Shown: in pieces, positions 1-64,000 of the stretch
How the letters are laid out: each line of letters starts with the position of its first letter
Numbering within the stretch: position 1 is the first letter of the stretch
Assembly: GCA_015709595.1 (NCBI GenBank)
Contig: CP054178.1
Span: forward strand, 1-64,000
DNA: 64,000 nucleotides
Source of the DNA: Phycisphaeraceae bacterium
GTDB lineage: Bacteria; Planctomycetota; Phycisphaerae; Phycisphaerales; SM1A02
Direction of reading: 5' to 3'
The notes under the pieces: model-generated
Databases searched by the model: none
What the model was told of the DNA's origin: nothing
The model's input: only the letters and a program-made list of their open reading frames with translations
Made by a program: the position numbers and the translations under genes

Positions 1-1102
1 ACGCGAACCACTCGACGGCGAGGATCGAAACCAATCCCAGCAGCGGTCCGGCGGCATAGCCCACGCCGATCAGTCCTTCGTGGGTGCCGCCCGCGTCCAC
101 CGACTGGTGCCCCACGCTCATCACGTAGTACAGCGCGGCGTAGTAGGTCACGCCCTGTCCGAGTCCGAAGAGGGCCAGCCCGACGAACATGACAGGGGCG
201 TTGGGGGCGAGGATCAGTCCCAGAAACCCCAGCGTCATCGACGCCCCCGCGAACAGGAGCGTGCCCCACCGACCATGCCAGAAGGGCAGTTGCCACATCG
301 CCACGATCGCAGCCACCCGCGCCAGCATCCACGTGGCGGTGAACGCCGTCCGCCAGGTCGGGTCCACGCCGATGGCGCTCATGCGATACGGCATGAGCGG
401 CGAGATCATCGCCACCAGAATGTAACTGACAGGGAGCAGGATGCGGGCCGAATGCAGCAGGTCGGCGTACTCCGGCCCGATCTCCGCTCCGGCGGATTCA
501 TCGCCATGCGCCATGGGCCTGGCGTTGAACCAGAACAGCGTGAGCAGCCCGAGCAGGTTGACGCCGCCCAGCACCACGATGGCCCAGCGGGCGTCGCCCC
601 CTTGGCGCATGAATGGAGCCATGAGGATCAGCGAGATGGCCACCGCGCTCGTCCATGCCACGTTCCACAGCCCGATGGCGAAACGCAGACGCGCCCCCGC
701 CTTGCCCGCGGCGAGATATCCTTCGACCACCGGCCAGAAGAACGCGGAAAGCGCGCTGATGGCCATGGTGACGACCCACACGATCCACGAGGCGTCCACG
801 ATCGCCACCGAGCACGCCGCCCCCTGCAGTACGATGATTCCTCCCAGCACGGATCGCGGTCTGACCCGCCCTTCCAACGCGCGCAGCATCGTGCCCGCCC
901 CCAGCGCCGCGGCCACGTAGATCAGCCCCACCACCAGGAACAGCAGGAAGTTGTCGAACTCGGTGAACTGGTAGTCCTTCTCGGCGATGAATGGCATGCC
1001 GTTCCAGAACACGCCGGTGCTGAACGACGCCAGCACCGTGAGCGACAGGACGGCGGCCACCGGGGTGGGACGGCGGGGCGAGGAGGTGACGGAAGCGGAC
1101 AT
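1..1102 (-). CDS. MFS-type transporter, 3' end cut by window edge
   Basis: The reading frame starts at an ATG at 1102 and stays open to base 1, so the C-terminus lies outside the window. About 367 residues are visible. The N-terminus is a short polar stretch followed by alternating hydrophobic segments (for example LLFLVVGLIYVAAALGAG) joined by charged loops, with a central polar loop (FNARPMAHGDES) as expected between the two six-helix halves of a major facilitator transporter. Later segments such as GQGVTYYAALYYVMSVG also look like membrane helices. It would act in the inner membrane; the substrate cannot be read from the sequence. The gene diverges from the tRNA-Arg and MazG-like gene to its right. 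Confidence 0.7.
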   Translation of the reverse strand, partial: MSASVTSSPRRPTPVAAVLSLTVLASFSTGVFWNGMPFIAEKDYQFTEFDNFLLFLVVGLIYVAAALGAGTMLRALEGRVRPRSVLGGIIVLQGAACSVAIVDASWIVWVVTMAISALSAFFWPVVEGYLAAGKAGARLRFAIGLWNVAWTSAVAISLILMAPFMRQGGDARWAIVVLGGVNLLGLLTLFWFNARPMAHGDESAGAEIGPEYADLLHSARILLPVSYILVAMISPLMPYRMSAIGVDPTWRTAFTATWMLARVAAIVAMWQLPFWHGRWGTLLFAGASMTLGFLGLILAPNAPVMFVGLALFGLGQGVTYYAALYYVMSVGHQSVDAGGTHEGLIGVGYAAGPLLGLVSILAVEWFA

Positions 1103-1250
1103 CGGGAGCGATGGTAGGCGCACCCGCGCCGTGTTCCGGCGCTGTGGCGCTGCGCCACGGCGCGTTTGCCGCCGCGTTGTCCGTGGGGATGGTGGCCCGT
1201 ACCATCAGACCGATCGACCCGAGCGGTTCCGGGACGGTCGGGAGATTGAA

Positions 1251-1324
1251 GTCCGCGTAGCTCAATTGGATAGAGCGCTGCCCTCCGAAGGCAGAGGTTG
1301 CAGGTTCGAGTCCTGCCGCGGACG
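1251..1324 (+). tRNA. tRNA-Arg (anticodon CCG)
   Basis: The 74-base sequence folds as a full cloverleaf. The acceptor arms GTCCGCG and CGCGGAC pair, followed by a discriminator G. The anticodon stem CTGCC/GGCAG encloses loop CTCCGAA, giving anticodon CCG. The T arm carries GGTTCGAGTCC. CCA is not encoded. It reads codon CGG. Confidence 0.95.
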
Positions 1325-1365
1325 TTGGCGTTGGGGTGTGGCTCGAGGGCAACCACGGAGTTCAC

Positions 1366-1650
1366 GTGACGCTCGCCGACTTTCAGCAGTTCATCCGTGA
1401 CCGCTACCACGCCACCGATTCACAGCGCGGCCCGGCGGCGACGTTCGTCTGGTTCGCCGAGGAGTTCGGCGAACTGGCCGAGGCCATCGGCAAGCACCAG
1501 CGGGGCGACGGCGACCCGGACAATCTCGCCGAGGAGTTCGCCGACGTGCTGGCCTGGCTGGCGACGCTCGCCAACATCACCGGCGTGGACCTGACCGAGG
1601 CGATCCGTCGCAAGTACCTGACGAACGGCGGTCCGAAAGGCACGAAGTAG
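1366..1650 (+). CDS. MazG-like nucleotide pyrophosphohydrolase
   Basis: A 94-residue protein of the all-alpha NTP pyrophosphohydrolase (MazG-like) superfamily, which hydrolyses (d)NTPs to the monophosphate and pyrophosphate. The metal-binding pattern is visible: EEFGELAEA in one helix and EEFADVLAW in the next, matching the family's EExxE and ExxD signature. I chose the GTG at 1366 because GGAG lies five bases upstream and the domain begins directly after it; an in-frame ATG at 1336 lacks a ribosome binding site. The single-domain length is normal for this family. It sits between tRNA-Arg and trpA without obvious operon partners. Confidence 0.8.
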   Translation: MTLADFQQFIRDRYHATDSQRGPAATFVWFAEEFGELAEAIGKHQRGDGDPDNLAEEFADVLAWLATLANITGVDLTEAIRRKYLTNGGPKGTK

Positions 1651-1719
1651 CGCGATCCCGTATCATCCGGCCACGCTTTCCTCGAGCTCCACGCGGGCTC
1701 ACGCGGTGGATTCATTCTG

Positions 1720-2535
1720 ATGTCGAGAATTGATCGCTGCTTCGCCGCACTTCGCGCCTCGGGACGCACCGCGCTCATGCCCTTCGTCACGGGCGGCTAT
1801 CCATCGCTTGAGGTCACGCGGCAGGTGCTTCCCGCGCTGGAGAAGGCGGGCGCGTCGATCGTCGAGATCGGCTTCCCCTTCTCCGATCCCATCGCGGACG
1901 GCCCGGTGATCGCCGCATCGATGCACGAGGCCCTGCTCTCGGGCGTCACCCCCGCCGCGATCTTCGACGTGGTGAAATCCGTGCGGCCGTCTCTTTCAAT
2001 GGGACTGGTGGCGATGGTGAGCGCCTCGATCATCCACCGCATGGGCGAGCGTGCATTCATTGAGCAGGCCGCGACCAGCGGGTTTGACGGACTGATCATC
2101 CCCGACGCCGACACGATCGGCGGGCGTGATGGACCGGCCGGGTCGCTGGCCGACGCCTCCGCGCGGAACGGACTGAGCTGCTCGTTCCTCATCGCCCCCA
2201 CTTCCACCGAGCAACGCATCGCCGAGATCGCCTCGCTCTGCTCGGGCTTCATCTACGTGCTGGCCCGGACGGGGCTGACGGGCGAGCAGCGCGAGGCGCC
2301 GGAGATCGCCGAGCGGGTGCGGCAAATCCGCCGTCACACGGATCTCCCTGTCGCGGTGGGGTTCGGCATCTCGACGGCGGCCCACGTGGCCGCCGTCACG
2401 CGGCACGCCGACGCCGCCATCGTGGGCTCTGCGCTGGTTCGGCGCATGGGCGAAGCCAAGGATCCCATGGGGGCGGCGGCGACCTTCGTCCGTGATCTGT
2501 CGCGCGGACTGACGGCCCGCGCCGTCGTCGCCTGA
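1720..2535 (+). CDS. trpA: Tryptophan synthase alpha subunit
   Basis: A 271-residue TIM-barrel protein that cleaves indole-3-glycerol phosphate to indole and glyceraldehyde 3-phosphate, channelling indole to TrpB in the cytoplasm. The catalytic Glu49 and Asp60 are present in VEIGFPFSDPIADGP, at the same residue numbers as the classical enzyme. The family segments MPFVTGGYPS and GFDGLIIPD and the phosphate-binding VGFGIST near the C-terminus are also conserved. Length is typical. No other trp genes are nearby, so it is separated from trpB here. It is followed 29 bases later by moeA on the same strand. Confidence 0.95.
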   Translation: MSRIDRCFAALRASGRTALMPFVTGGYPSLEVTRQVLPALEKAGASIVEIGFPFSDPIADGPVIAASMHEALLSGVTPAAIFDVVKSVRPSLSMGLVAMVSASIIHRMGERAFIEQAATSGFDGLIIPDADTIGGRDGPAGSLADASARNGLSCSFLIAPTSTEQRIAEIASLCSGFIYVLARTGLTGEQREAPEIAERVRQIRRHTDLPVAVGFGISTAAHVAAVTRHADAAIVGSALVRRMGEAKDPMGAAATFVRDLSRGLTARAVVA

Positions 2536-2564
2536 TTCCGTTTTCCCCGACCCTGCGTGTTCTC

Positions 2565-3764
2565 ATGCCGTCATTGCCGACCTATCCCGAAGCACTCAGC
2601 GCCGCGCTGTCGCTCGTGGAGTCCTCGCTCGGCGTTGAAACGGTTCCGCTGAATCAGGCCGCGGACCGCGTGCTCGCCGAGCCGATCCTTGCCGACCGCG
2701 ATACGCCGCCCTTCGACCGCGCCATGATGGACGGCTACGCCCTGCGTGCGGCGGAGCTGAAACCCGGCGTGCCGATGCCGGTGGCGGGGGCGATAGCCGC
2801 CGGAACAGCGGCGGATGCGTCGATCCCGCCTGGCGCGTGCGTGAAGATCGCCACCGGGGCGCCCGTGCCGCCCGGACTGGACGCGGTCATCCGACACGAA
2901 TGGTCTGATCGCGCTGACCCCGTACGTTTCACCGTCGGCTCCATCAACAAGGGTCACGCCATTCACCCGCGCGGCGCGGATGCCAGGCGAGGCGACGTGG
3001 TGGTCCCCGGCTCGACCGTGCTGCGCCCTGAACACCTCGGCATCGCGGCGGCGATGGGCGCGACGCTGTTGAGCGTGCGCCGCCGCCCGCGCGTGGCGAT
3101 TCTGACCAGCGGCGACGAGGTCCGCCCGGCGGATGCCACGGTGCTGGATCACCAGATCCGCAACTCCAACGCCCCCATGCTGGCGGATGCCGCGCGTCGC
3201 TTCGGCGCGATGGTGACGCACGTTGAGCACGTGCCCGACGACGATGCCCTCACCGCCGCCGCGTTTGAACACGCGCTGGCCCGGTGCGATCTCCTGCTCA
3301 GCGTGGGAGGCGTGAGCGCGGGCGAGCGGGATCACTTCCCCTCCGCGTACCGACGGGGGGGCGTCACGATGGCTGTCTCGGGCGCGGCGATTCAACCGGG
3401 ACGGCCGATCACTGTCGGACGGGCGCCGAACGGCGTCATCGTCGCGGGATTGCCGGGCAATCCTGTGTCGGCGCTGGCATGTGCTCACCTGTTCGTCTGG
3501 CCCATCGTGCGTTCCATGCTGGGGCTGGATCCCTGGCTTCGATGGGAAGCGCGAACCCTGGCTCAGCCGGTCACGCCCAATGCGCAGCGACAGGCCTTCC
3601 GTCCGGCGCGGCTCAACCGCGACGGCACGATCGCGGTGCCGCGGTGGGCTGGTTCAGGCGACCTGGTTCACACGGGGCAGACCGACGGGCTGGCCGAACT
3701 GCCGGTGCAGGTGGACGATGTCCCCACGGGCGCCGCGGTGCGGTTCGTGGCGTGGGCGTCATGA
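2565..3764 (+). CDS. moeA: Molybdopterin molybdenumtransferase MoeA
   Basis: A 399-residue protein that inserts molybdate into adenylylated molybdopterin in molybdenum cofactor synthesis. Recognisable MoeA features in order: DRDTPPFDRAMMDGYALR near residue 45, the ATGAPVPPG loop, the MoCF-binding segment ILTSGDEVR, LLSVGGVSAGERDHF, and GLPGNPVSALACAHLF, ending in a small beta-barrel domain IV. Length fits the family. It lies close behind trpA and may share its transcript, but no functional link is implied. It converges with fabI. Confidence 0.93.
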   Translation: MPSLPTYPEALSAALSLVESSLGVETVPLNQAADRVLAEPILADRDTPPFDRAMMDGYALRAAELKPGVPMPVAGAIAAGTAADASIPPGACVKIATGAPVPPGLDAVIRHEWSDRADPVRFTVGSINKGHAIHPRGADARRGDVVVPGSTVLRPEHLGIAAAMGATLLSVRRRPRVAILTSGDEVRPADATVLDHQIRNSNAPMLADAARRFGAMVTHVEHVPDDDALTAAAFEHALARCDLLLSVGGVSAGERDHFPSAYRRGGVTMAVSGAAIQPGRPITVGRAPNGVIVAGLPGNPVSALACAHLFVWPIVRSMLGLDPWLRWEARTLAQPVTPNAQRQAFRPARLNRDGTIAVPRWAGSGDLVHTGQTDGLAELPVQVDDVPTGAAVRFVAWAS

Positions 3765-3790
3765 ACCTTCGGCGAGGCCGTCGCCGCCGT

Positions 3791-3817
3791 CTCGGATGCG
3801 ATTCGCCGCATCCCGAG
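3791..3817. terminator. Hairpin between convergent moeA and fabI
   Basis: CTCGGATGCG and CGCATCCCGAG form an imperfect stem (one bulged C) with a short loop in the 60-base gap between the converging stop codons. There is no clear T run, so it may be a bidirectional or Rho-assisted terminator. Confidence 0.4.
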
Positions 3818-3824
3818 CGGAACA

Positions 3825-4604
3825 TCAGAGCCCGATCGCCGAGTATCCCGCATCGACGTAGATATTCTGCCCGGTGACGCCCGACCCGAGATCACTCAGC
3901 AGGTAGAGCGCGGTGTCGCCGACCTCGCTGCCCTCGATGTTGCGCCGCAGCGGGGCCTTTTTCTGCATCCAGTCGAGAATCTCGCCGAACCCCCCCACCG
4001 CCATGGCCGACATGGTGCGCAGGGGCCCGCCTGAAATGGTGTTGACGCGGATCTTCTTCTCACCCAGTTCCATGGCGAGGTAGCGGGCCGCCGCCTCCAG
4101 TGCGGCCTTGGCCACGCCCATGACGTTGTAGCCGGGCACGGCCTTCTCCGCCCCGTAGTAGCTCATGGCGATCATGGACCCGCCATTGGGCATGATCGCC
4201 GCCGCCCGGTGCGCCATGGCGACGTAGGTGTACGCGCTGATGTCCAGCGCCTGGGTGAAGACCTGTCTCGGCGTGGCCGTGAAACTGCCCGGCTTGAGCC
4301 AGTCCTTGTCGGCGAAGGCGATCGAATGGACGAGGAAGTCAATCGACCCGAAGTCCGAGCCGAGTCGCGCGAAGACCTGATCGAGTTGTTCATCGGACGA
4401 CGCATCCAGCGGCATCAGCCACGGATCGGTCACGCCCAGCGACTCGATGGCCCCGCGGCAGCGACGCTCCATCTTCTCGCCCGGCAGGTGCGTGAACAGG
4501 CAGGTCGCCCCATGCTTGAGCAGCGATTGGGCGATGTACCAGGCGTACGACCGCTCGTTGGCGATGCCCACGATCAATCCCCGCTTGCCGTCCATCAGGC
4601 CCAT
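3825..4604 (-). CDS. fabI: Enoyl-[acyl-carrier-protein] reductase (FabI type)
   Basis: A 259-residue short-chain dehydrogenase-fold enzyme for the last reduction step of fatty acid elongation, using NAD(P)H in the cytoplasm. The FabI-specific N-terminal cofactor motif GIANERSYAW is present. The catalytic residues are Tyr149, Tyr159 and Lys166 (GYNVMGVAK gives the Tyr-x6-Lys spacing), each three residues on from the E. coli positions. The substrate loop reads ISGGPLRTMSA. The ATG at 4604 has AGGAG eight bases upstream. It is the last gene before the tRNA-Arg that hosts the integrated element. Confidence 0.95.
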   Translation of the reverse strand: MGLMDGKRGLIVGIANERSYAWYIAQSLLKHGATCLFTHLPGEKMERRCRGAIESLGVTDPWLMPLDASSDEQLDQVFARLGSDFGSIDFLVHSIAFADKDWLKPGSFTATPRQVFTQALDISAYTYVAMAHRAAAIMPNGGSMIAMSYYGAEKAVPGYNVMGVAKAALEAAARYLAMELGEKKIRVNTISGGPLRTMSAMAVGGFGEILDWMQKKAPLRRNIEGSEVGDTALYLLSDLGSGVTGQNIYVDAGYSAIGL

Positions 4605-4857
4605 TTGCGTGCTCCTGTCTCAGCCCCGCCGCAGCAGGCGGAGTGGACCGCAAGCGTAGCGACGGGCGCCGCCGGGGACCAGCATCGCCCGCCGTGTGCC
4701 CCGTGTCTGAGCATCGCTTGACGGCCTGACGGGTCGATGCGGCCGTGGCCGATCGAGCCGCCTTCGACTACGATCTTTTCCTGCCGTTCCTTCGGGGAGT
4801 CACCCCCCTCCGTCCGCGGACGACAGGGTTGTCCCCCTTGGATCGAATGGAGATCGA

Positions 4858-4931
4858 GCACGCGTAGCTCAATTGGATAGAGCATCGGCCTTCGAAGCCG
4901 AGGGTTGCAGGTTCGAGTCCTGCCGCGTGCG
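4858..4931 (+). tRNA. tRNA-Arg (anticodon TCG), integration host
   Basis: A complete 74-base cloverleaf: acceptor GCACGCG pairs with CGCGTGC, discriminator G; anticodon stem TCGGC/GCCGA with loop CTTCGAA gives anticodon TCG. The 3' part from the anticodon stem onward is duplicated at 13973-14021, which marks this gene as the attachment site of the element to its right. The tRNA stays intact after integration because the element restores its 3' end. Confidence 0.95.
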
Positions 4932-4933
4932 TT
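4885..4933 (+). repeat. attL core, 49-bp direct repeat
   Basis: This 49-base segment covers the anticodon stem, T arm, acceptor 3' strand and two further bases of tRNA-Arg(TCG). It is repeated exactly at 13973-14021; the identity breaks at both flanks (A versus G before, C versus G after). It is the left attachment core of the integrated element. Confidence 0.9.
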
Positions 4934-4968
4934 CAAAAACGGGGTTTTCGGGGGGTCCGCCTACCCCG

Positions 4969-4988
4969 TTCCAACAAGATTCCAACAA
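4969..4988 (+). repeat. Integrase arm-type site pair, left end
   Basis: TTCCAACAA occurs twice (4969-4977 and 4980-4988), 11 bases apart, 36 bases inside the attL core. The same pair, preceded by CCCG, recurs at 13852-13872 just inside attR. Paired nonamers at both ends of a tyrosine-integrase element are the expected arrangement of arm-type binding sites; this function is inferred. Confidence 0.6.
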
Positions 4989-5053
4989 ACGAAACGGCCC
5001 GCCTGTTGGGGCGGGCCGCGTCGGGGGAACGGGCGATGAACCATCGTCCGGGG

Positions 5054-6259
5054 TCATGCTACCAGCCGTGCCCGTGTCTCGGGGGCCGTCACCGCGTCAA
5101 ACTCGCCGGGCGTCGGCGCGACGTAGTGCTTCCGACTGACGGTCGGCGAATGCCCGATCCACGCCGCGTACGTCGCCTCAGCGAATCCAGCCATCTTCCA
5201 ATCGTTCTCGCACGATGAGCGTATCGACTGGTACACCTTCGCCCACGCCGTCAGCCCGGCCCGCTCGATATGGGCTTGTGCCCGTCGCGTCAGATTGAAC
5301 GCGGGCAGCCCGCACACGGTCCCGCTCGCGTCGTCACCGCCAGCCGCCTCGCGTGCCTCATTCAGCAGCGTGAGCAGGCGCGGGCAGATTGGAACCTCGC
5401 GGTAGCGATGCACGGTCTTGGCGTTGCCGACGATGCACACCCGCCGCCGCCCGAAGTCGATGCCCACGCGATGCACCACGCCGTCAGAGTCGGCGGCCTC
5501 GCCATCCCAAGGCAGCGATACGGCCTCACCGCGCCGCAACCCGGCGAGCCGTTGCAGGGCGTAGAACACACGCCAGCCGGGCGAATCCACCGCCGACAGA
5601 AGCCGCTCGAAGTCGGCCAGCGGCAGGTAGTGATTCGGGCGGGAGTGTCCGGGCGCGCCGTTGAAGTCATCGAATGGGTTGACGTGGATGATGCGCCGCG
5701 ACTTCGCCCACGCGAAGATGGCTTTGCAGTTGCGAATATGCCCGCGCACGGTTTCCGTCGTGAGCGTGTAGGTCTGCCGCGCTTCGCGTGCCGCCGCCAG
5801 CGTGCCCGCTTCCAGTGCCGCGATGAACCGCTCGGCGTCGTCCGCGTCGATGGCATCGAGCCGCCGCGTTGGGCCGAAGTGTTGCGCCATGTACCGGAGC
5901 GTCATCGAGTGCTTCGCCAGCGTCGGGCGCTTCAGCCCGTGCGCGCCCTTGCGGTATCCGGTCCCTTGCTCAGAGTGCTTCCGACGGTCGATGTAGAACG
6001 GGGTGAACGCTTCCAACGTCGTGGTTTCGAGCCGGTCCCGTGGGGCTTCGCCCGTGCCCAACGCCAGTTCCTTCGCCCGACGTGCGGCCTCGGCATCGCG
6101 CGCCGTCACGGTCCCGCCCGTCGCCTTGGTCCGCCCGATGGATTCCTCCCGGTACTTCCCGTTTGAGTCGGGCCAACGCACGATGTAGTACGCGACCACG
6201 CGACCATCCTTGAGCCGCTTCGGGGTCTGAATCAGATACACCTTCGGAGTTGTCGTCAT
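5054..6259 (-). CDS. int: Tyrosine recombinase (integrase)
   Basis: A 401-residue tyrosine site-specific recombinase that should catalyse integration at, and excision from, tRNA-Arg(TCG). It has an N-terminal arm-binding region, a SAM-like core-binding domain near residues 80-190, and the catalytic domain with Arg242 (GLRRGEAVSL), Lys281 in the beta-hairpin, Arg347 (QSIRSSC, with Gln where most enzymes have His), His370 (IGHS) and the Tyr379 nucleophile (KHYV). The ATG at 6259 has GGAG eight bases upstream and overlaps an upstream stop as ATGA. The frame stays open upstream of this ATG for over 100 codons (see 6260-6589), so a longer product is possible. It lies directly beside attL. Confidence 0.92.
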   Translation of the reverse strand: MTTTPKVYLIQTPKRLKDGRVVAYYIVRWPDSNGKYREESIGRTKATGGTVTARDAEAARRAKELALGTGEAPRDRLETTTLEAFTPFYIDRRKHSEQGTGYRKGAHGLKRPTLAKHSMTLRYMAQHFGPTRRLDAIDADDAERFIAALEAGTLAAAREARQTYTLTTETVRGHIRNCKAIFAWAKSRRIIHVNPFDDFNGAPGHSRPNHYLPLADFERLLSAVDSPGWRVFYALQRLAGLRRGEAVSLPWDGEAADSDGVVHRVGIDFGRRRVCIVGNAKTVHRYREVPICPRLLTLLNEAREAAGGDDASGTVCGLPAFNLTRRAQAHIERAGLTAWAKVYQSIRSSCENDWKMAGFAEATYAAWIGHSPTVSRKHYVAPTPGEFDAVTAPETRARLVA

Positions 6260-6589
6260 GGCAGGGACTCCACCGCGCGCAGCGGGCCGCCGTTGTCGGC
6301 GCGGTCCCTGCCAAGGTAGACGCCAACGCGGGCGGCCCGTTGCTCGCGGTTCGGTTGAGTTGTGAGTCGGGGGTTTGGCAGGGACCGACTTGGGAGCATC
6401 ATCCCACGCCGGGCCGCTTGTGTCAACGGGCTTCGGTCGAGAATGCTGGGCGGCATCCGCCGCACGTACCACGCCGCCGACGATGCCGCGTGCCGCGTTG
6501 GGCGTGTCGCCGACGTGCGGGGCCTCGATGATGCGGCGGGCTTGCTGGCGGGCGTCGTGGTCATCGGCGTGGGCGTCGTCACGGTCCAC
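6260..6589 (-). other. Ambiguous coding stretch upstream of integrase
   Basis: Two minus-strand frames are open here. One is in frame with the integrase and could start at GTG 6589, giving a 110-residue N-terminal extension; its first two thirds have coding-like composition (G/C third positions, mixed second positions). The other runs from a GTG at 6582 to a TGA at 6256 (108 residues), overlapping its neighbours as GTGA and ATGA; its last third has the coding-like composition. The coding signal therefore seems to change frame near 6370. This could be a degraded or frameshifted small gene, a programmed frameshift, or an integrase extension. I cannot decide from sequence alone. Confidence 0.35.
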
Positions 6590-6857
6590 CACTCCCAGCC
6601 CGGCGGCCGCGCCCTTCGGCGAGTTCAATCTCCACCTCGCGCAGCCGGTCAACCGCCGTCGTCACCGATTCGGTCATCGTGCGCACCTCAGTGCGCACCT
6701 CGATGAGCGCGCGATCGTGGTCCCGCCACGCGACGAATCCAGCGCCGACGATGGACGCGACGATGCCGACAGCGGCAAGGGCGAGTTTCACCCAGTCACC
6801 ACGGGCAAGCGTGACAACCTCGCACGGGTCCGATGATGGAGAGCGCCGCCGCGTCAT
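6579..6857 (-). CDS. Small single-span membrane protein with coiled-coil tail
   Basis: A 92-residue protein: a basic, polar N-terminus, one hydrophobic segment near residues 24-43 (VKLALAAVGIVASIVGAGFV), then a charged heptad-rich tail (IEVRTEVRTMTESVTTAVD) likely to form a short coiled coil. Phages and satellites often encode proteins of this shape (holin-like, spanin-like or membrane-anchored regulators), but no family can be assigned. Its ATG overlaps the previous stop as ATGA and its stop overlaps a GTG as GTGA, so it is translationally linked to its neighbours. Confidence 0.65.
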   Translation of the reverse strand: MTRRRSPSSDPCEVVTLARGDWVKLALAAVGIVASIVGAGFVAWRDHDRALIEVRTEVRTMTESVTTAVDRLREVEIELAEGRGRRAGSGGP

Positions 6858-7933
6858 GCTTCACCCGCTCCCGTGTCCACCGCCACGGCCTTGCGGGTCC
6901 GACGTTGACGACGTGGCCGCGTGGCACGCTTGGGCGTCGCGTTCGCATCGTCGGGCGTCGCCGGGTCCGACGCCTTGGGCGGCATCGTGGCGGGCGTGGA
7001 TGCCGACTCGGCGGGGGTCGCCTTGGGGGCGGCCTCGGGTGTCGCCGTGGTCGTGGTCGTGGTCGTGACAGCCGCGCGTCCGGGCGGGGGCGGCACGTAG
7101 TCCGGGTCGGCCTCGGGGGGGAGTTCGCCCGCTTGAATCATCGCGCGCCGCACGTCGGCCTCGTGGTGATTCATCACGCCTCCGCCCTCGGGCAGCCCAA
7201 GTAGCGCCGGATATCCGCGTCGCCGGGCAAGGGTCCAGCATTCGAGCCAGCGTTGAAACTGAGTCGTGTACGCCGCGCGCGCCACCTTCATCGAGTTTTC
7301 GAGCCGGGTCCGATGCCGGTTGCCCTCGGGCAGCGATTGGCCTGCCCAATCGGCGCGGAGATACGCCTCGATGAATGCCCGCTCCACCGGTGGCGTCGCG
7401 TCCCTGAGCGCGTGCAAGTGCTGGATGGTGTTGGCGTCGTCACTCAGTTGGGCCGCGCTCCACCCCGTCGCCTCCACCCACGCGGAATCGGCCCATACGG
7501 CATCGTCGCCGCCGCGCTTCCACCATTCCGCCCATGTCGCCCAGTAACGATTCCGGGCCTCCACCTGTTCCGGGTCCGGCGTGCGCGCGATATCGACGGC
7601 GTGATTCATCCGCCAGCGGATGAACGAAACGCCGCCGTCATGGGCGCGCGCTTCGACGTGGGCGGCCCACGCCGCCACGTTCGCCGCGTCGCGCAAGTCA
7701 CGGGGCATGTCGGCGGTTTGCACGTCCCTGATTCGCCGCCGTTGGGTTGGCGTGAGTCGGGCGAGCGCGCGCGTCCACCGCTCGCGTTTCTTGGCCGGGT
7801 CGATGTCATCGCGGTACAAGCCGGGGCAAGCGTCGGTCCACCACAAGCGCGGCAGTTCGTACGCCTGCCTTGGGTCGTCGAGAAACTCGAATGTGCCGGG
7901 TCGGTGAACGTAGTCGGGCTGAGCAATGTTCAT
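6854..7933 (-). CDS. Unknown element protein with Thr/Pro/Ala-rich basic tail
   Basis: A 359-residue protein I do not recognise. Residues 1-250 look globular and rich in Trp, Arg and acidic residues (YRDDIDPAKKRERWTRAL; RYWATWAEWWKRGGDD). The last third is a low-complexity linker with a run of seven threonines and many Pro/Ala, ending in a basic cluster (RATRPRRQRRTRKA) that could bind nucleic acid. The ATG at 7933 has AAGGGA upstream; a GTG at 7963 overlapping the previous stop as GTGA would add ten residues. It is the largest cargo protein without an assigned role. Confidence 0.7.
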   Translation of the reverse strand: MNIAQPDYVHRPGTFEFLDDPRQAYELPRLWWTDACPGLYRDDIDPAKKRERWTRALARLTPTQRRRIRDVQTADMPRDLRDAANVAAWAAHVEARAHDGGVSFIRWRMNHAVDIARTPDPEQVEARNRYWATWAEWWKRGGDDAVWADSAWVEATGWSAAQLSDDANTIQHLHALRDATPPVERAFIEAYLRADWAGQSLPEGNRHRTRLENSMKVARAAYTTQFQRWLECWTLARRRGYPALLGLPEGGGVMNHHEADVRRAMIQAGELPPEADPDYVPPPPGRAAVTTTTTTTATPEAAPKATPAESASTPATMPPKASDPATPDDANATPKRATRPRRQRRTRKAVAVDTGAGEA

Positions 7934-7959
7934 GCTGGCGTCCCTTCGGTTGAGCCGCG

Positions 7960-8457
7960 TCACGCGCGGCGGGAAAGTTCCTCATTCAGAATCGCATCGA
8001 ATCGCGCGATGTCGCCGTATGCGCCTTCAGCGTGGAACCGCTCCACCGCGCGGGCGTGGGCCGCCTCGCGTGCCGCGTGGGCTTCCGAGAATCGGACAGG
8101 GGCGGTCCCGGCAAGCGCGGGATGTTCGGCCAAGTCGTCAACGTCCGATGCAGCACGGGGCATCGTGCGGGCCGTGACGGCCTGCCCGCTTGGGGCGGGC
8201 TTCGGCGTGGTGCAATGGCACGCGCCGGTCTGCACGTCACAGCCGCAACCGCACGCCTTCCACGTCGCCTTGCCGCGCTTCGCCGCCTCAACGTTGCCGG
8301 GGCCGTAGAGCGCGCGCCGCTCGGCCTCGGTTGTCGGCGGGCGGTACAGCACGATCCGCTCGCCGTTGGGGCCGGTCGTGGTGACAAGATGCGAGCCGAT
8401 GGGCGGCAGTCCGGGGCGTTCGTAGGTTCCGTCGATGGAGTTCTCATTGCTGGTCAT
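7960..8457 (-). CDS. Unknown Cys-cluster protein of the element
   Basis: A 165-residue protein with a compact cysteine cluster in the middle (KACGCGCDVQTGACHC), which could bind zinc or another metal. The N-terminal part (LVTTTGPNGERIVLYRPP) may be a small beta domain, and the C-terminus is helical (AREAAHARAVERFHAEGA). The ATG at 8457 is preceded by AAGGAA at a good distance. No family match is apparent to me. Confidence 0.65.
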   Translation of the reverse strand: MTSNENSIDGTYERPGLPPIGSHLVTTTGPNGERIVLYRPPTTEAERRALYGPGNVEAAKRGKATWKACGCGCDVQTGACHCTTPKPAPSGQAVTARTMPRAASDVDDLAEHPALAGTAPVRFSEAHAAREAAHARAVERFHAEGAYGDIARFDAILNEELSRRA

Positions 8458-8545
8458 GGTCGTTTCCTTCGAGAATCCCGCCCGCCGCGCGCCCTCAGCA
8501 GCGGCGAAGGGACGAATGAGCGACGCGACGGCGGGGCGGGGTTGC

Positions 8546-8899
8546 TTAGCTTGCTGTCGTGTGTACCTCGAATCCGGGGCGCTCGGTTGCCTTCAGTTCC
8601 CGCTCGGCGTTCACCACGTCGGCCACGGTCCACGCCGACGCCGTGTCGATGATCTTCTCGGCCATCCAGCGGAGTTTGTCGGGATCAGGCGCGTGGAGAA
8701 CGGAGACAAGCACGCGCTCCACAAGTTCACCGCGCGACGCGCCGGGCACGTCGGCGATGATCTGACGGGCGTTCAGTGTGTAGAGCGTCAGCAACCGGTT
8801 GACGCGGGCGCGCGCCTCGGGCGGCAAGGTCCGGGGCGTCGCCGGGGCGATGCGGTTCACGCGATCCGCCAGTCTCTTGATTCGGCCTCTCAGTTGCAT
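8546..8899 (-). CDS. Unknown small helical protein
   Basis: A 117-residue, mainly helical, charged protein without Cys. I chose the ATG at 8899 because GGAGG lies about seven bases upstream; an in-frame start 11 codons earlier lacks such a site. The body has several Arg-rich helices (LRGRIKRLADRVNRI; RARVNRLLTLYTLNARQII). No family is recognised. Confidence 0.6.
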   Translation of the reverse strand: MQLRGRIKRLADRVNRIAPATPRTLPPEARARVNRLLTLYTLNARQIIADVPGASRGELVERVLVSVLHAPDPDKLRWMAEKIIDTASAWTVADVVNAERELKATERPGFEVHTTAS

Positions 8900-8983
8900 T
8901 GTTGAATCCTCCGATGGGGGCTTGCGTTGCAAGCCACTACGATTCCGTCTGCCGCGTCCGACACGCGGGGGCCGCGGGGCCGG

Positions 8984-9355
8984 TCACGCGACGCGACGCA
9001 GCCCAGCGGCACGTCCGCCGCCCTCGTCCAGCCGTCGTTCCATGTCATCGAGCCGGGCGAGAATCTCGGCGTTCTCAACGTCCGCGCCCATTGCGAGAAC
9101 CGCATGTAATGGCGCGGAGTTGCCCGACTTCAGCGCCTTGAGAACCGCCGCCGCGATAGCGTGCCGGTCGTGGTAGAGTTGCCGCGCAGTCTCGGCCCGA
9201 AGTTGACGAACCGCCCACGGCCACGAATACCGCTTGATTCGCGCCCTTGCAGCGGAGTTGCCGGTCGTGAATCGGCCCGTGGTCGCGTCGCGTCCCGACG
9301 GTTGAGCGCCGATCGTTGCGGGCGTGTTCTCGGGGTTGTCATTGTTGGAAGTCAC
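8984..9355 (-). CDS. Small protein with GRFxxGN motif
   Basis: A 123-residue protein. Near residue 28 it carries TGRFTTGNSAARAR, like the GRFxxGN(P)xxR motif at the start of several small phage and integrative-element proteins of unknown function. The rest is helical, with a charged coil (ILARLDDMERRLDEGGG) near the end. The GTG at 9355 has AGGAG eight bases upstream. A role in DNA binding or packaging is possible but only a guess. Confidence 0.65.
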   Translation of the reverse strand: MTSNNDNPENTPATIGAQPSGRDATTGRFTTGNSAARARIKRYSWPWAVRQLRAETARQLYHDRHAIAAAVLKALKSGNSAPLHAVLAMGADVENAEILARLDDMERRLDEGGGRAAGLRRVA

Positions 9356-9388
9356 GTTGGAATCTCCTGAGAATCCGCCTTGGCGCGG

Positions 9389-9640
9389 TCACGACGCGGG
9401 GGAACCCTCGGCATGGGAATCCGATGCAGCGTCCACGCGCTCAGTCTCGGCACGGGCGAACCGCTCCAGTTCATCGACGTGGAACCTGTAACTCGGGCCA
9501 ACGCCACGAAGGGGGCGAAGCCGCCCGGCCCGGACAAGGCGATGCAGAGCGCGGGTCGCCGCCGCCGGGTCGCCGGGGTAGTCATCGTCCAGCCGAAGCC
9601 AGCGGGCGGCCTCAGCGTTGGTGAGAATCGGCGTTGTCAT
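9389..9640 (-). CDS. HTH (excisionase/MerR-like) DNA-binding protein
   Basis: An 83-residue winged-helix-type protein. LTNAEAARWLRLDD is the first helix-turn-helix segment, followed by ALHRLVRAGRLRPLRGVG and the wing-like YRFHVDELERFAR, the layout of excisionase-type helix-turn-helix proteins. The ATG at 9640 overlaps the stop of the upstream gene (ATGA), with a purine-rich GGAGGGGG before it. It is likely a recombination directionality factor or regulator of the element. It resembles the 13522-13824 protein, which has the same EAAxYLRL pattern. Confidence 0.75.
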   Translation of the reverse strand: MTTPILTNAEAARWLRLDDDYPGDPAAATRALHRLVRAGRLRPLRGVGPSYRFHVDELERFARAETERVDAASDSHAEGSPAS

Positions 9641-9879
9641 CGGCCACCCCCTCCCCCCTCGGCGGGGCCAGCGGCGGGCGGGGGTGCAGCCACCTCCCGC
9701 GCGTCCACGCAAACCAGCCCGAAGTCCCGCCGCAGCGACTTGAGCGCGCGTCGAAGGTCGATGATGGAGAACCGGACGCCGCCCTCCACGATGATGGAGA
9801 ACCGGCGGGGCGCGGGCTTCGGTCGGGGGCCGCCGAAGTGGGCCGCGCCAGACTGGCGGATGGGAAGTCTGTCAGCCAC
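9637..9879 (-). CDS. Small basic protein with internal 10-residue duplication
   Basis: An 80-residue protein starting at GTG 9879 (GGGAG seven bases upstream). It contains RRFSIIVEGGVRFSIID: the FSII block is repeated after ten residues because a 16-base stretch recurs at a 30-base interval. The C-terminus is a Pro/Ala/Gly-rich tail. Function unknown. The stop overlaps the next gene's ATG by four bases. Confidence 0.55.
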   Translation of the reverse strand: MADRLPIRQSGAAHFGGPRPKPAPRRFSIIVEGGVRFSIIDLRRALKSLRRDFGLVCVDAREVAAPPPAAGPAEGGGGGR

Positions 9880-10096
9880 GGGGGGGCTCCCCGGTGACAC
9901 CAGTGACGGCTAGTGACGCCTTTAGCCGTTCGACGCCCACGCGCGGGAAAATCGTGTTCATAGGCGAAGTGCCGTCACCTACTGTCACACCGTCACAGAA
10001 TCCGCCTTGGCGGGGTCGAAAACGCGGTTTCTGGTGACACCAGCCGTCACCACTGGCGCGCTCGAATCGCACGAATTGCGCGCGTGATTCGATCAT
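9872..10096 (-). CDS. Possible 74-residue protein across the iteron region
   Basis: The frame begins at an ATG at 10096 that overlaps the helicase stop (ATGA) and ends at 9872, overlapping the next gene's start. That fits the linking pattern of the element. But third-position composition is weaker than in neighbouring genes, and the region is packed with GTGAC repeats that also shape the peptide (repeated VT and GD pairs). It may be a real small gene, or the frame may be a by-product of the repeats. Confidence 0.35.
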   Translation of the reverse strand: MIESRAQFVRFERASGDGWCHQKPRFRPRQGGFCDGVTVGDGTSPMNTIFPRVGVERLKASLAVTGVTGEPPRG

Positions 10097-10116
10097 TCGA
10101 CGCCCTCCGTGGTGAC
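9894..10116. repeat. GTGAC iteron-like cluster, candidate replication origin
   Basis: Nine copies of GTGAC or its complement GTCAC fall in about 220 bases. GTGAC starts at 9894, 9903 and 9913; GTCAC starts at 9974, 9984 and 9992; GTGAC at 10034 faces GTCAC at 10046 in a palindrome-like TGGTGACACCAG..CCGTCACCA; one more GTGAC lies at 10112. The first six are arranged as two opposed triplets with 8-10 base spacing. Fewer than one copy is expected by chance. Their place at the end of the primase/helicase gene suggests an origin bound by the element's helicase, as with the iterons of phage P4. Confidence 0.6.
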
Positions 10117-11883
10117 ACTCGGCAGCGACACGCCGGACCATCCGCGGCGCTTGTTTTCACGGTCTGGGGTTGCACCCTGAGCGCGGAGTCGTTCGTGTAC
10201 GTCGCGCAGGTCAAGCCGTGCGCCGTTCTCCTTCGCCCACGCCTCCGCCGCCGCCGTGATGCGCGACGACGCCACCCATGCGCCCGGCAGGAAGGTGATG
10301 CAGTCGGCCACAAATCGCCCGGCCACGTCCTCGGCCTCGCGGTACGCCGTCGTGGCGAGCAGCACGTCCGACGGGGGCGGGTTGAGTCCGTGCGCCTGCC
10401 AGCCAAGGCAGCCGCGAACAAGCCAGTTCACGATGCCGCTCGCCTCGCGTTGGAGTTTGCGCGGCAGCGCCTTGTCCTGCCGATCCTCGGGCACCACATT
10501 GGAGAACGGAATGAGCCGCAATCGTCGCCAGACGGCATTGCTCGATTCATCGACGATGGGCCGGTTGTTGGTGACGAGGATGAGTTTGTGCGTGCGCCGA
10601 AACTCAAAGAAGTCCTGCCGCATGAATCGCGCTTTGAGCGTCGCGTCACCCGTGGCGCTCTTCACGAAGGCGATGCGTAGATGCTGGTTCGATTCCGTCT
10701 CGGATGCAATCACCATCCGCTTGCCCAGCAGGTCCGCGAGTTCCGTAGGATGAGCATCACCGCCGCGCCGCGCCACCAGCAGGCCAGGGGCGGCCACGCC
10801 CGCGTAGTCGCCGAGAACGTGCATCACGGCCTCGCACAGCACGCTCTTTCCGTTCGCGCCGACGCCGTGGAAGATCGGCAGGATGTGTTCTGACGTGTCG
10901 CCGGTCATCGCCATGCCCAGCAGGCGCTGAACGTACCACGTCAGTTCATCGTGCCCTTGGAGTGTCTCCGCGATGAACCGCTCCCACGTCGGCGCGGTCG
11001 CGTCCGGATCGAATGTCACCGGGGCGAGTTTGGTCAACAGGTCGGCGGGGTCATGCGGATGGAGTTCACCAGTTCGTAGGTCGATAGTCCCGCTCTTGCA
11101 GTTGAGCAGCCACGGATCGGAGTCGAAAGCATCGACGCCCACCGCGATGCCCGGTTCACTGCGCGCCAGCGTCACCATCGCCGCGATGCGCGACGCCTTC
11201 TCACTCTCCAGCGCGTGCCCGAGTAGGTCGTGCCGGTCGCCGTCGGGCAGGTTCACCGCCTCGGCGTACATGGCCGCAATGGTTTCCTTCGCCAGTCGCA
11301 CCACGGCCTCGGTCGAATCCTCCACCCACCGCGTCCCGTCGAAGATGTACCACCGCCCGGTCTGCGCGCAGAATCGCATGGCGTCGCCGTGCAGGTCCAC
11401 CATCCGCCGCGCGTTGCCAAGATCGGAAAGATTCGCGCCGTGGTCCGAAGGCGCGGCAGTCGTGGGGTTCACCTTTCGTCGCCCGCTACGCTTGAATCCC
11501 GGTCGGTCCTGATTCAGCCGCGCGCCGCGCTCGTGCGCCGCGTGAGCGTGCGCCGACTTCGCCTTGTGTCGCAGTTCTGCATCCGACCACGGGGGCGCGC
11601 ATCGCGCGTTGTAATGCGTCAGCACGCGCAGAGTTGCCGCCTCGTCCAGCCCGAATCGCACACACTCACAAGCCACCCGATAGGTCGCATCGTGGCCGCC
11701 CTCACCCGACACGGCAGGGGGCAGTTTGTCAACGTAAGCCATCGCGCGCCGCTCGGCATCGGCGGGGGTCGCCGCGTTGCTCGGCGCGTGTCCGTTGAAT
11801 GTCGGATTTGCGGGGGCGAAGTATTCGCCGAGAACATCGGCGATGTTGGCCTCGGCGATGGTCGGGGTCGGAGTTGCGTTCAA
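10093..11883 (-). CDS. P4/D5-type SF3 replicative helicase
   Basis: A 596-residue protein. Residues 45-115 resemble the PriCT-like segment of phage primases (YNARCAPPWSDAELRHK). Residues 155-320 resemble the D5 N-terminal domain. The superfamily 3 helicase core has Walker A GVGANGKS at 340-347, Walker B near 388-397 (KRMVIASETE), the sensor LILVTNNRP at 434-442 and an arginine-finger region WRRLRLIPF. It should load at and unwind the element's origin. The likely start is TTG 11883, overlapping the PrimPol stop as TTGA. Polymerase/primase and helicase are thus on separate linked chains rather than fused as in P4 alpha. Confidence 0.88.
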   Translation of the reverse strand: MNATPTPTIAEANIADVLGEYFAPANPTFNGHAPSNAATPADAERRAMAYVDKLPPAVSGEGGHDATYRVACECVRFGLDEAATLRVLTHYNARCAPPWSDAELRHKAKSAHAHAAHERGARLNQDRPGFKRSGRRKVNPTTAAPSDHGANLSDLGNARRMVDLHGDAMRFCAQTGRWYIFDGTRWVEDSTEAVVRLAKETIAAMYAEAVNLPDGDRHDLLGHALESEKASRIAAMVTLARSEPGIAVGVDAFDSDPWLLNCKSGTIDLRTGELHPHDPADLLTKLAPVTFDPDATAPTWERFIAETLQGHDELTWYVQRLLGMAMTGDTSEHILPIFHGVGANGKSVLCEAVMHVLGDYAGVAAPGLLVARRGGDAHPTELADLLGKRMVIASETESNQHLRIAFVKSATGDATLKARFMRQDFFEFRRTHKLILVTNNRPIVDESSNAVWRRLRLIPFSNVVPEDRQDKALPRKLQREASGIVNWLVRGCLGWQAHGLNPPPSDVLLATTAYREAEDVAGRFVADCITFLPGAWVASSRITAAAEAWAKENGARLDLRDVHERLRAQGATPDRENKRRGWSGVSLPSVTTEGVE

Positions 11884-12401
11884 AATGTCACCGCCCTTCC
11901 CGTGACCGCGAAGTACCGCCCGACTTCGTAGACTTCGATCCAGCCGAATGTCCGCGCCTTCCGCCTGCACGGCCACCGGGGGGGCTTCGTGCCGCGTGCC
12001 CAACACTTCACTCCCTCCCCGCTTGGGGAGACTTCGCAGTAACAGCCGCCAAGCCGCGCGATGATGGCGCGCGCTTCCTCCACCACTTCGCCCGTCTCGG
12101 GGCAGCGGCAGTCGTCCAAGTCGATCCCGATGTAGGGGTCATTCGGCGCAAACACGTAACCGATGCCCGCCCACGACTCGCCGACTTCGTAAGCGTCTAC
12201 GACAGCGCCGAAGTCGCCCCACGTCGCCGGGTCGGTCGATGAAGCGCGGCCGCCGTGGATTGAATAGGGCATCTTCACGGGCTTCTCGCCCGGCGTGCGC
12301 GGCGGTTCGGCGCGCCACAACACCCATTGCCGCCGCGCCGTCAGTTCGGCGGGGACGCGCTCCAAGTCCTCCAGCGCGGGATGTGCGTAGGCGATGGTCA
12401 C
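11880..12401 (-). CDS. PrimPol-type (archaeo-eukaryotic) primase-polymerase
   Basis: A 173-residue stand-alone primase domain. It begins with RRQWVLWRAEP, typical of phage PrimPol proteins, and shows motif I as Asp94/Asp96 (YIGIDLDDC), motif II as SPSGEGVK (the SxGxxx(H/K) nucleotide-binding motif) at 125-132, and motif III in IEVYEVGRYFAVTG at 155-168. It would make primers, and possibly extend them, for the SF3 helicase encoded directly downstream. The GTG at 12401 overlaps the upstream stop as GTGA. No zinc finger is visible. Confidence 0.85.
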   Translation of the reverse strand: MTIAYAHPALEDLERVPAELTARRQWVLWRAEPPRTPGEKPVKMPYSIHGGRASSTDPATWGDFGAVVDAYEVGESWAGIGYVFAPNDPYIGIDLDDCRCPETGEVVEEARAIIARLGGCYCEVSPSGEGVKCWARGTKPPRWPCRRKARTFGWIEVYEVGRYFAVTGRAVTF

Positions 12402-12622
12402 GCGCGCGCCTCCGCCGCTACAGGTTCGGCGGCCAGCGCGCCGGTCGCCCGGAGCGCGGCCTCGATTCGCGCGCGGGCGGTCGCGTCAAAAGTCTTGGTG
12501 TTCCCCACCCACGCGGTCGGCGTGACTCCGCTTCGCTCGATGGCGTGCTCAATCTGCCGCCGGGTCAGCCCGTGCCGCTTGCTGAGTTGTGAAACCGTCA
12601 CGATGTTGAGCGTGTGTGTCAT
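12398..12622 (-). CDS. Small HTH protein
   Basis: A 74-residue protein with a helix-turn-helix (VTVSQLSKRHGLTRRQIEHAI) at residues 8-28 and a helical C-terminus. It is probably a DNA-binding regulator or recombination accessory protein. The ATG at 12622 is the best start, though the ribosome binding site is weak. Its stop overlaps the PrimPol GTG by four bases. The twin AAGTCACTT sites lie 64-92 bases upstream of its start. Confidence 0.65.
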   Translation of the reverse strand: MTHTLNIVTVSQLSKRHGLTRRQIEHAIERSGVTPTAWVGNTKTFDATARARIEAALRATGALAAEPVAAEARA

Positions 12623-12685
12623 TGCCCAACACAATGACGCCCGACGCGCGCGCAGACTACACCGCCGCCCCGACTTTCCGGGGGG

Positions 12686-12714
12686 AAGTCACTTACTTGG
12701 TGCAAAAGTCACTT
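12686..12714. promoter_or_regulatory. Twin palindromic AAGTCACTT sites
   Basis: AAGTCACTT, a palindrome around its central base, occurs at 12686-12694 and 12706-12714, exactly 20 bases (two helical turns) apart. The pair sits in the gap before the HTH-PrimPol-helicase genes and overlaps the stop codon of the gene upstream. The GTCAC core is the same pentamer as in the iteron cluster at 9894-10116. It could be an operator, or a second replication-protein site. Confidence 0.5.
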
Positions 12715-13410
12715 GTCGGCCCGGCGGTACCGGCCTCGGGCAATATCGTGGGCGTGCCGCTCCACGTCCGATGCCACCACCTTGCGCCCTCGCACGCGCC
12801 CATCGGGCGGGTCGATGCACGCGAGCAGTCCCGCTTCTACCCATCGGCGGATTGTGCGCGCGCTCACGTTCTTGCGCCCGCTCACGTTTTTGCTCGTTCT
12901 TTGCTGCACCAGTGCCGCCGCTTCCTCGAACGTCACCGCCTTGGCGTCCACCACGCGCCCAATCATCCGGGCGATGGTCCGCAGCGCGCTTTCATCGTCC
13001 AACGACGTCAGCCCGCCGCGTGCGGCCCGCGTGGGCGGCCTGAATGCCGCCTGAGCCGCACGGGTGAACAGGTCTGACAGGAATGGCCTCGCCGCGTCCA
13101 TCGCCTTGGCGAGCGTTCTAGACCAGCCCGTGACGGGCTGTAGCGCGGCCCACGTCGTCGCCAGTGCGCCGACAGCCCGCCGCGCTTTGTCGGCGGCCTC
13201 GGCGTGGATCGCGTGCGCCAGTATCGACGCGGGGTCATCGTCGCCCGTCGTCAGCGGGATGGATACGCACCAGCCGCGCACCTCGTTGGCGGCATCGTCG
13301 AGCCGGTCGAGTAGTTCGCGGAGTTGCGATTCGGTCGGCGCGCGTCGAGTGCGGCGGGGCTTCCGCTTGGGCTTCGCCTTCATCGGCGCGGGCGGGGTCG
13401 AGTTGTCCAT
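12709..13410 (-). CDS. Unknown element protein with C-terminal HTH
   Basis: A 233-residue protein. The N-terminus is strongly basic (KAKPKRKPRRTRRAP); the middle is helical; the last 60 residues form a winged-helix pattern (NVSARTIRRWVEAGLL, then a basic wing GRVRGRKVVASDVERH). This suggests a DNA-binding protein, possibly the main regulator or an origin-binding factor. The ATG at 13410 has GGAGG eight bases upstream. The gap to the next gene on its right (13522) is about 110 bases. Confidence 0.7.
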   Translation of the reverse strand: MDNSTPPAPMKAKPKRKPRRTRRAPTESQLRELLDRLDDAANEVRGWCVSIPLTTGDDDPASILAHAIHAEAADKARRAVGALATTWAALQPVTGWSRTLAKAMDAARPFLSDLFTRAAQAAFRPPTRAARGGLTSLDDESALRTIARMIGRVVDAKAVTFEEAAALVQQRTSKNVSGRKNVSARTIRRWVEAGLLACIDPPDGRVRGRKVVASDVERHAHDIARGRYRRADK

Positions 13411-13521
13411 CGGTCGGTCCTCCGGCGAGCCGCAGCGCGGGAGAGGACCATCGTCCCGCGCCGCGGCACCGCCAAGCGTCGGTAGCGAGCCGACGCCAGT
13501 TCAACGGGCCGCCCTCTGGAG

Positions 13522-13824
13522 TCAACAGGGACGGCCACTCGCAGAGCATAACGCACCAGCCGCCGCGATTGTTGCGGCAACAGGTTGTCCACCACGCAGC
13601 GTTTCGAGCCACGTTTGCACCTGAGCCGTGACGAATCGACGGGCCTTGCCGATGCGAACCGACGGCAGACCGTGGGCCTCGCACAGGTGATCCAGTGACT
13701 TCACCGCGTCCGCCATGTCGCGTGGATGGCCGTCGGCATCTTCGATGAGTCGAAGGTACGTGGCGGCCTCAACCGCCGTCAGCACGTCGGGCAGCGTGTC
13801 GGCACGAAGGGAGTCGGGATTCAT
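13522..13824 (-). CDS. Excisionase-like HTH protein
   Basis: A 100-residue protein, the first gene of the element counted from attR. It has the excisionase-type layout: LTAVEAATYLRL (first HTH helices), a helical insert, then LPSVRIGKARRFVTAQVQTW, where the RIGKARRF wing and following helix are typical of DNA-binding excisionase-family proteins. The ATG at 13824 follows GGCGGGATGA. The position next to attR and the arm sites suits a recombination directionality factor. Confidence 0.75.
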   Translation of the reverse strand: MNPDSLRADTLPDVLTAVEAATYLRLIEDADGHPRDMADAVKSLDHLCEAHGLPSVRIGKARRFVTAQVQTWLETLRGGQPVAATIAAAGALCSASGRPC

Positions 13825-13851
13825 CCCGCCAGCGTACCGCCAGTCCGCCCG

Positions 13852-13872
13852 TTCCAACAAGGATTCCAACAA
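13852..13872 (+). repeat. Integrase arm-type site pair, right end
   Basis: TTCCAACAA at 13852-13860 and 13864-13872, 12 bases apart and 100 bases inside attR, matches the left-end pair at 4969-4988 including the preceding CCCG. Same orientation at both ends. Likely arm-type binding sites for the integrase; they also lie just upstream of the first gene of the element. Confidence 0.6.
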
Positions 13873-13972
13873 GGGCGGGGTCCGCGTGCCTTCATCGGCG
13901 ATACACTCAGGTTGTCGGAAGTGCGTTTGGATGCAGCCACGCGGGGTTTGGGGTCGCCGCAGGGGGTCCGGG

Positions 13973-14021
13973 TCGGCCTTCGAAGCCGAGGGTTGCAGGT
14001 TCGAGTCCTGCCGCGTGCGTT
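13973..14021 (+). repeat. attR core, detached tRNA-Arg 3' fragment
   Basis: An exact copy of the 49 bases at 4885-4933. It has the anticodon stem, T arm and acceptor 3' strand but no 5' acceptor strand or D arm, so it cannot be a working tRNA. It marks the right end of the integrated element. Confidence 0.9.
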
Positions 14022-14164
14022 GAGGTCGCTCTCCCAGCCCCGCCCCTGAACGCGGATTCGCCTGGAGAATCCGGCAGGTGGGGGCTTGCTCAAACCGGGC
14101 TCGTCTGCTGCAATGGGTGATGGGCTGACCCTCGGGGGGCGATGGGTCGGCTCAGAAAGCCGCC

Positions 14165-16894
14165 ATGCCGCACCTCGAGATTCACAAGGAAGGACGCAAG
14201 GGCGCGCGTCTCATCGCGCTGACGCAGGAACCCTGTACGATCGGACGATCGTCCAGCAGCCGCCTGGCGCTGTCGCACTACAGCGTCAGCCGTCATCACG
14301 CGGTCATCGAACCGCACGGCGACGGCTACCGCGTGCGTGATCTTGGCTCGTCGCACGGGCTGAAGGTCAATCACGTGCGGACCGAGTCCGCCGACCTGAA
14401 GGACGGCGACGTGGTGCGTATCGGTCCGTACCAGATGTTCTTCCGTGTCGGCAGTGCGTCAAGCTCCACCGCCCCACCGCTGCAGGACGATGATGATGAC
14501 ATCCGCGCCAGCTCCGGCGCGCCGGACGCCACGGGCGAACATCTGACCGCGCAGCAGCGCGAGGTGGAGACGCTGCGAACCGAACTCGAGCGCGCCAGGC
14601 GCGACGCCGAGCGCGACCGCGCGATCGCGGCGGAGGTGAAGGGGCTGGAAGCACGGGCCCGCGCGCTCACCGAGGACGTGAACTCGCTCAAGGCGGAACG
14701 CGATCGGGCGCTGGCGGAGATGGAGCGTGCGCGAGAGGAGCTGCTGCTGGTCCGATCGGACCTCGAGCACCATCGCCGGACAGCCGCCGCCGCACAGCAG
14801 GCGCTGGATGAGGCGCGCTCCGCCGCCACGGAGCGTGATCGCCAGCTCGCCGCAGCACGTCAGGAACTGGACGAGGTGCGTCGCGGCCTCGGTGAGGCGG
14901 CCGAACACGAACGACGGCAACGGGAGCTGAATCAGCGCGTCGAGGAAGTCGAGCGCCTGCTGAAGGAACGCACCGATCTGCTCGATGCGACCAGCGCAGA
15001 ACGGGACTCCCTGCGTCAGGCCGCTCAGGCCGCGGCCGAGACCGCCGCCCGTCTGGCCGGCGTGGAAACGGAACTGGCCGCTTCGCGCCAGCGCGTGGAA
15101 TCGCTCACGGTCGAAGCCCGGCGAGGAAGCGAAGCCGCCGCTCAGATCGAGCCGCTGCGCCGGCAGCTGGCGGACGCCGAGTCGGCCTGGCTGGCGTCGC
15201 AGCAGGAACTGGAGGCGCAGCGCCAGCGTGCGACGGCCGCCGAGGGCGAGGCGGCCTCGACCCGACTGGTCCGCGAGCGTCTCGAAGAACTCGAAGGCAC
15301 GCTTGCATCACTCCGGCGACAGTCCGAGGAGATGACCCGACTGGCCGGCGAGCGTCAGGCGCGGCTCGAACAACAGGAAGCCGAATTGTCGTCGCTTCGC
15401 GTCGCGGCGGAAGCTCCGTCGGAATCGAACCCGGAGATGGCGCTGCTGCGCGAAGAGGTCGAATCGCTTCGCGCCGGCGCAGAGGCGGCGACGGAGCGAG
15501 CCGACGCGGCGGAGCGGCAGGCGGCCCTGCTGCGGGCGGAACTGGAAGAGGCGCTGGCGGCCCGCGCCCAGCTTGAATCGCAGGCGAGCGACCTGGGGGA
15601 GCGACTGGCGGGCGTCGAAAACGTGCTGCAACTGGCGCGTCGATCGCTCAACGAGTACGAACATCGCGCTCGAACCGCCGAGTCGCGGGCGGACGAGGCG
15701 GCCTCGCGCCTGGAGGAACAGGCGCGCATCCACGCCGATTCGTTCGAGCGTCTCACGCGCGATCGCCAGTCGGCGGTTGAGGAGACGGAGCGGGCGCTGC
15801 ACGAGATTCGAGCGTCGCACGCGCGGCTGCTCGAACAGCACGAGCAGGACGCCGCCGCGCTGTCCACGCTGCGTGAAACGGTGACCTCGGCGATGGCGGA
15901 GAGTGAGACAGCGCGGTCGGACGCCGACGCGGCGCGTCGTGATCTGGCGGCGGCGGAATCCCTTCTGGCCGAGGGCGAGCGACAGCGCGAGGCGCTGCAG
16001 GCGGAAATCGGAGCCCTGCGCGCTGGCGCCATCGCGGCGGCGGACCGGATCGCCTCGCTCGAGGCGGAGATCGCGCGGCTCAGTTCGCTGGACGGCGCGG
16101 CGCTGCGCGTCGAGTGCGATCGCGCGCAGGCGTCCTTGCTGGAGGCGCTTCGTGATCGTGACGAGGCCCGCGAGCGGCTGCGGGCCATGGACGAAGAAGT
16201 CGCACAGCTGCGGCGCGATCGGGACGCCGCCGCCGCCCGGGCTCACGAGGTGTCGGCGCGGTTCGCCGCGCTGGAGGCCGCGCTTCGCGAGGCGCTGGAC
16301 GAGCGCGATCGCGGCCGGACCGATCTGGCCGCCGCAAGGGCGGAGCGTCAGTCCGTTGAAAACCAGGCCGCCGCGCTTCGACAGCACGCCGCGGCGCTGG
16401 AATCGGAGGCCGCCGATCTGCGCTCGCAGTTGGAAGCCGCGGAATCCGCGCTGCTGGACCTGCAGACGTCGGCCTCGCCCGCCTCGGAGGGCGAGTCAAA
16501 CGAGGAAGTCGCGGCGCTGCGTCTCCGCGTCGAGCGACTGGAGCTGGATCTGCAGATGGCGGAGGATCGTCGCCGACAGGCGGAGCGTCAGTCCACCGCG
16601 GTGCTGCAGGGGCGGGATGAGCTGAAGCAGCGCATCAAGGAGCTGGAAGCCGCCCGTGCGGACCTGCAGCAGCGCGCCAAGGCCGCCCTCACGGAGCTGG
16701 AATCCACGCGCCAGGCGCTGGCCCAGTCGCGCCGCGAACTGCAGGAGAACCAGGCGATGCTGGTCAAGCAGCTGCTGAATCTGGAATCGACCGACGACAT
16801 TGAGACGGTGGTCGTGGAGATGACGCCGGAGGAACTCGCCCGCGCCAGAGCCACGGGCGCCACGGTGGTGGAGCTCAACGTCCCGCGCGGATGA
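14165..16894 (+). CDS. FHA domain protein with very long coiled coil
   Basis: A 909-residue protein. Residues 1-100 form a forkhead-associated domain, a phosphothreonine-binding module: GRSSSSRLAL, VSRHHAVI and LGSSHGLKVN are the conserved strand and loop motifs. Residues about 125-870 are almost unbroken heptads rich in Ala, Glu, Arg, Leu and Gln, predicted to form a long coiled coil. A short acidic C-terminal segment (VVVEMTPEELARARA) closes it. No signal peptide or membrane span is visible, so it is probably a cytoplasmic scaffold reading Ser/Thr kinase signals. It starts 144 bases beyond attR; no kinase gene is adjacent. Confidence 0.85.
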   Translation: MPHLEIHKEGRKGARLIALTQEPCTIGRSSSSRLALSHYSVSRHHAVIEPHGDGYRVRDLGSSHGLKVNHVRTESADLKDGDVVRIGPYQMFFRVGSASSSTAPPLQDDDDDIRASSGAPDATGEHLTAQQREVETLRTELERARRDAERDRAIAAEVKGLEARARALTEDVNSLKAERDRALAEMERAREELLLVRSDLEHHRRTAAAAQQALDEARSAATERDRQLAAARQELDEVRRGLGEAAEHERRQRELNQRVEEVERLLKERTDLLDATSAERDSLRQAAQAAAETAARLAGVETELAASRQRVESLTVEARRGSEAAAQIEPLRRQLADAESAWLASQQELEAQRQRATAAEGEAASTRLVRERLEELEGTLASLRRQSEEMTRLAGERQARLEQQEAELSSLRVAAEAPSESNPEMALLREEVESLRAGAEAATERADAAERQAALLRAELEEALAARAQLESQASDLGERLAGVENVLQLARRSLNEYEHRARTAESRADEAASRLEEQARIHADSFERLTRDRQSAVEETERALHEIRASHARLLEQHEQDAAALSTLRETVTSAMAESETARSDADAARRDLAAAESLLAEGERQREALQAEIGALRAGAIAAADRIASLEAEIARLSSLDGAALRVECDRAQASLLEALRDRDEARERLRAMDEEVAQLRRDRDAAAARAHEVSARFAALEAALREALDERDRGRTDLAAARAERQSVENQAAALRQHAAALESEAADLRSQLEAAESALLDLQTSASPASEGESNEEVAALRLRVERLELDLQMAEDRRRQAERQSTAVLQGRDELKQRIKELEAARADLQQRAKAALTELESTRQALAQSRRELQENQAMLVKQLLNLESTDDIETVVVEMTPEELARARATGATVVELNVPRG

Positions 16895-16927
16895 CGCCGC
16901 GGGGTTGGGCGCGGCGTCGCATCGGGC

Positions 16928-18070
16928 TCAGCCGGCGGCCTTGTAGAACGGCAGCCCGCACACCGTCGCCGGGGCGTTGAGTTTCTCCGTGTCAATGGTG
17001 AACGTCGCTCCCTCGGCGCTCAACGCGGCGTCCACGTACGCCATGGCGATCGACTTCTCCAGCGTGGGGCTCCAGCATCCGCTGGTGATGAATCCGACTT
17101 CGGCTCCGTGGTGCATCACCTTCATGCCCTGCCGCGCGGCCCGCTTGCCTTCGAGAACCAGCCCGACCAGCTTGCGCCTCGGCCCGGCCTTGGCGATGGT
17201 CTGCAGCGCGTCCTGACCGATGAAACGTCCGGCCTCCGGGTTGTCCTCTCCCTTGTTGAGCTTGATGGCGAAAAGCAGCCCGGCGGAGACGGGATCGAGG
17301 TGCTCCTCGATTTCATGGCCGTAGAGCGGCATGCCCGCTTCGAGCCGCAGCGAGTCGCGTGCGCCCAGCCCGCAGGGCTTGATGAGATCGGGATCGGGCG
17401 AGTTCTTCATCATCATGTCCACGGCGCGATTGGCGAGCATGGTGGGCAGGATGACTTCCACGCCATCCTCGCCGGTGTACCCGGTGCGAGACACCAGCAC
17501 CTTGGCCAGCAGAAGATCCTTCGTGGTGAATCGGTATCGCTTCAGCGCCGGAATCTCGCTGGAGAACTGGGCGATCAGGCCCATCACCTTCGGCCCCTGC
17601 AGGGCGATCATGGCGGTGGACTGCGTTTCATCCTTCACCTTGAAGACCAGGTCGCCGCGCACGCGCTCGAAGTGATCCAGCAGCTTGAGCCGGTTGCTGG
17701 CGTTGCAGACCATCAGGAACTCGCTCTCGGCGATTCGGTAGATGAGCACGTCGTCGCGGCAGCCGCCCTGCTCGTTGCACACCAGCGAGTAGCGCACCAT
17801 GCCGGGCTGCATGTCGATGATCTGGCGCGTGCAGAGACGGTCCAGGAACCGCCGGGCGTCGCGTCCGGTGAAGCGCACGCGGCCCATGTGCGACACGTCG
17901 AACATGCCGCCGCTGCGCCGCGTCTGGTGATGCTCCTCGATGATGGAGCCGTAGCGGATGGGCATCTCCCATCCGGCGAAGGGCACCATCTTGCCGCCGT
18001 GATCGAGGTGGTACTGGTGGAAGGGCGTGCGCAGCAAGGGGGCGTCGGCGACGGAGGCGGTGGTGCTCAT
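16928..18070 (-). CDS. gcvT: Aminomethyltransferase, glycine cleavage T protein
   Basis: A 380-residue T protein that transfers the methylene carbon from the lipoyl aminomethyl group of H protein to tetrahydrofolate. Recognisable segments: MVPFAGWEMPIRYG, GGMFDVSHMGRVRFTG, CNEQGGCRDDVLIYRI (containing the conserved folate-binding Asp), GEDGVEVILP and SLRLEAGMPLYGHE. Length is normal. The P protein gene is 28 kb away at 46503-49433, and no H protein gene is visible in the window. It converges with the FHA gene and lies 37 bases after rnc on the same strand. Confidence 0.95.
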   Translation of the reverse strand: MSTTASVADAPLLRTPFHQYHLDHGGKMVPFAGWEMPIRYGSIIEEHHQTRRSGGMFDVSHMGRVRFTGRDARRFLDRLCTRQIIDMQPGMVRYSLVCNEQGGCRDDVLIYRIAESEFLMVCNASNRLKLLDHFERVRGDLVFKVKDETQSTAMIALQGPKVMGLIAQFSSEIPALKRYRFTTKDLLLAKVLVSRTGYTGEDGVEVILPTMLANRAVDMMMKNSPDPDLIKPCGLGARDSLRLEAGMPLYGHEIEEHLDPVSAGLLFAIKLNKGEDNPEAGRFIGQDALQTIAKAGPRRKLVGLVLEGKRAARQGMKVMHHGAEVGFITSGCWSPTLEKSIAMAYVDAALSAEGATFTIDTEKLNAPATVCGLPFYKAAG

Positions 18071-18107
18071 GCGGGAAGGATACGCCGGGGGAGCAGCCGA
18101 TCGAGGA

Positions 18108-18896
18108 TCAACCCCCTTCCGCGTGTCCGTTCTGCGTCACCGCGTCCGGCTCAACGCACGCGCACAGCCGAACCTCCTCGTCTTCATCCATCGTGGCGTA
18201 CCCCAGCCCGATGAGCGCGTTGAGGGCCGCCTGCTGCTCGGCGGCCTTCTTGGATCGCCCCCAACTGGACGGAAACCGCTGGGCTCCCACCTCCACGCAG
18301 ATCTCGAAGCACTTGGCGTGGTCCGGCCCCTTCTCGTCCAGCAGCAGATATTGCGGCGATATTCCCATGTTCTGCTGCACCAGCTGCTGCAGCACGGACT
18401 TGAAATTCTGCTGGTGCCCGGAGCGAACCGCGGAACGGATGAGTCCCTTGACGCCGCCCAGCACGAACGATCGCGTGAACTCCAGACCGGCGTCGAGAAA
18501 GAGCGCGCCGATCACCGCTTCGTAGACCCCGGCGCTCAGGGAGCGCGGAATCGCCCCGCGGTTGCTCATTCCCTTGCCGAGCACGATGAGGTCGGTCAAC
18601 CCCAGATCGTCCGCCACCCGGGCGCAGGTGTCGCGGCTGACGACCGCCGACTTGATCTTGGTCAGGTCGCCTTCCTGCAGCTCGGGGTAATGCGCGAAGA
18701 GATACTCGCACACGATCAATCCGAGCACGGCGTCGCCAAGAAACTCCAGCCGCTCGTTGCTCGCCAGCCGGTGGTCGGCGGACGAGGCATGCGTCAGGGC
18801 CAGCCCCAGGAGCGAGCGATCGACGAAGGCGCGGCCCAGAATGGACTCCGCCCGGGCGATGAGATCCTGTGACGATGCGATGATTGCCTGTGACAT
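18108..18896 (-). CDS. rnc: Ribonuclease III, catalytic Asp replaced by Gly
   Basis: A 262-residue double-strand-specific RNase for rRNA and mRNA processing. The signature NERLEFLGDAVLGL carries Glu48, Glu51 and Asp55, and Glu126 is in VYEAVIGALFLD. The position matching E. coli Asp114, a metal-ligand residue in most RNase III enzymes, is Gly123 here (SLSAGVYEA). Residues 170-232 are a double-stranded RNA-binding domain (ending SKKAAEQQAALNALIGLG). A short acidic tail follows. A strong hairpin lies in its leader at 18959-19004. Confidence 0.92.
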   Translation of the reverse strand: MSQAIIASSQDLIARAESILGRAFVDRSLLGLALTHASSADHRLASNERLEFLGDAVLGLIVCEYLFAHYPELQEGDLTKIKSAVVSRDTCARVADDLGLTDLIVLGKGMSNRGAIPRSLSAGVYEAVIGALFLDAGLEFTRSFVLGGVKGLIRSAVRSGHQQNFKSVLQQLVQQNMGISPQYLLLDEKGPDHAKCFEICVEVGAQRFPSSWGRSKKAAEQQAALNALIGLGYATMDEDEEVRLCACVEPDAVTQNGHAEGG

Positions 18897-18958
18897 GCGA
18901 ACCTGCCCCGTGGCCGAAGGACGGCCGAGGTCTGGGAAGCCGGTCGCTGGGCAGGTGG

Positions 18959-19004
18959 TTCAGACGCCCGATCCCCGCGTGCTCGTCGGACGGGGGCGTC
19001 TGAA
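18959..19004 (-). promoter_or_regulatory. Long hairpin in the rnc leader
   Basis: TTCAGACGCCC (18959-18969) and GGGCGTCTGAA (18994-19004) are perfect 11-base inverted repeats; an inner CCCCG/CGGGG pairing extends the stem. On the rnc strand it lies 63-108 bases before the start codon. A double-stranded leader structure would suit autoregulation by RNase III cleavage, as known in enterobacteria, but this is inference; it could also be an attenuator or terminator. Confidence 0.45.
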
Positions 19005-19177
19005 ATACTTGCGCAGCCGGGGCTTCGGCCCCGTGATTCGAGTATACCTCTCCTTCGGACTGATGCGAACGGTCCGTTGAACGATTCACGCCCAGTGGCC
19101 TTGGTCCGACGACGGGGATATGCTCTTGGCCCTCCCGGATCGCGTTCACCTCGCCCGGGTTTCTGACGGAGTCGGCC

Positions 19178-19312
19178 ATGCATCATCCGAAACGAGTCAG
19201 TCGCATCAAGAAGCTCCGCCAGCACGGCTTCCGCGCCCGCATGAAGACGCGCAAGGGTCGCAACATCATCAACCGCAAGCGGAAGATGGGTCGCCGACTG
19301 ACCGCCGCCTGA
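19178..19312 (+). CDS. rpmH: 50S ribosomal protein L34
   Basis: A 44-residue, very basic protein. HGFRARMKTRKGRNIINRKR is the invariant L34 core. The ATG at 19178 has GGAG upstream. It is a late-assembly component of the large ribosomal subunit. In many bacteria rpmH sits beside rnpA near dnaA; here it is followed by aroK and ligA and diverges from rnc, so the classical context is broken. Confidence 0.95.
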   Translation: MHHPKRVSRIKKLRQHGFRARMKTRKGRNIINRKRKMGRRLTAA

Positions 19313-19343
19313 GATCGGTTATCCGCTCACTGGAAGGCGCTTC

Positions 19344-22072
<2,729 letters not shown>

Positions 22073-22086
22073 CCCAGGGAGAGATC

Positions 22087-22620
22087 ATGCAGAACGTCGA
22101 GTTCAAGGCGGAACTCCGCGATCCGGAACTGGCCCGCGCCCAGTGCCGGCTCATCGGCGCGGGCCTGGTCGGCACGTTCCGCCAGCAGGACACCTACTAC
22201 CGCATGCCCGATGGGCGGCTCAAGAAGCGGGAAACAGCGGGCGCGCCAGTCGAGTGGATCTTCTACCACCGTCCGAACCTGGTGCGCCCGAAGCTGTCGA
22301 ACTTCACCATTCTCACCGACGCCCAGGCGACGACGCGATGGGGCACCGCGTCGCTGCGTCCGTGGCTGGTCGTCCGCAAGACCCGCGAGCTGTGGATGAT
22401 CGACAACACCCGCATCCATTTCGATGACGTGGAGGGGCTGGGGCGGTTTCTCGAGTTCGAGGCCCGCGCATCGGCCAAATACAGCGTGGCGGAGTGCCAC
22501 CGCATCGTCGATCATCTGCGCGAACAGTTCGGCCCCGCGCTGGGAGAGCCGATCAGCGTGGGGTACTGCGACCTCGTCGACGCCGAGCGCCGCAACGCGG
22601 AGAAGCAGCCGCGCGAGTGA
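22087..22620 (+). CDS. CYTH-domain phosphohydrolase or cyclase-like protein
   Basis: A 177-residue protein of the CYTH (class IV adenylate cyclase / thiamine triphosphatase) superfamily. The N-terminus NVEFKAEL matches the ExExK-type start of the tunnel fold, although the first Glu of the pattern is not standard. DTYYRMPDGRLKKRE and LEFEAR are further family features (charged strands lining the tunnel). It probably acts on a triphosphate-containing substrate; cyclase versus hydrolase cannot be told. It starts 15 bases after ligA with GGGAGAG before the ATG. Confidence 0.78.
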   Translation: MQNVEFKAELRDPELARAQCRLIGAGLVGTFRQQDTYYRMPDGRLKKRETAGAPVEWIFYHRPNLVRPKLSNFTILTDAQATTRWGTASLRPWLVVRKTRELWMIDNTRIHFDDVEGLGRFLEFEARASAKYSVAECHRIVDHLREQFGPALGEPISVGYCDLVDAERRNAEKQPRE

Positions 22621-22645
22621 GCCGCGGCGCGACGGAGCGCCGGCC

Positions 22646-23575
22646 CTATCGGATCAGGGCCGGGGCGTCATCGGCAGGCGTCGCCGACTTCGGTTCGATC
22701 TTCAGCCGCCCATCCAGAATCAGCACCGCCAGGGTTCCGGCGAGCACGATTCGATACCACCCGAAGAGCGCCAGACCGTGGCGGTTGAGGTAGCCGATCA
22801 TCCACTTGACCGCGATGGCCGCCGACGCCGCCGCCACCAGCGCCCCCAGCAACACCTCGGCTGCACCGAGCACCTCGAAGACCGAGTGCTCATCGACGAA
22901 GAACGTGCGGTACCCCTTGTAGGCGCACGCCCCGCCCAGCGTGGGCACGCCCAGCAGAAAGGAGTACTCCGCCGCGTGCCTCGGCCGCATCCCGACCAGC
23001 ATGCCGCCGATGATGGTCATCATCGAGCGACTGGTGCCGGGCCACATGGCCAGACATTGCAACAGGCCGATGACGAGCGCCCGACGCCACGAGAGGTGTT
23101 CAAGATCGACATAGGCGTGCGCATCGATGGTCGCTTCGCCAGGCCCGGAATCGTGATAGACGCGCCGTTGCCATTTTCGCAGCAGGATGAGCACCACGCC
23201 CCCCAGGAACAACGCCAGCGTCACCGGCGCAGGGCGGAACAGCCGCTCCTCGATCCAGTCATTGAGCAGCACGCCCATCACCGCGGCCGGAAGGAATGAC
23301 AGGCCCAGATTGATCAGGAGCCGCAGCCCCGCGCCGTCGCGCCCCAGCAGGCCCCGCAGCATCTGCATCACGCGCGGCCAGAACAGTCCCAGCACCGCCA
23401 GGATCGCGCCGCCCTGGATGATGATGTTGAAGGCGTTGACCGCATGTCGCGCGGCGGGATCGTCATCCAGCCCCAGCCAGTGAGACACCAGAATGAGATG
23501 TCCCGTCGAGCTGACGGGCAGAAACTCCGTCAGTCCTTCCACAAGTCCGAGAATGATGGCGTCCCATAGATTCAC
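22646..23575 (-). CDS. uppP: Undecaprenyl-diphosphatase
   Basis: A 309-residue multi-span membrane enzyme (BacA/UppP family) that recycles the undecaprenyl lipid carrier for cell wall and surface polymer synthesis. EGLTEFLPVSSTGH near residue 14 is the first active-site motif, and AMWPGTSRSMMTIIGG is the second. About eight hydrophobic segments are visible. It is somewhat longer than the E. coli enzyme, mainly because of the loop around residues 130-160. It converges with the CYTH gene. Confidence 0.95.
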   Translation of the reverse strand: MNLWDAIILGLVEGLTEFLPVSSTGHLILVSHWLGLDDDPAARHAVNAFNIIIQGGAILAVLGLFWPRVMQMLRGLLGRDGAGLRLLINLGLSFLPAAVMGVLLNDWIEERLFRPAPVTLALFLGGVVLILLRKWQRRVYHDSGPGEATIDAHAYVDLEHLSWRRALVIGLLQCLAMWPGTSRSMMTIIGGMLVGMRPRHAAEYSFLLGVPTLGGACAYKGYRTFFVDEHSVFEVLGAAEVLLGALVAAASAAIAVKWMIGYLNRHGLALFGWYRIVLAGTLAVLILDGRLKIEPKSATPADDAPALIR

Positions 23576-23685
23576 TCGATCTCAACTCCCTCCGCCCCGC
23601 TCGACCAGGCATGGTCATGCCTGCCGCCGGGATACACCGGTCGTACGTCGTACATCGGACATCGTGCGTCCCGAATCGTCTGTAT

Positions 23686-24726
23686 TCACGGGTTGGGCGC
23701 GTCGGATCCGTTCGTCGGCTCCTGCAGCCACGGCATCAGGGATCGAATGACCTTGCCCGCCGGTTCGATCGGGTGCGACCGCAGTGCCCGCCGACGGGCC
23801 TCAAGCCAGGGCGATCCCGCGGCGGCATCTCTCCGCATTCGCTCGGCGAAACCACCGCTGCGGATGTCCGCCAGCATCGCCCGAAGCCGGTCTCGCACGT
23901 TGTGATCGACGAGACGCGGTCCGGCGTCGAAGGAACCGAACTCCGCCGTGCTGCTGATGGCCTCGTTCATACCCGAAGGTCCGCGGGCGTAGAGCAGGTC
24001 AGCCACCTGCTTGAGCTCGTGGCAGCATTCCAGATACGCCAGTTCCGGCGGGTAGCCCGCCTCCACCAGCGTCTCGAACGCCGCCAGCACCAGGGCCGTC
24101 ATCCCGCCGCACAGCACCGCCTGTTCGCCGAACAGGTCGGAGACGGTTTCATCGGCGAAGGTCGTGCGGATGACCGCCGACCTTCCGGCCCCGATGCCCG
24201 TCGCCCACGCCAGGGCCAGGCGGCTCGCATCGTCGCCCGCCGACTCGCGCTCCACCGCGAGCAGACACGGGAGCCCCCGGCCCGCGCGGAAGAGCTCCCG
24301 AAGCGTCGTGCCAGGCCCCTTGGGCGCCACCATCACCACGCCGACGCCCGGCGCGGGCTCGATGAAGCGGTGATGGATGTTGAAGCCGTGGATGAAGCCG
24401 ATGGTCGCACCCGGTCGCAGTCGCGGCGCAATCTGCTCGACGTAGACACGCGGCTGCACCTCGTCCGGGAGGGCGAGGATGACCAGGTCGGCCCCGGCCG
24501 CCGCATCGGGGATGGCCTGCACGACGAACCCGTCGCCCCGGGCAGTTGCCGTGCCGAGCGACTCTTCCCGCGATCCCACGACGACTTCAACCCCGCTGTC
24601 GCGCAGGTTCAGCGCGTGGGCGCGCCCCTGATTGCCGTACCCCAGCACCGCCACCGGGCGGCCGCGCAGCGGCTGAAGCGTCAGCAGCACGGCGTCGTCG
24701 GGGAGTCGCAGAATCTCAATCGCCAC
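23686..24726 (-). CDS. ilvC: Ketol-acid reductoisomerase
   Basis: A 346-residue enzyme of branched-chain amino acid synthesis that isomerises and reduces acetohydroxy acids with NADPH. GYGNQG at 29-34 is the Rossmann loop; DLFGEQAVLCGG holds the Mg-binding Asp and Glu; LECCHELK and MNEAISSTAEFG hold the further active-site Glu and Ser. It is diverged from the usual class I sequence (for example ARGPSGMNEAIS). The likely start is GTG 24726, which lacks a clear ribosome binding site; other starts are possible. It is divergent from the Fur-family gene. Confidence 0.85.
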   Translation of the reverse strand: MAIEILRLPDDAVLLTLQPLRGRPVAVLGYGNQGRAHALNLRDSGVEVVVGSREESLGTATARGDGFVVQAIPDAAAGADLVILALPDEVQPRVYVEQIAPRLRPGATIGFIHGFNIHHRFIEPAPGVGVVMVAPKGPGTTLRELFRAGRGLPCLLAVERESAGDDASRLALAWATGIGAGRSAVIRTTFADETVSDLFGEQAVLCGGMTALVLAAFETLVEAGYPPELAYLECCHELKQVADLLYARGPSGMNEAISSTAEFGSFDAGPRLVDHNVRDRLRAMLADIRSGGFAERMRRDAAAGSPWLEARRRALRSHPIEPAGKVIRSLMPWLQEPTNGSDAPNP

Positions 24727-24805
24727 GGTGGTGAGAATAGCCCCGGTGCATGACGGGTGCGCCGAAGTATTCGGAATTGTCCCGTCTTCCTTCGTCCGCC
24801 AATAA

Positions 24806-24821
24806 TCACCCAGGTGGGTGA
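24806..24821. promoter_or_regulatory. Inverted repeat between ilvC and the Fur-family gene
   Basis: TCACCC-AGGT-GGGTGA is a perfect six-base inverted repeat with a four-base centre in the 136-base divergent intergenic region. It is a candidate operator for the adjacent regulator; it does not look like a classical A/T-rich Fur box. Confidence 0.35.
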
Positions 24822-24862
24822 AGCCGATACGAACGGAGTACGGCCCGGGGCAGGACGTACCG

Positions 24863-25330
24863 ATGAACGTGCTTCGCGCCAGATTCGCACGACACGGTCT
24901 TCGCTGCACGAAGCAGCGTGTGGCGCTGCTGCGCGTGCTGGAAGGATGCACGCATCATCCCACCGCGGATGAACTGCACCAGATGCTCCGGGACGGTCCG
25001 ACGCCGATGAGTCTGGCCACCGTGTACAACGCTCTGGAAGCCATGTGCCGCGCCGGACTGTGCCGCAAACTGCCCACCACGTCCGGCTCGATCCGCTACG
25101 ACGCCGACATCACCGACCACCCCCATCTGCGACTTCGAGAAACCGGCTCCATCGAAGACGTGCCGCACGATCTGGGACGGCGCCTCATCCAGAATCTGCC
25201 CCAGGACATCCTCGATGAGATCGAAGACCGCATGGGGGTCCGCATCCACGGGGTGCAGGTGCAGCTGATTGGTGACCGAAGCGGAACCGCCGCGTCTGAC
25301 CGCCGCTCTCCCCGTCGCATTTCCGCCTGA
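24863..25330 (+). CDS. Fur-family transcriptional regulator lacking zinc cysteines
   Basis: A 155-residue protein of the Fur/PerR family. HGLRCTKQRVALLRVLEG and PTPMSLATVYNALEAM form the winged-helix DNA-binding domain. In the dimerisation domain, RYDADITDHPHLRLRETG aligns with the usual metal-site segment (HxHxxCxxCG), but the cysteines that normally bind structural zinc are replaced by Leu and Glu-type residues. The ligand is therefore uncertain (iron, manganese, peroxide or other). I chose the ATG at 24863 with AGGA upstream; a GTG at 24818 would lengthen it by 15 residues. Confidence 0.82.
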   Translation: MNVLRARFARHGLRCTKQRVALLRVLEGCTHHPTADELHQMLRDGPTPMSLATVYNALEAMCRAGLCRKLPTTSGSIRYDADITDHPHLRLRETGSIEDVPHDLGRRLIQNLPQDILDEIEDRMGVRIHGVQVQLIGDRSGTAASDRRSPRRISA

Positions 25331-25394
25331 AGTCGATCCCGCCAGGGACCGATATCTCCACTGGCCTTGACACAACGCCAGATTGGAGATCGCC

Positions 25395-25787
25395 ATGTCG
25401 CTTGCGATGATCGACCGTCGTCGGCACGAGCGCTTCGCCCTTCCCCCCATGTGCAACGAGGTGCGCGTGCAGCGCATCCGAAGCGGACGCATGGAGCTGC
25501 TCACCGGCTCGGCGTACGACGTAAGCGAGGGTGGACTTCGCATCGAACTGGATGACCGGCTTGAGCCGGGCGAACACGTCAACGCCACGTTGGTCCTGCC
25601 GGGAACGGGCGATGACGCGCACCCGCGCGAGGTCTACGTGGCCTGCGATGTCAAGTGGGTCAACCCCGAGGACGATGACCCCGCCATGCCGCGCATGGCG
25701 CTGGGGATCGTTCGATTCCTCGACGAACCCAGCCGCGCCCGGCTGCTCACGTTCCTGGGCGCCAGACCGGCCCTCCGCGCGGCGTAA
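25395..25787 (+). CDS. PilZ domain protein
   Basis: A 130-residue single PilZ domain. The c-di-GMP-binding pattern is present: IDRRRHERF supplies the RxxxR part and YDVSEGGLRI the (D/N)xSxxG part. It would act as a c-di-GMP receptor affecting motility, surface polysaccharide or signalling. GGAG lies ahead of the ATG at 25395. It follows the Fur-family gene by 64 bases on the same strand; no partner gene is evident. Confidence 0.85.
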   Translation: MSLAMIDRRRHERFALPPMCNEVRVQRIRSGRMELLTGSAYDVSEGGLRIELDDRLEPGEHVNATLVLPGTGDDAHPREVYVACDVKWVNPEDDDPAMPRMALGIVRFLDEPSRARLLTFLGARPALRAA

Positions 25788-25983
25788 GGAAGTCCACACA
25801 CCCCGTGCGGTTCCCTCGCGGAGCTCGCAATGAAGCGCGTGAAGCGAATGATGCAGTCCCGCATCCGGGGACGGGTGTGCCGACGCCCGTGCTGGCTCCA
25901 GACCTGATGATCGTCCGTTGAACAGGACGCCTCTCCACAGAGCAGGCCCTGCGGCGTACACTCAGGAAGCCAAGGAATGCCCG

Positions 25984-26571
25984 ATGCTCTTGTCACACCC
26001 CACACTGTCGCATCCCGCTGGCGTTCAACGACGCCCGCTGCGACTTCGGTCGATCACTTGTTCATGCGCCGCCGTTCTCACGATCATCTCGTGCGGCTGC
26101 TCCAAGCCGCTCAACAATCTCGACCCAGCCATCGGGGCGGGCGAACCGGTGCTCACGCCCGGCGCCGCGGCGTCGCCTTCGCTGGAAGGCCTGTCGCGCG
26201 ACCACTGGCCTCACACAGCCGTCCACTGGACGGACGGGCGGGTGGCGCACGACGCATCCATGCCGGTGTCGCTCGCATCGTGCCGGAGCACGCCGCGCCA
26301 GGTCGGCACGTTCCCCACGATCGATTCGGTGTCGGACGAATCCACCCATCGCCGTCAGCGGGCCGCCGAGGGTCTGCTCGCGCCCGTGCATGGCCTGGGC
26401 ATGATCGCGCTGTCGCCGTGGGAGATCGTCAAGGGTCGTGCGCCGTGGGTGACCGAATACTCCCCCGCTTTCTCGTACGACCGCTCTGACATGTCCCTCG
26501 GGGGCCATGACATCGGTGTCCGTCCGGCAGCCCCCGCATCACCCGAAGACGCGACTCCGCCTTCGTGGTGA
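25984..26571 (+). CDS. Putative lipoprotein of unknown function
   Basis: A 195-residue protein with a type II signal peptide: a positively charged start (RRPLRLRS), a hydrophobic core and the lipobox LTIISC followed by GCS near residue 38. The mature part has no recognised domain; it contains a short hydrophobic segment (LGMIALSPWEIVKG) also seen in small planctomycete lipoproteins. AAGGAA precedes the ATG at 25984. The 196 bases before it hold no gene I can support. Confidence 0.6.
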   Translation: MLLSHPTLSHPAGVQRRPLRLRSITCSCAAVLTIISCGCSKPLNNLDPAIGAGEPVLTPGAAASPSLEGLSRDHWPHTAVHWTDGRVAHDASMPVSLASCRSTPRQVGTFPTIDSVSDESTHRRQRAAEGLLAPVHGLGMIALSPWEIVKGRAPWVTEYSPAFSYDRSDMSLGGHDIGVRPAAPASPEDATPPSW

Positions 26572-26666
26572 TGTCACCAGCGCGTTCCGAGGAGCGGCGC
26601 GTCAACAGTCAGAACCTGACCTCGATCCGCTCGTGGAATCGGAGGGCTCCACGATCGGCGATCGCG

Positions 26667-27416
26667 CTATTTCTTCGCCAGGGCCGGCGCTTCGGTTTTG
26701 AGATACAGGATCCGCCGGCACGAGCCGCACCGCACCAGGGTGTCCGGCTTGCCGCGAAGGAGCGAGTAGGTTTCCAGCGGCACGTGCATGTTGCACGCCG
26801 CGCAGGCGAACTCCTTGCTGCGAAGGTCGATCACCTCGAGGGCGGCCATGGGCTCGCCATCGTAGGTGTCCGCCATCTGCTCGAAGATCTTGAGCGCTTC
26901 GCCCGGCACGTGAACCACCGCGGCGGCGCGCTCTTTCTCCAGTTCGCTCAGGCGCTCGGCCACGTCGTGTCGGCGCTCCTCCAGCTCCTTCGCCGCCAGA
27001 TCGCGGTGCCGGGTTCGGTCCTCCACCTGCTGCTGCAGCTCGGGCAATTGCCTGGAGAGCGTTTCGACCTGCTCCATGTCGGTCAGAATACCGTTCTCGA
27101 GCGCCGTCTTCTGCTGCTTGAGCGTGTTCACCTCGGTCAGCAGGGCGGTGTACTGCTTGTTCGTGGCGGCGTTGTTCAACTCCGTCCGCACCTTGTCGAT
27201 GCGGGCGTTGAGCGACCCCGTCTCCACCTCGACGTTGGCGATCTTCGCCTTCAGCTGGCGCAGCCGCGCTTCCGCCTCGTGCAACTGTTCAAGGGCGGTC
27301 TTGAGTTTCGCTTCCTGCGCGGCCAGAAACCGCTCGGCGGACTTCACCCGTCCCGTCAGACCGCGTACCTGTGCGTCCACCCGGAACAGGTTCAGCAGAT
27401 TCTCCATCAGCGTCAT
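26667..27416 (-). CDS. Coiled-coil protein with C4 zinc ribbon
   Basis: A 249-residue protein of the C4-type zinc-ribbon family found in many bacteria. Residues 10-175 are a coiled coil broken by a short turn (TNKQYTALLTEVN). The last 60 residues hold CAAC and CGSC pairs that form the zinc ribbon (EFACAACNMHV ... VRCGSCRRILYL). Members are thought to bind nucleic acid or act as scaffolds, but the role is not settled. Length is normal. Confidence 0.82.
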   Translation of the reverse strand: MTLMENLLNLFRVDAQVRGLTGRVKSAERFLAAQEAKLKTALEQLHEAEARLRQLKAKIANVEVETGSLNARIDKVRTELNNAATNKQYTALLTEVNTLKQQKTALENGILTDMEQVETLSRQLPELQQQVEDRTRHRDLAAKELEERRHDVAERLSELEKERAAAVVHVPGEALKIFEQMADTYDGEPMAALEVIDLRSKEFACAACNMHVPLETYSLLRGKPDTLVRCGSCRRILYLKTEAPALAKK

Positions 27417-27636
27417 TGAGCGCTCCGAAACCCCGTGGGAGTCTATGCCTGACCGGCGACTTGGACGAGCGGCCCCCTCACTCCTTCACTTGATACTTCA
27501 CCGACTCGCTTCCGGCTCCTGCCGACACCCTGAGCTGGCGCTGCGGTGTTTCGACAACGGGCATTCGATCGTGGCGCCATCTTCCCCAGCGGATTGCGGA
27601 CGGTACACTACCGCCCGCGCATGGGGAGCCGCCCTG

Positions 27637-28548
27637 ATGAAGCAACGACTGATCGTGGGCCTGCCGCTGGCACTGCTGTTCCTGGCGATGTTCTGGCTGG
27701 ACGATCGTCTGGACGGCATGGCGGTGCCGTCGTGGCTGGAATGGCTTTTCCCAGGCCGTGCGCACCCGCCACGCGGCGTGCTGCTGTTCGTGGTGGCGCT
27801 GGTCATCACGCCCCTGGCGGCCCGCGAGCTGGCGGCGATTCTTCGGGGCGGCGGCATCGCCGCGCGCACCTGGCTGACAACCGCCGCGGCGCTGCTCGGC
27901 CTGATCCTGAGCTTCGTCATCCCCACCAAGGCGGTGGCGGGTCAGGATCTGGCCATCTCCCTGGCCATCGTACCGACCGGGCTGATCGTGGCGTTCGTCG
28001 CCTCGCTCTTCACCTTCAGCCAGAACCGCAACGTGCAGGGTGTGGCGGCGGCGGCCGGTGGCGTGGTCTTCGCCATGGTCTACCTGGGACTCATGACCGG
28101 GTTTCTTCTGGCAATCCGTCGCTGGCACTCCGCCTGGTGGATCGTCGGGATCATCGCCACCACCAAGATGTGCGACACCGGCGCCTACTTCACCGGCAAG
28201 GCCATCGGGCGGAGAAAACTCATCCCCTGGCTCAGCCCCGGCAAGACCTGGGAGGGGCTGGTGGGCGGCATCGTCGTCGCCGCGCTCACCGGAACGGGTC
28301 TGGCGGCGGCCAGTTCGTACCTGCCCTCGCCCCAGGATCATCTGCCCTGGTGGATGGGCACGATCTGCGGAGTGATCTTCGCGCTGGTGGGGCAGTTCGG
28401 CGACCTCGCCATGTCGCTCTTCAAGCGCGGCGCGGGCGTCAAGGACTCCTCTAGCATACTGCCCGGCATGGGAGGCGTGCTGGATGTGCTCGACTCGCCT
28501 CTGATGGTGGCCCCGGTGGCGTTCTGGCTGCTGGTCGTCTTCTGGTGA
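27637..28548 (+). CDS. cdsA: Phosphatidate cytidylyltransferase
   Basis: A 303-residue membrane enzyme that makes CDP-diacylglycerol from phosphatidate and CTP. There are about seven hydrophobic segments. The C-terminal signature KDSSSILPGMGGVLDVLDS matches the family pattern (KDsgsliPGHGGilDriDs), with Met in place of the usual His. CDTGAYFTGKAIGRRKL and SPGKTWEG are also typical. The start at 27637 follows GGGGAG; the frame upstream is open but not conserved. Confidence 0.92.
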   Translation: MKQRLIVGLPLALLFLAMFWLDDRLDGMAVPSWLEWLFPGRAHPPRGVLLFVVALVITPLAARELAAILRGGGIAARTWLTTAAALLGLILSFVIPTKAVAGQDLAISLAIVPTGLIVAFVASLFTFSQNRNVQGVAAAAGGVVFAMVYLGLMTGFLLAIRRWHSAWWIVGIIATTKMCDTGAYFTGKAIGRRKLIPWLSPGKTWEGLVGGIVVAALTGTGLAAASSYLPSPQDHLPWWMGTICGVIFALVGQFGDLAMSLFKRGAGVKDSSSILPGMGGVLDVLDSPLMVAPVAFWLLVVFW

Positions 28549-28567
28549 ACGACTCGCGAGCGGCCGG

Positions 28568-29287
28568 TCATCGCACCTGTGAAAAGGTTCGTTCCTGCGG
28601 CGCAAGCGTGGCAAGGTTCAGGCCGCCCGCCGCATCCACGGTGAGTTCGAGGGATTGCCCCGCCCGTACCGGCTTGTAGACAACTTCGCCCTGGGCGACG
28701 CGGACGCCGTATTCGCGGGCCACATCAGGATTGGCGGCGATCTCCCAGAATCGCTTCCAGATGGCCTGCTCGAGCCGCCCCTCCGCGGAGGCGGCATACC
28801 CGGGTGGAATCGCCCCGGGTGTGTCGATGGGAAACCCATCTCGAGGCGCCATGCGGTCGGAGTAGACCCGGCGGAAGAGCACCAGCGTGCGCCCGCGGAA
28901 GGGATGCCCCAAGGCCACATCCTCGTGACTGAACTTGGCGGTCCACGTGTCGATGAAGAGGATGTCGCCGGGAATGGTGAACCGCTGGCGTGCGAGTTCG
29001 GCGCCCCGATCGTCCAGTTCGATGAAATCGAACGTCGTGTGGGTCACCTGGCCCGTTCCGTCCACGATCTGATCGGTGATGTGAACATGGGCGACCCGCC
29101 GGGAGCGCGACAGACGTTCGAGCATGGCCTCCTTCTCCGCCAGCCGCTTGGTCATGTCCGCGTTGATGGCTTCGAGTTCAGCGATCAGCCGCGCCTGCTG
29201 GCTGTCCCGCAGCATGTACATCGCCGCCAGCAGCACGCCGACGGCGATGGCGGAGATGACGACGGTTCGGAGGATGGAGGACAGCAT
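28568..29287 (-). CDS. Membrane-anchored coiled-coil protein, unknown
   Basis: A 239-residue protein. One N-terminal membrane span (ILRTVVISAIAVGVLLAAMY) is followed by a coiled-coil segment (ARLIAELEAINADMTKRLAE) and a beta-rich soluble domain (HITDQIVDGTGQVTHTTFDF) of no family I recognise. It resembles small planctomycete proteins with a single anchor and a periplasmic or cytoplasmic domain. The start is uncertain (no good ribosome binding site). It converges with cdsA. Confidence 0.6.
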   Translation of the reverse strand: MLSSILRTVVISAIAVGVLLAAMYMLRDSQQARLIAELEAINADMTKRLAEKEAMLERLSRSRRVAHVHITDQIVDGTGQVTHTTFDFIELDDRGAELARQRFTIPGDILFIDTWTAKFSHEDVALGHPFRGRTLVLFRRVYSDRMAPRDGFPIDTPGAIPPGYAASAEGRLEQAIWKRFWEIAANPDVAREYGVRVAQGEVVYKPVRAGQSLELTVDAAGGLNLATLAPQERTFSQVR

Positions 29288-29353
29288 GATGGCGCGCCGC
29301 AGGTGACATCGGCAAACATGCAGGGAGTCGGCCAATTGGCCGATAAATCCGGC

Positions 29354-32155
29354 GTGGAGACCGCTTACGCACGACGGTTGATGAGCACGCTGGGGGCAGC
29401 GGGGTTGTGGTTCGCGTTCGCCGCGTCGGCTGGCGGCGGGGATGGGACAGGCGTCCGGTCGGACAATGGACGCACCCGCGAAATCAGGCGATTCGACTTC
29501 GAAGAAGTGGATCGCAATCCCGTCTCCTTTCCCATCGACTTTTACCGGCTGGAGGACGGGGGGTTCGCATCCGACCCCGCCGCCGCGAGAGTGCGTGGCG
29601 GCTTTCCTCCCTTCGGAACAATGGGTTTCGCGGCTGACCAGGCCCGGTCAGGGCGATGGTCGTTCAAGTTCACGCTGGAAGGCGGCTCAATGGGAGCCGC
29701 GACCACGCCGCGATGCGCCCCGATCATTCCCGGCGGCGACTACCTGGTGACGGCGTGGGTGCGCACGGAAGGGCTGCGCCATGCCCGCGCCCGCGTCGCC
29801 GCTACGGTGTTTGACCAGCATCGACGTCCGATTCCCGGCTCGCACGTCACCGGAGAACTGCTCGACACCCGAGGCGCCTGGGCGCCGGTCGCGCTGCGCG
29901 TGCCCGCTCGGGAGGCCGAGGCCGCCATGCTTGGCGTGGAGTTGCTCCTGCTCCAGCCGGACCAGTGGTCCGGAAGGACGCGCGATCGGGACGAACCGAT
30001 GCTGGAGGATCTGTCCGGGTCCGTCTGGTTTGACGACGTGGCCATCTGGCACGTTCCGCGGTTCGACGTGCGTACAACCAGCGAGCCCGGCCGCGGCAAC
30101 CTGATCGTGCCGCCGGAGGAGCCAGGCCTGTTGATTCACGTCGGGGATCTCTCGGCGGAACCGCTCACGGTGAACGTGACAGTCGTGGACCTCTTCGATC
30201 GCATCGTGCATCAGGAGTCGTTCGAGGTGGCCAGCGGGCGAACCGATCGGCGCATCGCTCTTCCCGGACTGCGGTACGGGTGGTACCGAGCCACCATCGA
30301 TCTGAACGCGTCCCGTGACTGGTTGGGTCGGGATGTCGTCAACTTCGGATATCTGCCTCCCGGCGCCGTGATCGGCGCCGCGGGTTCTCAACGATCGACG
30401 ACGCTCGGCCTGGCCTTGGACGACGAGCCGACCATCGACGCGGCGGCGGCCGCGGCGCGCATCGCGGCGGAACTCGGCTGCACGCCGGTCATCCTGCCCG
30501 CGTGGGATGCCGCCCACAACGCCAGACGACCCAGAGAGGCGTTCGAACCCCTGCGGACCGCGGCGGAACGAATCAGTCAGGGCGGCGGCGAGGTCGTCTT
30601 CGCGCTGCCCCTCGTACCCAACGATCTGGCGTCCACCCTCGCCCTGCGGCGCGATGACGTGCTGGCCCTCTTCACCACCAATTCCGAGAGCACCCGTCCG
30701 AGCATGGAGCGGATGCTCTTCGTCCTCGGCCAGCGCGTGGCACGATGGCAGATCGGAGCCACGGGAGGCCAGGCGGCGCTGTGGCGCGACGATCTCGGCG
30801 TCATTCACGACCAGATGCACGCCACCCTGGCCCGCCTGGTGCCCGGCCCGATCGTGGTGTATCCGTGGTCCATCGAATACCCGATCAATTCCGGCGATCC
30901 GGTCTCCGCGATGTCGATGCACGTCCCGTGGAAGATTCCCCCAGCGGCGATTGGCGACCTGCTCCAGTCGTGGCCTGCGGGGACGGACATCACCCTTGTG
31001 ATTGAGCCGCTTCCAGAAGGCGACTTCACCAATGACGACCGGATCACGGACCTGACGCTCCGCGTGCTCCATGCCCGGCGCGCGGGAGCGGAACGACTGG
31101 TCATCGCCCGACCATGGACGCGTCTCGCCGAGACGGATGAGCCGATGCCCGAGCCGTGGCTTCCGGCCTGGCTGGAAGTCGGGCGACGGCTCCACGGGCT
31201 TTCATTCGCAGGTGAAGTTCCCCTGGGTCGAGGACTCAACTGCTGGCTCTTCGATGGTCCTTCAGGCCCGGTGCTGGCGGTCTGGAACAACAACGCCACC
31301 GGACCGGATGCGACACTCGCCGAACAGCTGGCGGCCGGACCGGTGACGGTCATCGACCCCCTGGGCAACCGGCGGACGGTTCCACTGGAGCGAGGCGTCC
31401 ATCGCGTGGCGCTCGAGGCGGGCCGACCGGTTTTCATCGGCGGGGTGGACTCGGGCCTGGCGAGATTCCGCCAGCGTTTCGCGCTGACGCCCGATTCAGC
31501 GCCATCCATGCAGCGGGAGCATCGGCATGAACTGGTGCTGGCCAACCCGTGGGGAACGACCATCTCCGGCGTGGTGCGGATCGTCGAGCCGCAGCACTGG
31601 CGGTTCACACCCACGCGCATTCCGTTCACGATCGCCGCCGGGGCCGAGGCGCGTCTGCCGTTCTCGCTCTCCTTCGGTCCGAACGAGTTGGCCGGCCCGA
31701 AGCGCATCGAGGCGGAGATCGAACTGACCTCCGGTCAGCGCAGCGCCTTCCGGGTTTCCACGTCGTTTGAACTGGGCGCGGCCGGTCTGGTGCTCGAACC
31801 GTTGTGGCGCGTGATGGGCGAACCGGGAACCTCGCCCACCGACCTGCTGATCACCGCCCACGTGACCAACACCGGCGATCAACCGGTTTCACTGGAATCC
31901 TTCGTGCGCGCCCCGGGCTATCCACGCATGAGCCGCAGCATCGCGCGACTGGGGCCCGGCGAGACCACCATCCGCACCTTCCACCTGGCCGGTGGAGCGA
32001 CGACGCTGGCCGGTCAGTCCGTCATCGTGGGTCTGACGGAAGTGGACGGTCCGCTTCGCCTGAACCGCGAGATCACCCTGCCCTCCCGCATGGTCAACGA
32101 TGATTCAGGCCAGGGCGCCTTGACGCGCGAGACCGGCGTTGATCCGCGGCATTGA
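29354..32155 (+). CDS. Large secreted multi-domain protein, glycosidase-like architecture
   Basis: About 933 residues, with a probable signal peptide (ARRLMSTLGAAGLWFAFAASA). Domains in order, judged by pattern: a jelly-roll-like carbohydrate-binding segment (residues about 40-250), a beta-sandwich (about 260-340), a TIM-barrel-like region (about 350-640) and two C-terminal beta-sandwich domains with NEW3/CARDB-like features (VTNTGDQPVSLESF). It is probably exported and binds or processes polysaccharide; no catalytic pair can be assigned. The GTG start at 29354 keeps the Arg-Arg before the hydrophobic core; ATG 29381 is the alternative. Confidence 0.6.
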   Translation: METAYARRLMSTLGAAGLWFAFAASAGGGDGTGVRSDNGRTREIRRFDFEEVDRNPVSFPIDFYRLEDGGFASDPAAARVRGGFPPFGTMGFAADQARSGRWSFKFTLEGGSMGAATTPRCAPIIPGGDYLVTAWVRTEGLRHARARVAATVFDQHRRPIPGSHVTGELLDTRGAWAPVALRVPAREAEAAMLGVELLLLQPDQWSGRTRDRDEPMLEDLSGSVWFDDVAIWHVPRFDVRTTSEPGRGNLIVPPEEPGLLIHVGDLSAEPLTVNVTVVDLFDRIVHQESFEVASGRTDRRIALPGLRYGWYRATIDLNASRDWLGRDVVNFGYLPPGAVIGAAGSQRSTTLGLALDDEPTIDAAAAAARIAAELGCTPVILPAWDAAHNARRPREAFEPLRTAAERISQGGGEVVFALPLVPNDLASTLALRRDDVLALFTTNSESTRPSMERMLFVLGQRVARWQIGATGGQAALWRDDLGVIHDQMHATLARLVPGPIVVYPWSIEYPINSGDPVSAMSMHVPWKIPPAAIGDLLQSWPAGTDITLVIEPLPEGDFTNDDRITDLTLRVLHARRAGAERLVIARPWTRLAETDEPMPEPWLPAWLEVGRRLHGLSFAGEVPLGRGLNCWLFDGPSGPVLAVWNNNATGPDATLAEQLAAGPVTVIDPLGNRRTVPLERGVHRVALEAGRPVFIGGVDSGLARFRQRFALTPDSAPSMQREHRHELVLANPWGTTISGVVRIVEPQHWRFTPTRIPFTIAAGAEARLPFSLSFGPNELAGPKRIEAEIELTSGQRSAFRVSTSFELGAAGLVLEPLWRVMGEPGTSPTDLLITAHVTNTGDQPVSLESFVRAPGYPRMSRSIARLGPGETTIRTFHLAGGATTLAGQSVIVGLTEVDGPLRLNREITLPSRMVNDDSGQGALTRETGVDPRH

Positions 32156-32195
32156 GTCGTCGCCGACTCATTTCATGGGGACACAAGCCGGCCGA

Positions 32196-32780
32196 TCATC
32201 GCAGCATGTCCCGCGTCGGGGTCTGGTTGAGATTCACCCTGGTCCACGTCAGGTGGGTGATGACCCACGAATCATCCGGCTGTCGCTCGATGCGGGCGAT
32301 CCACGAGGTCGGGATGGCGTATCCGTAGCCGGCCTCCAGGTCGGTCACCACTGAAAAGTCCACCGTGGCCTGCGACCACGAGTCCGACCTGGCGTCACGC
32401 CGGGTCAGCGAGGCCGAGGCGATCCGGTAGCGGGTTCGCAGCAGTTCCAGCCGCGCTTGAATCACCTCGATCGACTCGCCCGGGTTGGACGGACTGCCGA
32501 TCGACATGGTGGCGCGATCCGAAAAGAGGCCCCGCGCCGTCTCCACGTCGGCGTCTTCGGCGGCCTTGACCAGCGTGCGGACAACCAGCAGACCGCGCTC
32601 GGCGGGCGTTGTCACCGCCATCGACGCCGTGACGAGCAGCACCGCGAAGGCCGCCGGCGCTGCGGAGGCATGCATCAGGCGACGATCGTCCCGATGGATT
32701 CCTGTCAATCCCAGGATGGCCGTCATCCCCAGAAGGGCCAGAGCGATCGGCCAGGGGTTGTCAAGCAGGGACAGGAGCAT
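32196..32780 (-). CDS. Membrane protein with NTF2-like domain
   Basis: A 194-residue protein with two N-terminal membrane spans (PWPIALALLGMTAILGLTG and AAPAAFAVLLVTASMAV) and a soluble C-terminal domain of SnoaL/NTF2-like pattern (VKAAEDADVETARGLFSD ... VTDLEAGYGYAIPTSWIARI). Function unknown. It converges with the large secreted protein gene. The 292 bases between this gene and the next (32781-33072) hold nothing I can support. Confidence 0.55.
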   Translation of the reverse strand: MLLSLLDNPWPIALALLGMTAILGLTGIHRDDRRLMHASAAPAAFAVLLVTASMAVTTPAERGLLVVRTLVKAAEDADVETARGLFSDRATMSIGSPSNPGESIEVIQARLELLRTRYRIASASLTRRDARSDSWSQATVDFSVVTDLEAGYGYAIPTSWIARIERQPDDSWVITHLTWTRVNLNQTPTRDMLR

Positions 32781-33072
32781 GAGGGGCGTTGGTTGATGGT
32801 AGTCGATTGTCGGATGTCGGTTGGCGCCCGCGAGTCACGCGGAATATGGAGATGGGCACGCGGAGTCATCGAGGAGCGGACATCAGCCATTGACGCCTTG
32901 AGTGACAGGCGTCCAGACCCTCCGATCAGACCCGCCATGGCACCTTCCCATCGGTTGGGATTGCAGCGCGTCACATCCACTGTCCGATATCAGATGCTGA
33001 CCGGTTGCAAGGATTGCGGCGAGCGTGACATCGGGCAACACTGCCGAAGCGTGCTCGCCCGAGGACGCATGG

Positions 33073-36000
33073 ATGACCCTCGCCGCGCCCCCACACACAT
33101 CCTCCCACTCATCGCCGCACGCATCGCCGGGTTCTGTCCCCGCCGCAACGACGCTCGAGCGCAACCTCTCGTGCCTGGGCGAGCGTCAGGCCGACCTGGC
33201 GAGGCGGCTGCGCGAGACGCAGGCGGCGAACATCGCGTTCGAGCAGGCGGCGGATGGACTCTTCACCGCCCAGCATCAGGGACGCTGGCTGGCCAGCCGA
33301 CACCGCCCCCGGGCGGAAGCCGAGCGAATCGCCGCTTCGGTGGACATCGTCGAACATGCCCTGTTCGTGGTCGGCGGCTTTGGGGTGGGGCATCATGTCG
33401 CGGAGCTGGCGAGGCGGATCGACCGGACCGGGGTCATCATCGTCTACGAGCCGGACCTCGGTCTGCTGCGGGCGGTGCTGGAGCGCATCGACCACTCTGA
33501 CTGGCTGCGCGGCGCACTGATCGTGTTCCTGACCGACCCGACCGATCGTGCCGCGCTGCCCCGGCGTCTGGCGGGGGCCGAATCCATCGTGGCGCAGGGC
33601 GTTGCGTTTCTTGAACATCCGGCGGATCGCGCCCGGCTGCAATCAGACCTTCCCGCGGTCGCCGACCTGGTGCGCGAGTTCGTCGCCGCCACGAAAACGA
33701 CGCTCCTGACCACGCTGGTGCGGGCGGCGGACACCACGCGCAACCTGCTCGGCAACCTGGATCATTACGCACTTGGGCCCGGCATTGCGCCCCTGCGCGA
33801 CGCCGCCAAGGACCGACCGGCGGTCGTCGTCTCCGCGGGCCCGTCGCTGCAACGCAATCTTGACGAACTCGCCAGGCCGGGCGTGCGCGACCGCTGCGTC
33901 ATCGTCGCGGTCCAGACCGTTCTCAAGCCACTGCTGCAGGCGGGCGTGCGTCCGCACTTCGTCACCGCGCTCGACTACCACGAGATTTCCCGCCGCTTCT
34001 ACGAAGGGTTGACCCCGTCCGATGTGCAGGACGTGACTTTGGTCGCCGACCCCAAGGCGCACCCGGCGATTCTCGACGCCTTCCCCGGCCGCGTGCGCTG
34101 CATGGCCAACGGCTTTCTCGACCGCGTGCTCGGACCGCTGGCGCGCGACATGGGCGCTCTGCCCGCGGGCGCCACCGTGGCGCACCTGTCGTTCTACCTG
34201 GCTCGACACCTCGGATGCAACCCCATCGCCTTGGTGGGGCAGGATCTCGGCTTCAGCGACGGGTTGTACTATGCGCGCGGCACCGCCATCGACGATGTGT
34301 GGGCGCCGGAACTCAATCCGTTCAACACCATGGAGATGATGGAGTGGTCGCGCATTGCACGGCACCGGCTGCATCTGCAGCGATTGACTGATCACGAGGG
34401 CAAGACCATTCTCTCCGACGCCCAGATGGTCGCCTACCTGCAGCAGTTTGAGCGTGATTTCGCCGAGGCGAGAGAACGGGGCGTTCGCGTCATCGACGCC
34501 AGCGAGGGCGGCGTGCGCAAGCAGCACGCAGAGTCGATGCGGCTGGCCGAACTGCTCGCCGCCCATGCCGCCACCCCCCTGCCGCACCTGCCCCCCGTGA
34601 GCGAGGACGAACGTCGCCCTGCGAACGCCGTCTCCGAGCGGTTGGCGGCCGTGCGGTGCGACGTGGCGCGCATCGCGTCGGTATCGGGTGAAACCGAGTC
34701 GATCCTGCGTGAGATACTGGAGCACCAGCGCGATGCATCGCGCATCAGCCGACTGTTCAAGCGGCTGGATGAACGGCGGCACGAGGTCGAGCGGATCTTC
34801 GAGGCCTTTGAACTGGTCAACCACGTCAATCAGATGGCCGTTTTCCGCCGCATGAAGCGTGATCGGCGCATTCATCTGTCGCGCGGCGCGGACGATCTGA
34901 CGAAGCAGCGTCTGCAGCTCGAGCGCGACCTGGACAACGTGGTCTGGACGCGCGACGCCGCCAGCGAGTTGGCGGCCATGCTCGATGACGCGATCGAAAC
35001 GGTCACTGGCGACGCGCGTCCCGGCGCCGCCCGTCGGCGGCACGTCACGCCGCCACGCCCGGCATCCGAACATGCGGCATCGGTCGAACTGGCCGGATCG
35101 GACGTTCGTACGCCGTCGCATGTCGCCGCCATGATCGCCATCGATCCGTCGCGGCGAGGCGGCGAGGCGTCGGCGCCCTGCGCGGCCACGCTCCACGGCC
35201 GCACCCTGCTGCAACGCACGCTGGAGCGAATCTCCCGCTCCCGGCGGCTCGATTCCATCATCCTGCTCGCGCCGATCGGCTTCGACGTGGAATCACTCCT
35301 CGACCGATCGCGAGTGACGCGACCGCTGCTCATCGAACGATGCGAGCAGTCCCCCTTCGGACCGGAGCGGGAGGCCATCGCTGCGGCGCGCCGCTGGTCT
35401 CGAACCTGCTGGCGAGGCGGAATCTCCGGAATGAGCGCCTGGGATGAGTCGATCGCCCCACAGGCGATGCACCACGTCATGGCGCAGCGCGGCGTCACGG
35501 CCGCGGTGATCGTCGCGCCGGTCTGGCCGCTGGTCGCCGTCGATGGGGAAGGCGGGATCGACTCGCTCGTCGAGCGCCATCTGCGGCATCCCAGCCAGCA
35601 CAACCTGGTGTTCAGTCAGCACCCGCCGGGATTCGGCGCCTGCCTCGTGAGCGCCTCCCTGATGCGGGAGCTGGCGTTGCGCAACCGGCTGGCCACGATC
35701 GGCGCGCTCCTCGTCTATCAGCCGCGCGCTCCGCAGGGCGACCCCATCGCCCGCGACGCCAACGTGCAGATTGATCATCGCGTCCGGGGCGCGCTGGGCC
35801 ACGGGTTGGTCCAGACGCCGGCTGACCGCGCCATGGTTGAGCGCCTTCCCGAGTCGCTTCTTGAGCGGGGCACGTCGGTGGAGATCGTTGAAGCACTTGA
35901 ACGGGCAAGCGCCGATGTCGACCCCGCCCTGGAGCATGTGATTCTGGAGATCACGACGGCCCGAGACGACGCCGGACATTACGCGACCCTGCGCGGCGGG

Positions 36001-36798
36001 AGCGGCGCCATCCATCACATGTCGCTCGACGAGGCGCGGCGCGTGATCGATCAGGTCGCGGCGCGGGGCGCAACCGCGCTCACCCTCGATGGACGGGGCG
36101 ATCCCCTGCTCCACCCGCGGTTCGCGGAGATCATCGAGCACGCCCGGAGCGTTGGTGTTGCCGGCGTCCACGTGCGCACAACCCTGCGGATGGACGCCTC
36201 GGCCATCGACCTGCTCGCCGCGCCGCCCATCGAGGTCGTCAGCGTTGATCTGCACGCCGATCGCGCCGCAACCTATCGCGTCATGATGGGCGATGACGGC
36301 TTCCGCCGGACCCTTGAGAATGTCGAGCGGCTGCTCCAGCACCGACGCCGTCTCACCGACCATCCCGGCAGCGCGGCGTTCTCGCTCCCCTGGGTCGTAC
36401 CGCGCCTGCTCCGCTGCCGCGCGACGTACGAGGACATCGAGTCATTCTTTGACCGATGGGTCAACGCGCTGGGGTGCGCGGTGATCGAAGGCGCGCCGGC
36501 GGCGCTGCGTCACGAGGGCGAACGCACCGATTCACTGCCGTTGGCGTGGGAGTCATCGTCGCTCGCTTCCGCCGCCCCGCCCGCCAAGGTTGTTCGGCGT
36601 GAACTGCTCCGCCGCATGATGATCCGCGTGGATGGAGCAGCCCCGATCTCGGAAGTGAATGCCTGGAGTTCCCCCGTCGCGGGCAACGTGTTCGAGCAGC
36701 CATTGCATGACGTGTGGCGGGAACTGGTCGAGCAGCGAACCGCGTGGATCGACGCCCCGGCTCGACGCATCGTTCCCTTGGGAATCGACCGACCATGA
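33073..36798 (+). CDS. Maf glycosyltransferase fused to SpsF-like and Cys-less radical-SAM/SPASM-like domains
   Basis: A 1,241-residue fusion. Residues about 30-600 are a Maf/DUF115 protein, the family that attaches nonulosonic acids to flagellin: VVVSAGPSLQRNLDEL near 250 and LVGQDLGFSDGLYYA near 390 are diagnostic. Residues about 680-930 look like an SpsF-type nucleotidyltransferase fold. Residues about 955-1235 follow the radical-SAM plus SPASM layout (LEITTARDDAGHYA, then DGRGDPLLHPRF at 1006-1017, then a C-terminal GNVFEQPLHDVWRE), but all three cluster cysteines are replaced (Arg964, Gly968, Ala971) and the SPASM cysteines are absent. The last two parts resemble spirochaete spiro-SPASM proteins. 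The ATG at 33073 has GAGG upstream. The neuA gene overlaps its stop as ATGA. Confidence 0.75.
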   Translation: MTLAAPPHTSSHSSPHASPGSVPAATTLERNLSCLGERQADLARRLRETQAANIAFEQAADGLFTAQHQGRWLASRHRPRAEAERIAASVDIVEHALFVVGGFGVGHHVAELARRIDRTGVIIVYEPDLGLLRAVLERIDHSDWLRGALIVFLTDPTDRAALPRRLAGAESIVAQGVAFLEHPADRARLQSDLPAVADLVREFVAATKTTLLTTLVRAADTTRNLLGNLDHYALGPGIAPLRDAAKDRPAVVVSAGPSLQRNLDELARPGVRDRCVIVAVQTVLKPLLQAGVRPHFVTALDYHEISRRFYEGLTPSDVQDVTLVADPKAHPAILDAFPGRVRCMANGFLDRVLGPLARDMGALPAGATVAHLSFYLARHLGCNPIALVGQDLGFSDGLYYARGTAIDDVWAPELNPFNTMEMMEWSRIARHRLHLQRLTDHEGKTILSDAQMVAYLQQFERDFAEARERGVRVIDASEGGVRKQHAESMRLAELLAAHAATPLPHLPPVSEDERRPANAVSERLAAVRCDVARIASVSGETESILREILEHQRDASRISRLFKRLDERRHEVERIFEAFELVNHVNQMAVFRRMKRDRRIHLSRGADDLTKQRLQLERDLDNVVWTRDAASELAAMLDDAIETVTGDARPGAARRRHVTPPRPASEHAASVELAGSDVRTPSHVAAMIAIDPSRRGGEASAPCAATLHGRTLLQRTLERISRSRRLDSIILLAPIGFDVESLLDRSRVTRPLLIERCEQSPFGPEREAIAAARRWSRTCWRGGISGMSAWDESIAPQAMHHVMAQRGVTAAVIVAPVWPLVAVDGEGGIDSLVERHLRHPSQHNLVFSQHPPGFGACLVSASLMRELALRNRLATIGALLVYQPRAPQGDPIARDANVQIDHRVRGALGHGLVQTPADRAMVERLPESLLERGTSVEIVEALERASADVDPALEHVILEITTARDDAGHYATLRGGSGAIHHMSLDEARRVIDQVAARGATALTLDGRGDPLLHPRFAEIIEHARSVGVAGVHVRTTLRMDASAIDLLAAPPIEVVSVDLHADRAATYRVMMGDDGFRRTLENVERLLQHRRRLTDHPGSAAFSLPWVVPRLLRCRATYEDIESFFDRWVNALGCAVIEGAPAALRHEGERTDSLPLAWESSSLASAAPPAKVVRRELLRRMMIRVDGAAPISEVNAWSSPVAGNVFEQPLHDVWRELVEQRTAWIDAPARRIVPLGIDRP

Positions 36799-37520
36799 TC
36801 GACTCGAAGCGCGTGCTCGCGGTGGTGATCGGCCGGGCCGGCAGCAAGGGACTGCCCGGCAAGAACGCCATGCGGCTGGCGGGCCGGCCTGCTGTCGCAT
36901 ATTCCGTGCGGGATGCGCTGCTGGCATGCACGGTGGACCGCGTCATCGTTTCAACCGACGGCGAACCAATCGCCCAGGTCGCCCGCGAGGCGGGCGCCGA
37001 GATCATCCAGCGGCCGCCCCACCTGGCCAACGACACGGCCACGGTGGATGCCGCGGTGCGGCACGCCGTCGAAACCGCCGCAGACCCCGCCGACATCATC
37101 GTGATTCTCTACGCCAACGTACCCGTTCGTCCCGACGGGCTGATTGATCGCGCCGTTGAGCGACTTGTTGAAACGCGCGCCGACAGCGTGCAGAGTTACG
37201 CCGACGTGGGCAAGCACCACCCCTGGTGGATGGTGAAGATCGATGATGACGGCCGCGTCAGCCCGAACGTACCCAACACGGTCTACCGCCGACAGGAACT
37301 GCCCCCGCTGTTCCTTCCGGACGGCGGCGTGATCGCGGTCACGCGCCAATCGCTGTTCCGCGTCGATCCCGCCCAGCCGCACGCCTTTCTCGGCACGGAC
37401 CGTCGAGGGATCATCAACCCGGCGGGGAGCGTGGTGGACATTGACTGCGAAGCGGACGCGCGGGTGGCTGAGGCGATGCTGCTCGATCGGGCCGTCCGCG
37501 CCGCGACCATTCATGCCTGA
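36795..37520 (+). CDS. neuA: CMP-nonulosonate cytidylyltransferase (NeuA-like)
   Basis: A 241-residue enzyme that activates a sialic-type acid with CTP. The nucleotide-binding start VIGRAGSKGLPGKNA matches the family's RxGSKxxPxKN loop; VIVSTDGEPIAQVA and VDIDCEADARVAE are further conserved parts (the latter binds metal and sugar). Whether the acid is neuraminic, legionaminic or pseudaminic is not fixed by the sequence. Its ATG overlaps the stop of the Maf fusion by four bases, linking them, and neuB follows 27 bases later. Confidence 0.85.
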   Translation: MIDSKRVLAVVIGRAGSKGLPGKNAMRLAGRPAVAYSVRDALLACTVDRVIVSTDGEPIAQVAREAGAEIIQRPPHLANDTATVDAAVRHAVETAADPADIIVILYANVPVRPDGLIDRAVERLVETRADSVQSYADVGKHHPWWMVKIDDDGRVSPNVPNTVYRRQELPPLFLPDGGVIAVTRQSLFRVDPAQPHAFLGTDRRGIINPAGSVVDIDCEADARVAEAMLLDRAVRAATIHA

Positions 37521-37547
37521 TCCGTCATTTTGCCGATCGCGCAAGCC

Positions 37548-38606
37548 ATGCGCATCGGTTCACGGGACATCGGGGTCGGGCTTCGGCCCTACGTGATCGC
37601 CGAAGTGGGCGTCAACCACGATGGTGATCCCGCACGCGCGGTTTCGCTCATTGAGGCCGCCGCCCGGGCCGGCGCCGATGCGGTCAAATTCCAGTGCTTC
37701 CGCGCCGACCTGCTGCTGAGCGGCGCAGCGCGTCTGGCCTTGTATCAGCGCGCCGCGGGGGCGCGTGATCCCTTCGACCTGCTTTCGAAGCTGGAGCTTG
37801 ACGAGGCAGCGCTGTCGCAGGCGATTGATCGGGCGCATGCCCTCGACCTGCATGCGATCGTCACGGTGTTTTCCGTCGAGCTGGTCGAGTCAATGGCTCG
37901 ACTGGGATGGGACGCCTTCAAGACCGCCTCGCCGGACATCATCAACAAGCCGCTCATCGACTCGCTGCTCGACCTCGGGCGGCCCCTGATCCTCAGCACC
38001 GGCGCGGCGACAGTCGCCGAGATCGAGCGCGCGCTTGGCTGGGTTCATGGCGCCGCCAACGTCGCATTGATGCAGTGCGTGAGCGCCTATCCAACGCCGG
38101 ACTGCTCGGCAGCCCTGGGTGGAATTCGCGCCTTGTCGAGACTGACGGATGCTCCGATCGGCTACAGCGACCACACGAGCGCCATCGACACCGGCGCCTT
38201 GGCGGTGGCGTCAGGCGCCCGCCTGCTGGAGAAGCACCTGACGCATGACCGGGCTGCTCCCGGCCCGGATCACGCAGCGTCCCTTGATCCGGCACAGTTC
38301 GCCGAGTACGTCCGCCTGGCCCGCCGCGCGTGGGAGATGCTGGGGGCTGAAGCCAAGCTCGTCCTGCCCATTGAGGGCGACGTGCGGGAGGTTTCTCGCC
38401 AGTCCATCGTCACCGCACGAGCGATGGCGCGTGGACAGCGCCTGTCGCGCGAGGACGTCACCATCAAGCGGCCCGGCGGCGGGATCGAACCCTGGCGGCT
38501 GGAGGAACTGATCGGTCTGGTTGCGGCACGCGATCTTCCCGCGGATAGGCCGATCCTGCCGGGCGACCTATCGTGCGCGCCGGCGCCGGTCGCGTTGAGC
38601 CGGTAA
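37548..38606 (+). CDS. neuB: Sialic-acid-type synthase (NeuB-like)
   Basis: A 352-residue synthase that condenses phosphoenolpyruvate with an N-acetylated hexosamine to form a nine-carbon nonulosonic acid. The TIM barrel shows VIAEVGVNHDGD, DAVKFQCF, FKTASPDIINKPLI, QCVSAYPTP and IGYSDHTSAIDTGALAVA, all typical. The last 65 residues are the antifreeze-like SAF domain (REVSRQSIVTARAMARGQRL). Length is normal. The start is ATG 37548 in a short intergenic gap. Confidence 0.92.
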   Translation: MRIGSRDIGVGLRPYVIAEVGVNHDGDPARAVSLIEAAARAGADAVKFQCFRADLLLSGAARLALYQRAAGARDPFDLLSKLELDEAALSQAIDRAHALDLHAIVTVFSVELVESMARLGWDAFKTASPDIINKPLIDSLLDLGRPLILSTGAATVAEIERALGWVHGAANVALMQCVSAYPTPDCSAALGGIRALSRLTDAPIGYSDHTSAIDTGALAVASGARLLEKHLTHDRAAPGPDHAASLDPAQFAEYVRLARRAWEMLGAEAKLVLPIEGDVREVSRQSIVTARAMARGQRLSREDVTIKRPGGGIEPWRLEELIGLVAARDLPADRPILPGDLSCAPAPVALSR

Positions 38607-38624
38607 GGTGCGAACGAGGCCGTC

Positions 38625-39746
38625 ATGGACGCGGATGGATGCAGACGAATCGCGGTGGTGACCGGCTCCCGGGCGGAGTTCGGGCTGCTGCGTCCACTGA
38701 TGCGCGCCATCCGCAAGTACCGTGACCTGAAGCTTCAGACAATCGTCACCGGCACGCATCTGCTGCCGCCTCATCGCACGATGGACGAGGTCGCCTCGGA
38801 GTTCTCCGTCGACGCGACCGTGGAGATGCAGCGTCCGGGCGAGACCGGACGCTTCGCCGACGCCCGCGCCATGGGCCGGGGCGTGATCGGCATCGCCGAG
38901 CACCTGGAGCGACTGAAGCCCGACGTCGTCGTCGTGCTGGGTGACCGTATCGAGGCGTTCGCCGGCGCGGCCGCGGGATCAATCGCGGGCATTCGCGTCG
39001 CTCACATCCACGGCGGCGACCGGGCGGAAGGAATCGCCGATGAATCCATCCGTCACGCCGTCACCAAGCTGGCTCACATTCACTTCGTCGCCACGGCGCG
39101 ATCGGCGGAACGTGTGATCGCCATGGGCGAGGAACCGCGGACGGTTCACCTGGTGGGGTCTCCGGCGCTGGATGATCTGCCCGGCTTTCCGCCGCTGACC
39201 GATGAGGCCTACACAGCACTCGGCTCGCCGGAGATCGTCGTCCTGCTGCATCCGCTCGGTCGAGGCGAGCGGGTGGAGCATGACATCGCTCGCGGGATCC
39301 TGAGCGCGTGCATGGATGCCGGTCGCGTCCTGGTCCTGGACCCCAACTTCGACCCGGGGCGTGAAGGGATCGTCAAGGCCATCGAGTCGCTCAAGTGCCC
39401 TCGCCGGACTCACCTGCCCAGGGCGCAATTCATCGGGTTGCTCAAACGTGTGCGGCTGATCGTGGGCAACTCCAGCGCGGGGCTGATTGAGTGTGCGGCG
39501 CTTCGGCTGCCGTGCGTCAACGTCGGCTCGCGCCAGGCGGGGCGCGAGCGGGCGGGCAACGTGTTCGACGTGGAGGACGACCGCGACGACTCCGCCGTGG
39601 CCAAGGCCGTTCTGAAGGCCCTCAACTCCCCTCGCAGCACGGGTCGCCACCCCTATGGCGAGGGACGTTCGGGGGAGCGCATGGCGTCGATCCTGGCTTC
39701 ATTCGAACCGGCGGCGCATCCGCTGAACAAGCGCATTTCCTACTGA
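38625..39746 (+). CDS. neuC: UDP-N-acetylglucosamine 2-epimerase, hydrolysing (NeuC-like)
   Basis: A 373-residue GT-B fold enzyme releasing N-acetylmannosamine (or a related 2-epimer) for NeuB. TGSRAEFGLLRPLM at the N-terminus, VVVLGDRIEAFAGA, HIHGGDRAEGIADESIRHA and GNSSAGLIECAALRLPCVNV are the conserved segments. It closes the four-gene operon that starts with the Maf fusion, with only 18 bases from neuB. NeuC versus the legionaminic homologue LegG cannot be told apart; the other Leg enzymes are not present here. Confidence 0.87.
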   Translation: MDADGCRRIAVVTGSRAEFGLLRPLMRAIRKYRDLKLQTIVTGTHLLPPHRTMDEVASEFSVDATVEMQRPGETGRFADARAMGRGVIGIAEHLERLKPDVVVVLGDRIEAFAGAAAGSIAGIRVAHIHGGDRAEGIADESIRHAVTKLAHIHFVATARSAERVIAMGEEPRTVHLVGSPALDDLPGFPPLTDEAYTALGSPEIVVLLHPLGRGERVEHDIARGILSACMDAGRVLVLDPNFDPGREGIVKAIESLKCPRRTHLPRAQFIGLLKRVRLIVGNSSAGLIECAALRLPCVNVGSRQAGRERAGNVFDVEDDRDDSAVAKAVLKALNSPRSTGRHPYGEGRSGERMASILASFEPAAHPLNKRISY

Positions 39747-39898
39747 TGTCGCGTTATCAGACCGGAGACGACCGGGTTCCCCGGTTCCGGGCGCCGCGCC
39801 AGGCATGGAGTTTTCCTCCGCCCTTTCCGGACATGCCGATCAAGTCGCCCGGCTGACGGGTCGATGCTGGGGACGATCCCTGGCCAGAGGACCCACGC

Positions 39899-40792
39899 AT
39901 GTCCACCATCACGCAAGACAAGGCCGCCGTCGTCGCCTCGACGATCCAGTCGATCTCGCACATCGCCACGCTGCCCGAGATCACGCTCAAGATCATCGAG
40001 TTGGTGGAAGACCCATCGAGCACCGCGCAGGATCTGCACGCCGTCATTTCCAATGATCCGGCGCTGTGCAGCCGCATCCTCAAAGTCGTCAACAGTGCGT
40101 TCTACGGTCTGCCCCGGCAGATCGGGTCGATCAACCGGGCCATCGTGCTGCTGGGGCTGAACGCGGTGAAGAACATCGCCATCGCCGCCTCGCTGGCCAA
40201 GCTGTTCCGCGGCGGCGATCTCTGCGATCGCTTCTCGGCGCGTGACCTGTGGATGCACTCGATCGCCTCCGCCACCTGCGCCAAGCTCATCGCCGATCAG
40301 CTCAAGATGGGGCTGCCGGACGAGGCCTTCCTCGCCGGGCTGATCCACGACATCGGCATCGTGGTCGAGTTTCAGAGCGACCGTCACAAGCTGGCGGACG
40401 TCTTCGCCCGCATGACGTACGACGCCAACGGCGTGCCGCAGTCCAACATGCTGGACGTGGAGACCGAGGTGTTCGGCGCCAACCACCAGGACTTCGGCGC
40501 CGGGTTGTGCGAGGCGTGGAAGTTCCCCAAGTCGTTCGGGTTCGTCGCCGGCCATCACCACAACCCGAAGGGGCTGCCGGAGCCCAACCGCCCGCTGGCA
40601 TGGGTGGTGTTCCTGGCGGATCGAATCGTCGCCGAACTGGAGCGCGGCTTCCGCGGCGACCTCGCCGACACGGGCATTCCCGCCGACGCGATGAGCGCCA
40701 TCGGGCTGACCGGCGAGCACCTGAATGAGATTCGACGCCGGCTCCCCGAGGCGATCGCGGACGTGGAGGCGACCTTCTCTACGTCCGGCTGA
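39899..40792 (+). CDS. HDOD domain signalling protein
   Basis: A 297-residue protein consisting mainly of an HDOD domain, a degenerate HD hydrolase module used in signalling and stress regulation. ILKVVNSAFYGLPRQIGSI and AIVLLGLNAVKNIAIA are the HDOD hallmarks; LAGLIHDIG retains an HD pair, and HHH appears near residue 220. No receiver or GGDEF domain is attached. The ATG is separated from neuC by about 150 bases with no gene. Confidence 0.88.
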   Translation: MSTITQDKAAVVASTIQSISHIATLPEITLKIIELVEDPSSTAQDLHAVISNDPALCSRILKVVNSAFYGLPRQIGSINRAIVLLGLNAVKNIAIAASLAKLFRGGDLCDRFSARDLWMHSIASATCAKLIADQLKMGLPDEAFLAGLIHDIGIVVEFQSDRHKLADVFARMTYDANGVPQSNMLDVETEVFGANHQDFGAGLCEAWKFPKSFGFVAGHHHNPKGLPEPNRPLAWVVFLADRIVAELERGFRGDLADTGIPADAMSAIGLTGEHLNEIRRRLPEAIADVEATFSTSG

Positions 40793-40900
40793 CCGCGCTG
40801 CACCTGGAACCGAGCATCCCTCGGCTGACCGGCGTCGCCTCTTCCGAGTGGTCGCGCTGCACCGCCACCCGCGTCATGCCTCTGGGTATGATGCCAGTGC

Positions 40901-41602
40901 ATGGAAGGGACGATTCAGGTCAACTTCAACCGACTTCTGCCGATCTTTCCGCTGGCTGACGTGGTGCTGCTGCCCCACACCGTGCAGCACCTGCACATCT
41001 TCGAGAAGCGGTACCGGCAGATGATCGCCCACTGCCTCGATCAGGCGGGCCAGTTCGCCCTGGCCACCTATGCCGACGGCGACGGGCAGCCAGGCGCGGC
41101 AGAATCCGCCCGCCCGCTGCGCCCGGCGGTGTGCATCGCCCAGATCATCCAGCACCAGGCGCTGGCTGACGGACGGTACAACATTCTGGTGGTGGGTGTC
41201 TGCCGCGCCGCCATCGAGCGCATCGACGAACCGCGCGGCGAACGTCTCTACCGGCTGGCCCGGTTCTCCCTGCTGGAGAGGCCGTCCGGGCACGCTGACC
41301 TGACCGACGTGCGCGAACAACTGCGAGGGCTGCTCACCACGCCCACCCTCAGTTCCGTGCGGGGCGTGCGCGGCGTGGCCCAGTTACTCACGCGCGAAGA
41401 CGTCTCCACCGAGGCGGTGCTGGAGGCCATCGGCTCCACCCTCGTCGAAGACCCGTCCGTCCGGTACGAACTGCTGGCCTCGCCCGATCCGGCGCGACGG
41501 GCCGCCATCATCCGACGTGAACTGCGCGGCATGGACCGGCTCATCCGCAGCGCCCAGTGGCAGATGCACGCCAACTGGCCGAAGTATCTGAGTTGGAACT
41601 GA
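40901..41602 (+). CDS. Lon N-terminal-domain protein without ATPase
   Basis: A 233-residue protein comprising the Lon substrate-binding (LON) domain only. FPLADVVLLPHTVQHLHIF and FEKRYRQM near residues 16-43 are the domain's conserved start, and residues 155-225 are helical. There is no AAA or protease domain, so it is a stand-alone LON protein as found in many bacteria; it may recognise damaged or target proteins. Function is not established. Confidence 0.85.
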   Translation: MEGTIQVNFNRLLPIFPLADVVLLPHTVQHLHIFEKRYRQMIAHCLDQAGQFALATYADGDGQPGAAESARPLRPAVCIAQIIQHQALADGRYNILVVGVCRAAIERIDEPRGERLYRLARFSLLERPSGHADLTDVREQLRGLLTTPTLSSVRGVRGVAQLLTREDVSTEAVLEAIGSTLVEDPSVRYELLASPDPARRAAIIRRELRGMDRLIRSAQWQMHANWPKYLSWN

Positions 41603-41687
41603 TCGCCAGAAACGCGGAGGAATACGAGACTTGACGATCGCCGGTCGAGGTAGGCTGACCTGCGCAGTTGTGCGCCCGGAGGCTCTC

Positions 41688-42548
41688 GTGACGAAGTCCA
41701 TCCTGCTGCTCTGCCTGGTCGTCGTGCTTGCTGTGCTGGTCGTGTTCTATCCGTTTCTGCCGGGACAATACGACGCGTCCGCAGTGGCGCTGTCGATGTC
41801 CACGCAAGTGGCGGGGTGGATCGGGCTGGTCCTGCTGACGCCGATCGGGATGGTGTGGCTGGTTCATGAACTCCGCAGGCGCGCCGCCCTCGTTCGCAGA
41901 GAACCCGCGACCGATCGAGGCCGGGCCTTTGCGATCGCCGCGTGCGTCGCCTCGGTCGCCGTCGCGGGGGGCGCCGCCGCCATCGCGGTCGAGGAATCGG
42001 GGTTCGCGCTCGCGATCATCCTGTTGTCGTTGTGGGGCGCGATCGTTGCGCGGTGCCTCCGTTCAACGCGAGCGGGCGATGGCGGGACGCAGCGACTCCG
42101 ATTCGTTCCGCTGTACTTGACTCTGCTGCCGGGGCTGATCGTGCTCGTCCGGGTGGCCTTCGTCGAACAGGCCGCCCAGTGGAGCCGAAACCGCGTGATC
42201 GCCGCCTGCGAGTCGTACATCGCGGACATCGAAGCCTACCGGGTGGCGCACGGCCGCTATCCCGACTCCGTGGCGTCGCTGAACCCAGATTACCCGACCC
42301 GCACCGTCGGCGTCGACCGCTTTCGCTACGAGCCCGCGGGCGACACCTACAACGTCTGGTTCGAGCACGTCTCGCCCCGCTTCGACGTCAACGAGATCGT
42401 CATGTTCAACCCGCGCGACGAGCAGCAGGCGACGAGCCACGACGCCGACATCCTTCAGTTCTCGCTCGAACGCCTGAACCAGACACGGGGATACTTCGCG
42501 GTGCACGAGACCGGCACGCCGCACTGGAAGGTGTTCCTGTTCGATTGA
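41688..42548 (+). CDS. Multi-span membrane protein with pseudopilin-like C-terminus
   Basis: A 286-residue protein. Four or so hydrophobic segments lie in the first 165 residues (for example ILLLCLVVVLAVLVVFYPFL and LTLLPGLIVLVRVAFV). The last 110 residues form a soluble region with IADIEAYRVAHGRYPDSVAS, the consensus found after the helix of type II pseudopilin-like proteins (YxxxxGxYP), here at the end of a polytopic protein. The GTG at 41688 is supported by GGAGG seven bases upstream. Function unknown. Confidence 0.65.
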   Translation: MTKSILLLCLVVVLAVLVVFYPFLPGQYDASAVALSMSTQVAGWIGLVLLTPIGMVWLVHELRRRAALVRREPATDRGRAFAIAACVASVAVAGGAAAIAVEESGFALAIILLSLWGAIVARCLRSTRAGDGGTQRLRFVPLYLTLLPGLIVLVRVAFVEQAAQWSRNRVIAACESYIADIEAYRVAHGRYPDSVASLNPDYPTRTVGVDRFRYEPAGDTYNVWFEHVSPRFDVNEIVMFNPRDEQQATSHDADILQFSLERLNQTRGYFAVHETGTPHWKVFLFD

Positions 42549-42635
42549 GAACCGAGGCGCGCTGGTCGATCGCAGGCCGTTGACCACGTGATTTCACAAT
42601 AGCCCCGTACCGCATTGCGAGACTCGGGAGAGCAA

Positions 42636-42709
42636 TCGGGGTGGCCGGATTTGAACCGACGACTTCCTGCTCCCAAAGCAGGCGCTCTACCAAACTGAGC
42701 TACACCCCG
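42636..42709 (-). tRNA. tRNA-Pro (anticodon TGG)
   Basis: A 74-base cloverleaf on the minus strand. Acceptor CGGGGTG pairs with CACCCCG, discriminator A; anticodon stem CCTGC/GCAGG with loop TTTGGGA gives TGG; the T arm has GGTTCAAATCC. CCA is not encoded. Confidence 0.95.
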
Positions 42710-42850
42710 TGAGAGGGCTGTCGGCTTTCGGCTGTCATCTGTTGGCTGGAAGGGCGAGGGGTATCGCCTTTGCTCACCACCAGAAACGGAGAACCGAAAA
42801 CCGACAACGCACCAGCGACAGCCCATCATATGCCGCTTCGCCCCACCCAC

Positions 42851-43144
42851 TCACCGCTGCACGACGACCACGCGCTTGGATCGTCCGTGCGAGGCGTTGC
42901 CGCCGAGGATGCCCAGGTCGATCAGCACCGCGAAGACCACCACCACCAGGTACAGGCCGCTCACCGAGCCGTTCTGGTTGATGGCGAAGGCATACGCCAG
43001 CGTGGTCAGGGGCGCGAAGAAGAACCCCAGCACGGGCCAGATGGTTGTTTCGTAGGCGCGGGCCAGGTAGTCGCTGAACAGGAACACCAGCACGATGGCG
43101 AGCCGGGGCATGAACAGCGCGAGCAGACCGACGAGGCATGGCAT
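42851..43144 (-). CDS. Small membrane protein, unknown
   Basis: A 97-residue protein with two to three hydrophobic segments (MPRLAIVLVFLFSDYLARAY, PVLGFFFAPLTTLAYAFA, YLVVVVFAVLIDLGILGG) and a basic C-terminal tail. It looks like small integral membrane proteins of unknown role common in planctomycetes and actinobacteria. The start at 43144 has GAGGA about 11 bases upstream. Confidence 0.7.
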   Translation of the reverse strand: MPCLVGLLALFMPRLAIVLVFLFSDYLARAYETTIWPVLGFFFAPLTTLAYAFAINQNGSVSGLYLVVVVFAVLIDLGILGGNASHGRSKRVVVVQR

Positions 43145-43680
43145 GGCGGTAGTGTCCTCTGAAACGGCGCGGAACGCAACCACTCTTTCCATGATTCGGC
43201 AATGGTCCACCGGGCTTTCTCCCGCCTGGCCCGATGCCGTGGCGGCGTTCGGCTCCTGACTACCGGCCTTCGATGGAACGCTCGGGCGATCAGTTCATCC
43301 ACGACGGCGCCGGGGCGTGTCGCTCGCCGGATCGGCTACCGGCCGCAGCATCCGCCGCCGCAACCGGCATCGGGACGAACCGTGCATTGGAGCGAGAACT
43401 CGATGGCGACGGCTTGGCCAGAGAGAGCGCTTGGCGGCGCCGGAACGGGAAGGCGTCCCCCCAACCCGTCGCGTTGCCCGCACTGTCCAATCTACCCCCG
43501 GGATCAGGCGTCTGCAAAGGTGAATCCCGGAGTTTTTCCCGGTTGGGACGCGCCGGAGGGCGTGGGAGAGGGCTGGACAACCAATCCATCAACGCCTTGG
43601 TCCCGAGGCGCGCGGCAGCAGCCGCCGCGGCTTGAGCCCTCGCCCGAATGGCCGTACCATCCGCGCGTGACCTTGGACCC
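43145..43680. other. Intergenic stretch without a supported gene
   Basis: This 536-base gap between the small membrane protein and nuoA has open frames on both strands, but none shows conserved features or a good start. One plus-strand frame holds CPHCPIYPRD, which is suggestive of a Cys pair but too short to judge. A terminator-like hairpin lies at 43498-43537. Confidence 0.4.
43498..43537 (+). terminator. Terminator-like hairpin with T run
   Basis: CCGGGAT (43498-43504) and ATCCCGG (43524-43530) form a seven-base stem with a 19-base loop, followed by AGTTTTT. On the plus strand this resembles a Rho-independent terminator upstream of nuoA. Confidence 0.4.
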
Positions 43681-44100
43681 ATGCAGGAACCACCCGTGCC
43701 CGCGACCATCACGCTCGCCGAACTGAACCTCAACGCCTACCTGCCCATCGGGCTGCTGCTCATCATGGCCATCGTGTTCGCGGCGGTGAACATCATCGCC
43801 TCGCACGTGATCGGCCCCACCCGCCGCGGCGCCACCAAGGAGACGGCGTACGAGTCGGGCATGGAGCCGATCGACACCGCCCGCAAGCGGTTCAACGTTC
43901 GCTTCTACATCCTGGCGATGACCTTCCTCGTGTTCGACGTGGAGATCATCTTCCTCTATCCGTGGGCCCGCAGTTTCACGGAACTTCAGCCGGGCAGCGG
44001 CGAGTCGGCCCTGTTCCTCGGCCGCATCATGTTCTTCATCGGCACCTCGGTCATCGCGTACATCTACGCGTGGCGGAAGGGCGTCTTCCGGTGGGATTGA
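43681..44100 (+). CDS. nuoA: NADH-quinone oxidoreductase subunit A
   Basis: A 139-residue, three-span membrane subunit of respiratory complex I. The conserved segments ETAYESGMEPI and FLVFDVEIIFLYPWA are present (the second carries the Asp-Glu pair of NuoA/NdhC). Length is normal. No nuoB or other complex I genes follow; a repeat field starts directly after the stop, so the gene is split from the rest of the nuo cluster, or the cluster is elsewhere. Confidence 0.93.
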   Translation: MQEPPVPATITLAELNLNAYLPIGLLLIMAIVFAAVNIIASHVIGPTRRGATKETAYESGMEPIDTARKRFNVRFYILAMTFLVFDVEIIFLYPWARSFTELQPGSGESALFLGRIMFFIGTSVIAYIYAWRKGVFRWD

Positions 44101-44241
44101 GGCCGCCGCCGGCGGCGCCTCCACGGCGGCTGCGACCTGCGCGGCAACGCCCCCGGACGGACGGGCTGCCCCGAGTGCGGGGGGCGCGAGGACCGGGGGG
44201 GCGGGAGGAGTGGGGGGGGCGGCTTCACGAAAGAGAGGAGC

Positions 44242-44340
44242 GGCATAACGAAAGGAAGGGATTCCGTTCTGCCGGGCAGGGATTTCGTTATGCCAGGCAG
44301 GGATTCTGTTATGCCAGGCAGGGATTTCGTGATGCGGGAG
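44242..44340. repeat. 21-bp tandem repeats with an inverted copy
   Basis: Four tandem units of about 21 bases (consensus GGGATTTCGTTATGCCAGGCA) start at 44258, 44279, 44300 and 44321. Just before them GGCATAACGAAA (44242-44253) is an inverted copy of the central TTTCGTTATGCC, so a hairpin can form. It lies between nuoA and the larger repeat array. Confidence 0.75.
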
Positions 44341-44433
44341 TGCGTTTTCGGGCCGCTGTGAAGGGTTTTGCAGGTATTCGGACGGAGCGCTTCAGTCGCG
44401 GCGGGGCGGCGCCGATATCAGTCGCATGGCCGG

Positions 44434-45010
44434 AAGGAATCCGCCCCCCATGTCGAACACGGAGCGGCAGCGGCTGTTCCGCGAGCGCTCACGCCTCGCT
44501 CACGCCTCCGCTCCCTCACGGTCGCGGCTCGCTGTCCCGCGAGCGCTCACGTCCTCGCTCACGCCTCCGCTCCCTCACGGTCGCGGCTCGCTGTCCCGCT
44601 CACGCTCACGTCCTCGCTCACGCCTCCGCTCCTCACGGTCGCGGCTCGCTGTTCCGCGAGCGCTCACGCCTCGCTCACGCCAAGGAATCCGCCCCCCATG
44701 TCGAACACGGAGCGGCAGCGGCTGTTCCGCGAGCGCTCACGCCTCGCTCACGCCTCCGCTCCCTCACGGTCGCGGCTCGCTGTCCCGCGAGCGCTCACGT
44801 CCTCGCTCACGCCTCCGCTCCCTCACGGTCGCGGCTCGCTGTCCCGCTCACGCTCACGTCCTCGCTCACGCCTCCGCTCCCTCACGGTCGCGGCTCGCTC
44901 ACGTCCTCGCTCACGCCTCGCTCACGCCTCCGCTCCCTCACGGTCGCGGCTCGCTCACGTCCTCGCTCACGGTCGCGGCTCGCTGTCCCGCTCACGGTCG
45001 CGTCTCGCTG
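44434..45010. repeat. Complex repeat array of CACGGTCGCGGCTCGCT units
   Basis: The field is built from variants of CTCCCTCACGGTCGCGGCTCGCT separated by GTCCCG, GAGCGCTCACG and TCCTCGCTCACGCC pieces. A stretch of about 200 bases beginning AAGGAATCCG at 44434 is duplicated at 44682 (248-base offset), nearly exact except for one base missing near 44632. The core unit also occurs three times at 55119-55250. Open frames across it encode only repetitive Ser/Arg/Ala/Leu text and are not genes. It ends just before the stop of the M28 peptidase. Confidence 0.8.
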
Positions 45011-45023
45011 ACCCGCCCGCGGC

Positions 45024-46280
45024 CTACTGCGGCTGCGAGAACTTTAGCCGCGACGGCTCGGTCACCATGTCCCGGGCGATGGCGGTGGTCAGGTCGAGGA
45101 TGCGGACAGCGCCGTGCGGGTTGACGGTCCAGCCGTGGTCGCCGGGGCGGTGGTACGACTCGTGGGTGCCCGTGAACATGAAGAGCACGGGGATGCCCGC
45201 CCCGTAGAAGCGGGCGTGGTCGGACGGGCCCTGGCCGATGGGGTCGGCGTAGATCGTCAGTCCGCTGGCCAGCAGGTGGGGCGTGATGCGGTCGAGCAGG
45301 CCCTCGGCCGAGTGGACGCCCTGGACCATGAGTGAGTCGGTGCGCAGGCGGCCGATCATGTCGAGGTTGATCATCAGGTTGATCGAGTCGGCGTCGAGCG
45401 TGGAGTGGCGCACGTAGTGGGCGGCCCCGAGCAGGCCCATCTCCTCGCCGGAGAAGCCCATGAAGAGGATGGAACGGAGGTCGGCCCCCTCTTCGGAAGC
45501 GGCGTACATCTCGGTGAAGCGCCTGGCGAGGATCAACATGCCAGCGGTGCCGCTGGCGTTGTCATCGGCGCCGGGGTTGAGGGGGCGCGGGGCATCGGGG
45601 TTGGTCCGGCGGCCCCCGCCGCTGTAGCCGACGTGATCGAAGTGGGCGCCGATGACGACCCACTCGTTCGCCAGAGCGCCCTTGCCGCGCAGCACGCCGC
45701 CCACGTTGGCGGTGTTGAGCGTGCGCTCGCCGCGTCCGACGGTGAAGGGCTGGCGGTAGGAGACCCAGTTGCCTGCGGCGGCGGCGTTGGCTTCCGCGTC
45801 CGCCGCGGCGCCGCCCGGCTCTTCCGTCGCCGCTTCCGCCGGTTCGGGGAAGGCCGGCTCCAGCCCGTACTTCCTGAACCAGAACTCCAGGTAGTCCGCG
45901 GCCCGCTCGTTGCCGGGGGTTCCCGTGGCGCGGCCCTCGAAGTAGGGGTTGGAGAGGGTCATCACGTGCTGGTACCAGAGCCGGGCGTCGTCGCCGAGAT
46001 CGGCGAGCACCTTGGCGATGTTGATGGCCGTGGCGTCCACGTCCAGCCCCGGGTCGTCCGGCTGGGTGTTCTGGAAGCCGTGGGCGTTGACGCGCCCGAT
46101 GATGATCTTCTCGTGGGCGTTTTTCGGGGCTTCGGTGGCGGCCCCGGTCGCAGCCGAACCACCCGCCGGATCCTGCAACGGCCACGCCGCCATGCCGCCA
46201 AGCGCGAGGGCGCCGGAGAGAATCATGACCGTGGCGAGAGGGCGGCTGAACCATGCACGAATCGTCAGGGAACGCGGCAT
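45024..46280 (-). CDS. M28 family metallopeptidase, exported
   Basis: A 418-residue zinc aminopeptidase-like protein with an N-terminal signal sequence (LATVMILSGALALGGMAAW). The M28 zinc-binding and catalytic motifs are present: GAHFDHVGYS, GADDNASGTAG, FMGFSGEEMGLLG, NLDMIGR, and a C-terminal HESYHRPGD. An Ala/Glu-rich insert lies near residues 145-170. It would degrade peptides outside the cytoplasm. Its 3' end abuts the repeat array. Confidence 0.9.
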   Translation of the reverse strand: MPRSLTIRAWFSRPLATVMILSGALALGGMAAWPLQDPAGGSAATGAATEAPKNAHEKIIIGRVNAHGFQNTQPDDPGLDVDATAINIAKVLADLGDDARLWYQHVMTLSNPYFEGRATGTPGNERAADYLEFWFRKYGLEPAFPEPAEAATEEPGGAAADAEANAAAAGNWVSYRQPFTVGRGERTLNTANVGGVLRGKGALANEWVVIGAHFDHVGYSGGGRRTNPDAPRPLNPGADDNASGTAGMLILARRFTEMYAASEEGADLRSILFMGFSGEEMGLLGAAHYVRHSTLDADSINLMINLDMIGRLRTDSLMVQGVHSAEGLLDRITPHLLASGLTIYADPIGQGPSDHARFYGAGIPVLFMFTGTHESYHRPGDHGWTVNPHGAVRILDLTTAIARDMVTEPSRLKFSQPQ

Positions 46281-46502
46281 CGAAGGCCTCCAGACAAGGA
46301 ACGGCGGACTGCACCCGATCGGACCCCCATCTTACCCATCCACGCCGTTGACGCTGCGGTCTGAACCGTTGGAGAACCCGATCGCCCCCTCTATACTCAC
46401 ATCGCCTACGGACGCCTTCCTTCCATGCCAACCCCCTGCTGAACCGACCCGGCGGCTCCCACCCCACGCCCGGTCGGCGCGGCTGTCGGAACACTCCCAC
46501 CC

Positions 46503-49433
<2,931 letters not shown>

Positions 49434-49496
49434 CGAGCCCCACGCTGGGGTTCTCGCCCTCAACCCGGTCCTCTCCCGATGAGAGAGGGAGTTTAT

Positions 49497-50333
49497 TCAT
49501 CGCGCGCCAAGTTCCGACGGCTTTCGAAACACCAGAAAGTGCTGCCACGGCAGGAAGTCCTTCGTCTCCACCCACTCCAGCCCCGCCGCTTCCATTTCCT
49601 TCCGCACTTGCAGCACGGTCATCTTGTGCAGCGGCTTGATGGGCACGTCCGGGTCCTCGCCGCGGTATTCGAGCAGGATCACCCGCCCGCCCGGCTTGAG
49701 CCCGCGCACGATTGACCGCATCATCTCCCACGGGTGCGAGAACTCGTGGTACGCATCCACCATCAGCACCACATCGACCGACCCTGCCGCCAGCCGCGTG
49801 TCCTCGATCGTCCCCAGCAGCGTCTGGATGTTGCCCGCGTGCTCCTGCTGGTTCTTCTCGACGATGAAGTCCAGCATCTCCTGCTGAATGTCCACCGCGA
49901 TCACCCGCCCCCGGGGCACGCGCGGCGCGAGGCGGAACGTGAAGTACCCCGACCCCGCGCCGATGTCCGCCACCACATCCGTCTCGCGCAGGTCCATCGC
50001 GTGCACCACCAGGTCAGTCCGCTCCTCCCGCTCCCGGCCGCGCCGCTCCAGCCAGTCGATGGCCTGATGCCCCATCACGTGGGCGATCTCGCGTCCGAGG
50101 TAGACCTTGCCCGTGCCGTCGCGCGTGGGGGTGATGAACTCGTATCCCGGCGCATCGCGCTCCTTGATGGTTGCCTGGTCGCCGCGCTCCGCCGGTGGGG
50201 CTTCGGCCGCGGCGGGCTGCGTCGGCGCGTTCGCCTTGCGCGCTTCCGGCCGCGGGCAGCCGCCCAGCGCGGCCAACGAACCCATGAACAGGAAACCGAG
50301 CATGATCCGCCAGATAACTCGATTCGTGATCAT
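49497..50333 (-). CDS. Class I SAM methyltransferase with lipoprotein signal
   Basis: A 278-residue protein. The first 26 residues form a type II signal peptide with lipobox SLAALGGC. After an Ala/Pro-rich linker comes a Rossmann-fold methyltransferase: VVADIGAGSGYFTFRLAP (motif I), VIAVDIQQEMLDF (motif II), VDVVLMVDAYHEF and LKPGGRVILLEYRG. The export signal would put a SAM-dependent fold outside the cytoplasm, which is unusual; AAGGG precedes the ATG at 50333, supporting this start. The substrate is unknown. Confidence 0.82.
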   Translation of the reverse strand: MITNRVIWRIMLGFLFMGSLAALGGCPRPEARKANAPTQPAAAEAPPAERGDQATIKERDAPGYEFITPTRDGTGKVYLGREIAHVMGHQAIDWLERRGREREERTDLVVHAMDLRETDVVADIGAGSGYFTFRLAPRVPRGRVIAVDIQQEMLDFIVEKNQQEHAGNIQTLLGTIEDTRLAAGSVDVVLMVDAYHEFSHPWEMMRSIVRGLKPGGRVILLEYRGEDPDVPIKPLHKMTVLQVRKEMEAAGLEWVETKDFLPWQHFLVFRKPSELGAR

Positions 50334-50413
50334 GATCAAACCCTTCGTGTTGCTCGCGTCCAACCCCGCCGCGATGCTGGAGAGACGATCCCACACGCTC
50401 CAAGAAGACTTCA

Positions 50414-50485
50414 CCGCAGAGTCGCGGAGAGCGCAGAGTGGGGAGACCAGGCAGTCTTCTCTCCGCGCCCTCTGCGACTCAGCGG
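50414..50485. repeat. Imperfect inverted repeat of CGCAGAG type
   Basis: CCGCAGAGTCGCGGAGAG on the left and an approximately complementary arm ending GACTCAGCGG on the right form a long imperfect hairpin in the divergent gap between the methyltransferase and dipeptidase genes. Short related pieces occur near 51888 and 60111. This looks like a dispersed chromosomal repeat, and it could also act as a transcript hairpin. Confidence 0.5.
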
Positions 50486-50537
50486 CGAGTCTGGATTTCC
50501 GGAAAGCCCTCGGTAGGATGGGCGCGGAGACGCCTTC

Positions 50538-51863
50538 ATGTCAAACCGAATCGCGCCCATCCTGCTCATCCTCGCCCTTCTCGCGCTCGGGTTCGTGTCC
50601 CTCGCCGCCGCCCAGGAAGCCGCCCCCGCGCAGAACGGCGCCGCCGCCCAGGACGAGGCCGCCCTCCGCGCCCGCGTCATGCGCCTCCTCCAGAAAGTCC
50701 CCCTCATCGACGGCCACAACGACACGCCGGGGCAGTTTCGCCGCCGCGTGGCGGGCCACGTCGATCAACTGAACTTCCGCGACACCACCACCCTCACCCC
50801 GCCCATGCACACCGACCTGACCCGCCTGCGCGCCGGCGGCGTGGGCGGGCAGTTCTGGAGCGTCTTCATCCCCATCTCCAGGTTCGGCGGCGAGCCGGGC
50901 GACGTGCAGCGCGTCATCGAGCAGATGGACCTCGTCCGCCGCCTGGTGGCCGCCTACCCCGATGACCTCGAACTCGCCTTCACCGCCGATGACATCGTCC
51001 GCATCCACCGGCAGGGCAAGATCGCCTCCCTCATGGGCATGGAGGGCGGCCACTCCATCGAGAACTCCCTCGCGGCCCTTCGCGCCCTCTACCACCTGGG
51101 CGCGCGGTACATGTCCATCACCCACGCCAAGAATCTCGCCTGGGCCGACTCCGCCACCGATGAGCCGCTGCACGGCGGCCTCACCCCCTTCGGAAAAGAA
51201 GTCATCCGCGAAATGAACCGGCTGGGCATGCTCGTCGATCTCGCCCATGTCTCGCCCGACACCATGCACGACGCCCTCGATGTCGCCGAGGCGCCCGTCA
51301 TCTTCTCCCACTCCTCCGCCAAGACCATCTGCGGCCACGCCCGCAACGTGCCCGACGATGTGCTCACCCGCGTGAAAGACAACCGCGGCGTCGTCATGGT
51401 CTGCTTCCTCATCTCTTACGTCTCGGAAGAGTTACGACTCCACGCCGAAGCCCGCCAGCAGATGCTCGCCCAGCTGCGGCAGGAGCACCCGGACCCCTCG
51501 CAGGGCGACGCGATGGCCGCCGCCATCCGCGACTGGGACGCCGCCAACCCGGCCCCCGTCGCCACGCTCTCGCAGGTGGCCGACCACATCGACCACATTC
51601 GCGCCGTCGCCGGCATCGACTGCATCGGCATCGGCTCGGATTACGACGGCATGCCCCCCGGCCCCGCCGGTCTGGAGGATGTCTCCACCTACCCCGCCCT
51701 GTTCGTGGAACTGCTCCGCCGGGGGTACAGCGATGAGGACATCGCCAAGATCGCGGGGCTCAACGTGCTGCGCGTGATGCGCGAAGTGGAGCAGACCGCC
51801 GCCCGGCTGCAGACCGAGCGCAAGCCGTCGGATGCGCTGATCACGGAGCTGGATCGGCGGTAG
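50538..51863 (+). CDS. Membrane dipeptidase (M19), exported
   Basis: A 441-residue zinc dipeptidase of the renal-dipeptidase family. A signal peptide (IAPILLILALLALGFVSLA, cut after AAAQ) leads into the barrel with DGHNDTPG (zinc ligands His and Asp), MEGGHSIEN (bridging Glu), DLAHVSPDTM and FSHSSAKT (zinc His), and GSDYDGMP near residue 360. It cleaves dipeptides outside the cytoplasm. It diverges from the lipoprotein methyltransferase. Confidence 0.92.
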   Translation: MSNRIAPILLILALLALGFVSLAAAQEAAPAQNGAAAQDEAALRARVMRLLQKVPLIDGHNDTPGQFRRRVAGHVDQLNFRDTTTLTPPMHTDLTRLRAGGVGGQFWSVFIPISRFGGEPGDVQRVIEQMDLVRRLVAAYPDDLELAFTADDIVRIHRQGKIASLMGMEGGHSIENSLAALRALYHLGARYMSITHAKNLAWADSATDEPLHGGLTPFGKEVIREMNRLGMLVDLAHVSPDTMHDALDVAEAPVIFSHSSAKTICGHARNVPDDVLTRVKDNRGVVMVCFLISYVSEELRLHAEARQQMLAQLRQEHPDPSQGDAMAAAIRDWDAANPAPVATLSQVADHIDHIRAVAGIDCIGIGSDYDGMPPGPAGLEDVSTYPALFVELLRRGYSDEDIAKIAGLNVLRVMREVEQTAARLQTERKPSDALITELDRR

Positions 51864-52177
51864 CCGCTCGCCCGAAGACATTCAACACAGAGGGCCGCGG
51901 AGGACCACGGAGAGAAAGGCGTTCGTTTCGAGTCCACGGATGAACGCGGATGCACACGGACAAGTGCGGATTCCAGCGATCAGAACCCGGGCTGTCACGC
52001 CGCCAGCCGGAGCGACTCGCGCGCAGCCGCCCGACGCCGCGCCTGCCTTGCGTCACGATCGGGCGGCATCGCTTGGCGTTTTTTGCCCAGATTGCTAGCC
52101 CCGCCCCCCGACACCCCCTGTGAACAGCATGTCAATCCCACCCCAGCCCCACTCCGATCGGGGATGCTGGGGCGACC
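51864..52177. other. Intergenic stretch with dispersed-repeat fragments
   Basis: This 314-base gap holds no gene I can support. It contains a purine-rich GAGGGCCGCGGAGGACCACG stretch and a run beginning TCCACGGATGAACGCGGATG near 51932, both like interspersed repeats of this kind of genome. Confidence 0.4.
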
Positions 52178-53503
52178 ATGCCCTTCCGATCCGGCTCCAT
52201 CTCGTACGCCCTGTTCCGCGTGTCTTCTGCTGGCGGTTCCGAGCCCCTGGCACCCCCCACGTCCGCCGCGGATGCAGCGTCGCTCCTCGATCGTCTGGCC
52301 GAGCACACCCTGAAGGAATCCGGCATCGGCGAGCCGCAACCCATGGAGTTCGGCTGGTGCGGCGGGCGGCACGTGCTGGATGAGGCGTTCGACCTCGAGC
52401 ACGTGGTGTTCGACGATGGGCTGCTCTTCGGGCTGCGGGTGGATGTGAACCGAATCCCCGGCGAGATCCGCCGCGCCTACCTGGCCCAGGCCCAGCAGGC
52501 GATGGCGACGGACGGGCAGCCGTACCTGAGCAAGCGCGAGAAGGCGGCGGCCAGGGAGGAGGCGGAGGCCCGCTGCCGCGAGGACCTGGCGGCGGGGAAG
52601 TACCGGCGGTCGAAGATGGTCGAGGTGCTGTGGGATGTCGCCCGCGGCGTGGTGCTGGCGCCGGCGTTCGGCGATGCCATCGTGGGCGGGCTGCGCGACC
52701 TGTTCTTCGAGACCTTCGACCTGCGGCTGAGCCCGCTGTCATCCGGCGCGCTGGCGTTCGATGTGCTGTCGAAGCGCGGCCGTGGGCGCGACTACGAGGA
52801 ACTGAAGCCGAGTGTGTTCACCCCCCCACCCGCCGGGGTGAATGAGGGGGACGGCGCGGAGGGCGGGGGTGCGGGAGAGCGCGGTGGTGATGGGCGGCCA
52901 CCCGTGCCGTGGGCGCACGTGTCGCCCGAACCCAGCGACTTCGTGGGCAACGAGTTCCTGCTCTGGCTGCTCTGGCAGGTGGCGGAGCGCGGCGGCGAGA
53001 TCAGCACCGAGGCGGGGGATGTGGCGGTGGTGATCGAGCGCGTGCTCGACATGGAGTGCCCGTGGGGCGTGACGGGGAAGCAGGGACTGCAGAGCGCGGG
53101 GCCGGGGCAGTCGCCGGAAGCGCGGCGGGGGCTGCTCAATGGCAAGTGGCCTCGCAAGGCGGGGCTGCTGGTGTCGCTGGATGGCGAGCAGTGGTCGTGC
53201 ACGCTGCAGGCGGATCGTCTGCTGGTGACGGGGTTGAAGGCGCCCGCGCCGGAGGAGGCGCCGGGCTCGCCGCGGGAGCTGATCGAGTGGCGGCTGGCGT
53301 CGCTGCGGCGGTTCAATGAGGCGCTGGGGGGGCTGTTCGCGCGGTTCCTGGATGATCGGGCGGGCAGCGCCTGGGCGACGCCGCGGCAGAAGATCAGCGC
53401 GTGGATCCGCGGCGAGCGGGCGGGCCGCGCCGAAGCCGATGCCGGCGTGGCCGTCATCGAGACGAAACCGGGGGCGGGGGCGGGTCTGCGTGCGCGGGTG
53501 TAG
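52178..53503 (+). CDS. RdgC-like recombination-associated protein
   Basis: A 441-residue protein. Its first 230 residues follow the layout of RdgC, a ring-shaped DNA-binding protein that limits RecA: an N-terminal strand region, MEFGWCGGRHVLD, a basic helical stretch (LSKREKAAAREEAEARCRED), then VLWDVARGVVLAPAFGDAIV and a dimerisation-like region ending LSSGALAFDVL. The middle third (residues 225-265) is a low-complexity linker and the C-terminal part is divergent. The assignment rests on pattern only. It has no related neighbours. Confidence 0.5.
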   Translation: MPFRSGSISYALFRVSSAGGSEPLAPPTSAADAASLLDRLAEHTLKESGIGEPQPMEFGWCGGRHVLDEAFDLEHVVFDDGLLFGLRVDVNRIPGEIRRAYLAQAQQAMATDGQPYLSKREKAAAREEAEARCREDLAAGKYRRSKMVEVLWDVARGVVLAPAFGDAIVGGLRDLFFETFDLRLSPLSSGALAFDVLSKRGRGRDYEELKPSVFTPPPAGVNEGDGAEGGGAGERGGDGRPPVPWAHVSPEPSDFVGNEFLLWLLWQVAERGGEISTEAGDVAVVIERVLDMECPWGVTGKQGLQSAGPGQSPEARRGLLNGKWPRKAGLLVSLDGEQWSCTLQADRLLVTGLKAPAPEEAPGSPRELIEWRLASLRRFNEALGGLFARFLDDRAGSAWATPRQKISAWIRGERAGRAEADAGVAVIETKPGAGAGLRARV

Positions 53504-53610
53504 GGACGTGGGGATGGAGGGGTGTCGCGAGCCAGCGCGGCGGCCACGGCGTGATCGGAACCCTCTCCCGCTGGGAGAGGGGCCTGAGGCGCGCGGCATA
53601 CGCTTGATCC

Positions 53611-53847
53611 ATGCAGTGCAACCTCGATGCGCGTGAACGGATGTTCCGGCTGCTGGCCGGGCTGGTGGGCGTCATCACGGGCGCGCTGCTGATCCTGTTG
53701 GCGCTGGCGGGCGTTGTCGAGGGAGCGTGGGTGTGGTGGGTGGCCGCCGCGTTGATCGTGATGGGCGGCATGGGCGTGGCGCAGGGGTACGCCGGGTGGT
53801 GCGTGATGAAGCAGCTGCTGGGCCGGAAGGGAGGATCGGTGCGATGA
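53611..53847 (+). CDS. Small DUF2892-like membrane protein
   Basis: A 78-residue protein with two membrane spans (LLAGLVGVITGALLILLALA and VWWVAAALIVMGGMGVAQG). The start QCNLDARERMFRLLAG and the end GWCVMKQLLG match the DUF2892/YgaP-like inner-membrane proteins that often neighbour sulfur-transfer genes. Its stop overlaps the next ATG (ATGA), linking it to the aminotransferase, which supports a sulfur-related context. Confidence 0.65.
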   Translation: MQCNLDARERMFRLLAGLVGVITGALLILLALAGVVEGAWVWWVAAALIVMGGMGVAQGYAGWCVMKQLLGRKGGSVR

Positions 53848-55115
53848 GCGGCGCGGCGATGGCTCGACCGGTGGACGTGGCCGCGCTGCGCCGGCACGTT
53901 CCCTCGCTGGCGGGCGGCACGGTGCTGCTGGAGAACGCGGGCGGGTCGCAGGCGCCCGCGTGCGTGTCCGACGCGATCCGCGACTACATGCGGACGACCT
54001 ACGTGCAGCTCGGCGCCGGGTACGACATGTCGCGCCGCGCCACGACCACCGTCGAACTGGCCCACACGTTCATCAACCGGCTGATGAACGGCGAGGGCGA
54101 CGGCGCCGTCATCCTCGGCTCGTCCAGCACGGTGCTGTGCACGATCGTCGCGGACTGCTATTCGGAAGTGCTGCGGCCCGGCGATGAGATCGTGCTGGCC
54201 GAGTGCGGGCACGAGGCGAACATCGGCCCGTGGCTGCGGGCGGCGAAGCGGTCGGGAGCGGCGGTGAAGTGGTGGCCCATTGATCGCGCCACGACCGCAA
54301 CCACGGTGGAAGCGCTCACGCCGCTGCTGAGCGAACGAACCCGGCTGGTGTGCTTCCCCCACGTCTCCAACCTGCTGGGCGAGATTCTGGATGTGCCGGC
54401 AATCGTCGCGGCGGCGCGCGACAGGGCGCCGGGGGCGCGGGCCGTCGTGGACGGCGTGGCCTTCGCCCCTCACCGCCCCATCGACGTGGCGGCGTGGGGC
54501 GTGGACTGGTACTTCTACTCCACCTACAAGGTGTACGGTCCGCACATGGCGGCGCTGTTCGGGCGTCACGACGCGCTCGCCGAGTTGACCGGCCCCAACC
54601 ACTTCTTCATCCCGAAGGACCAGGTGCCCTACAAGTTCGAACTTGGCGGCTGCTCGCACGAGGGCTGCGCCGGGCTGCTGGCGCTGCAGGATTACCTGGC
54701 GGACATCGTGCGGCTGATGGACGGTGCGGCGCCGCGTCGAACGGGCGGACTGCTCGACCGCGAGACGATCCGCCGGGCGTTCGAGATCATGGGCGAGTGC
54801 GAGATCCCGCTTCAGCGGCGGGTGATCGAGTACCTGCGGTCCAAACCCGCGGTGCGGATCATCGGCCCCTCGCACGGCGAACCCTCGCGCGTAGGTACGA
54901 TCAGCTTCGTTCACCGCTCGCGCTCATCGCACGAGATCGCCCAGCACGCCAACGATCGCGGCATCGGCATCCGCCACGGCCACATGTACGCCCACCGGCT
55001 CTGCACGGCGCTGGGCATCGAACCCGAGGACGGCGTGGTGCGCGTGTCGCTGGTCCACTACAACTCGATGGATGACCTGGAGCGGCTCTTCGTGGTGCTG
55101 GACGAGGTGCTGTAG
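53844..55115 (+). CDS. Class V aminotransferase, cysteine desulfurase-like
   Basis: A 423-residue PLP enzyme of the class V aminotransferase family, in the branch of cysteine desulfurase-like and isopenicillin-epimerase-like proteins. The PLP Lys229 is in YSTYKVYGPH; VDGVAFAPHRPIDV supplies the Asp and His around the cofactor. The active-site loop that carries Cys in true desulfurases is not clear, so the reaction is uncertain. The upstream DUF2892-like gene overlaps it by four bases. Confidence 0.82.
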   Translation: MSGAAMARPVDVAALRRHVPSLAGGTVLLENAGGSQAPACVSDAIRDYMRTTYVQLGAGYDMSRRATTTVELAHTFINRLMNGEGDGAVILGSSSTVLCTIVADCYSEVLRPGDEIVLAECGHEANIGPWLRAAKRSGAAVKWWPIDRATTATTVEALTPLLSERTRLVCFPHVSNLLGEILDVPAIVAAARDRAPGARAVVDGVAFAPHRPIDVAAWGVDWYFYSTYKVYGPHMAALFGRHDALAELTGPNHFFIPKDQVPYKFELGGCSHEGCAGLLALQDYLADIVRLMDGAAPRRTGGLLDRETIRRAFEIMGECEIPLQRRVIEYLRSKPAVRIIGPSHGEPSRVGTISFVHRSRSSHEIAQHANDRGIGIRHGHMYAHRLCTALGIEPEDGVVRVSLVHYNSMDDLERLFVVLDEVL

Positions 55116-55118
55116 GCA

Positions 55119-55250
55119 ACGGATGCGGGCCTGCCGCTCCCTCACGGTCGCGGCTCGCTTCCCGCGTGCGGGCCTGCCGCTCCCTCACGGTCGCGGCTCG
55201 CTTCACGCGTGCGGGCCTGCCGCTCCCTCACGGTCGCGGCTCGCCTGGCG
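55119..55250. repeat. Three tandem copies of the CACGGTCGCGGCTCGC unit
   Basis: Three units reading GCGGGCCTGCCGCTCCCTCAC followed by GGTCGCGGCTCGCTT are arranged in tandem with a period near 43 bases; the third is slightly changed. The core is shared with the array at 44434-45010, so this is a dispersed repeat family. No coding function. Confidence 0.75.
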
Positions 55251-55324
55251 GTGCAAGGGTCATCACCATCGAATCGCCTGCACCACGGCTCCCCCCAGCG
55301 GGAGAGGGAGTCGGCGATGTGTTC

Positions 55325-57157
55325 CTACGAACCCTTGACCGTGGCGCGCACCTGGGCGGCCATCTGGTTCTGCCCGGCTTCCTCCAGCTTGCCCGCGTAG
55401 AGCATGCCGACGCGGTACCAGTTGCTCTGCACCGCGAACTGCCCCGCCATGTCCTCGGGCCGTTGAATCGACTGCCAGGCGGCGGCATAGAGCGCGGGGA
55501 CTTCCGCGGCGCGGTTGGAGTCGCGCAGCAGTTTCTCCGCCTTGGCCAGGGCGGTGATGACGAACGGACCCGCGTTGGCGTAGCGGCGGATGACATCCAG
55601 GTAACAGTCGCCGGCGCGGTTGACCTCGCCGCGCTTCTCCCACATCTCGGCCTGCTTCATGCGCACCTCGGCGGCCAGGTCGTGCCGCCCCTGGTAGGAG
55701 CGGAAGACATTGTTCCAGAGCGTGTCCTGCTCCTTCACATCCTCCACGCTTTCGATCATGGGGATGAGGATGGAGAGCGAGAAGTCGGGGAAGCGCTGGC
55801 CGCACAGGCGGTCGAGCACGCCCGCCCAGGTCTTCTTGTCGTCGAGCGAAAGAAGGCCGTCAGCGGCCATCCCGCGCAGCAGGAACCATCCATCCGCGTA
55901 CCCCGGGCTGGCCTTGAGCCCCGCTTCCAGGAGGGCGAGCTGGTCCTTGACGACGGTTGAGCGGATCGGCCTGGGAGCGCGTCCGCCGGGCGGAGGCGAG
56001 AGCGGGCGCGGATCGAACGAGGCCTTGTCCCGTGACAGCCCGTTCAGCCGCGCGGCTGCGTCAACGAAGGCGGCGGCGGTGCAGCGATCCTCCGGCCTGC
56101 TCAGGGCGAAGGCCGCGAGCAGGGCCACCTGGCTGTCATTGACGGGACGCCGGATCTGCGGATCGAAGACCAGGCCCTTGAGCCCGATGTAGGCGTCATA
56201 GCGTCCCGTCTCGAAGTTCCACCACGCCTGTCTCTTGTCCGCCTGCAGGAAGCCCACCCACGCGTGGCTCACGTCAGCCCCCACGCCGATGGTGTAGGCG
56301 GTGGGGACGCCGATGGCCTTGCCCACGGTGACGGCGTAGTAGGCCTGATCGGCGCAGACGCCGCCGTAGCGCAGAATGTTGGGCAGGTTCCACCCCGCCT
56401 GCGTGCTCTTCTTGGGCGCGCCGGTGCGGTAGTGGTCGTAGTCGTACTGAATGTCGAAGAAAAGCGAGCCCACGGCGGGGTGGCCGGCGTACTTGGCGGC
56501 GGCCCAGTGCAACTCCTCGATGGAGGCCGTAGCGTCCACCACGTAGATCAGCAGTTCGGCGGGCACGCCTGTCAGGCCGAACGTCATGCGCTTCTCATTG
56601 GCGAGGAAGAAGTCGAAGAGCGCGATGGGGTCGGGCGCGGAGACGACATTCTCGTTGTAGTTGCGCCGGAGCGGCCGGTCATGCACCACGCAGATGGCCG
56701 CCGCGAGGTTGGCGTACTTCTCCACGCGATCGCCTCGCTCCTGGCGGAAGCGGTCCACCAGCGCGTAGACCTCCTTCATCTTCTCCTGGTCCGGCCTGGC
56801 GGCGAAGGCCAGCGCCCGCGCGAAGGTCGGGTTGTCCCTGAGGAACGTGATCGTGTCGATGGGCCACTGGAGATCGGCCGCCTTGAGCTGACGCACCAGT
56901 CGCAGGTGACAGGCCGTCTCGCGGAAGGCCTCGACCTCGCGGATGGCGGCGTAGCCGATGAGCGAGTCGAAGAGAGCCGCCAGTTCCGTCTCCGCGCGCT
57001 CCAGATCGCCGGTCCTGACCAGGTCATCCATGACGGCGGCGGTGCGCTGCGTCACCACATCCCGGGGCCGACCCTGCGCCACCGCGGGTGAAGTGAGGCC
57101 CCCCGCGACGGCCAGAATCATCGCGGTGACCGTCGAACGATGAATGAGTCCCGTCAC
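55325..57157 (-). CDS. Exported transglutaminase-like protein with helical repeats
   Basis: A 610-residue protein. A signal peptide (VTAMILAVAGGLTSPAVA) is followed by a helical region, a transglutaminase-like core with Cys in YGGVCADQAYY and His in DVSHAWVGF, and a C-terminal region of TPR-like helical repeats (GDCYLDVIRRYANAGPF). The Cys-His pair indicates a papain-like fold; protease or transglutaminase activity cannot be told apart. The GTG at 57157 is chosen because GGGAG lies seven bases upstream; an earlier in-frame start at 57196 lacks one. Confidence 0.78.
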   Translation of the reverse strand: MTGLIHRSTVTAMILAVAGGLTSPAVAQGRPRDVVTQRTAAVMDDLVRTGDLERAETELAALFDSLIGYAAIREVEAFRETACHLRLVRQLKAADLQWPIDTITFLRDNPTFARALAFAARPDQEKMKEVYALVDRFRQERGDRVEKYANLAAAICVVHDRPLRRNYNENVVSAPDPIALFDFFLANEKRMTFGLTGVPAELLIYVVDATASIEELHWAAAKYAGHPAVGSLFFDIQYDYDHYRTGAPKKSTQAGWNLPNILRYGGVCADQAYYAVTVGKAIGVPTAYTIGVGADVSHAWVGFLQADKRQAWWNFETGRYDAYIGLKGLVFDPQIRRPVNDSQVALLAAFALSRPEDRCTAAAFVDAAARLNGLSRDKASFDPRPLSPPPGGRAPRPIRSTVVKDQLALLEAGLKASPGYADGWFLLRGMAADGLLSLDDKKTWAGVLDRLCGQRFPDFSLSILIPMIESVEDVKEQDTLWNNVFRSYQGRHDLAAEVRMKQAEMWEKRGEVNRAGDCYLDVIRRYANAGPFVITALAKAEKLLRDSNRAAEVPALYAAAWQSIQRPEDMAGQFAVQSNWYRVGMLYAGKLEEAGQNQMAAQVRATVKGS

Positions 57158-57239
57158 GAGAAGACTCCCTGAAAACCGGCCCCCGGACCTCCGCACGCCT
57201 GTTCATGCCCGGGCATCGGGCCACCCGCAGCCAGCGTAC

Positions 57240-57902
57240 TCACTCGCCGTGATCTTCGGAAGGCGCTTGCGGGTGCGAATCGTGGGCGTCGCGGTGGGGT
57301 TGATAGGGCATTGGCACGACGGTGGAAGCCCCCCACGATCGGTCGCCGGCGATGGGCCCCTGCAATGGGTCGTGGAAGAGCCAGTGCCCGCCGTTGGGCC
57401 ACCCTCGCGGGCGGGCGGCGACGCCGTCGGGCGCCGATTCCGCCTCGCGCAGAAAGGCCCGCTCATCCAGCAGGATGCGCATCTCGCCCGCCGCCGTCCC
57501 GATCGTGAGGGCGATCAGCACGATGATCGTGAAGCGCTTCACCGTGGGCCACCCGACCCGGTAGGGAGGCGGCTCGGTCCAGGTGACGCCGCACTCCGGG
57601 CAGACGGCTGACGCCGCCCCGGTTCGGGAGTACCCGCAGCCGGGGCATCGGTTGGACCGCCAGCGACGGATCGGGCGCAGGTGCTTCTGCCAGATGTCCG
57701 GCAGATCCACGATCCAGTAGACCCAGATGAAGGGAATCATCATCACCGTGGTCACGACGATGCCCAGCAGGAGCACGCCGACATCGAATCCGAAGGTCCG
57801 CGCCAGGCACCGCGCGGTCGTGTATACGAAAAAGGCGTGAGCGCAGAGCGCCGCGGTGACAGCGATTCGCACCAGCACCGGGAGAGGAATGGGCACGGTC
57901 AA
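57240..57902 (-). CDS. Membrane protein with zinc ribbon
   Basis: A 220-residue protein. Two N-terminal membrane spans (AVTAALCAHAFFVYTTARC and GVLLLGIVVTTVMMIPFIWV) are followed by a four-cysteine ribbon (CPGCGYSRTG then CPECGVTW), a further span (FTIIVLIALTIGTAAG) and a polar tail. The ribbon between membrane segments is a frequent architecture in planctomycete genomes; function unknown. The start (TTG 57902 or GTG 57896) is unsure. Confidence 0.65.
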   Translation of the reverse strand: MTVPIPLPVLVRIAVTAALCAHAFFVYTTARCLARTFGFDVGVLLLGIVVTTVMMIPFIWVYWIVDLPDIWQKHLRPIRRWRSNRCPGCGYSRTGAASAVCPECGVTWTEPPPYRVGWPTVKRFTIIVLIALTIGTAAGEMRILLDERAFLREAESAPDGVAARPRGWPNGGHWLFHDPLQGPIAGDRSWGASTVVPMPYQPHRDAHDSHPQAPSEDHGE

Positions 57903-57966
57903 TCGTAGGGACGGGCCGAATCGGGGATGCGGTGAACCGCGGCGATCACAGGGCGATCATGGCCCG

Positions 57967-60075
57967 CTACCGGGTGAAGCCGTATTCCCGCCACCGTTGT
58001 TCGACGCGCTGGCGAATGGCGGCGTCCATGTCGAGAATCGGGGGATAGTCGCGCGTCGGCTCGCCATTGGCCGCCTCCCCCCGCAACTTGGTCGTCGCGT
58101 CGAAACCGATGCGCCCGGTGGGGCGGCCTTCCTTCAGTTCCACGACGCGATCACGTCCCGGATCGGCGTTGGCGCAGAGCAGGAAGAACACCCGCTCCCA
58201 GTTGTCGAGATCGGTTCCCGCGTCCACGGCGACAACGAACGCCGCGCCGGGCGACGGAATGACGCGCCACGCCTGCTCGATCGCCCGCCGACCGTCACCC
58301 GGTCCGCGCTTGGGCGCGGCCAGGAAGACCAGCCGCCCCAAGCCGAAGTCGGGCGCGACCGCGGCGCGATCGGCGCCAAGATGTTGCGCGACTTCCTTCG
58401 CGCCGCCCGCGGGCCGGGAAGGCGGCTCAATTCCCATCCCCCCCACTTCCTCGCCGGTCATGCGGCGCGTGGCGTCAAAGCCGATCTTCGTGCCCGCACC
58501 CAAGCGCGGGGCGGCGTGGTCGAGAATGTCCAGCGGGCCGTTCACCATCTCCGCGTCGCGCGTGAAATGACAGTGCTCGAACATGGCCCGCAGCACCGCC
58601 TGCTCGTCGTGCACGTTCACGTCATCGTCCACCACCACGATCATCTTGGTCCACGCCATCTGGCCCGCGCCCCAGATGGCGTGCATCACCCGCCGCGCCT
58701 GCAGCGGGTACTGCTTGCGAATCTTCACGAAGGCGCCGTTGTGGAAGCAGCCGAACATCGGCAGGTGATAGTCCTCGATGTCGTGAATGAGCGTGCGCAG
58801 AAGCGGCAGGAAGATGCGCTCCGTGGCCTTGCCCATAGCGTAATCTTCCTGCGGCGGCAGCCCGACGATGGTGGCCGGGAAGATCGCCTCGCGCCGGTGC
58901 GTCACCGCGGTGACCTCGACGATCGGGTAGCGGTCGGGCAGGGAATAGAACCCCGTGTGGTCGCCGAACGGCCCTTCGAACGCCGCGCCGGGGCCGAGAT
59001 CATCTGGTGATGTGGCGATTTGGTGACTTGGCGATCCGGATTCCCTCGATCCCTCGACGCCTTGATCCCTTGATGCCTTCCTCGGCGGAACCCACCCGAT
59101 TCCGCCGCACTCGGTGCTCACCCAGCCCTCGATCACGATCTCACTGTTGGCGGGCACCCACAGAGGCACGGTCCTGGCCCGCACCAGCGGAATGCCGCGC
59201 CCGTTGAGGAAGCCCGCCATGAGCAGTTCGCTCAGCCCCGGCGGCAGCGGACTCGTGGCGGCGTAGGGCAGCACCGACTCGCCGCCGAAGCAGATGGCGA
59301 TGGGCATGCGCTTCTCGCCCGCGCGCTTCCACGAGCGCCAGTGCGCCGCCCCGTCGTGGTGCATGTGCCAGTGCATCACGAGATGCGTGGCGTCGACCAG
59401 CTGCGCCCGGTACATGCCGATGTTGTGGCTGGCGGGCTTGGGGGCGTTGCGGTCATCGTGATGGATCGTGTGCATGCCCGCGAAGGTGATGTACCGCCCC
59501 TTGCCGGCGGCGGTGCGGGACTGCTCCGGCGTCATGTCGTAGCCCACCGCGACGGGATCGCCATCGAGCGGCCAGCACTTGATCAGCGGCAGCCGCGTCA
59601 GGTCCACCTCGCCCCGGCTGGAGAGTTTCACGACTTCCTGGCACACGCCCCGCCGCACGCGCCTGGGCGGGATGCGCAGCAGGGGCAGGAACTCCCGCGC
59701 CTTGGCGATCATGTCGCGCAGCCCCGAGGGCGGCTGCGGCCTGGTGAGCGAGGCGATTCGTCGGGCGATGGCCTCGAAGCCGCCCGATTGATCCACCCCC
59801 AGCGCCATCTCCATCCGCCGGTACGATCCGAACACGTTGATCGCCAGCGGGAAGTCGCAGTCCTCGACGTGCTCGAAGAGCAGGGCCTTGCCGCCAAACC
59901 CGGCGTGATCGGGGTCAAACGCGCGGGCCGATGCGCTCTCGCGGGCGCAGGGGGATTTGCTCACGCGGTCGGCGATCTCGGTGATCTCCAGCATGGGCGA
60001 AACCGGCACGCGGACGCGGTGCAGTTCACCCGCCCGGTCCAGTTCCTCGATGAAGTCGCGCAGCGTGGGCTTCAT
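57967..60075 (-). CDS. UbiD family decarboxylase with repeat-derived insertion
   Basis: A 702-residue prenylated-FMN-dependent decarboxylase of the UbiD family, for quinone or aromatic acid metabolism. NVFGSYRRME near residue 85 and NIGMYRAQLVDATHLVMHWH are cofactor and substrate segments; EGPFGDHTGFYSLPDRYP carries the Glu/Asp catalytic region. Two oddities: residues about 330-355 are encoded by a dispersed-repeat sequence inserted in frame (see 59005-59085), and the C-terminus runs about 150 residues past the usual core. The partner UbiX is not in the window. Confidence 0.85.
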   Translation of the reverse strand: MKPTLRDFIEELDRAGELHRVRVPVSPMLEITEIADRVSKSPCARESASARAFDPDHAGFGGKALLFEHVEDCDFPLAINVFGSYRRMEMALGVDQSGGFEAIARRIASLTRPQPPSGLRDMIAKAREFLPLLRIPPRRVRRGVCQEVVKLSSRGEVDLTRLPLIKCWPLDGDPVAVGYDMTPEQSRTAAGKGRYITFAGMHTIHHDDRNAPKPASHNIGMYRAQLVDATHLVMHWHMHHDGAAHWRSWKRAGEKRMPIAICFGGESVLPYAATSPLPPGLSELLMAGFLNGRGIPLVRARTVPLWVPANSEIVIEGWVSTECGGIGWVPPRKASRDQGVEGSRESGSPSHQIATSPDDLGPGAAFEGPFGDHTGFYSLPDRYPIVEVTAVTHRREAIFPATIVGLPPQEDYAMGKATERIFLPLLRTLIHDIEDYHLPMFGCFHNGAFVKIRKQYPLQARRVMHAIWGAGQMAWTKMIVVVDDDVNVHDEQAVLRAMFEHCHFTRDAEMVNGPLDILDHAAPRLGAGTKIGFDATRRMTGEEVGGMGIEPPSRPAGGAKEVAQHLGADRAAVAPDFGLGRLVFLAAPKRGPGDGRRAIEQAWRVIPSPGAAFVVAVDAGTDLDNWERVFFLLCANADPGRDRVVELKEGRPTGRIGFDATTKLRGEAANGEPTRDYPPILDMDAAIRQRVEQRWREYGFTR
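59005..59085. repeat. Dispersed-repeat insertion inside the UbiD gene
   Basis: The DNA here is low-complexity and locally repetitive (TGGTGATGTGGCGATTTGGTGA, and the near-duplicate CTCGATCCCTCGACGCC / CTTGATCCCTTGATGCC). In the UbiD frame it encodes a polar stretch (SPSHQIATSPDD) unlike the surrounding conserved enzyme. Similar text is common in interspersed repeats of many genomes. Confidence 0.55.
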
Positions 60076-60359
60076 GCGGGGAGTGTAGAAGCTATCCCAA
60101 AACCCGGATTCACCGCAGAACCGCAAAACCGCAGAGATCGCATCGAGAACACACGCGGAATTGCAGCACCGCACCACCTGCTGCTGTACGGTTGTGCGGC
60201 AGAGTCCCTTTCGAGGTCTTGAGATAAGTTCCAGCGTCAGGGTGCTCATTGTCCGCGCCTGAAGCATTCATCCTTTCCATCCGTGGACTCCCAGCCGCCC
60301 CGCCCGAAACACAAACCCCCGTTTTCCGATACACTCGTCCGCACCGCAGGAGATTCCTC

Positions 60360-61385
60360 GTGGCGACGGACAGCGGGTCATTCGTCATCGACCTCCACCA
60401 CGTGGAGAAGGTCTACCGGGGCAGGGTGCGCGCCCTGGCGGGCATCGAGATGCGCGTCCATCCCGGCGAGATCTTTGGGCTGCTGGGGCCGAACGGGGCC
60501 GGCAAATCCACGCTGGTCAAGATCATGATGACCGTCGTCCGCCCCACGCGGGCTGCGGGCACGCTGCTGGGCCGTCCCATCGGCCACAAGGGGACGCTGG
60601 CGAAGGTGGGTTATCTGCCCGAGCATCACCGCTTCCCCCGATACCTCACCGGGCGGCAGGTGCTGGATTTCTACGGCGCGCTGGCCAAGGTCGGCCGCGC
60701 CCAGCGTCGCAGCCGGGCCGATCACCTGCTCGAACTGGTGGGCATGAAGGACTGGCAGCACAAGAAGATCTCCGCCTATTCCAAGGGCATGATGCAGCGC
60801 GTGGGGCTGGCCCAGGCGCTCATCAACGACCCCAAGCTCGTCCTGCTGGATGAGCCCACGGATGGCGTCGATCCCGTGGGCCGCCGCGAAATCCGCGACC
60901 TGCTGGTCCGGCTGCGCGGCGAGGGCAAGACCATCTTCCTCAACAGCCACCTGCTCTCGGAACTGGAGATGGTCTGCGACCGCGTGGCCATCCTTGTGCA
61001 GGGCAAGGTGGTGCAGCAGGGCACGCTGGATGAGTTGACGCGCGACAGCCAGCGCTACGAGATCGTCATCCACGGCGAGGTGCCCGAGCGCCTGCGCGGC
61101 CACAAGCGGATCGATGTGCGCCCCGGCGACAACGGCCGCAGCACCCTCATCATCCACGGGGCCGACCCGGAGCCGGTGCAGCCGATCATCGACCAGCTGC
61201 GCATCGACGAGGTGACGATCGTTTCGATCCGTCCGGTGCGCGAGTCGCTGGAGGACCTGTTCATGCGGGCGGTGATCGACCCGGCGACGGGCAAGGCGCA
61301 CAAACCGGGGGCGGCGGCCCCCACAAGCGCCCCCCCCACAAGCGCCCCGCCCACAAGCGCGCCTTCTGCGGGAGGCGCCGCATGA
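60360..61385 (+). CDS. ABC transporter ATP-binding protein
   Basis: A 341-residue ATPase subunit. Walker A GPNGAGKST, signature YSKGMMQRV (in place of LSGGQ), Walker B LVLLDEPTDGVDP and the switch His (LNSHLLSE) are all present. After residue 230 comes a C-terminal regulatory-type domain and a tail with a threefold repeat of PTSAP. The GTG at 60360 has AGGAG upstream. It pairs with the permease that overlaps its stop as ATGA and probably exports or processes an unknown substrate. Confidence 0.9.
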   Translation: MATDSGSFVIDLHHVEKVYRGRVRALAGIEMRVHPGEIFGLLGPNGAGKSTLVKIMMTVVRPTRAAGTLLGRPIGHKGTLAKVGYLPEHHRFPRYLTGRQVLDFYGALAKVGRAQRRSRADHLLELVGMKDWQHKKISAYSKGMMQRVGLAQALINDPKLVLLDEPTDGVDPVGRREIRDLLVRLRGEGKTIFLNSHLLSELEMVCDRVAILVQGKVVQQGTLDELTRDSQRYEIVIHGEVPERLRGHKRIDVRPGDNGRSTLIIHGADPEPVQPIIDQLRIDEVTIVSIRPVRESLEDLFMRAVIDPATGKAHKPGAAAPTSAPPTSAPPTSAPSAGGAA

Positions 61386-62533
61386 TCCAGTTCACCGCCA
61401 TGCTGGCCGACGCCTATCGAGAGCTCAACTCCAAGAAGCTCTTCTGGGTCACGCTCGTGCTGTCCGGGCTGTTCGTGGCCGTGTACGGGTCGATCGGCTT
61501 CGATCCGTCGGGGCTGTCGATGCTGTACGGCGCGTGGCATATCGAGAGCGAGTTCATCAACAGCGAGACGCGCTGGTCGCGCGCCCTGTACCTCGGCATC
61601 TTCTCCGACTTCGTGGTCAACCTGTGGCTGGCCTGGATCGCCATCATCCTGGCGCTGATCTCCACCACTACGATCTTCCCGGATTTCATGGCCGGCGGCG
61701 CCATCGACCTGATGCTGTCCAAGCCCATCGGGCGGCTTCGGCTCTTCGCGTTCAAGTACATCACCGGGCTGCTCTTCGTGCTGCTGCAGATGCTGGTGTT
61801 CTGCACCGGCGTCTTTCTGTGCGTGGGGGTGCGTCTGGGCGAGTGGAACTGGCTGATCTTCGCCGCCGTGCCCATGGTGACGCTGGTGTTCAGCTACCTG
61901 TTCGCGTTCAACACGCTGGTGGCGGTGGTCACGCGCTCCGCGCTGGCGGCCCTGCTGCTGACGCTGCTGTTCTGGTTCGGGCTGTGGACGATCCAGACCG
62001 CGGAGGGATCGCTCTTCCAGTTCCGCCTGCTGGCGCAGGTGGAGGCCGAGGAGGCGCAGCAGCGCGTGGACACCTGGAATCAGTCCCTTGCCGCGCTCGA
62101 CGCCGCCAGCACTCCGGCGGATGACCCGCGCCGGGCCACGCTCACGGCGTCGCGCGACCAGGAACAGGCGGCCCTCGACGACGCCCGTCGCATCGAGTCG
62201 CGCCTGATCGCGTGGCATACGCCCATCCGCTGGGTGCTCAATACCCTGCCCAAGACGCAGGAAACCACCGGGCTGGTCTCGCGCTGGCTCAAGGATAAGG
62301 ACGGCTACAGCATCCTCGCCATGCTGCGGGGCGACATGACGATGGGAACCGGCGATGCCGGACGCGGCAGCGGGAGCGGCTTTGGCAACCGTCGTCAGGA
62401 AGCGGAGGTCTCGCGCCGCATGGAGGCCGCGCTCGACGCCCGGTCGCCCTGGATGATCGTCGGTTCGTCCGTGGCGTTTGAAGTGGTGCTGCTGTTGCTG
62501 GCCGCGTGGGTCTTCTGCCGACGCGATTACTGA
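61382..62533 (+). CDS. ABC transporter permease
   Basis: A 383-residue protein of the ABC-2-like type with about six membrane spans (for example LWLAWIAIILALISTTTIF and YITGLLFVLLQMLVFCTGVF) and a helical soluble loop between residues 220 and 280. The ATG overlaps the ATPase stop by four bases. Substrate unknown; rsmH follows directly. Confidence 0.85.
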   Translation: MIQFTAMLADAYRELNSKKLFWVTLVLSGLFVAVYGSIGFDPSGLSMLYGAWHIESEFINSETRWSRALYLGIFSDFVVNLWLAWIAIILALISTTTIFPDFMAGGAIDLMLSKPIGRLRLFAFKYITGLLFVLLQMLVFCTGVFLCVGVRLGEWNWLIFAAVPMVTLVFSYLFAFNTLVAVVTRSALAALLLTLLFWFGLWTIQTAEGSLFQFRLLAQVEAEEAQQRVDTWNQSLAALDAASTPADDPRRATLTASRDQEQAALDDARRIESRLIAWHTPIRWVLNTLPKTQETTGLVSRWLKDKDGYSILAMLRGDMTMGTGDAGRGSGSGFGNRRQEAEVSRRMEAALDARSPWMIVGSSVAFEVVLLLLAAWVFCRRDY

Positions 62534-62537
62534 GACG

Positions 62538-63617
62538 ATGCGGGCCGCGCCGGGCCGTGGAGGGGTTCTGCGGATATCGTCCATCGTGCGTGATCCTCAT
62601 TCCGAGCAGCCCGTCAACACGGGCGACCCGGCATCCCGGCTGCATCACACCCCCGTCCTCATGGCGCAGGTTCTGCGCCTGCTTGACCCGCGGCCGGGCG
62701 ACACGGTGGTGGACTGCACCGCCGGACGGGGCGGGCACGCGGCGGCCCTGGCGGCTCGCATCACGGGGGAGGCAGCTCACGCGGTGGGAACGACATCGAG
62801 CGCCGCGGCGCCACCCGCCGGGCGCCTCCTGTTGGTCGATCTTGACGCCGACAACCTCGCCTTCGCGGCTCAGCGCGTGCGCCGAGAGGTTCCTGACGTC
62901 ACGGTCGAAACACTGCATGCCTCGTTCGCGGGAGCGCCTGAACACGTGAAGCGGCTCGGCTGGCGGGCGGACGTGGTGCTGGCGGATCTCGGCTTCGCCA
63001 GCACGCAGATGGACGACCCGGCGCGGGGGTTCAGCTTCCGCGCGGATGGGCCGTTGGACATGCGCTTCGACCGCACGCGCGGCATCTCTGCCGCGGAATG
63101 GCTGGCGCGGGCCGGCGAGGCGGAAATTGCCGACGTGATCTACCACCTCGGCGAAGACCCGTACGCCCGCCGAATCGCTCGAAAACTTGCACAGAGTCGG
63201 CTGCGGGAGTCGATTGACACTACCACGGCGCTGGCGCGGCTGGTGAGGGAGGCGTATGGCCCGAGGGCACGAACCTCGCGAGTCGATCCGGCGACGCGGA
63301 CGTTCATGGCGCTGCGAATCCTGGTGAATGACGAACTCGCCTCGCTGCAGTCGCTGCTGCGCTCCATCGAGGAATCAGCCGCGGTCGGGGGCGACTCGTG
63401 GCTGGCGACCGGGGCTCGCGTCGGCGTGATCTCGTTTCATTCGCTGGAGGACCGGCTGGTCAAGCAGTCCTTCAGCGGGCTGGTGAAGCGGTCGCTGGCT
63501 GAAGCCGTCACGCGGAAGCCGGTGACCGCGGAGGAATCGGAGGTCCGTGCGAACCCTCGGGCGCGCTCGGCCAAGTTGAGAGTCATTCGCGTGACCCACG
63601 GACTGGCGTCGCGCTGA
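62538..63617 (+). CDS. rsmH: 16S rRNA (cytosine-1402-N4)-methyltransferase
   Basis: About 359 residues. HHTPVLMAQVLRLLDPRPGD begins the conserved domain; VVDCTAGRGGHAAA is the SAM motif; ADLGFASTQMDDP and DPATRTFMALRILVNDEL are specific to RsmH (MraW). An Ala-rich insertion lies between the SAM motif and the next strand. RsmH often starts the division and cell wall cluster, but here it follows an ABC transporter and is followed by a membrane protein. The exact start is unsure (ATG 62538 or GTG 62586). Confidence 0.92.
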   Translation: MRAAPGRGGVLRISSIVRDPHSEQPVNTGDPASRLHHTPVLMAQVLRLLDPRPGDTVVDCTAGRGGHAAALAARITGEAAHAVGTTSSAAAPPAGRLLLVDLDADNLAFAAQRVRREVPDVTVETLHASFAGAPEHVKRLGWRADVVLADLGFASTQMDDPARGFSFRADGPLDMRFDRTRGISAAEWLARAGEAEIADVIYHLGEDPYARRIARKLAQSRLRESIDTTTALARLVREAYGPRARTSRVDPATRTFMALRILVNDELASLQSLLRSIEESAAVGGDSWLATGARVGVISFHSLEDRLVKQSFSGLVKRSLAEAVTRKPVTAEESEVRANPRARSAKLRVIRVTHGLASR

Positions 63618-63710
63618 CTGGCGGATAGGATGCGTCGATCCGAGTGGAGCCGGATCGCAGGTTCAGACAACGTCGCTCGTCACGGAGGTGGCCGGCGGCC
63701 GAACGCATGG

Positions 63711-64000
63711 ATGCTGTTCGACATGACCCGAGAGAACAAACTCGCCCTCATCATCGGTTTCGGTCTGGTCCTGGTGGTCGGCATTCTGGTGTCGGACCAC
63801 CTGTCGGCGGCCAATCGGCAGCAGAACGCCGCGCTGCAGGCGGAGGAGGCCTCGCTCACGCCCGGCCGGCTGGAGGACCACCGGCTGCTGACGCCCGACT
63901 ACGCCCCGATCGAGCGGCCGGAGGCGGAGGGTCTTCGTCTGCGCCCGGGTCCGATGGCGGGGAACCAGAGTCACCTGGGCGGGAGTGACGCAAGCGCCTC
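63711..64000 (+). CDS. Single-span membrane protein, cut by window edge
   Basis: About 96 residues are visible; the rest lies past base 64,000. A short N-terminus (MTRENK) precedes one membrane span (LALIIGFGLVLVVGILVSD) and then a polar, Pro/Glu-rich region. Proteins like this after rsmH in planctomycetes often carry LysM-type domains further on, but that part is not visible. The start is uncertain. Confidence 0.6.
   Translation, partial: MLFDMTRENKLALIIGFGLVLVVGILVSDHLSAANRQQNAALQAEEASLTPGRLEDHRLLTPDYAPIERPEAEGLRLRPGPMAGNQSHLGGSDASA

Follow-up and report, generated by a model that had tools for sequence, protein, structure and literature searches.

A planctomycete Maf-type glycosyltransferase fused to SpsF-like and radical SAM/SPASM-like domains that lack the cluster cysteines

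Introduction

The cluster is what defines a radical SAM protein, and few radical SAM folds kept by selection without it are, to our knowledge, well documented. Furthermore, NeuC, NeuB and NeuA lead to CMP-nonulosonate and Maf transfers the sugar to flagellin, and acceptor selection in this Maf-dependent glycosylation is poorly understood. In the present study, we analysed a gene in the first 64,000 nucleotides of a contig of a Phycisphaeraceae bacterium (the window), where a Maf-type glycosyltransferase carries a long C-terminal tail of radical SAM/SPASM-like fold without any of the cluster cysteines. The question raised by this locus is what such a tail is kept for, where it came from and in which order its clusters were lost.

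Results

The open reading frame encodes a Maf-type glycosyltransferase followed by SpsF-like and radical SAM/SPASM-like domains. This fusion had been proposed in the initial annotation, and the coordinates, the Pfam matches and the fold matches agree on it. Its parts are as follows.

33073..36798, forward strand: complete fusion protein of 1241 amino acids (Maf, SpsF-like, radical SAM-like and SPASM-remnant parts); open reading frame, full length kept in about 30 genomes
33073..35022, forward strand: Maf glycosyltransferase part, residues 1-650 (PF01973, NF050051, fold match 5mu5)
35017..35115, forward strand: low-confidence linker between Maf and tail, about residues 649-681 (pLDDT below 50 over most of model residues 628-658)
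35116..35886, forward strand: SpsF-like (cytidylyltransferase-fold) domain without CTP signature, residues 682-938 (6oew fold match)
35920..36522, forward strand: radical SAM-like barrel, residues 950-1150 (PF04055; MoaA and SuiB fold matches)
35962..35985, forward strand: position of the lost CX3CX2C motif, R964, G968 and A971 (alignment)
36091..36117, forward strand: kept GRGDPLLHP, residues 1007-1015, counterpart of the SAM-contacting GGE region (43-tail alignment)
36565..36747, forward strand: SPASM remnant, residues 1165-1225, with all cluster cysteines gone (R1175, S1193, C-terminal CxxC absent)

An in-frame GTG lies 5' of the reading frame at 33025, and the homologue alignments begin at about residue 20. 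The Maf core was matched by Pfam MptE-like PF01973 at residues 224-396 (E 7.6e-35, 120.6 bits against a cut-off of 34.6) and the Maf part by the PseD domain model NF050051 (E 6.5e-14). The Maf N-terminal domain PF20157 reached 17.8 bits in the window protein (cut-off 23.5) and 38.4 bits in a split relative (L101). In the tail, Pfam Radical_SAM PF04055 matched residues 977-1090 (E 2.3e-8, 34.8 bits against a cut-off of 29.5). Structure prediction of the tail by AlphaFold2 (pLDDT 90.2, pTM 0.91) gave no fold other than the expected one: the SpsF-like domain matched the SpsF-type cytidylyltransferase 6oew (Z 19.6, rmsd 3.0, 226 residues), and residues 950-1225 matched SuiB (Z 21.3), MoaA (Z 20.1-20.2) and SkfB (Z 19.7). 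The model and these PDB matches bear out the proposal that the fold is kept without a [4Fe-4S] cluster. The full-length model (pLDDT 87.2, pTM 0.86) had the Maf structure 5mu5 as its top Foldseek match in the PDB (E 2.2e-19), and its confidence values suggest a defined placement of the tail against Maf.

The segments LEITT(A)R...G...A and GRGDPLLHP lie where the first reading of the sequence had put them, and R964, G968 and A971 do occupy the CX3CX2C positions. Not one of the three radical SAM cysteines was present when 43 tails were aligned, the window tail and 42 from public genomes (0/3 in 43/43). The same absence was seen by inspection in 46 tails of another genome set, and stand-alone relatives of the tail elsewhere in Planctomycetota are also without CX3CX2C. 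No replacement set of cysteines is fixed across the aligned tails in the radical SAM-like part, so that an alternative cluster motif there was ruled out. Since the tail is without the radical SAM cluster, no radical SAM chemistry is possible. The GxGDPLLHP loop is mostly kept among the tails and gone in some fused forms; G1007, G1009, P1011, L1012 and H1014 are conserved in at least 80% of the 43. As separate observations, tails of one family (f2: L034, L037, L038, L040) are reduced further, having lost both the SPASM end and the GDPLLHP loop, and cysteines at 829, 855/857 and 897 of the SpsF-like part (window 35557-35763) recur variably in many Phycisphaerales tails, the window protein having C857 only.

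The SPASM cysteines have a different history. All four are present in each of the 16 split-gene tails (16/16), whereas the 27 tails of the fused clade hold none in 24 cases, one in two and two in one; this count includes L126, which is cut by a contig end and was assigned to the fused forms by clade. The window protein has none of the four (0/4), as had been noticed at the outset; it has R1175 and S1193, and the C-terminal CxxC is missing. Regarding homologues with intact cysteines, none with the radical SAM set was found, but the split relatives do hold a full SPASM set. Rooted on canonical radical SAM proteins, the tree unites all pseudo-radical SAM tails in one group (SH-aLRT 100), inside which the fused Phycisphaerales forms are a single clade (SH-aLRT 100). 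By this topology, loss of the radical cluster preceded the fusion. The SPASM loss and the fusion to Maf fall on the same branch, and the tree sets no order between these two. Thus, the radical cluster was lost first, throughout the phylum, and the SPASM cluster later, in one clade that was also fused to Maf. An independent Maf-tail fusion outside Phycisphaerales (L091 7604-11125, reverse strand; the same reading frame as L067) has all four SPASM cysteines, so that fusion by itself is not the cause of SPASM loss.

In the SpsF-like domain, the canonical nucleotide-binding signature RxGSxRLPxK is lost in every aligned tail. Where 6oew reads QARMGSTRLPGK, the tails mostly have Asp at the Arg position and no Lys. 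Near-invariant among the tails are R773, WRGG (780-783), DE (791-792), PG (852-853), Y882 and D890. Judged by these residues, the domain likely has a ligand pocket but is unlikely to perform CTP chemistry; nucleotidyl transfer by the tail is very probably absent. We rejected a reading of 6oew (from Leptospira) as part of a spiro-SPASM protein, since its SpsF signature is intact.

About 30 genomes from the same family and order hold the full-length fusion at 39-52% identity, likewise without cysteines. Dozens of independent genomes share this state, which rules out chance, an assembly error and the sequencing artefact that the initial annotation had considered. Throughout Phycisphaerales the protein is found either fused or split, and elsewhere in Planctomycetota split; a contig search with the tail-family alignment gave matches in planctomycetes only. 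The fusion is an order-wide form derived from a phylum-wide pair of genes for Maf and a pseudo-radical SAM/SPASM protein. Among close relatives, dN/dS was 0.08-0.20 for the SpsF-like part, 0.10-0.19 for the radical SAM-like part and 0.11-0.25 for Maf, rough values at a dS of about 1 or more. Purifying selection acts on the tail (dN/dS about 0.1-0.2, like Maf), which is not in decay. Two further loci, L045 2071-4950 and L047 1586-4798 (relatives G014 and G024), have a well-kept tail beside a short or strongly diverged Maf half; flagellin was not detected in G024.

Downstream of the fusion lie the following genes.

36795..37520, forward strand: neuA/pseF-type CMP-nonulosonate cytidylyltransferase (profile matches; CTP signature GRAGSKGLPGKN kept)
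37548..38606, forward strand: neuB, nonulosonic acid synthase (TIGR03569, 293 bits; PF03102, E 1.8e-63)
38625..39746, forward strand: neuC, UDP-GlcNAc 2-epimerase (TIGR03568, 317.7 bits, cut-off 235.9)
39899..40792, forward strand: HDOD-domain protein (PF08668, E 1.1e-53)

By these profile matches to neuA, neuB and neuC, what had been called a sugar-acid operon is a nonulosonic (sialic-acid-type) operon. The ATG of neuA overlaps the stop codon of the fusion gene (ATGA). Among 44 related loci, NeuA/NeuB-type genes were present in 35 and NeuC in 29, and the HDOD gene, a conserved neighbour, was the next gene after the neu genes in 18; all were nearly always on the same strand. Maf is fused to the tail or directly upstream of it in 42 of 43 loci, usually with neuA-neuB-neuC behind, and also in most other planctomycete loci with a complete tail. 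In 61 relatives, flagellin and the Maf-tail protein occurred together in 46 and were both absent in 11, with flagellin only in three and the protein only in one (Fisher p 1e-8, a statistic that ignores phylogeny). The source genome of the window has flagellin genes (three matches).

Two other features of the window were recorded. An open reading frame of at least 1166 amino acids (28583-32152, forward strand) lies upstream of the fusion gene and is conserved at the corresponding position of about nine related loci; it gave no Pfam or NCBIfam match. Dense GC-rich tandem repeats lie between genes at 44253-45016, with a 59-base unit containing CTCACGGTCGCGGCTC and a 248-base duplication (96% alike), and long spurious open reading frames cross these repeats.

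Discussion

The explanation that we favour, and consider reasonably probable, is that the fusion is a nonulosonate flagellin O-glycosyltransferase whose C-terminal double pseudoenzyme serves as a binding or docking module. In this mechanism, NeuC, NeuB and NeuA would supply the CMP-activated sugar and the Maf half would move it onto flagellin. The ancestor of the tail would have been a separate SpsF-like/radical SAM/SPASM protein, already encoded beside Maf, that had lost its radical SAM cluster before the planctomycete family diversified and that, as a separate protein, kept a single four-cysteine SPASM cluster. In one Phycisphaerales clade the tail would then have been fused to Maf, with loss of the SPASM cluster too. 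The present tail would most likely be a non-catalytic module that brings flagellin to the active site of Maf or, with lower probability, holds the CMP-sugar donor there. We infer flagellin as the substrate, the binding role and the replacement of a two-protein complex by the fusion from the data above. Acceptor binding is favoured over donor binding because nearly half of the tail has a fold best matched by peptide-modifying radical SAM/SPASM enzymes. This preference is weak, as the sugar-modifying radical SAM enzymes DesII, BlsE and BtrN match the predicted model almost as well. In addition, R773, WRGG, DE, D890 and the GDPLLHP loop also fit a small-ligand site or an enzyme activity, which we count against our explanation.

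A donor-side role is the alternative that survives best, although we regard it as rather unlikely. Here the SpsF-like pocket would bind CMP-nonulosonate or a precursor and channel it from NeuA to Maf. Its fold is near that of CMP-sugar synthetases (CMP-KDO and CMP-Pse synthetases, Z 14-15) and holds invariant polar residues, BlsE and DesII, which modify sugar nucleotides, are among the top fold matches of the tail, and neuA adjoins the gene in most loci, here with the ATGA overlap that points to translational coupling. However, RxGSxRLPxK has been lost in every tail and is intact in the NeuA of the operon. It is improbable that the tail is still an enzyme, acting by non-radical chemistry of the barrel or at a changed nucleotidyltransferase site and, for instance, modifying the sugar ahead of its transfer; strong purifying selection and the conserved pockets, GDPLLHP included, would be in keeping with such an activity, but both catalytic signatures are lost, no fixed cysteine set stands in place of the cluster in the radical SAM-like part, and the loop is gone in some fused forms. 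That the tail is a decaying passenger of an accidental fusion is highly improbable, for despite the stepwise loss of cluster ligands and a C-terminus further shortened in one branch, its dN/dS equals that of the Maf half, it is maintained across an order at 30-50% identity, and the separate gene is kept beside Maf across the phylum.

As a wider and more tentative suggestion, which goes beyond the docking role favoured above, a former radical SAM enzyme joined to a former nucleotide-sugar enzyme could be the phylum-wide substrate-recognition half of a flagellin O-glycosylation machine, in which the SPASM cluster would be only structural or for docking in the two-protein form and was dropped in the main fused clade. 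The tail also suggests a second component of Maf-dependent glycosylation of flagellin that had gone unrecognised. Furthermore, the order of the losses can be read from a tree, and intact intermediates exist for biochemistry.

The individual parts of the protein are all known types. Neither the literature searched nor curated family models described their combination, its conservation across an order or the ordered loss of clusters. The arrangement had been suggested to be new, and no paper or family model with such a Maf fusion was found, but it is order-wide and older than one odd protein. Literature searches for spiro-SPASM or radical SAM together with flagellin glycosylation gave nothing relevant, and a search on flagellin glycosylation in Planctomycetota, a topic that seems hardly studied, gave no paper.

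Among known systems, the Maf/PseD flagellin glycosyltransferases (PF01973, PF20157; 5mu5) are alike in core domain, fold and an operon setting with nonulosonic acid genes and flagellin, whereas the window protein has about 560 extra C-terminal residues, SpsF-like and radical SAM/SPASM-like. The fold of residues 682-938 is shared with SpsF-type cytidylyltransferases (6oew), from which the tail differs by its replaced signature (Asp for Arg, no Lys). The fold of residues 950-1225 is shared with radical SAM/SPASM enzymes (SuiB, SkfB, MoaA, BtrN, DesII, BlsE); unlike these, the tail has neither CX3CX2C nor SPASM cysteines, and no clusters are expected. The pseudo-SAM/SPASM model TIGR04347, which from its name we take to be a radical SAM-fold family regarded as non-radical, gave a weak match (16.5 bits), and we know of no link between it and Maf.

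The NCBIfam spiro-SPASM model TIGR04321 gave a significant partial match over the radical SAM and SPASM parts (residues 981-1218, E 1e-10), but its 41 bits are far under the cut-off of 250. Split relatives scored up to 159 bits, and the cut-off was reached in none of 392 planctomycete genomes. The window protein is therefore related to this family but not a member by the family's own cut-off, and its clade differs by the fusion to Maf with loss of all cluster cysteines. We also probed the model with altered planctomycete sequences. Adding CX3CX2C to a split tail raised its score by 8.2 bits, compared with 18-20 bits in two true radical SAM models; removing the motif from a canonical protein cost 8.6 bits versus 17, and removing the four SPASM cysteines cost 25.7 bits. 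This suggests that the spirochaete family behind TIGR04321 may be mixed for the radical SAM cysteines; if so, part of what we describe could already be known to the curators of that family. In spirochaete plasmid records, every protein that came up was annotated as an ordinary radical SAM protein.

Two flagellin glycosylation systems offer a parallel in the way of working. In Aeromonas, direct binding of flagellin by Maf1 takes place in the cytoplasm (PMC4065374). The modular cytoplasmic flagellin glycosyltransferase FlmG of Caulobacter owes its specificity to a fused domain that binds flagellin (PMC7591256). FlmG is built with N-terminal TPRs and a GT-B domain, and no homology is claimed; its separate substrate-binding domain serves as an analogy for a planctomycete tail that would present flagellin to Maf.
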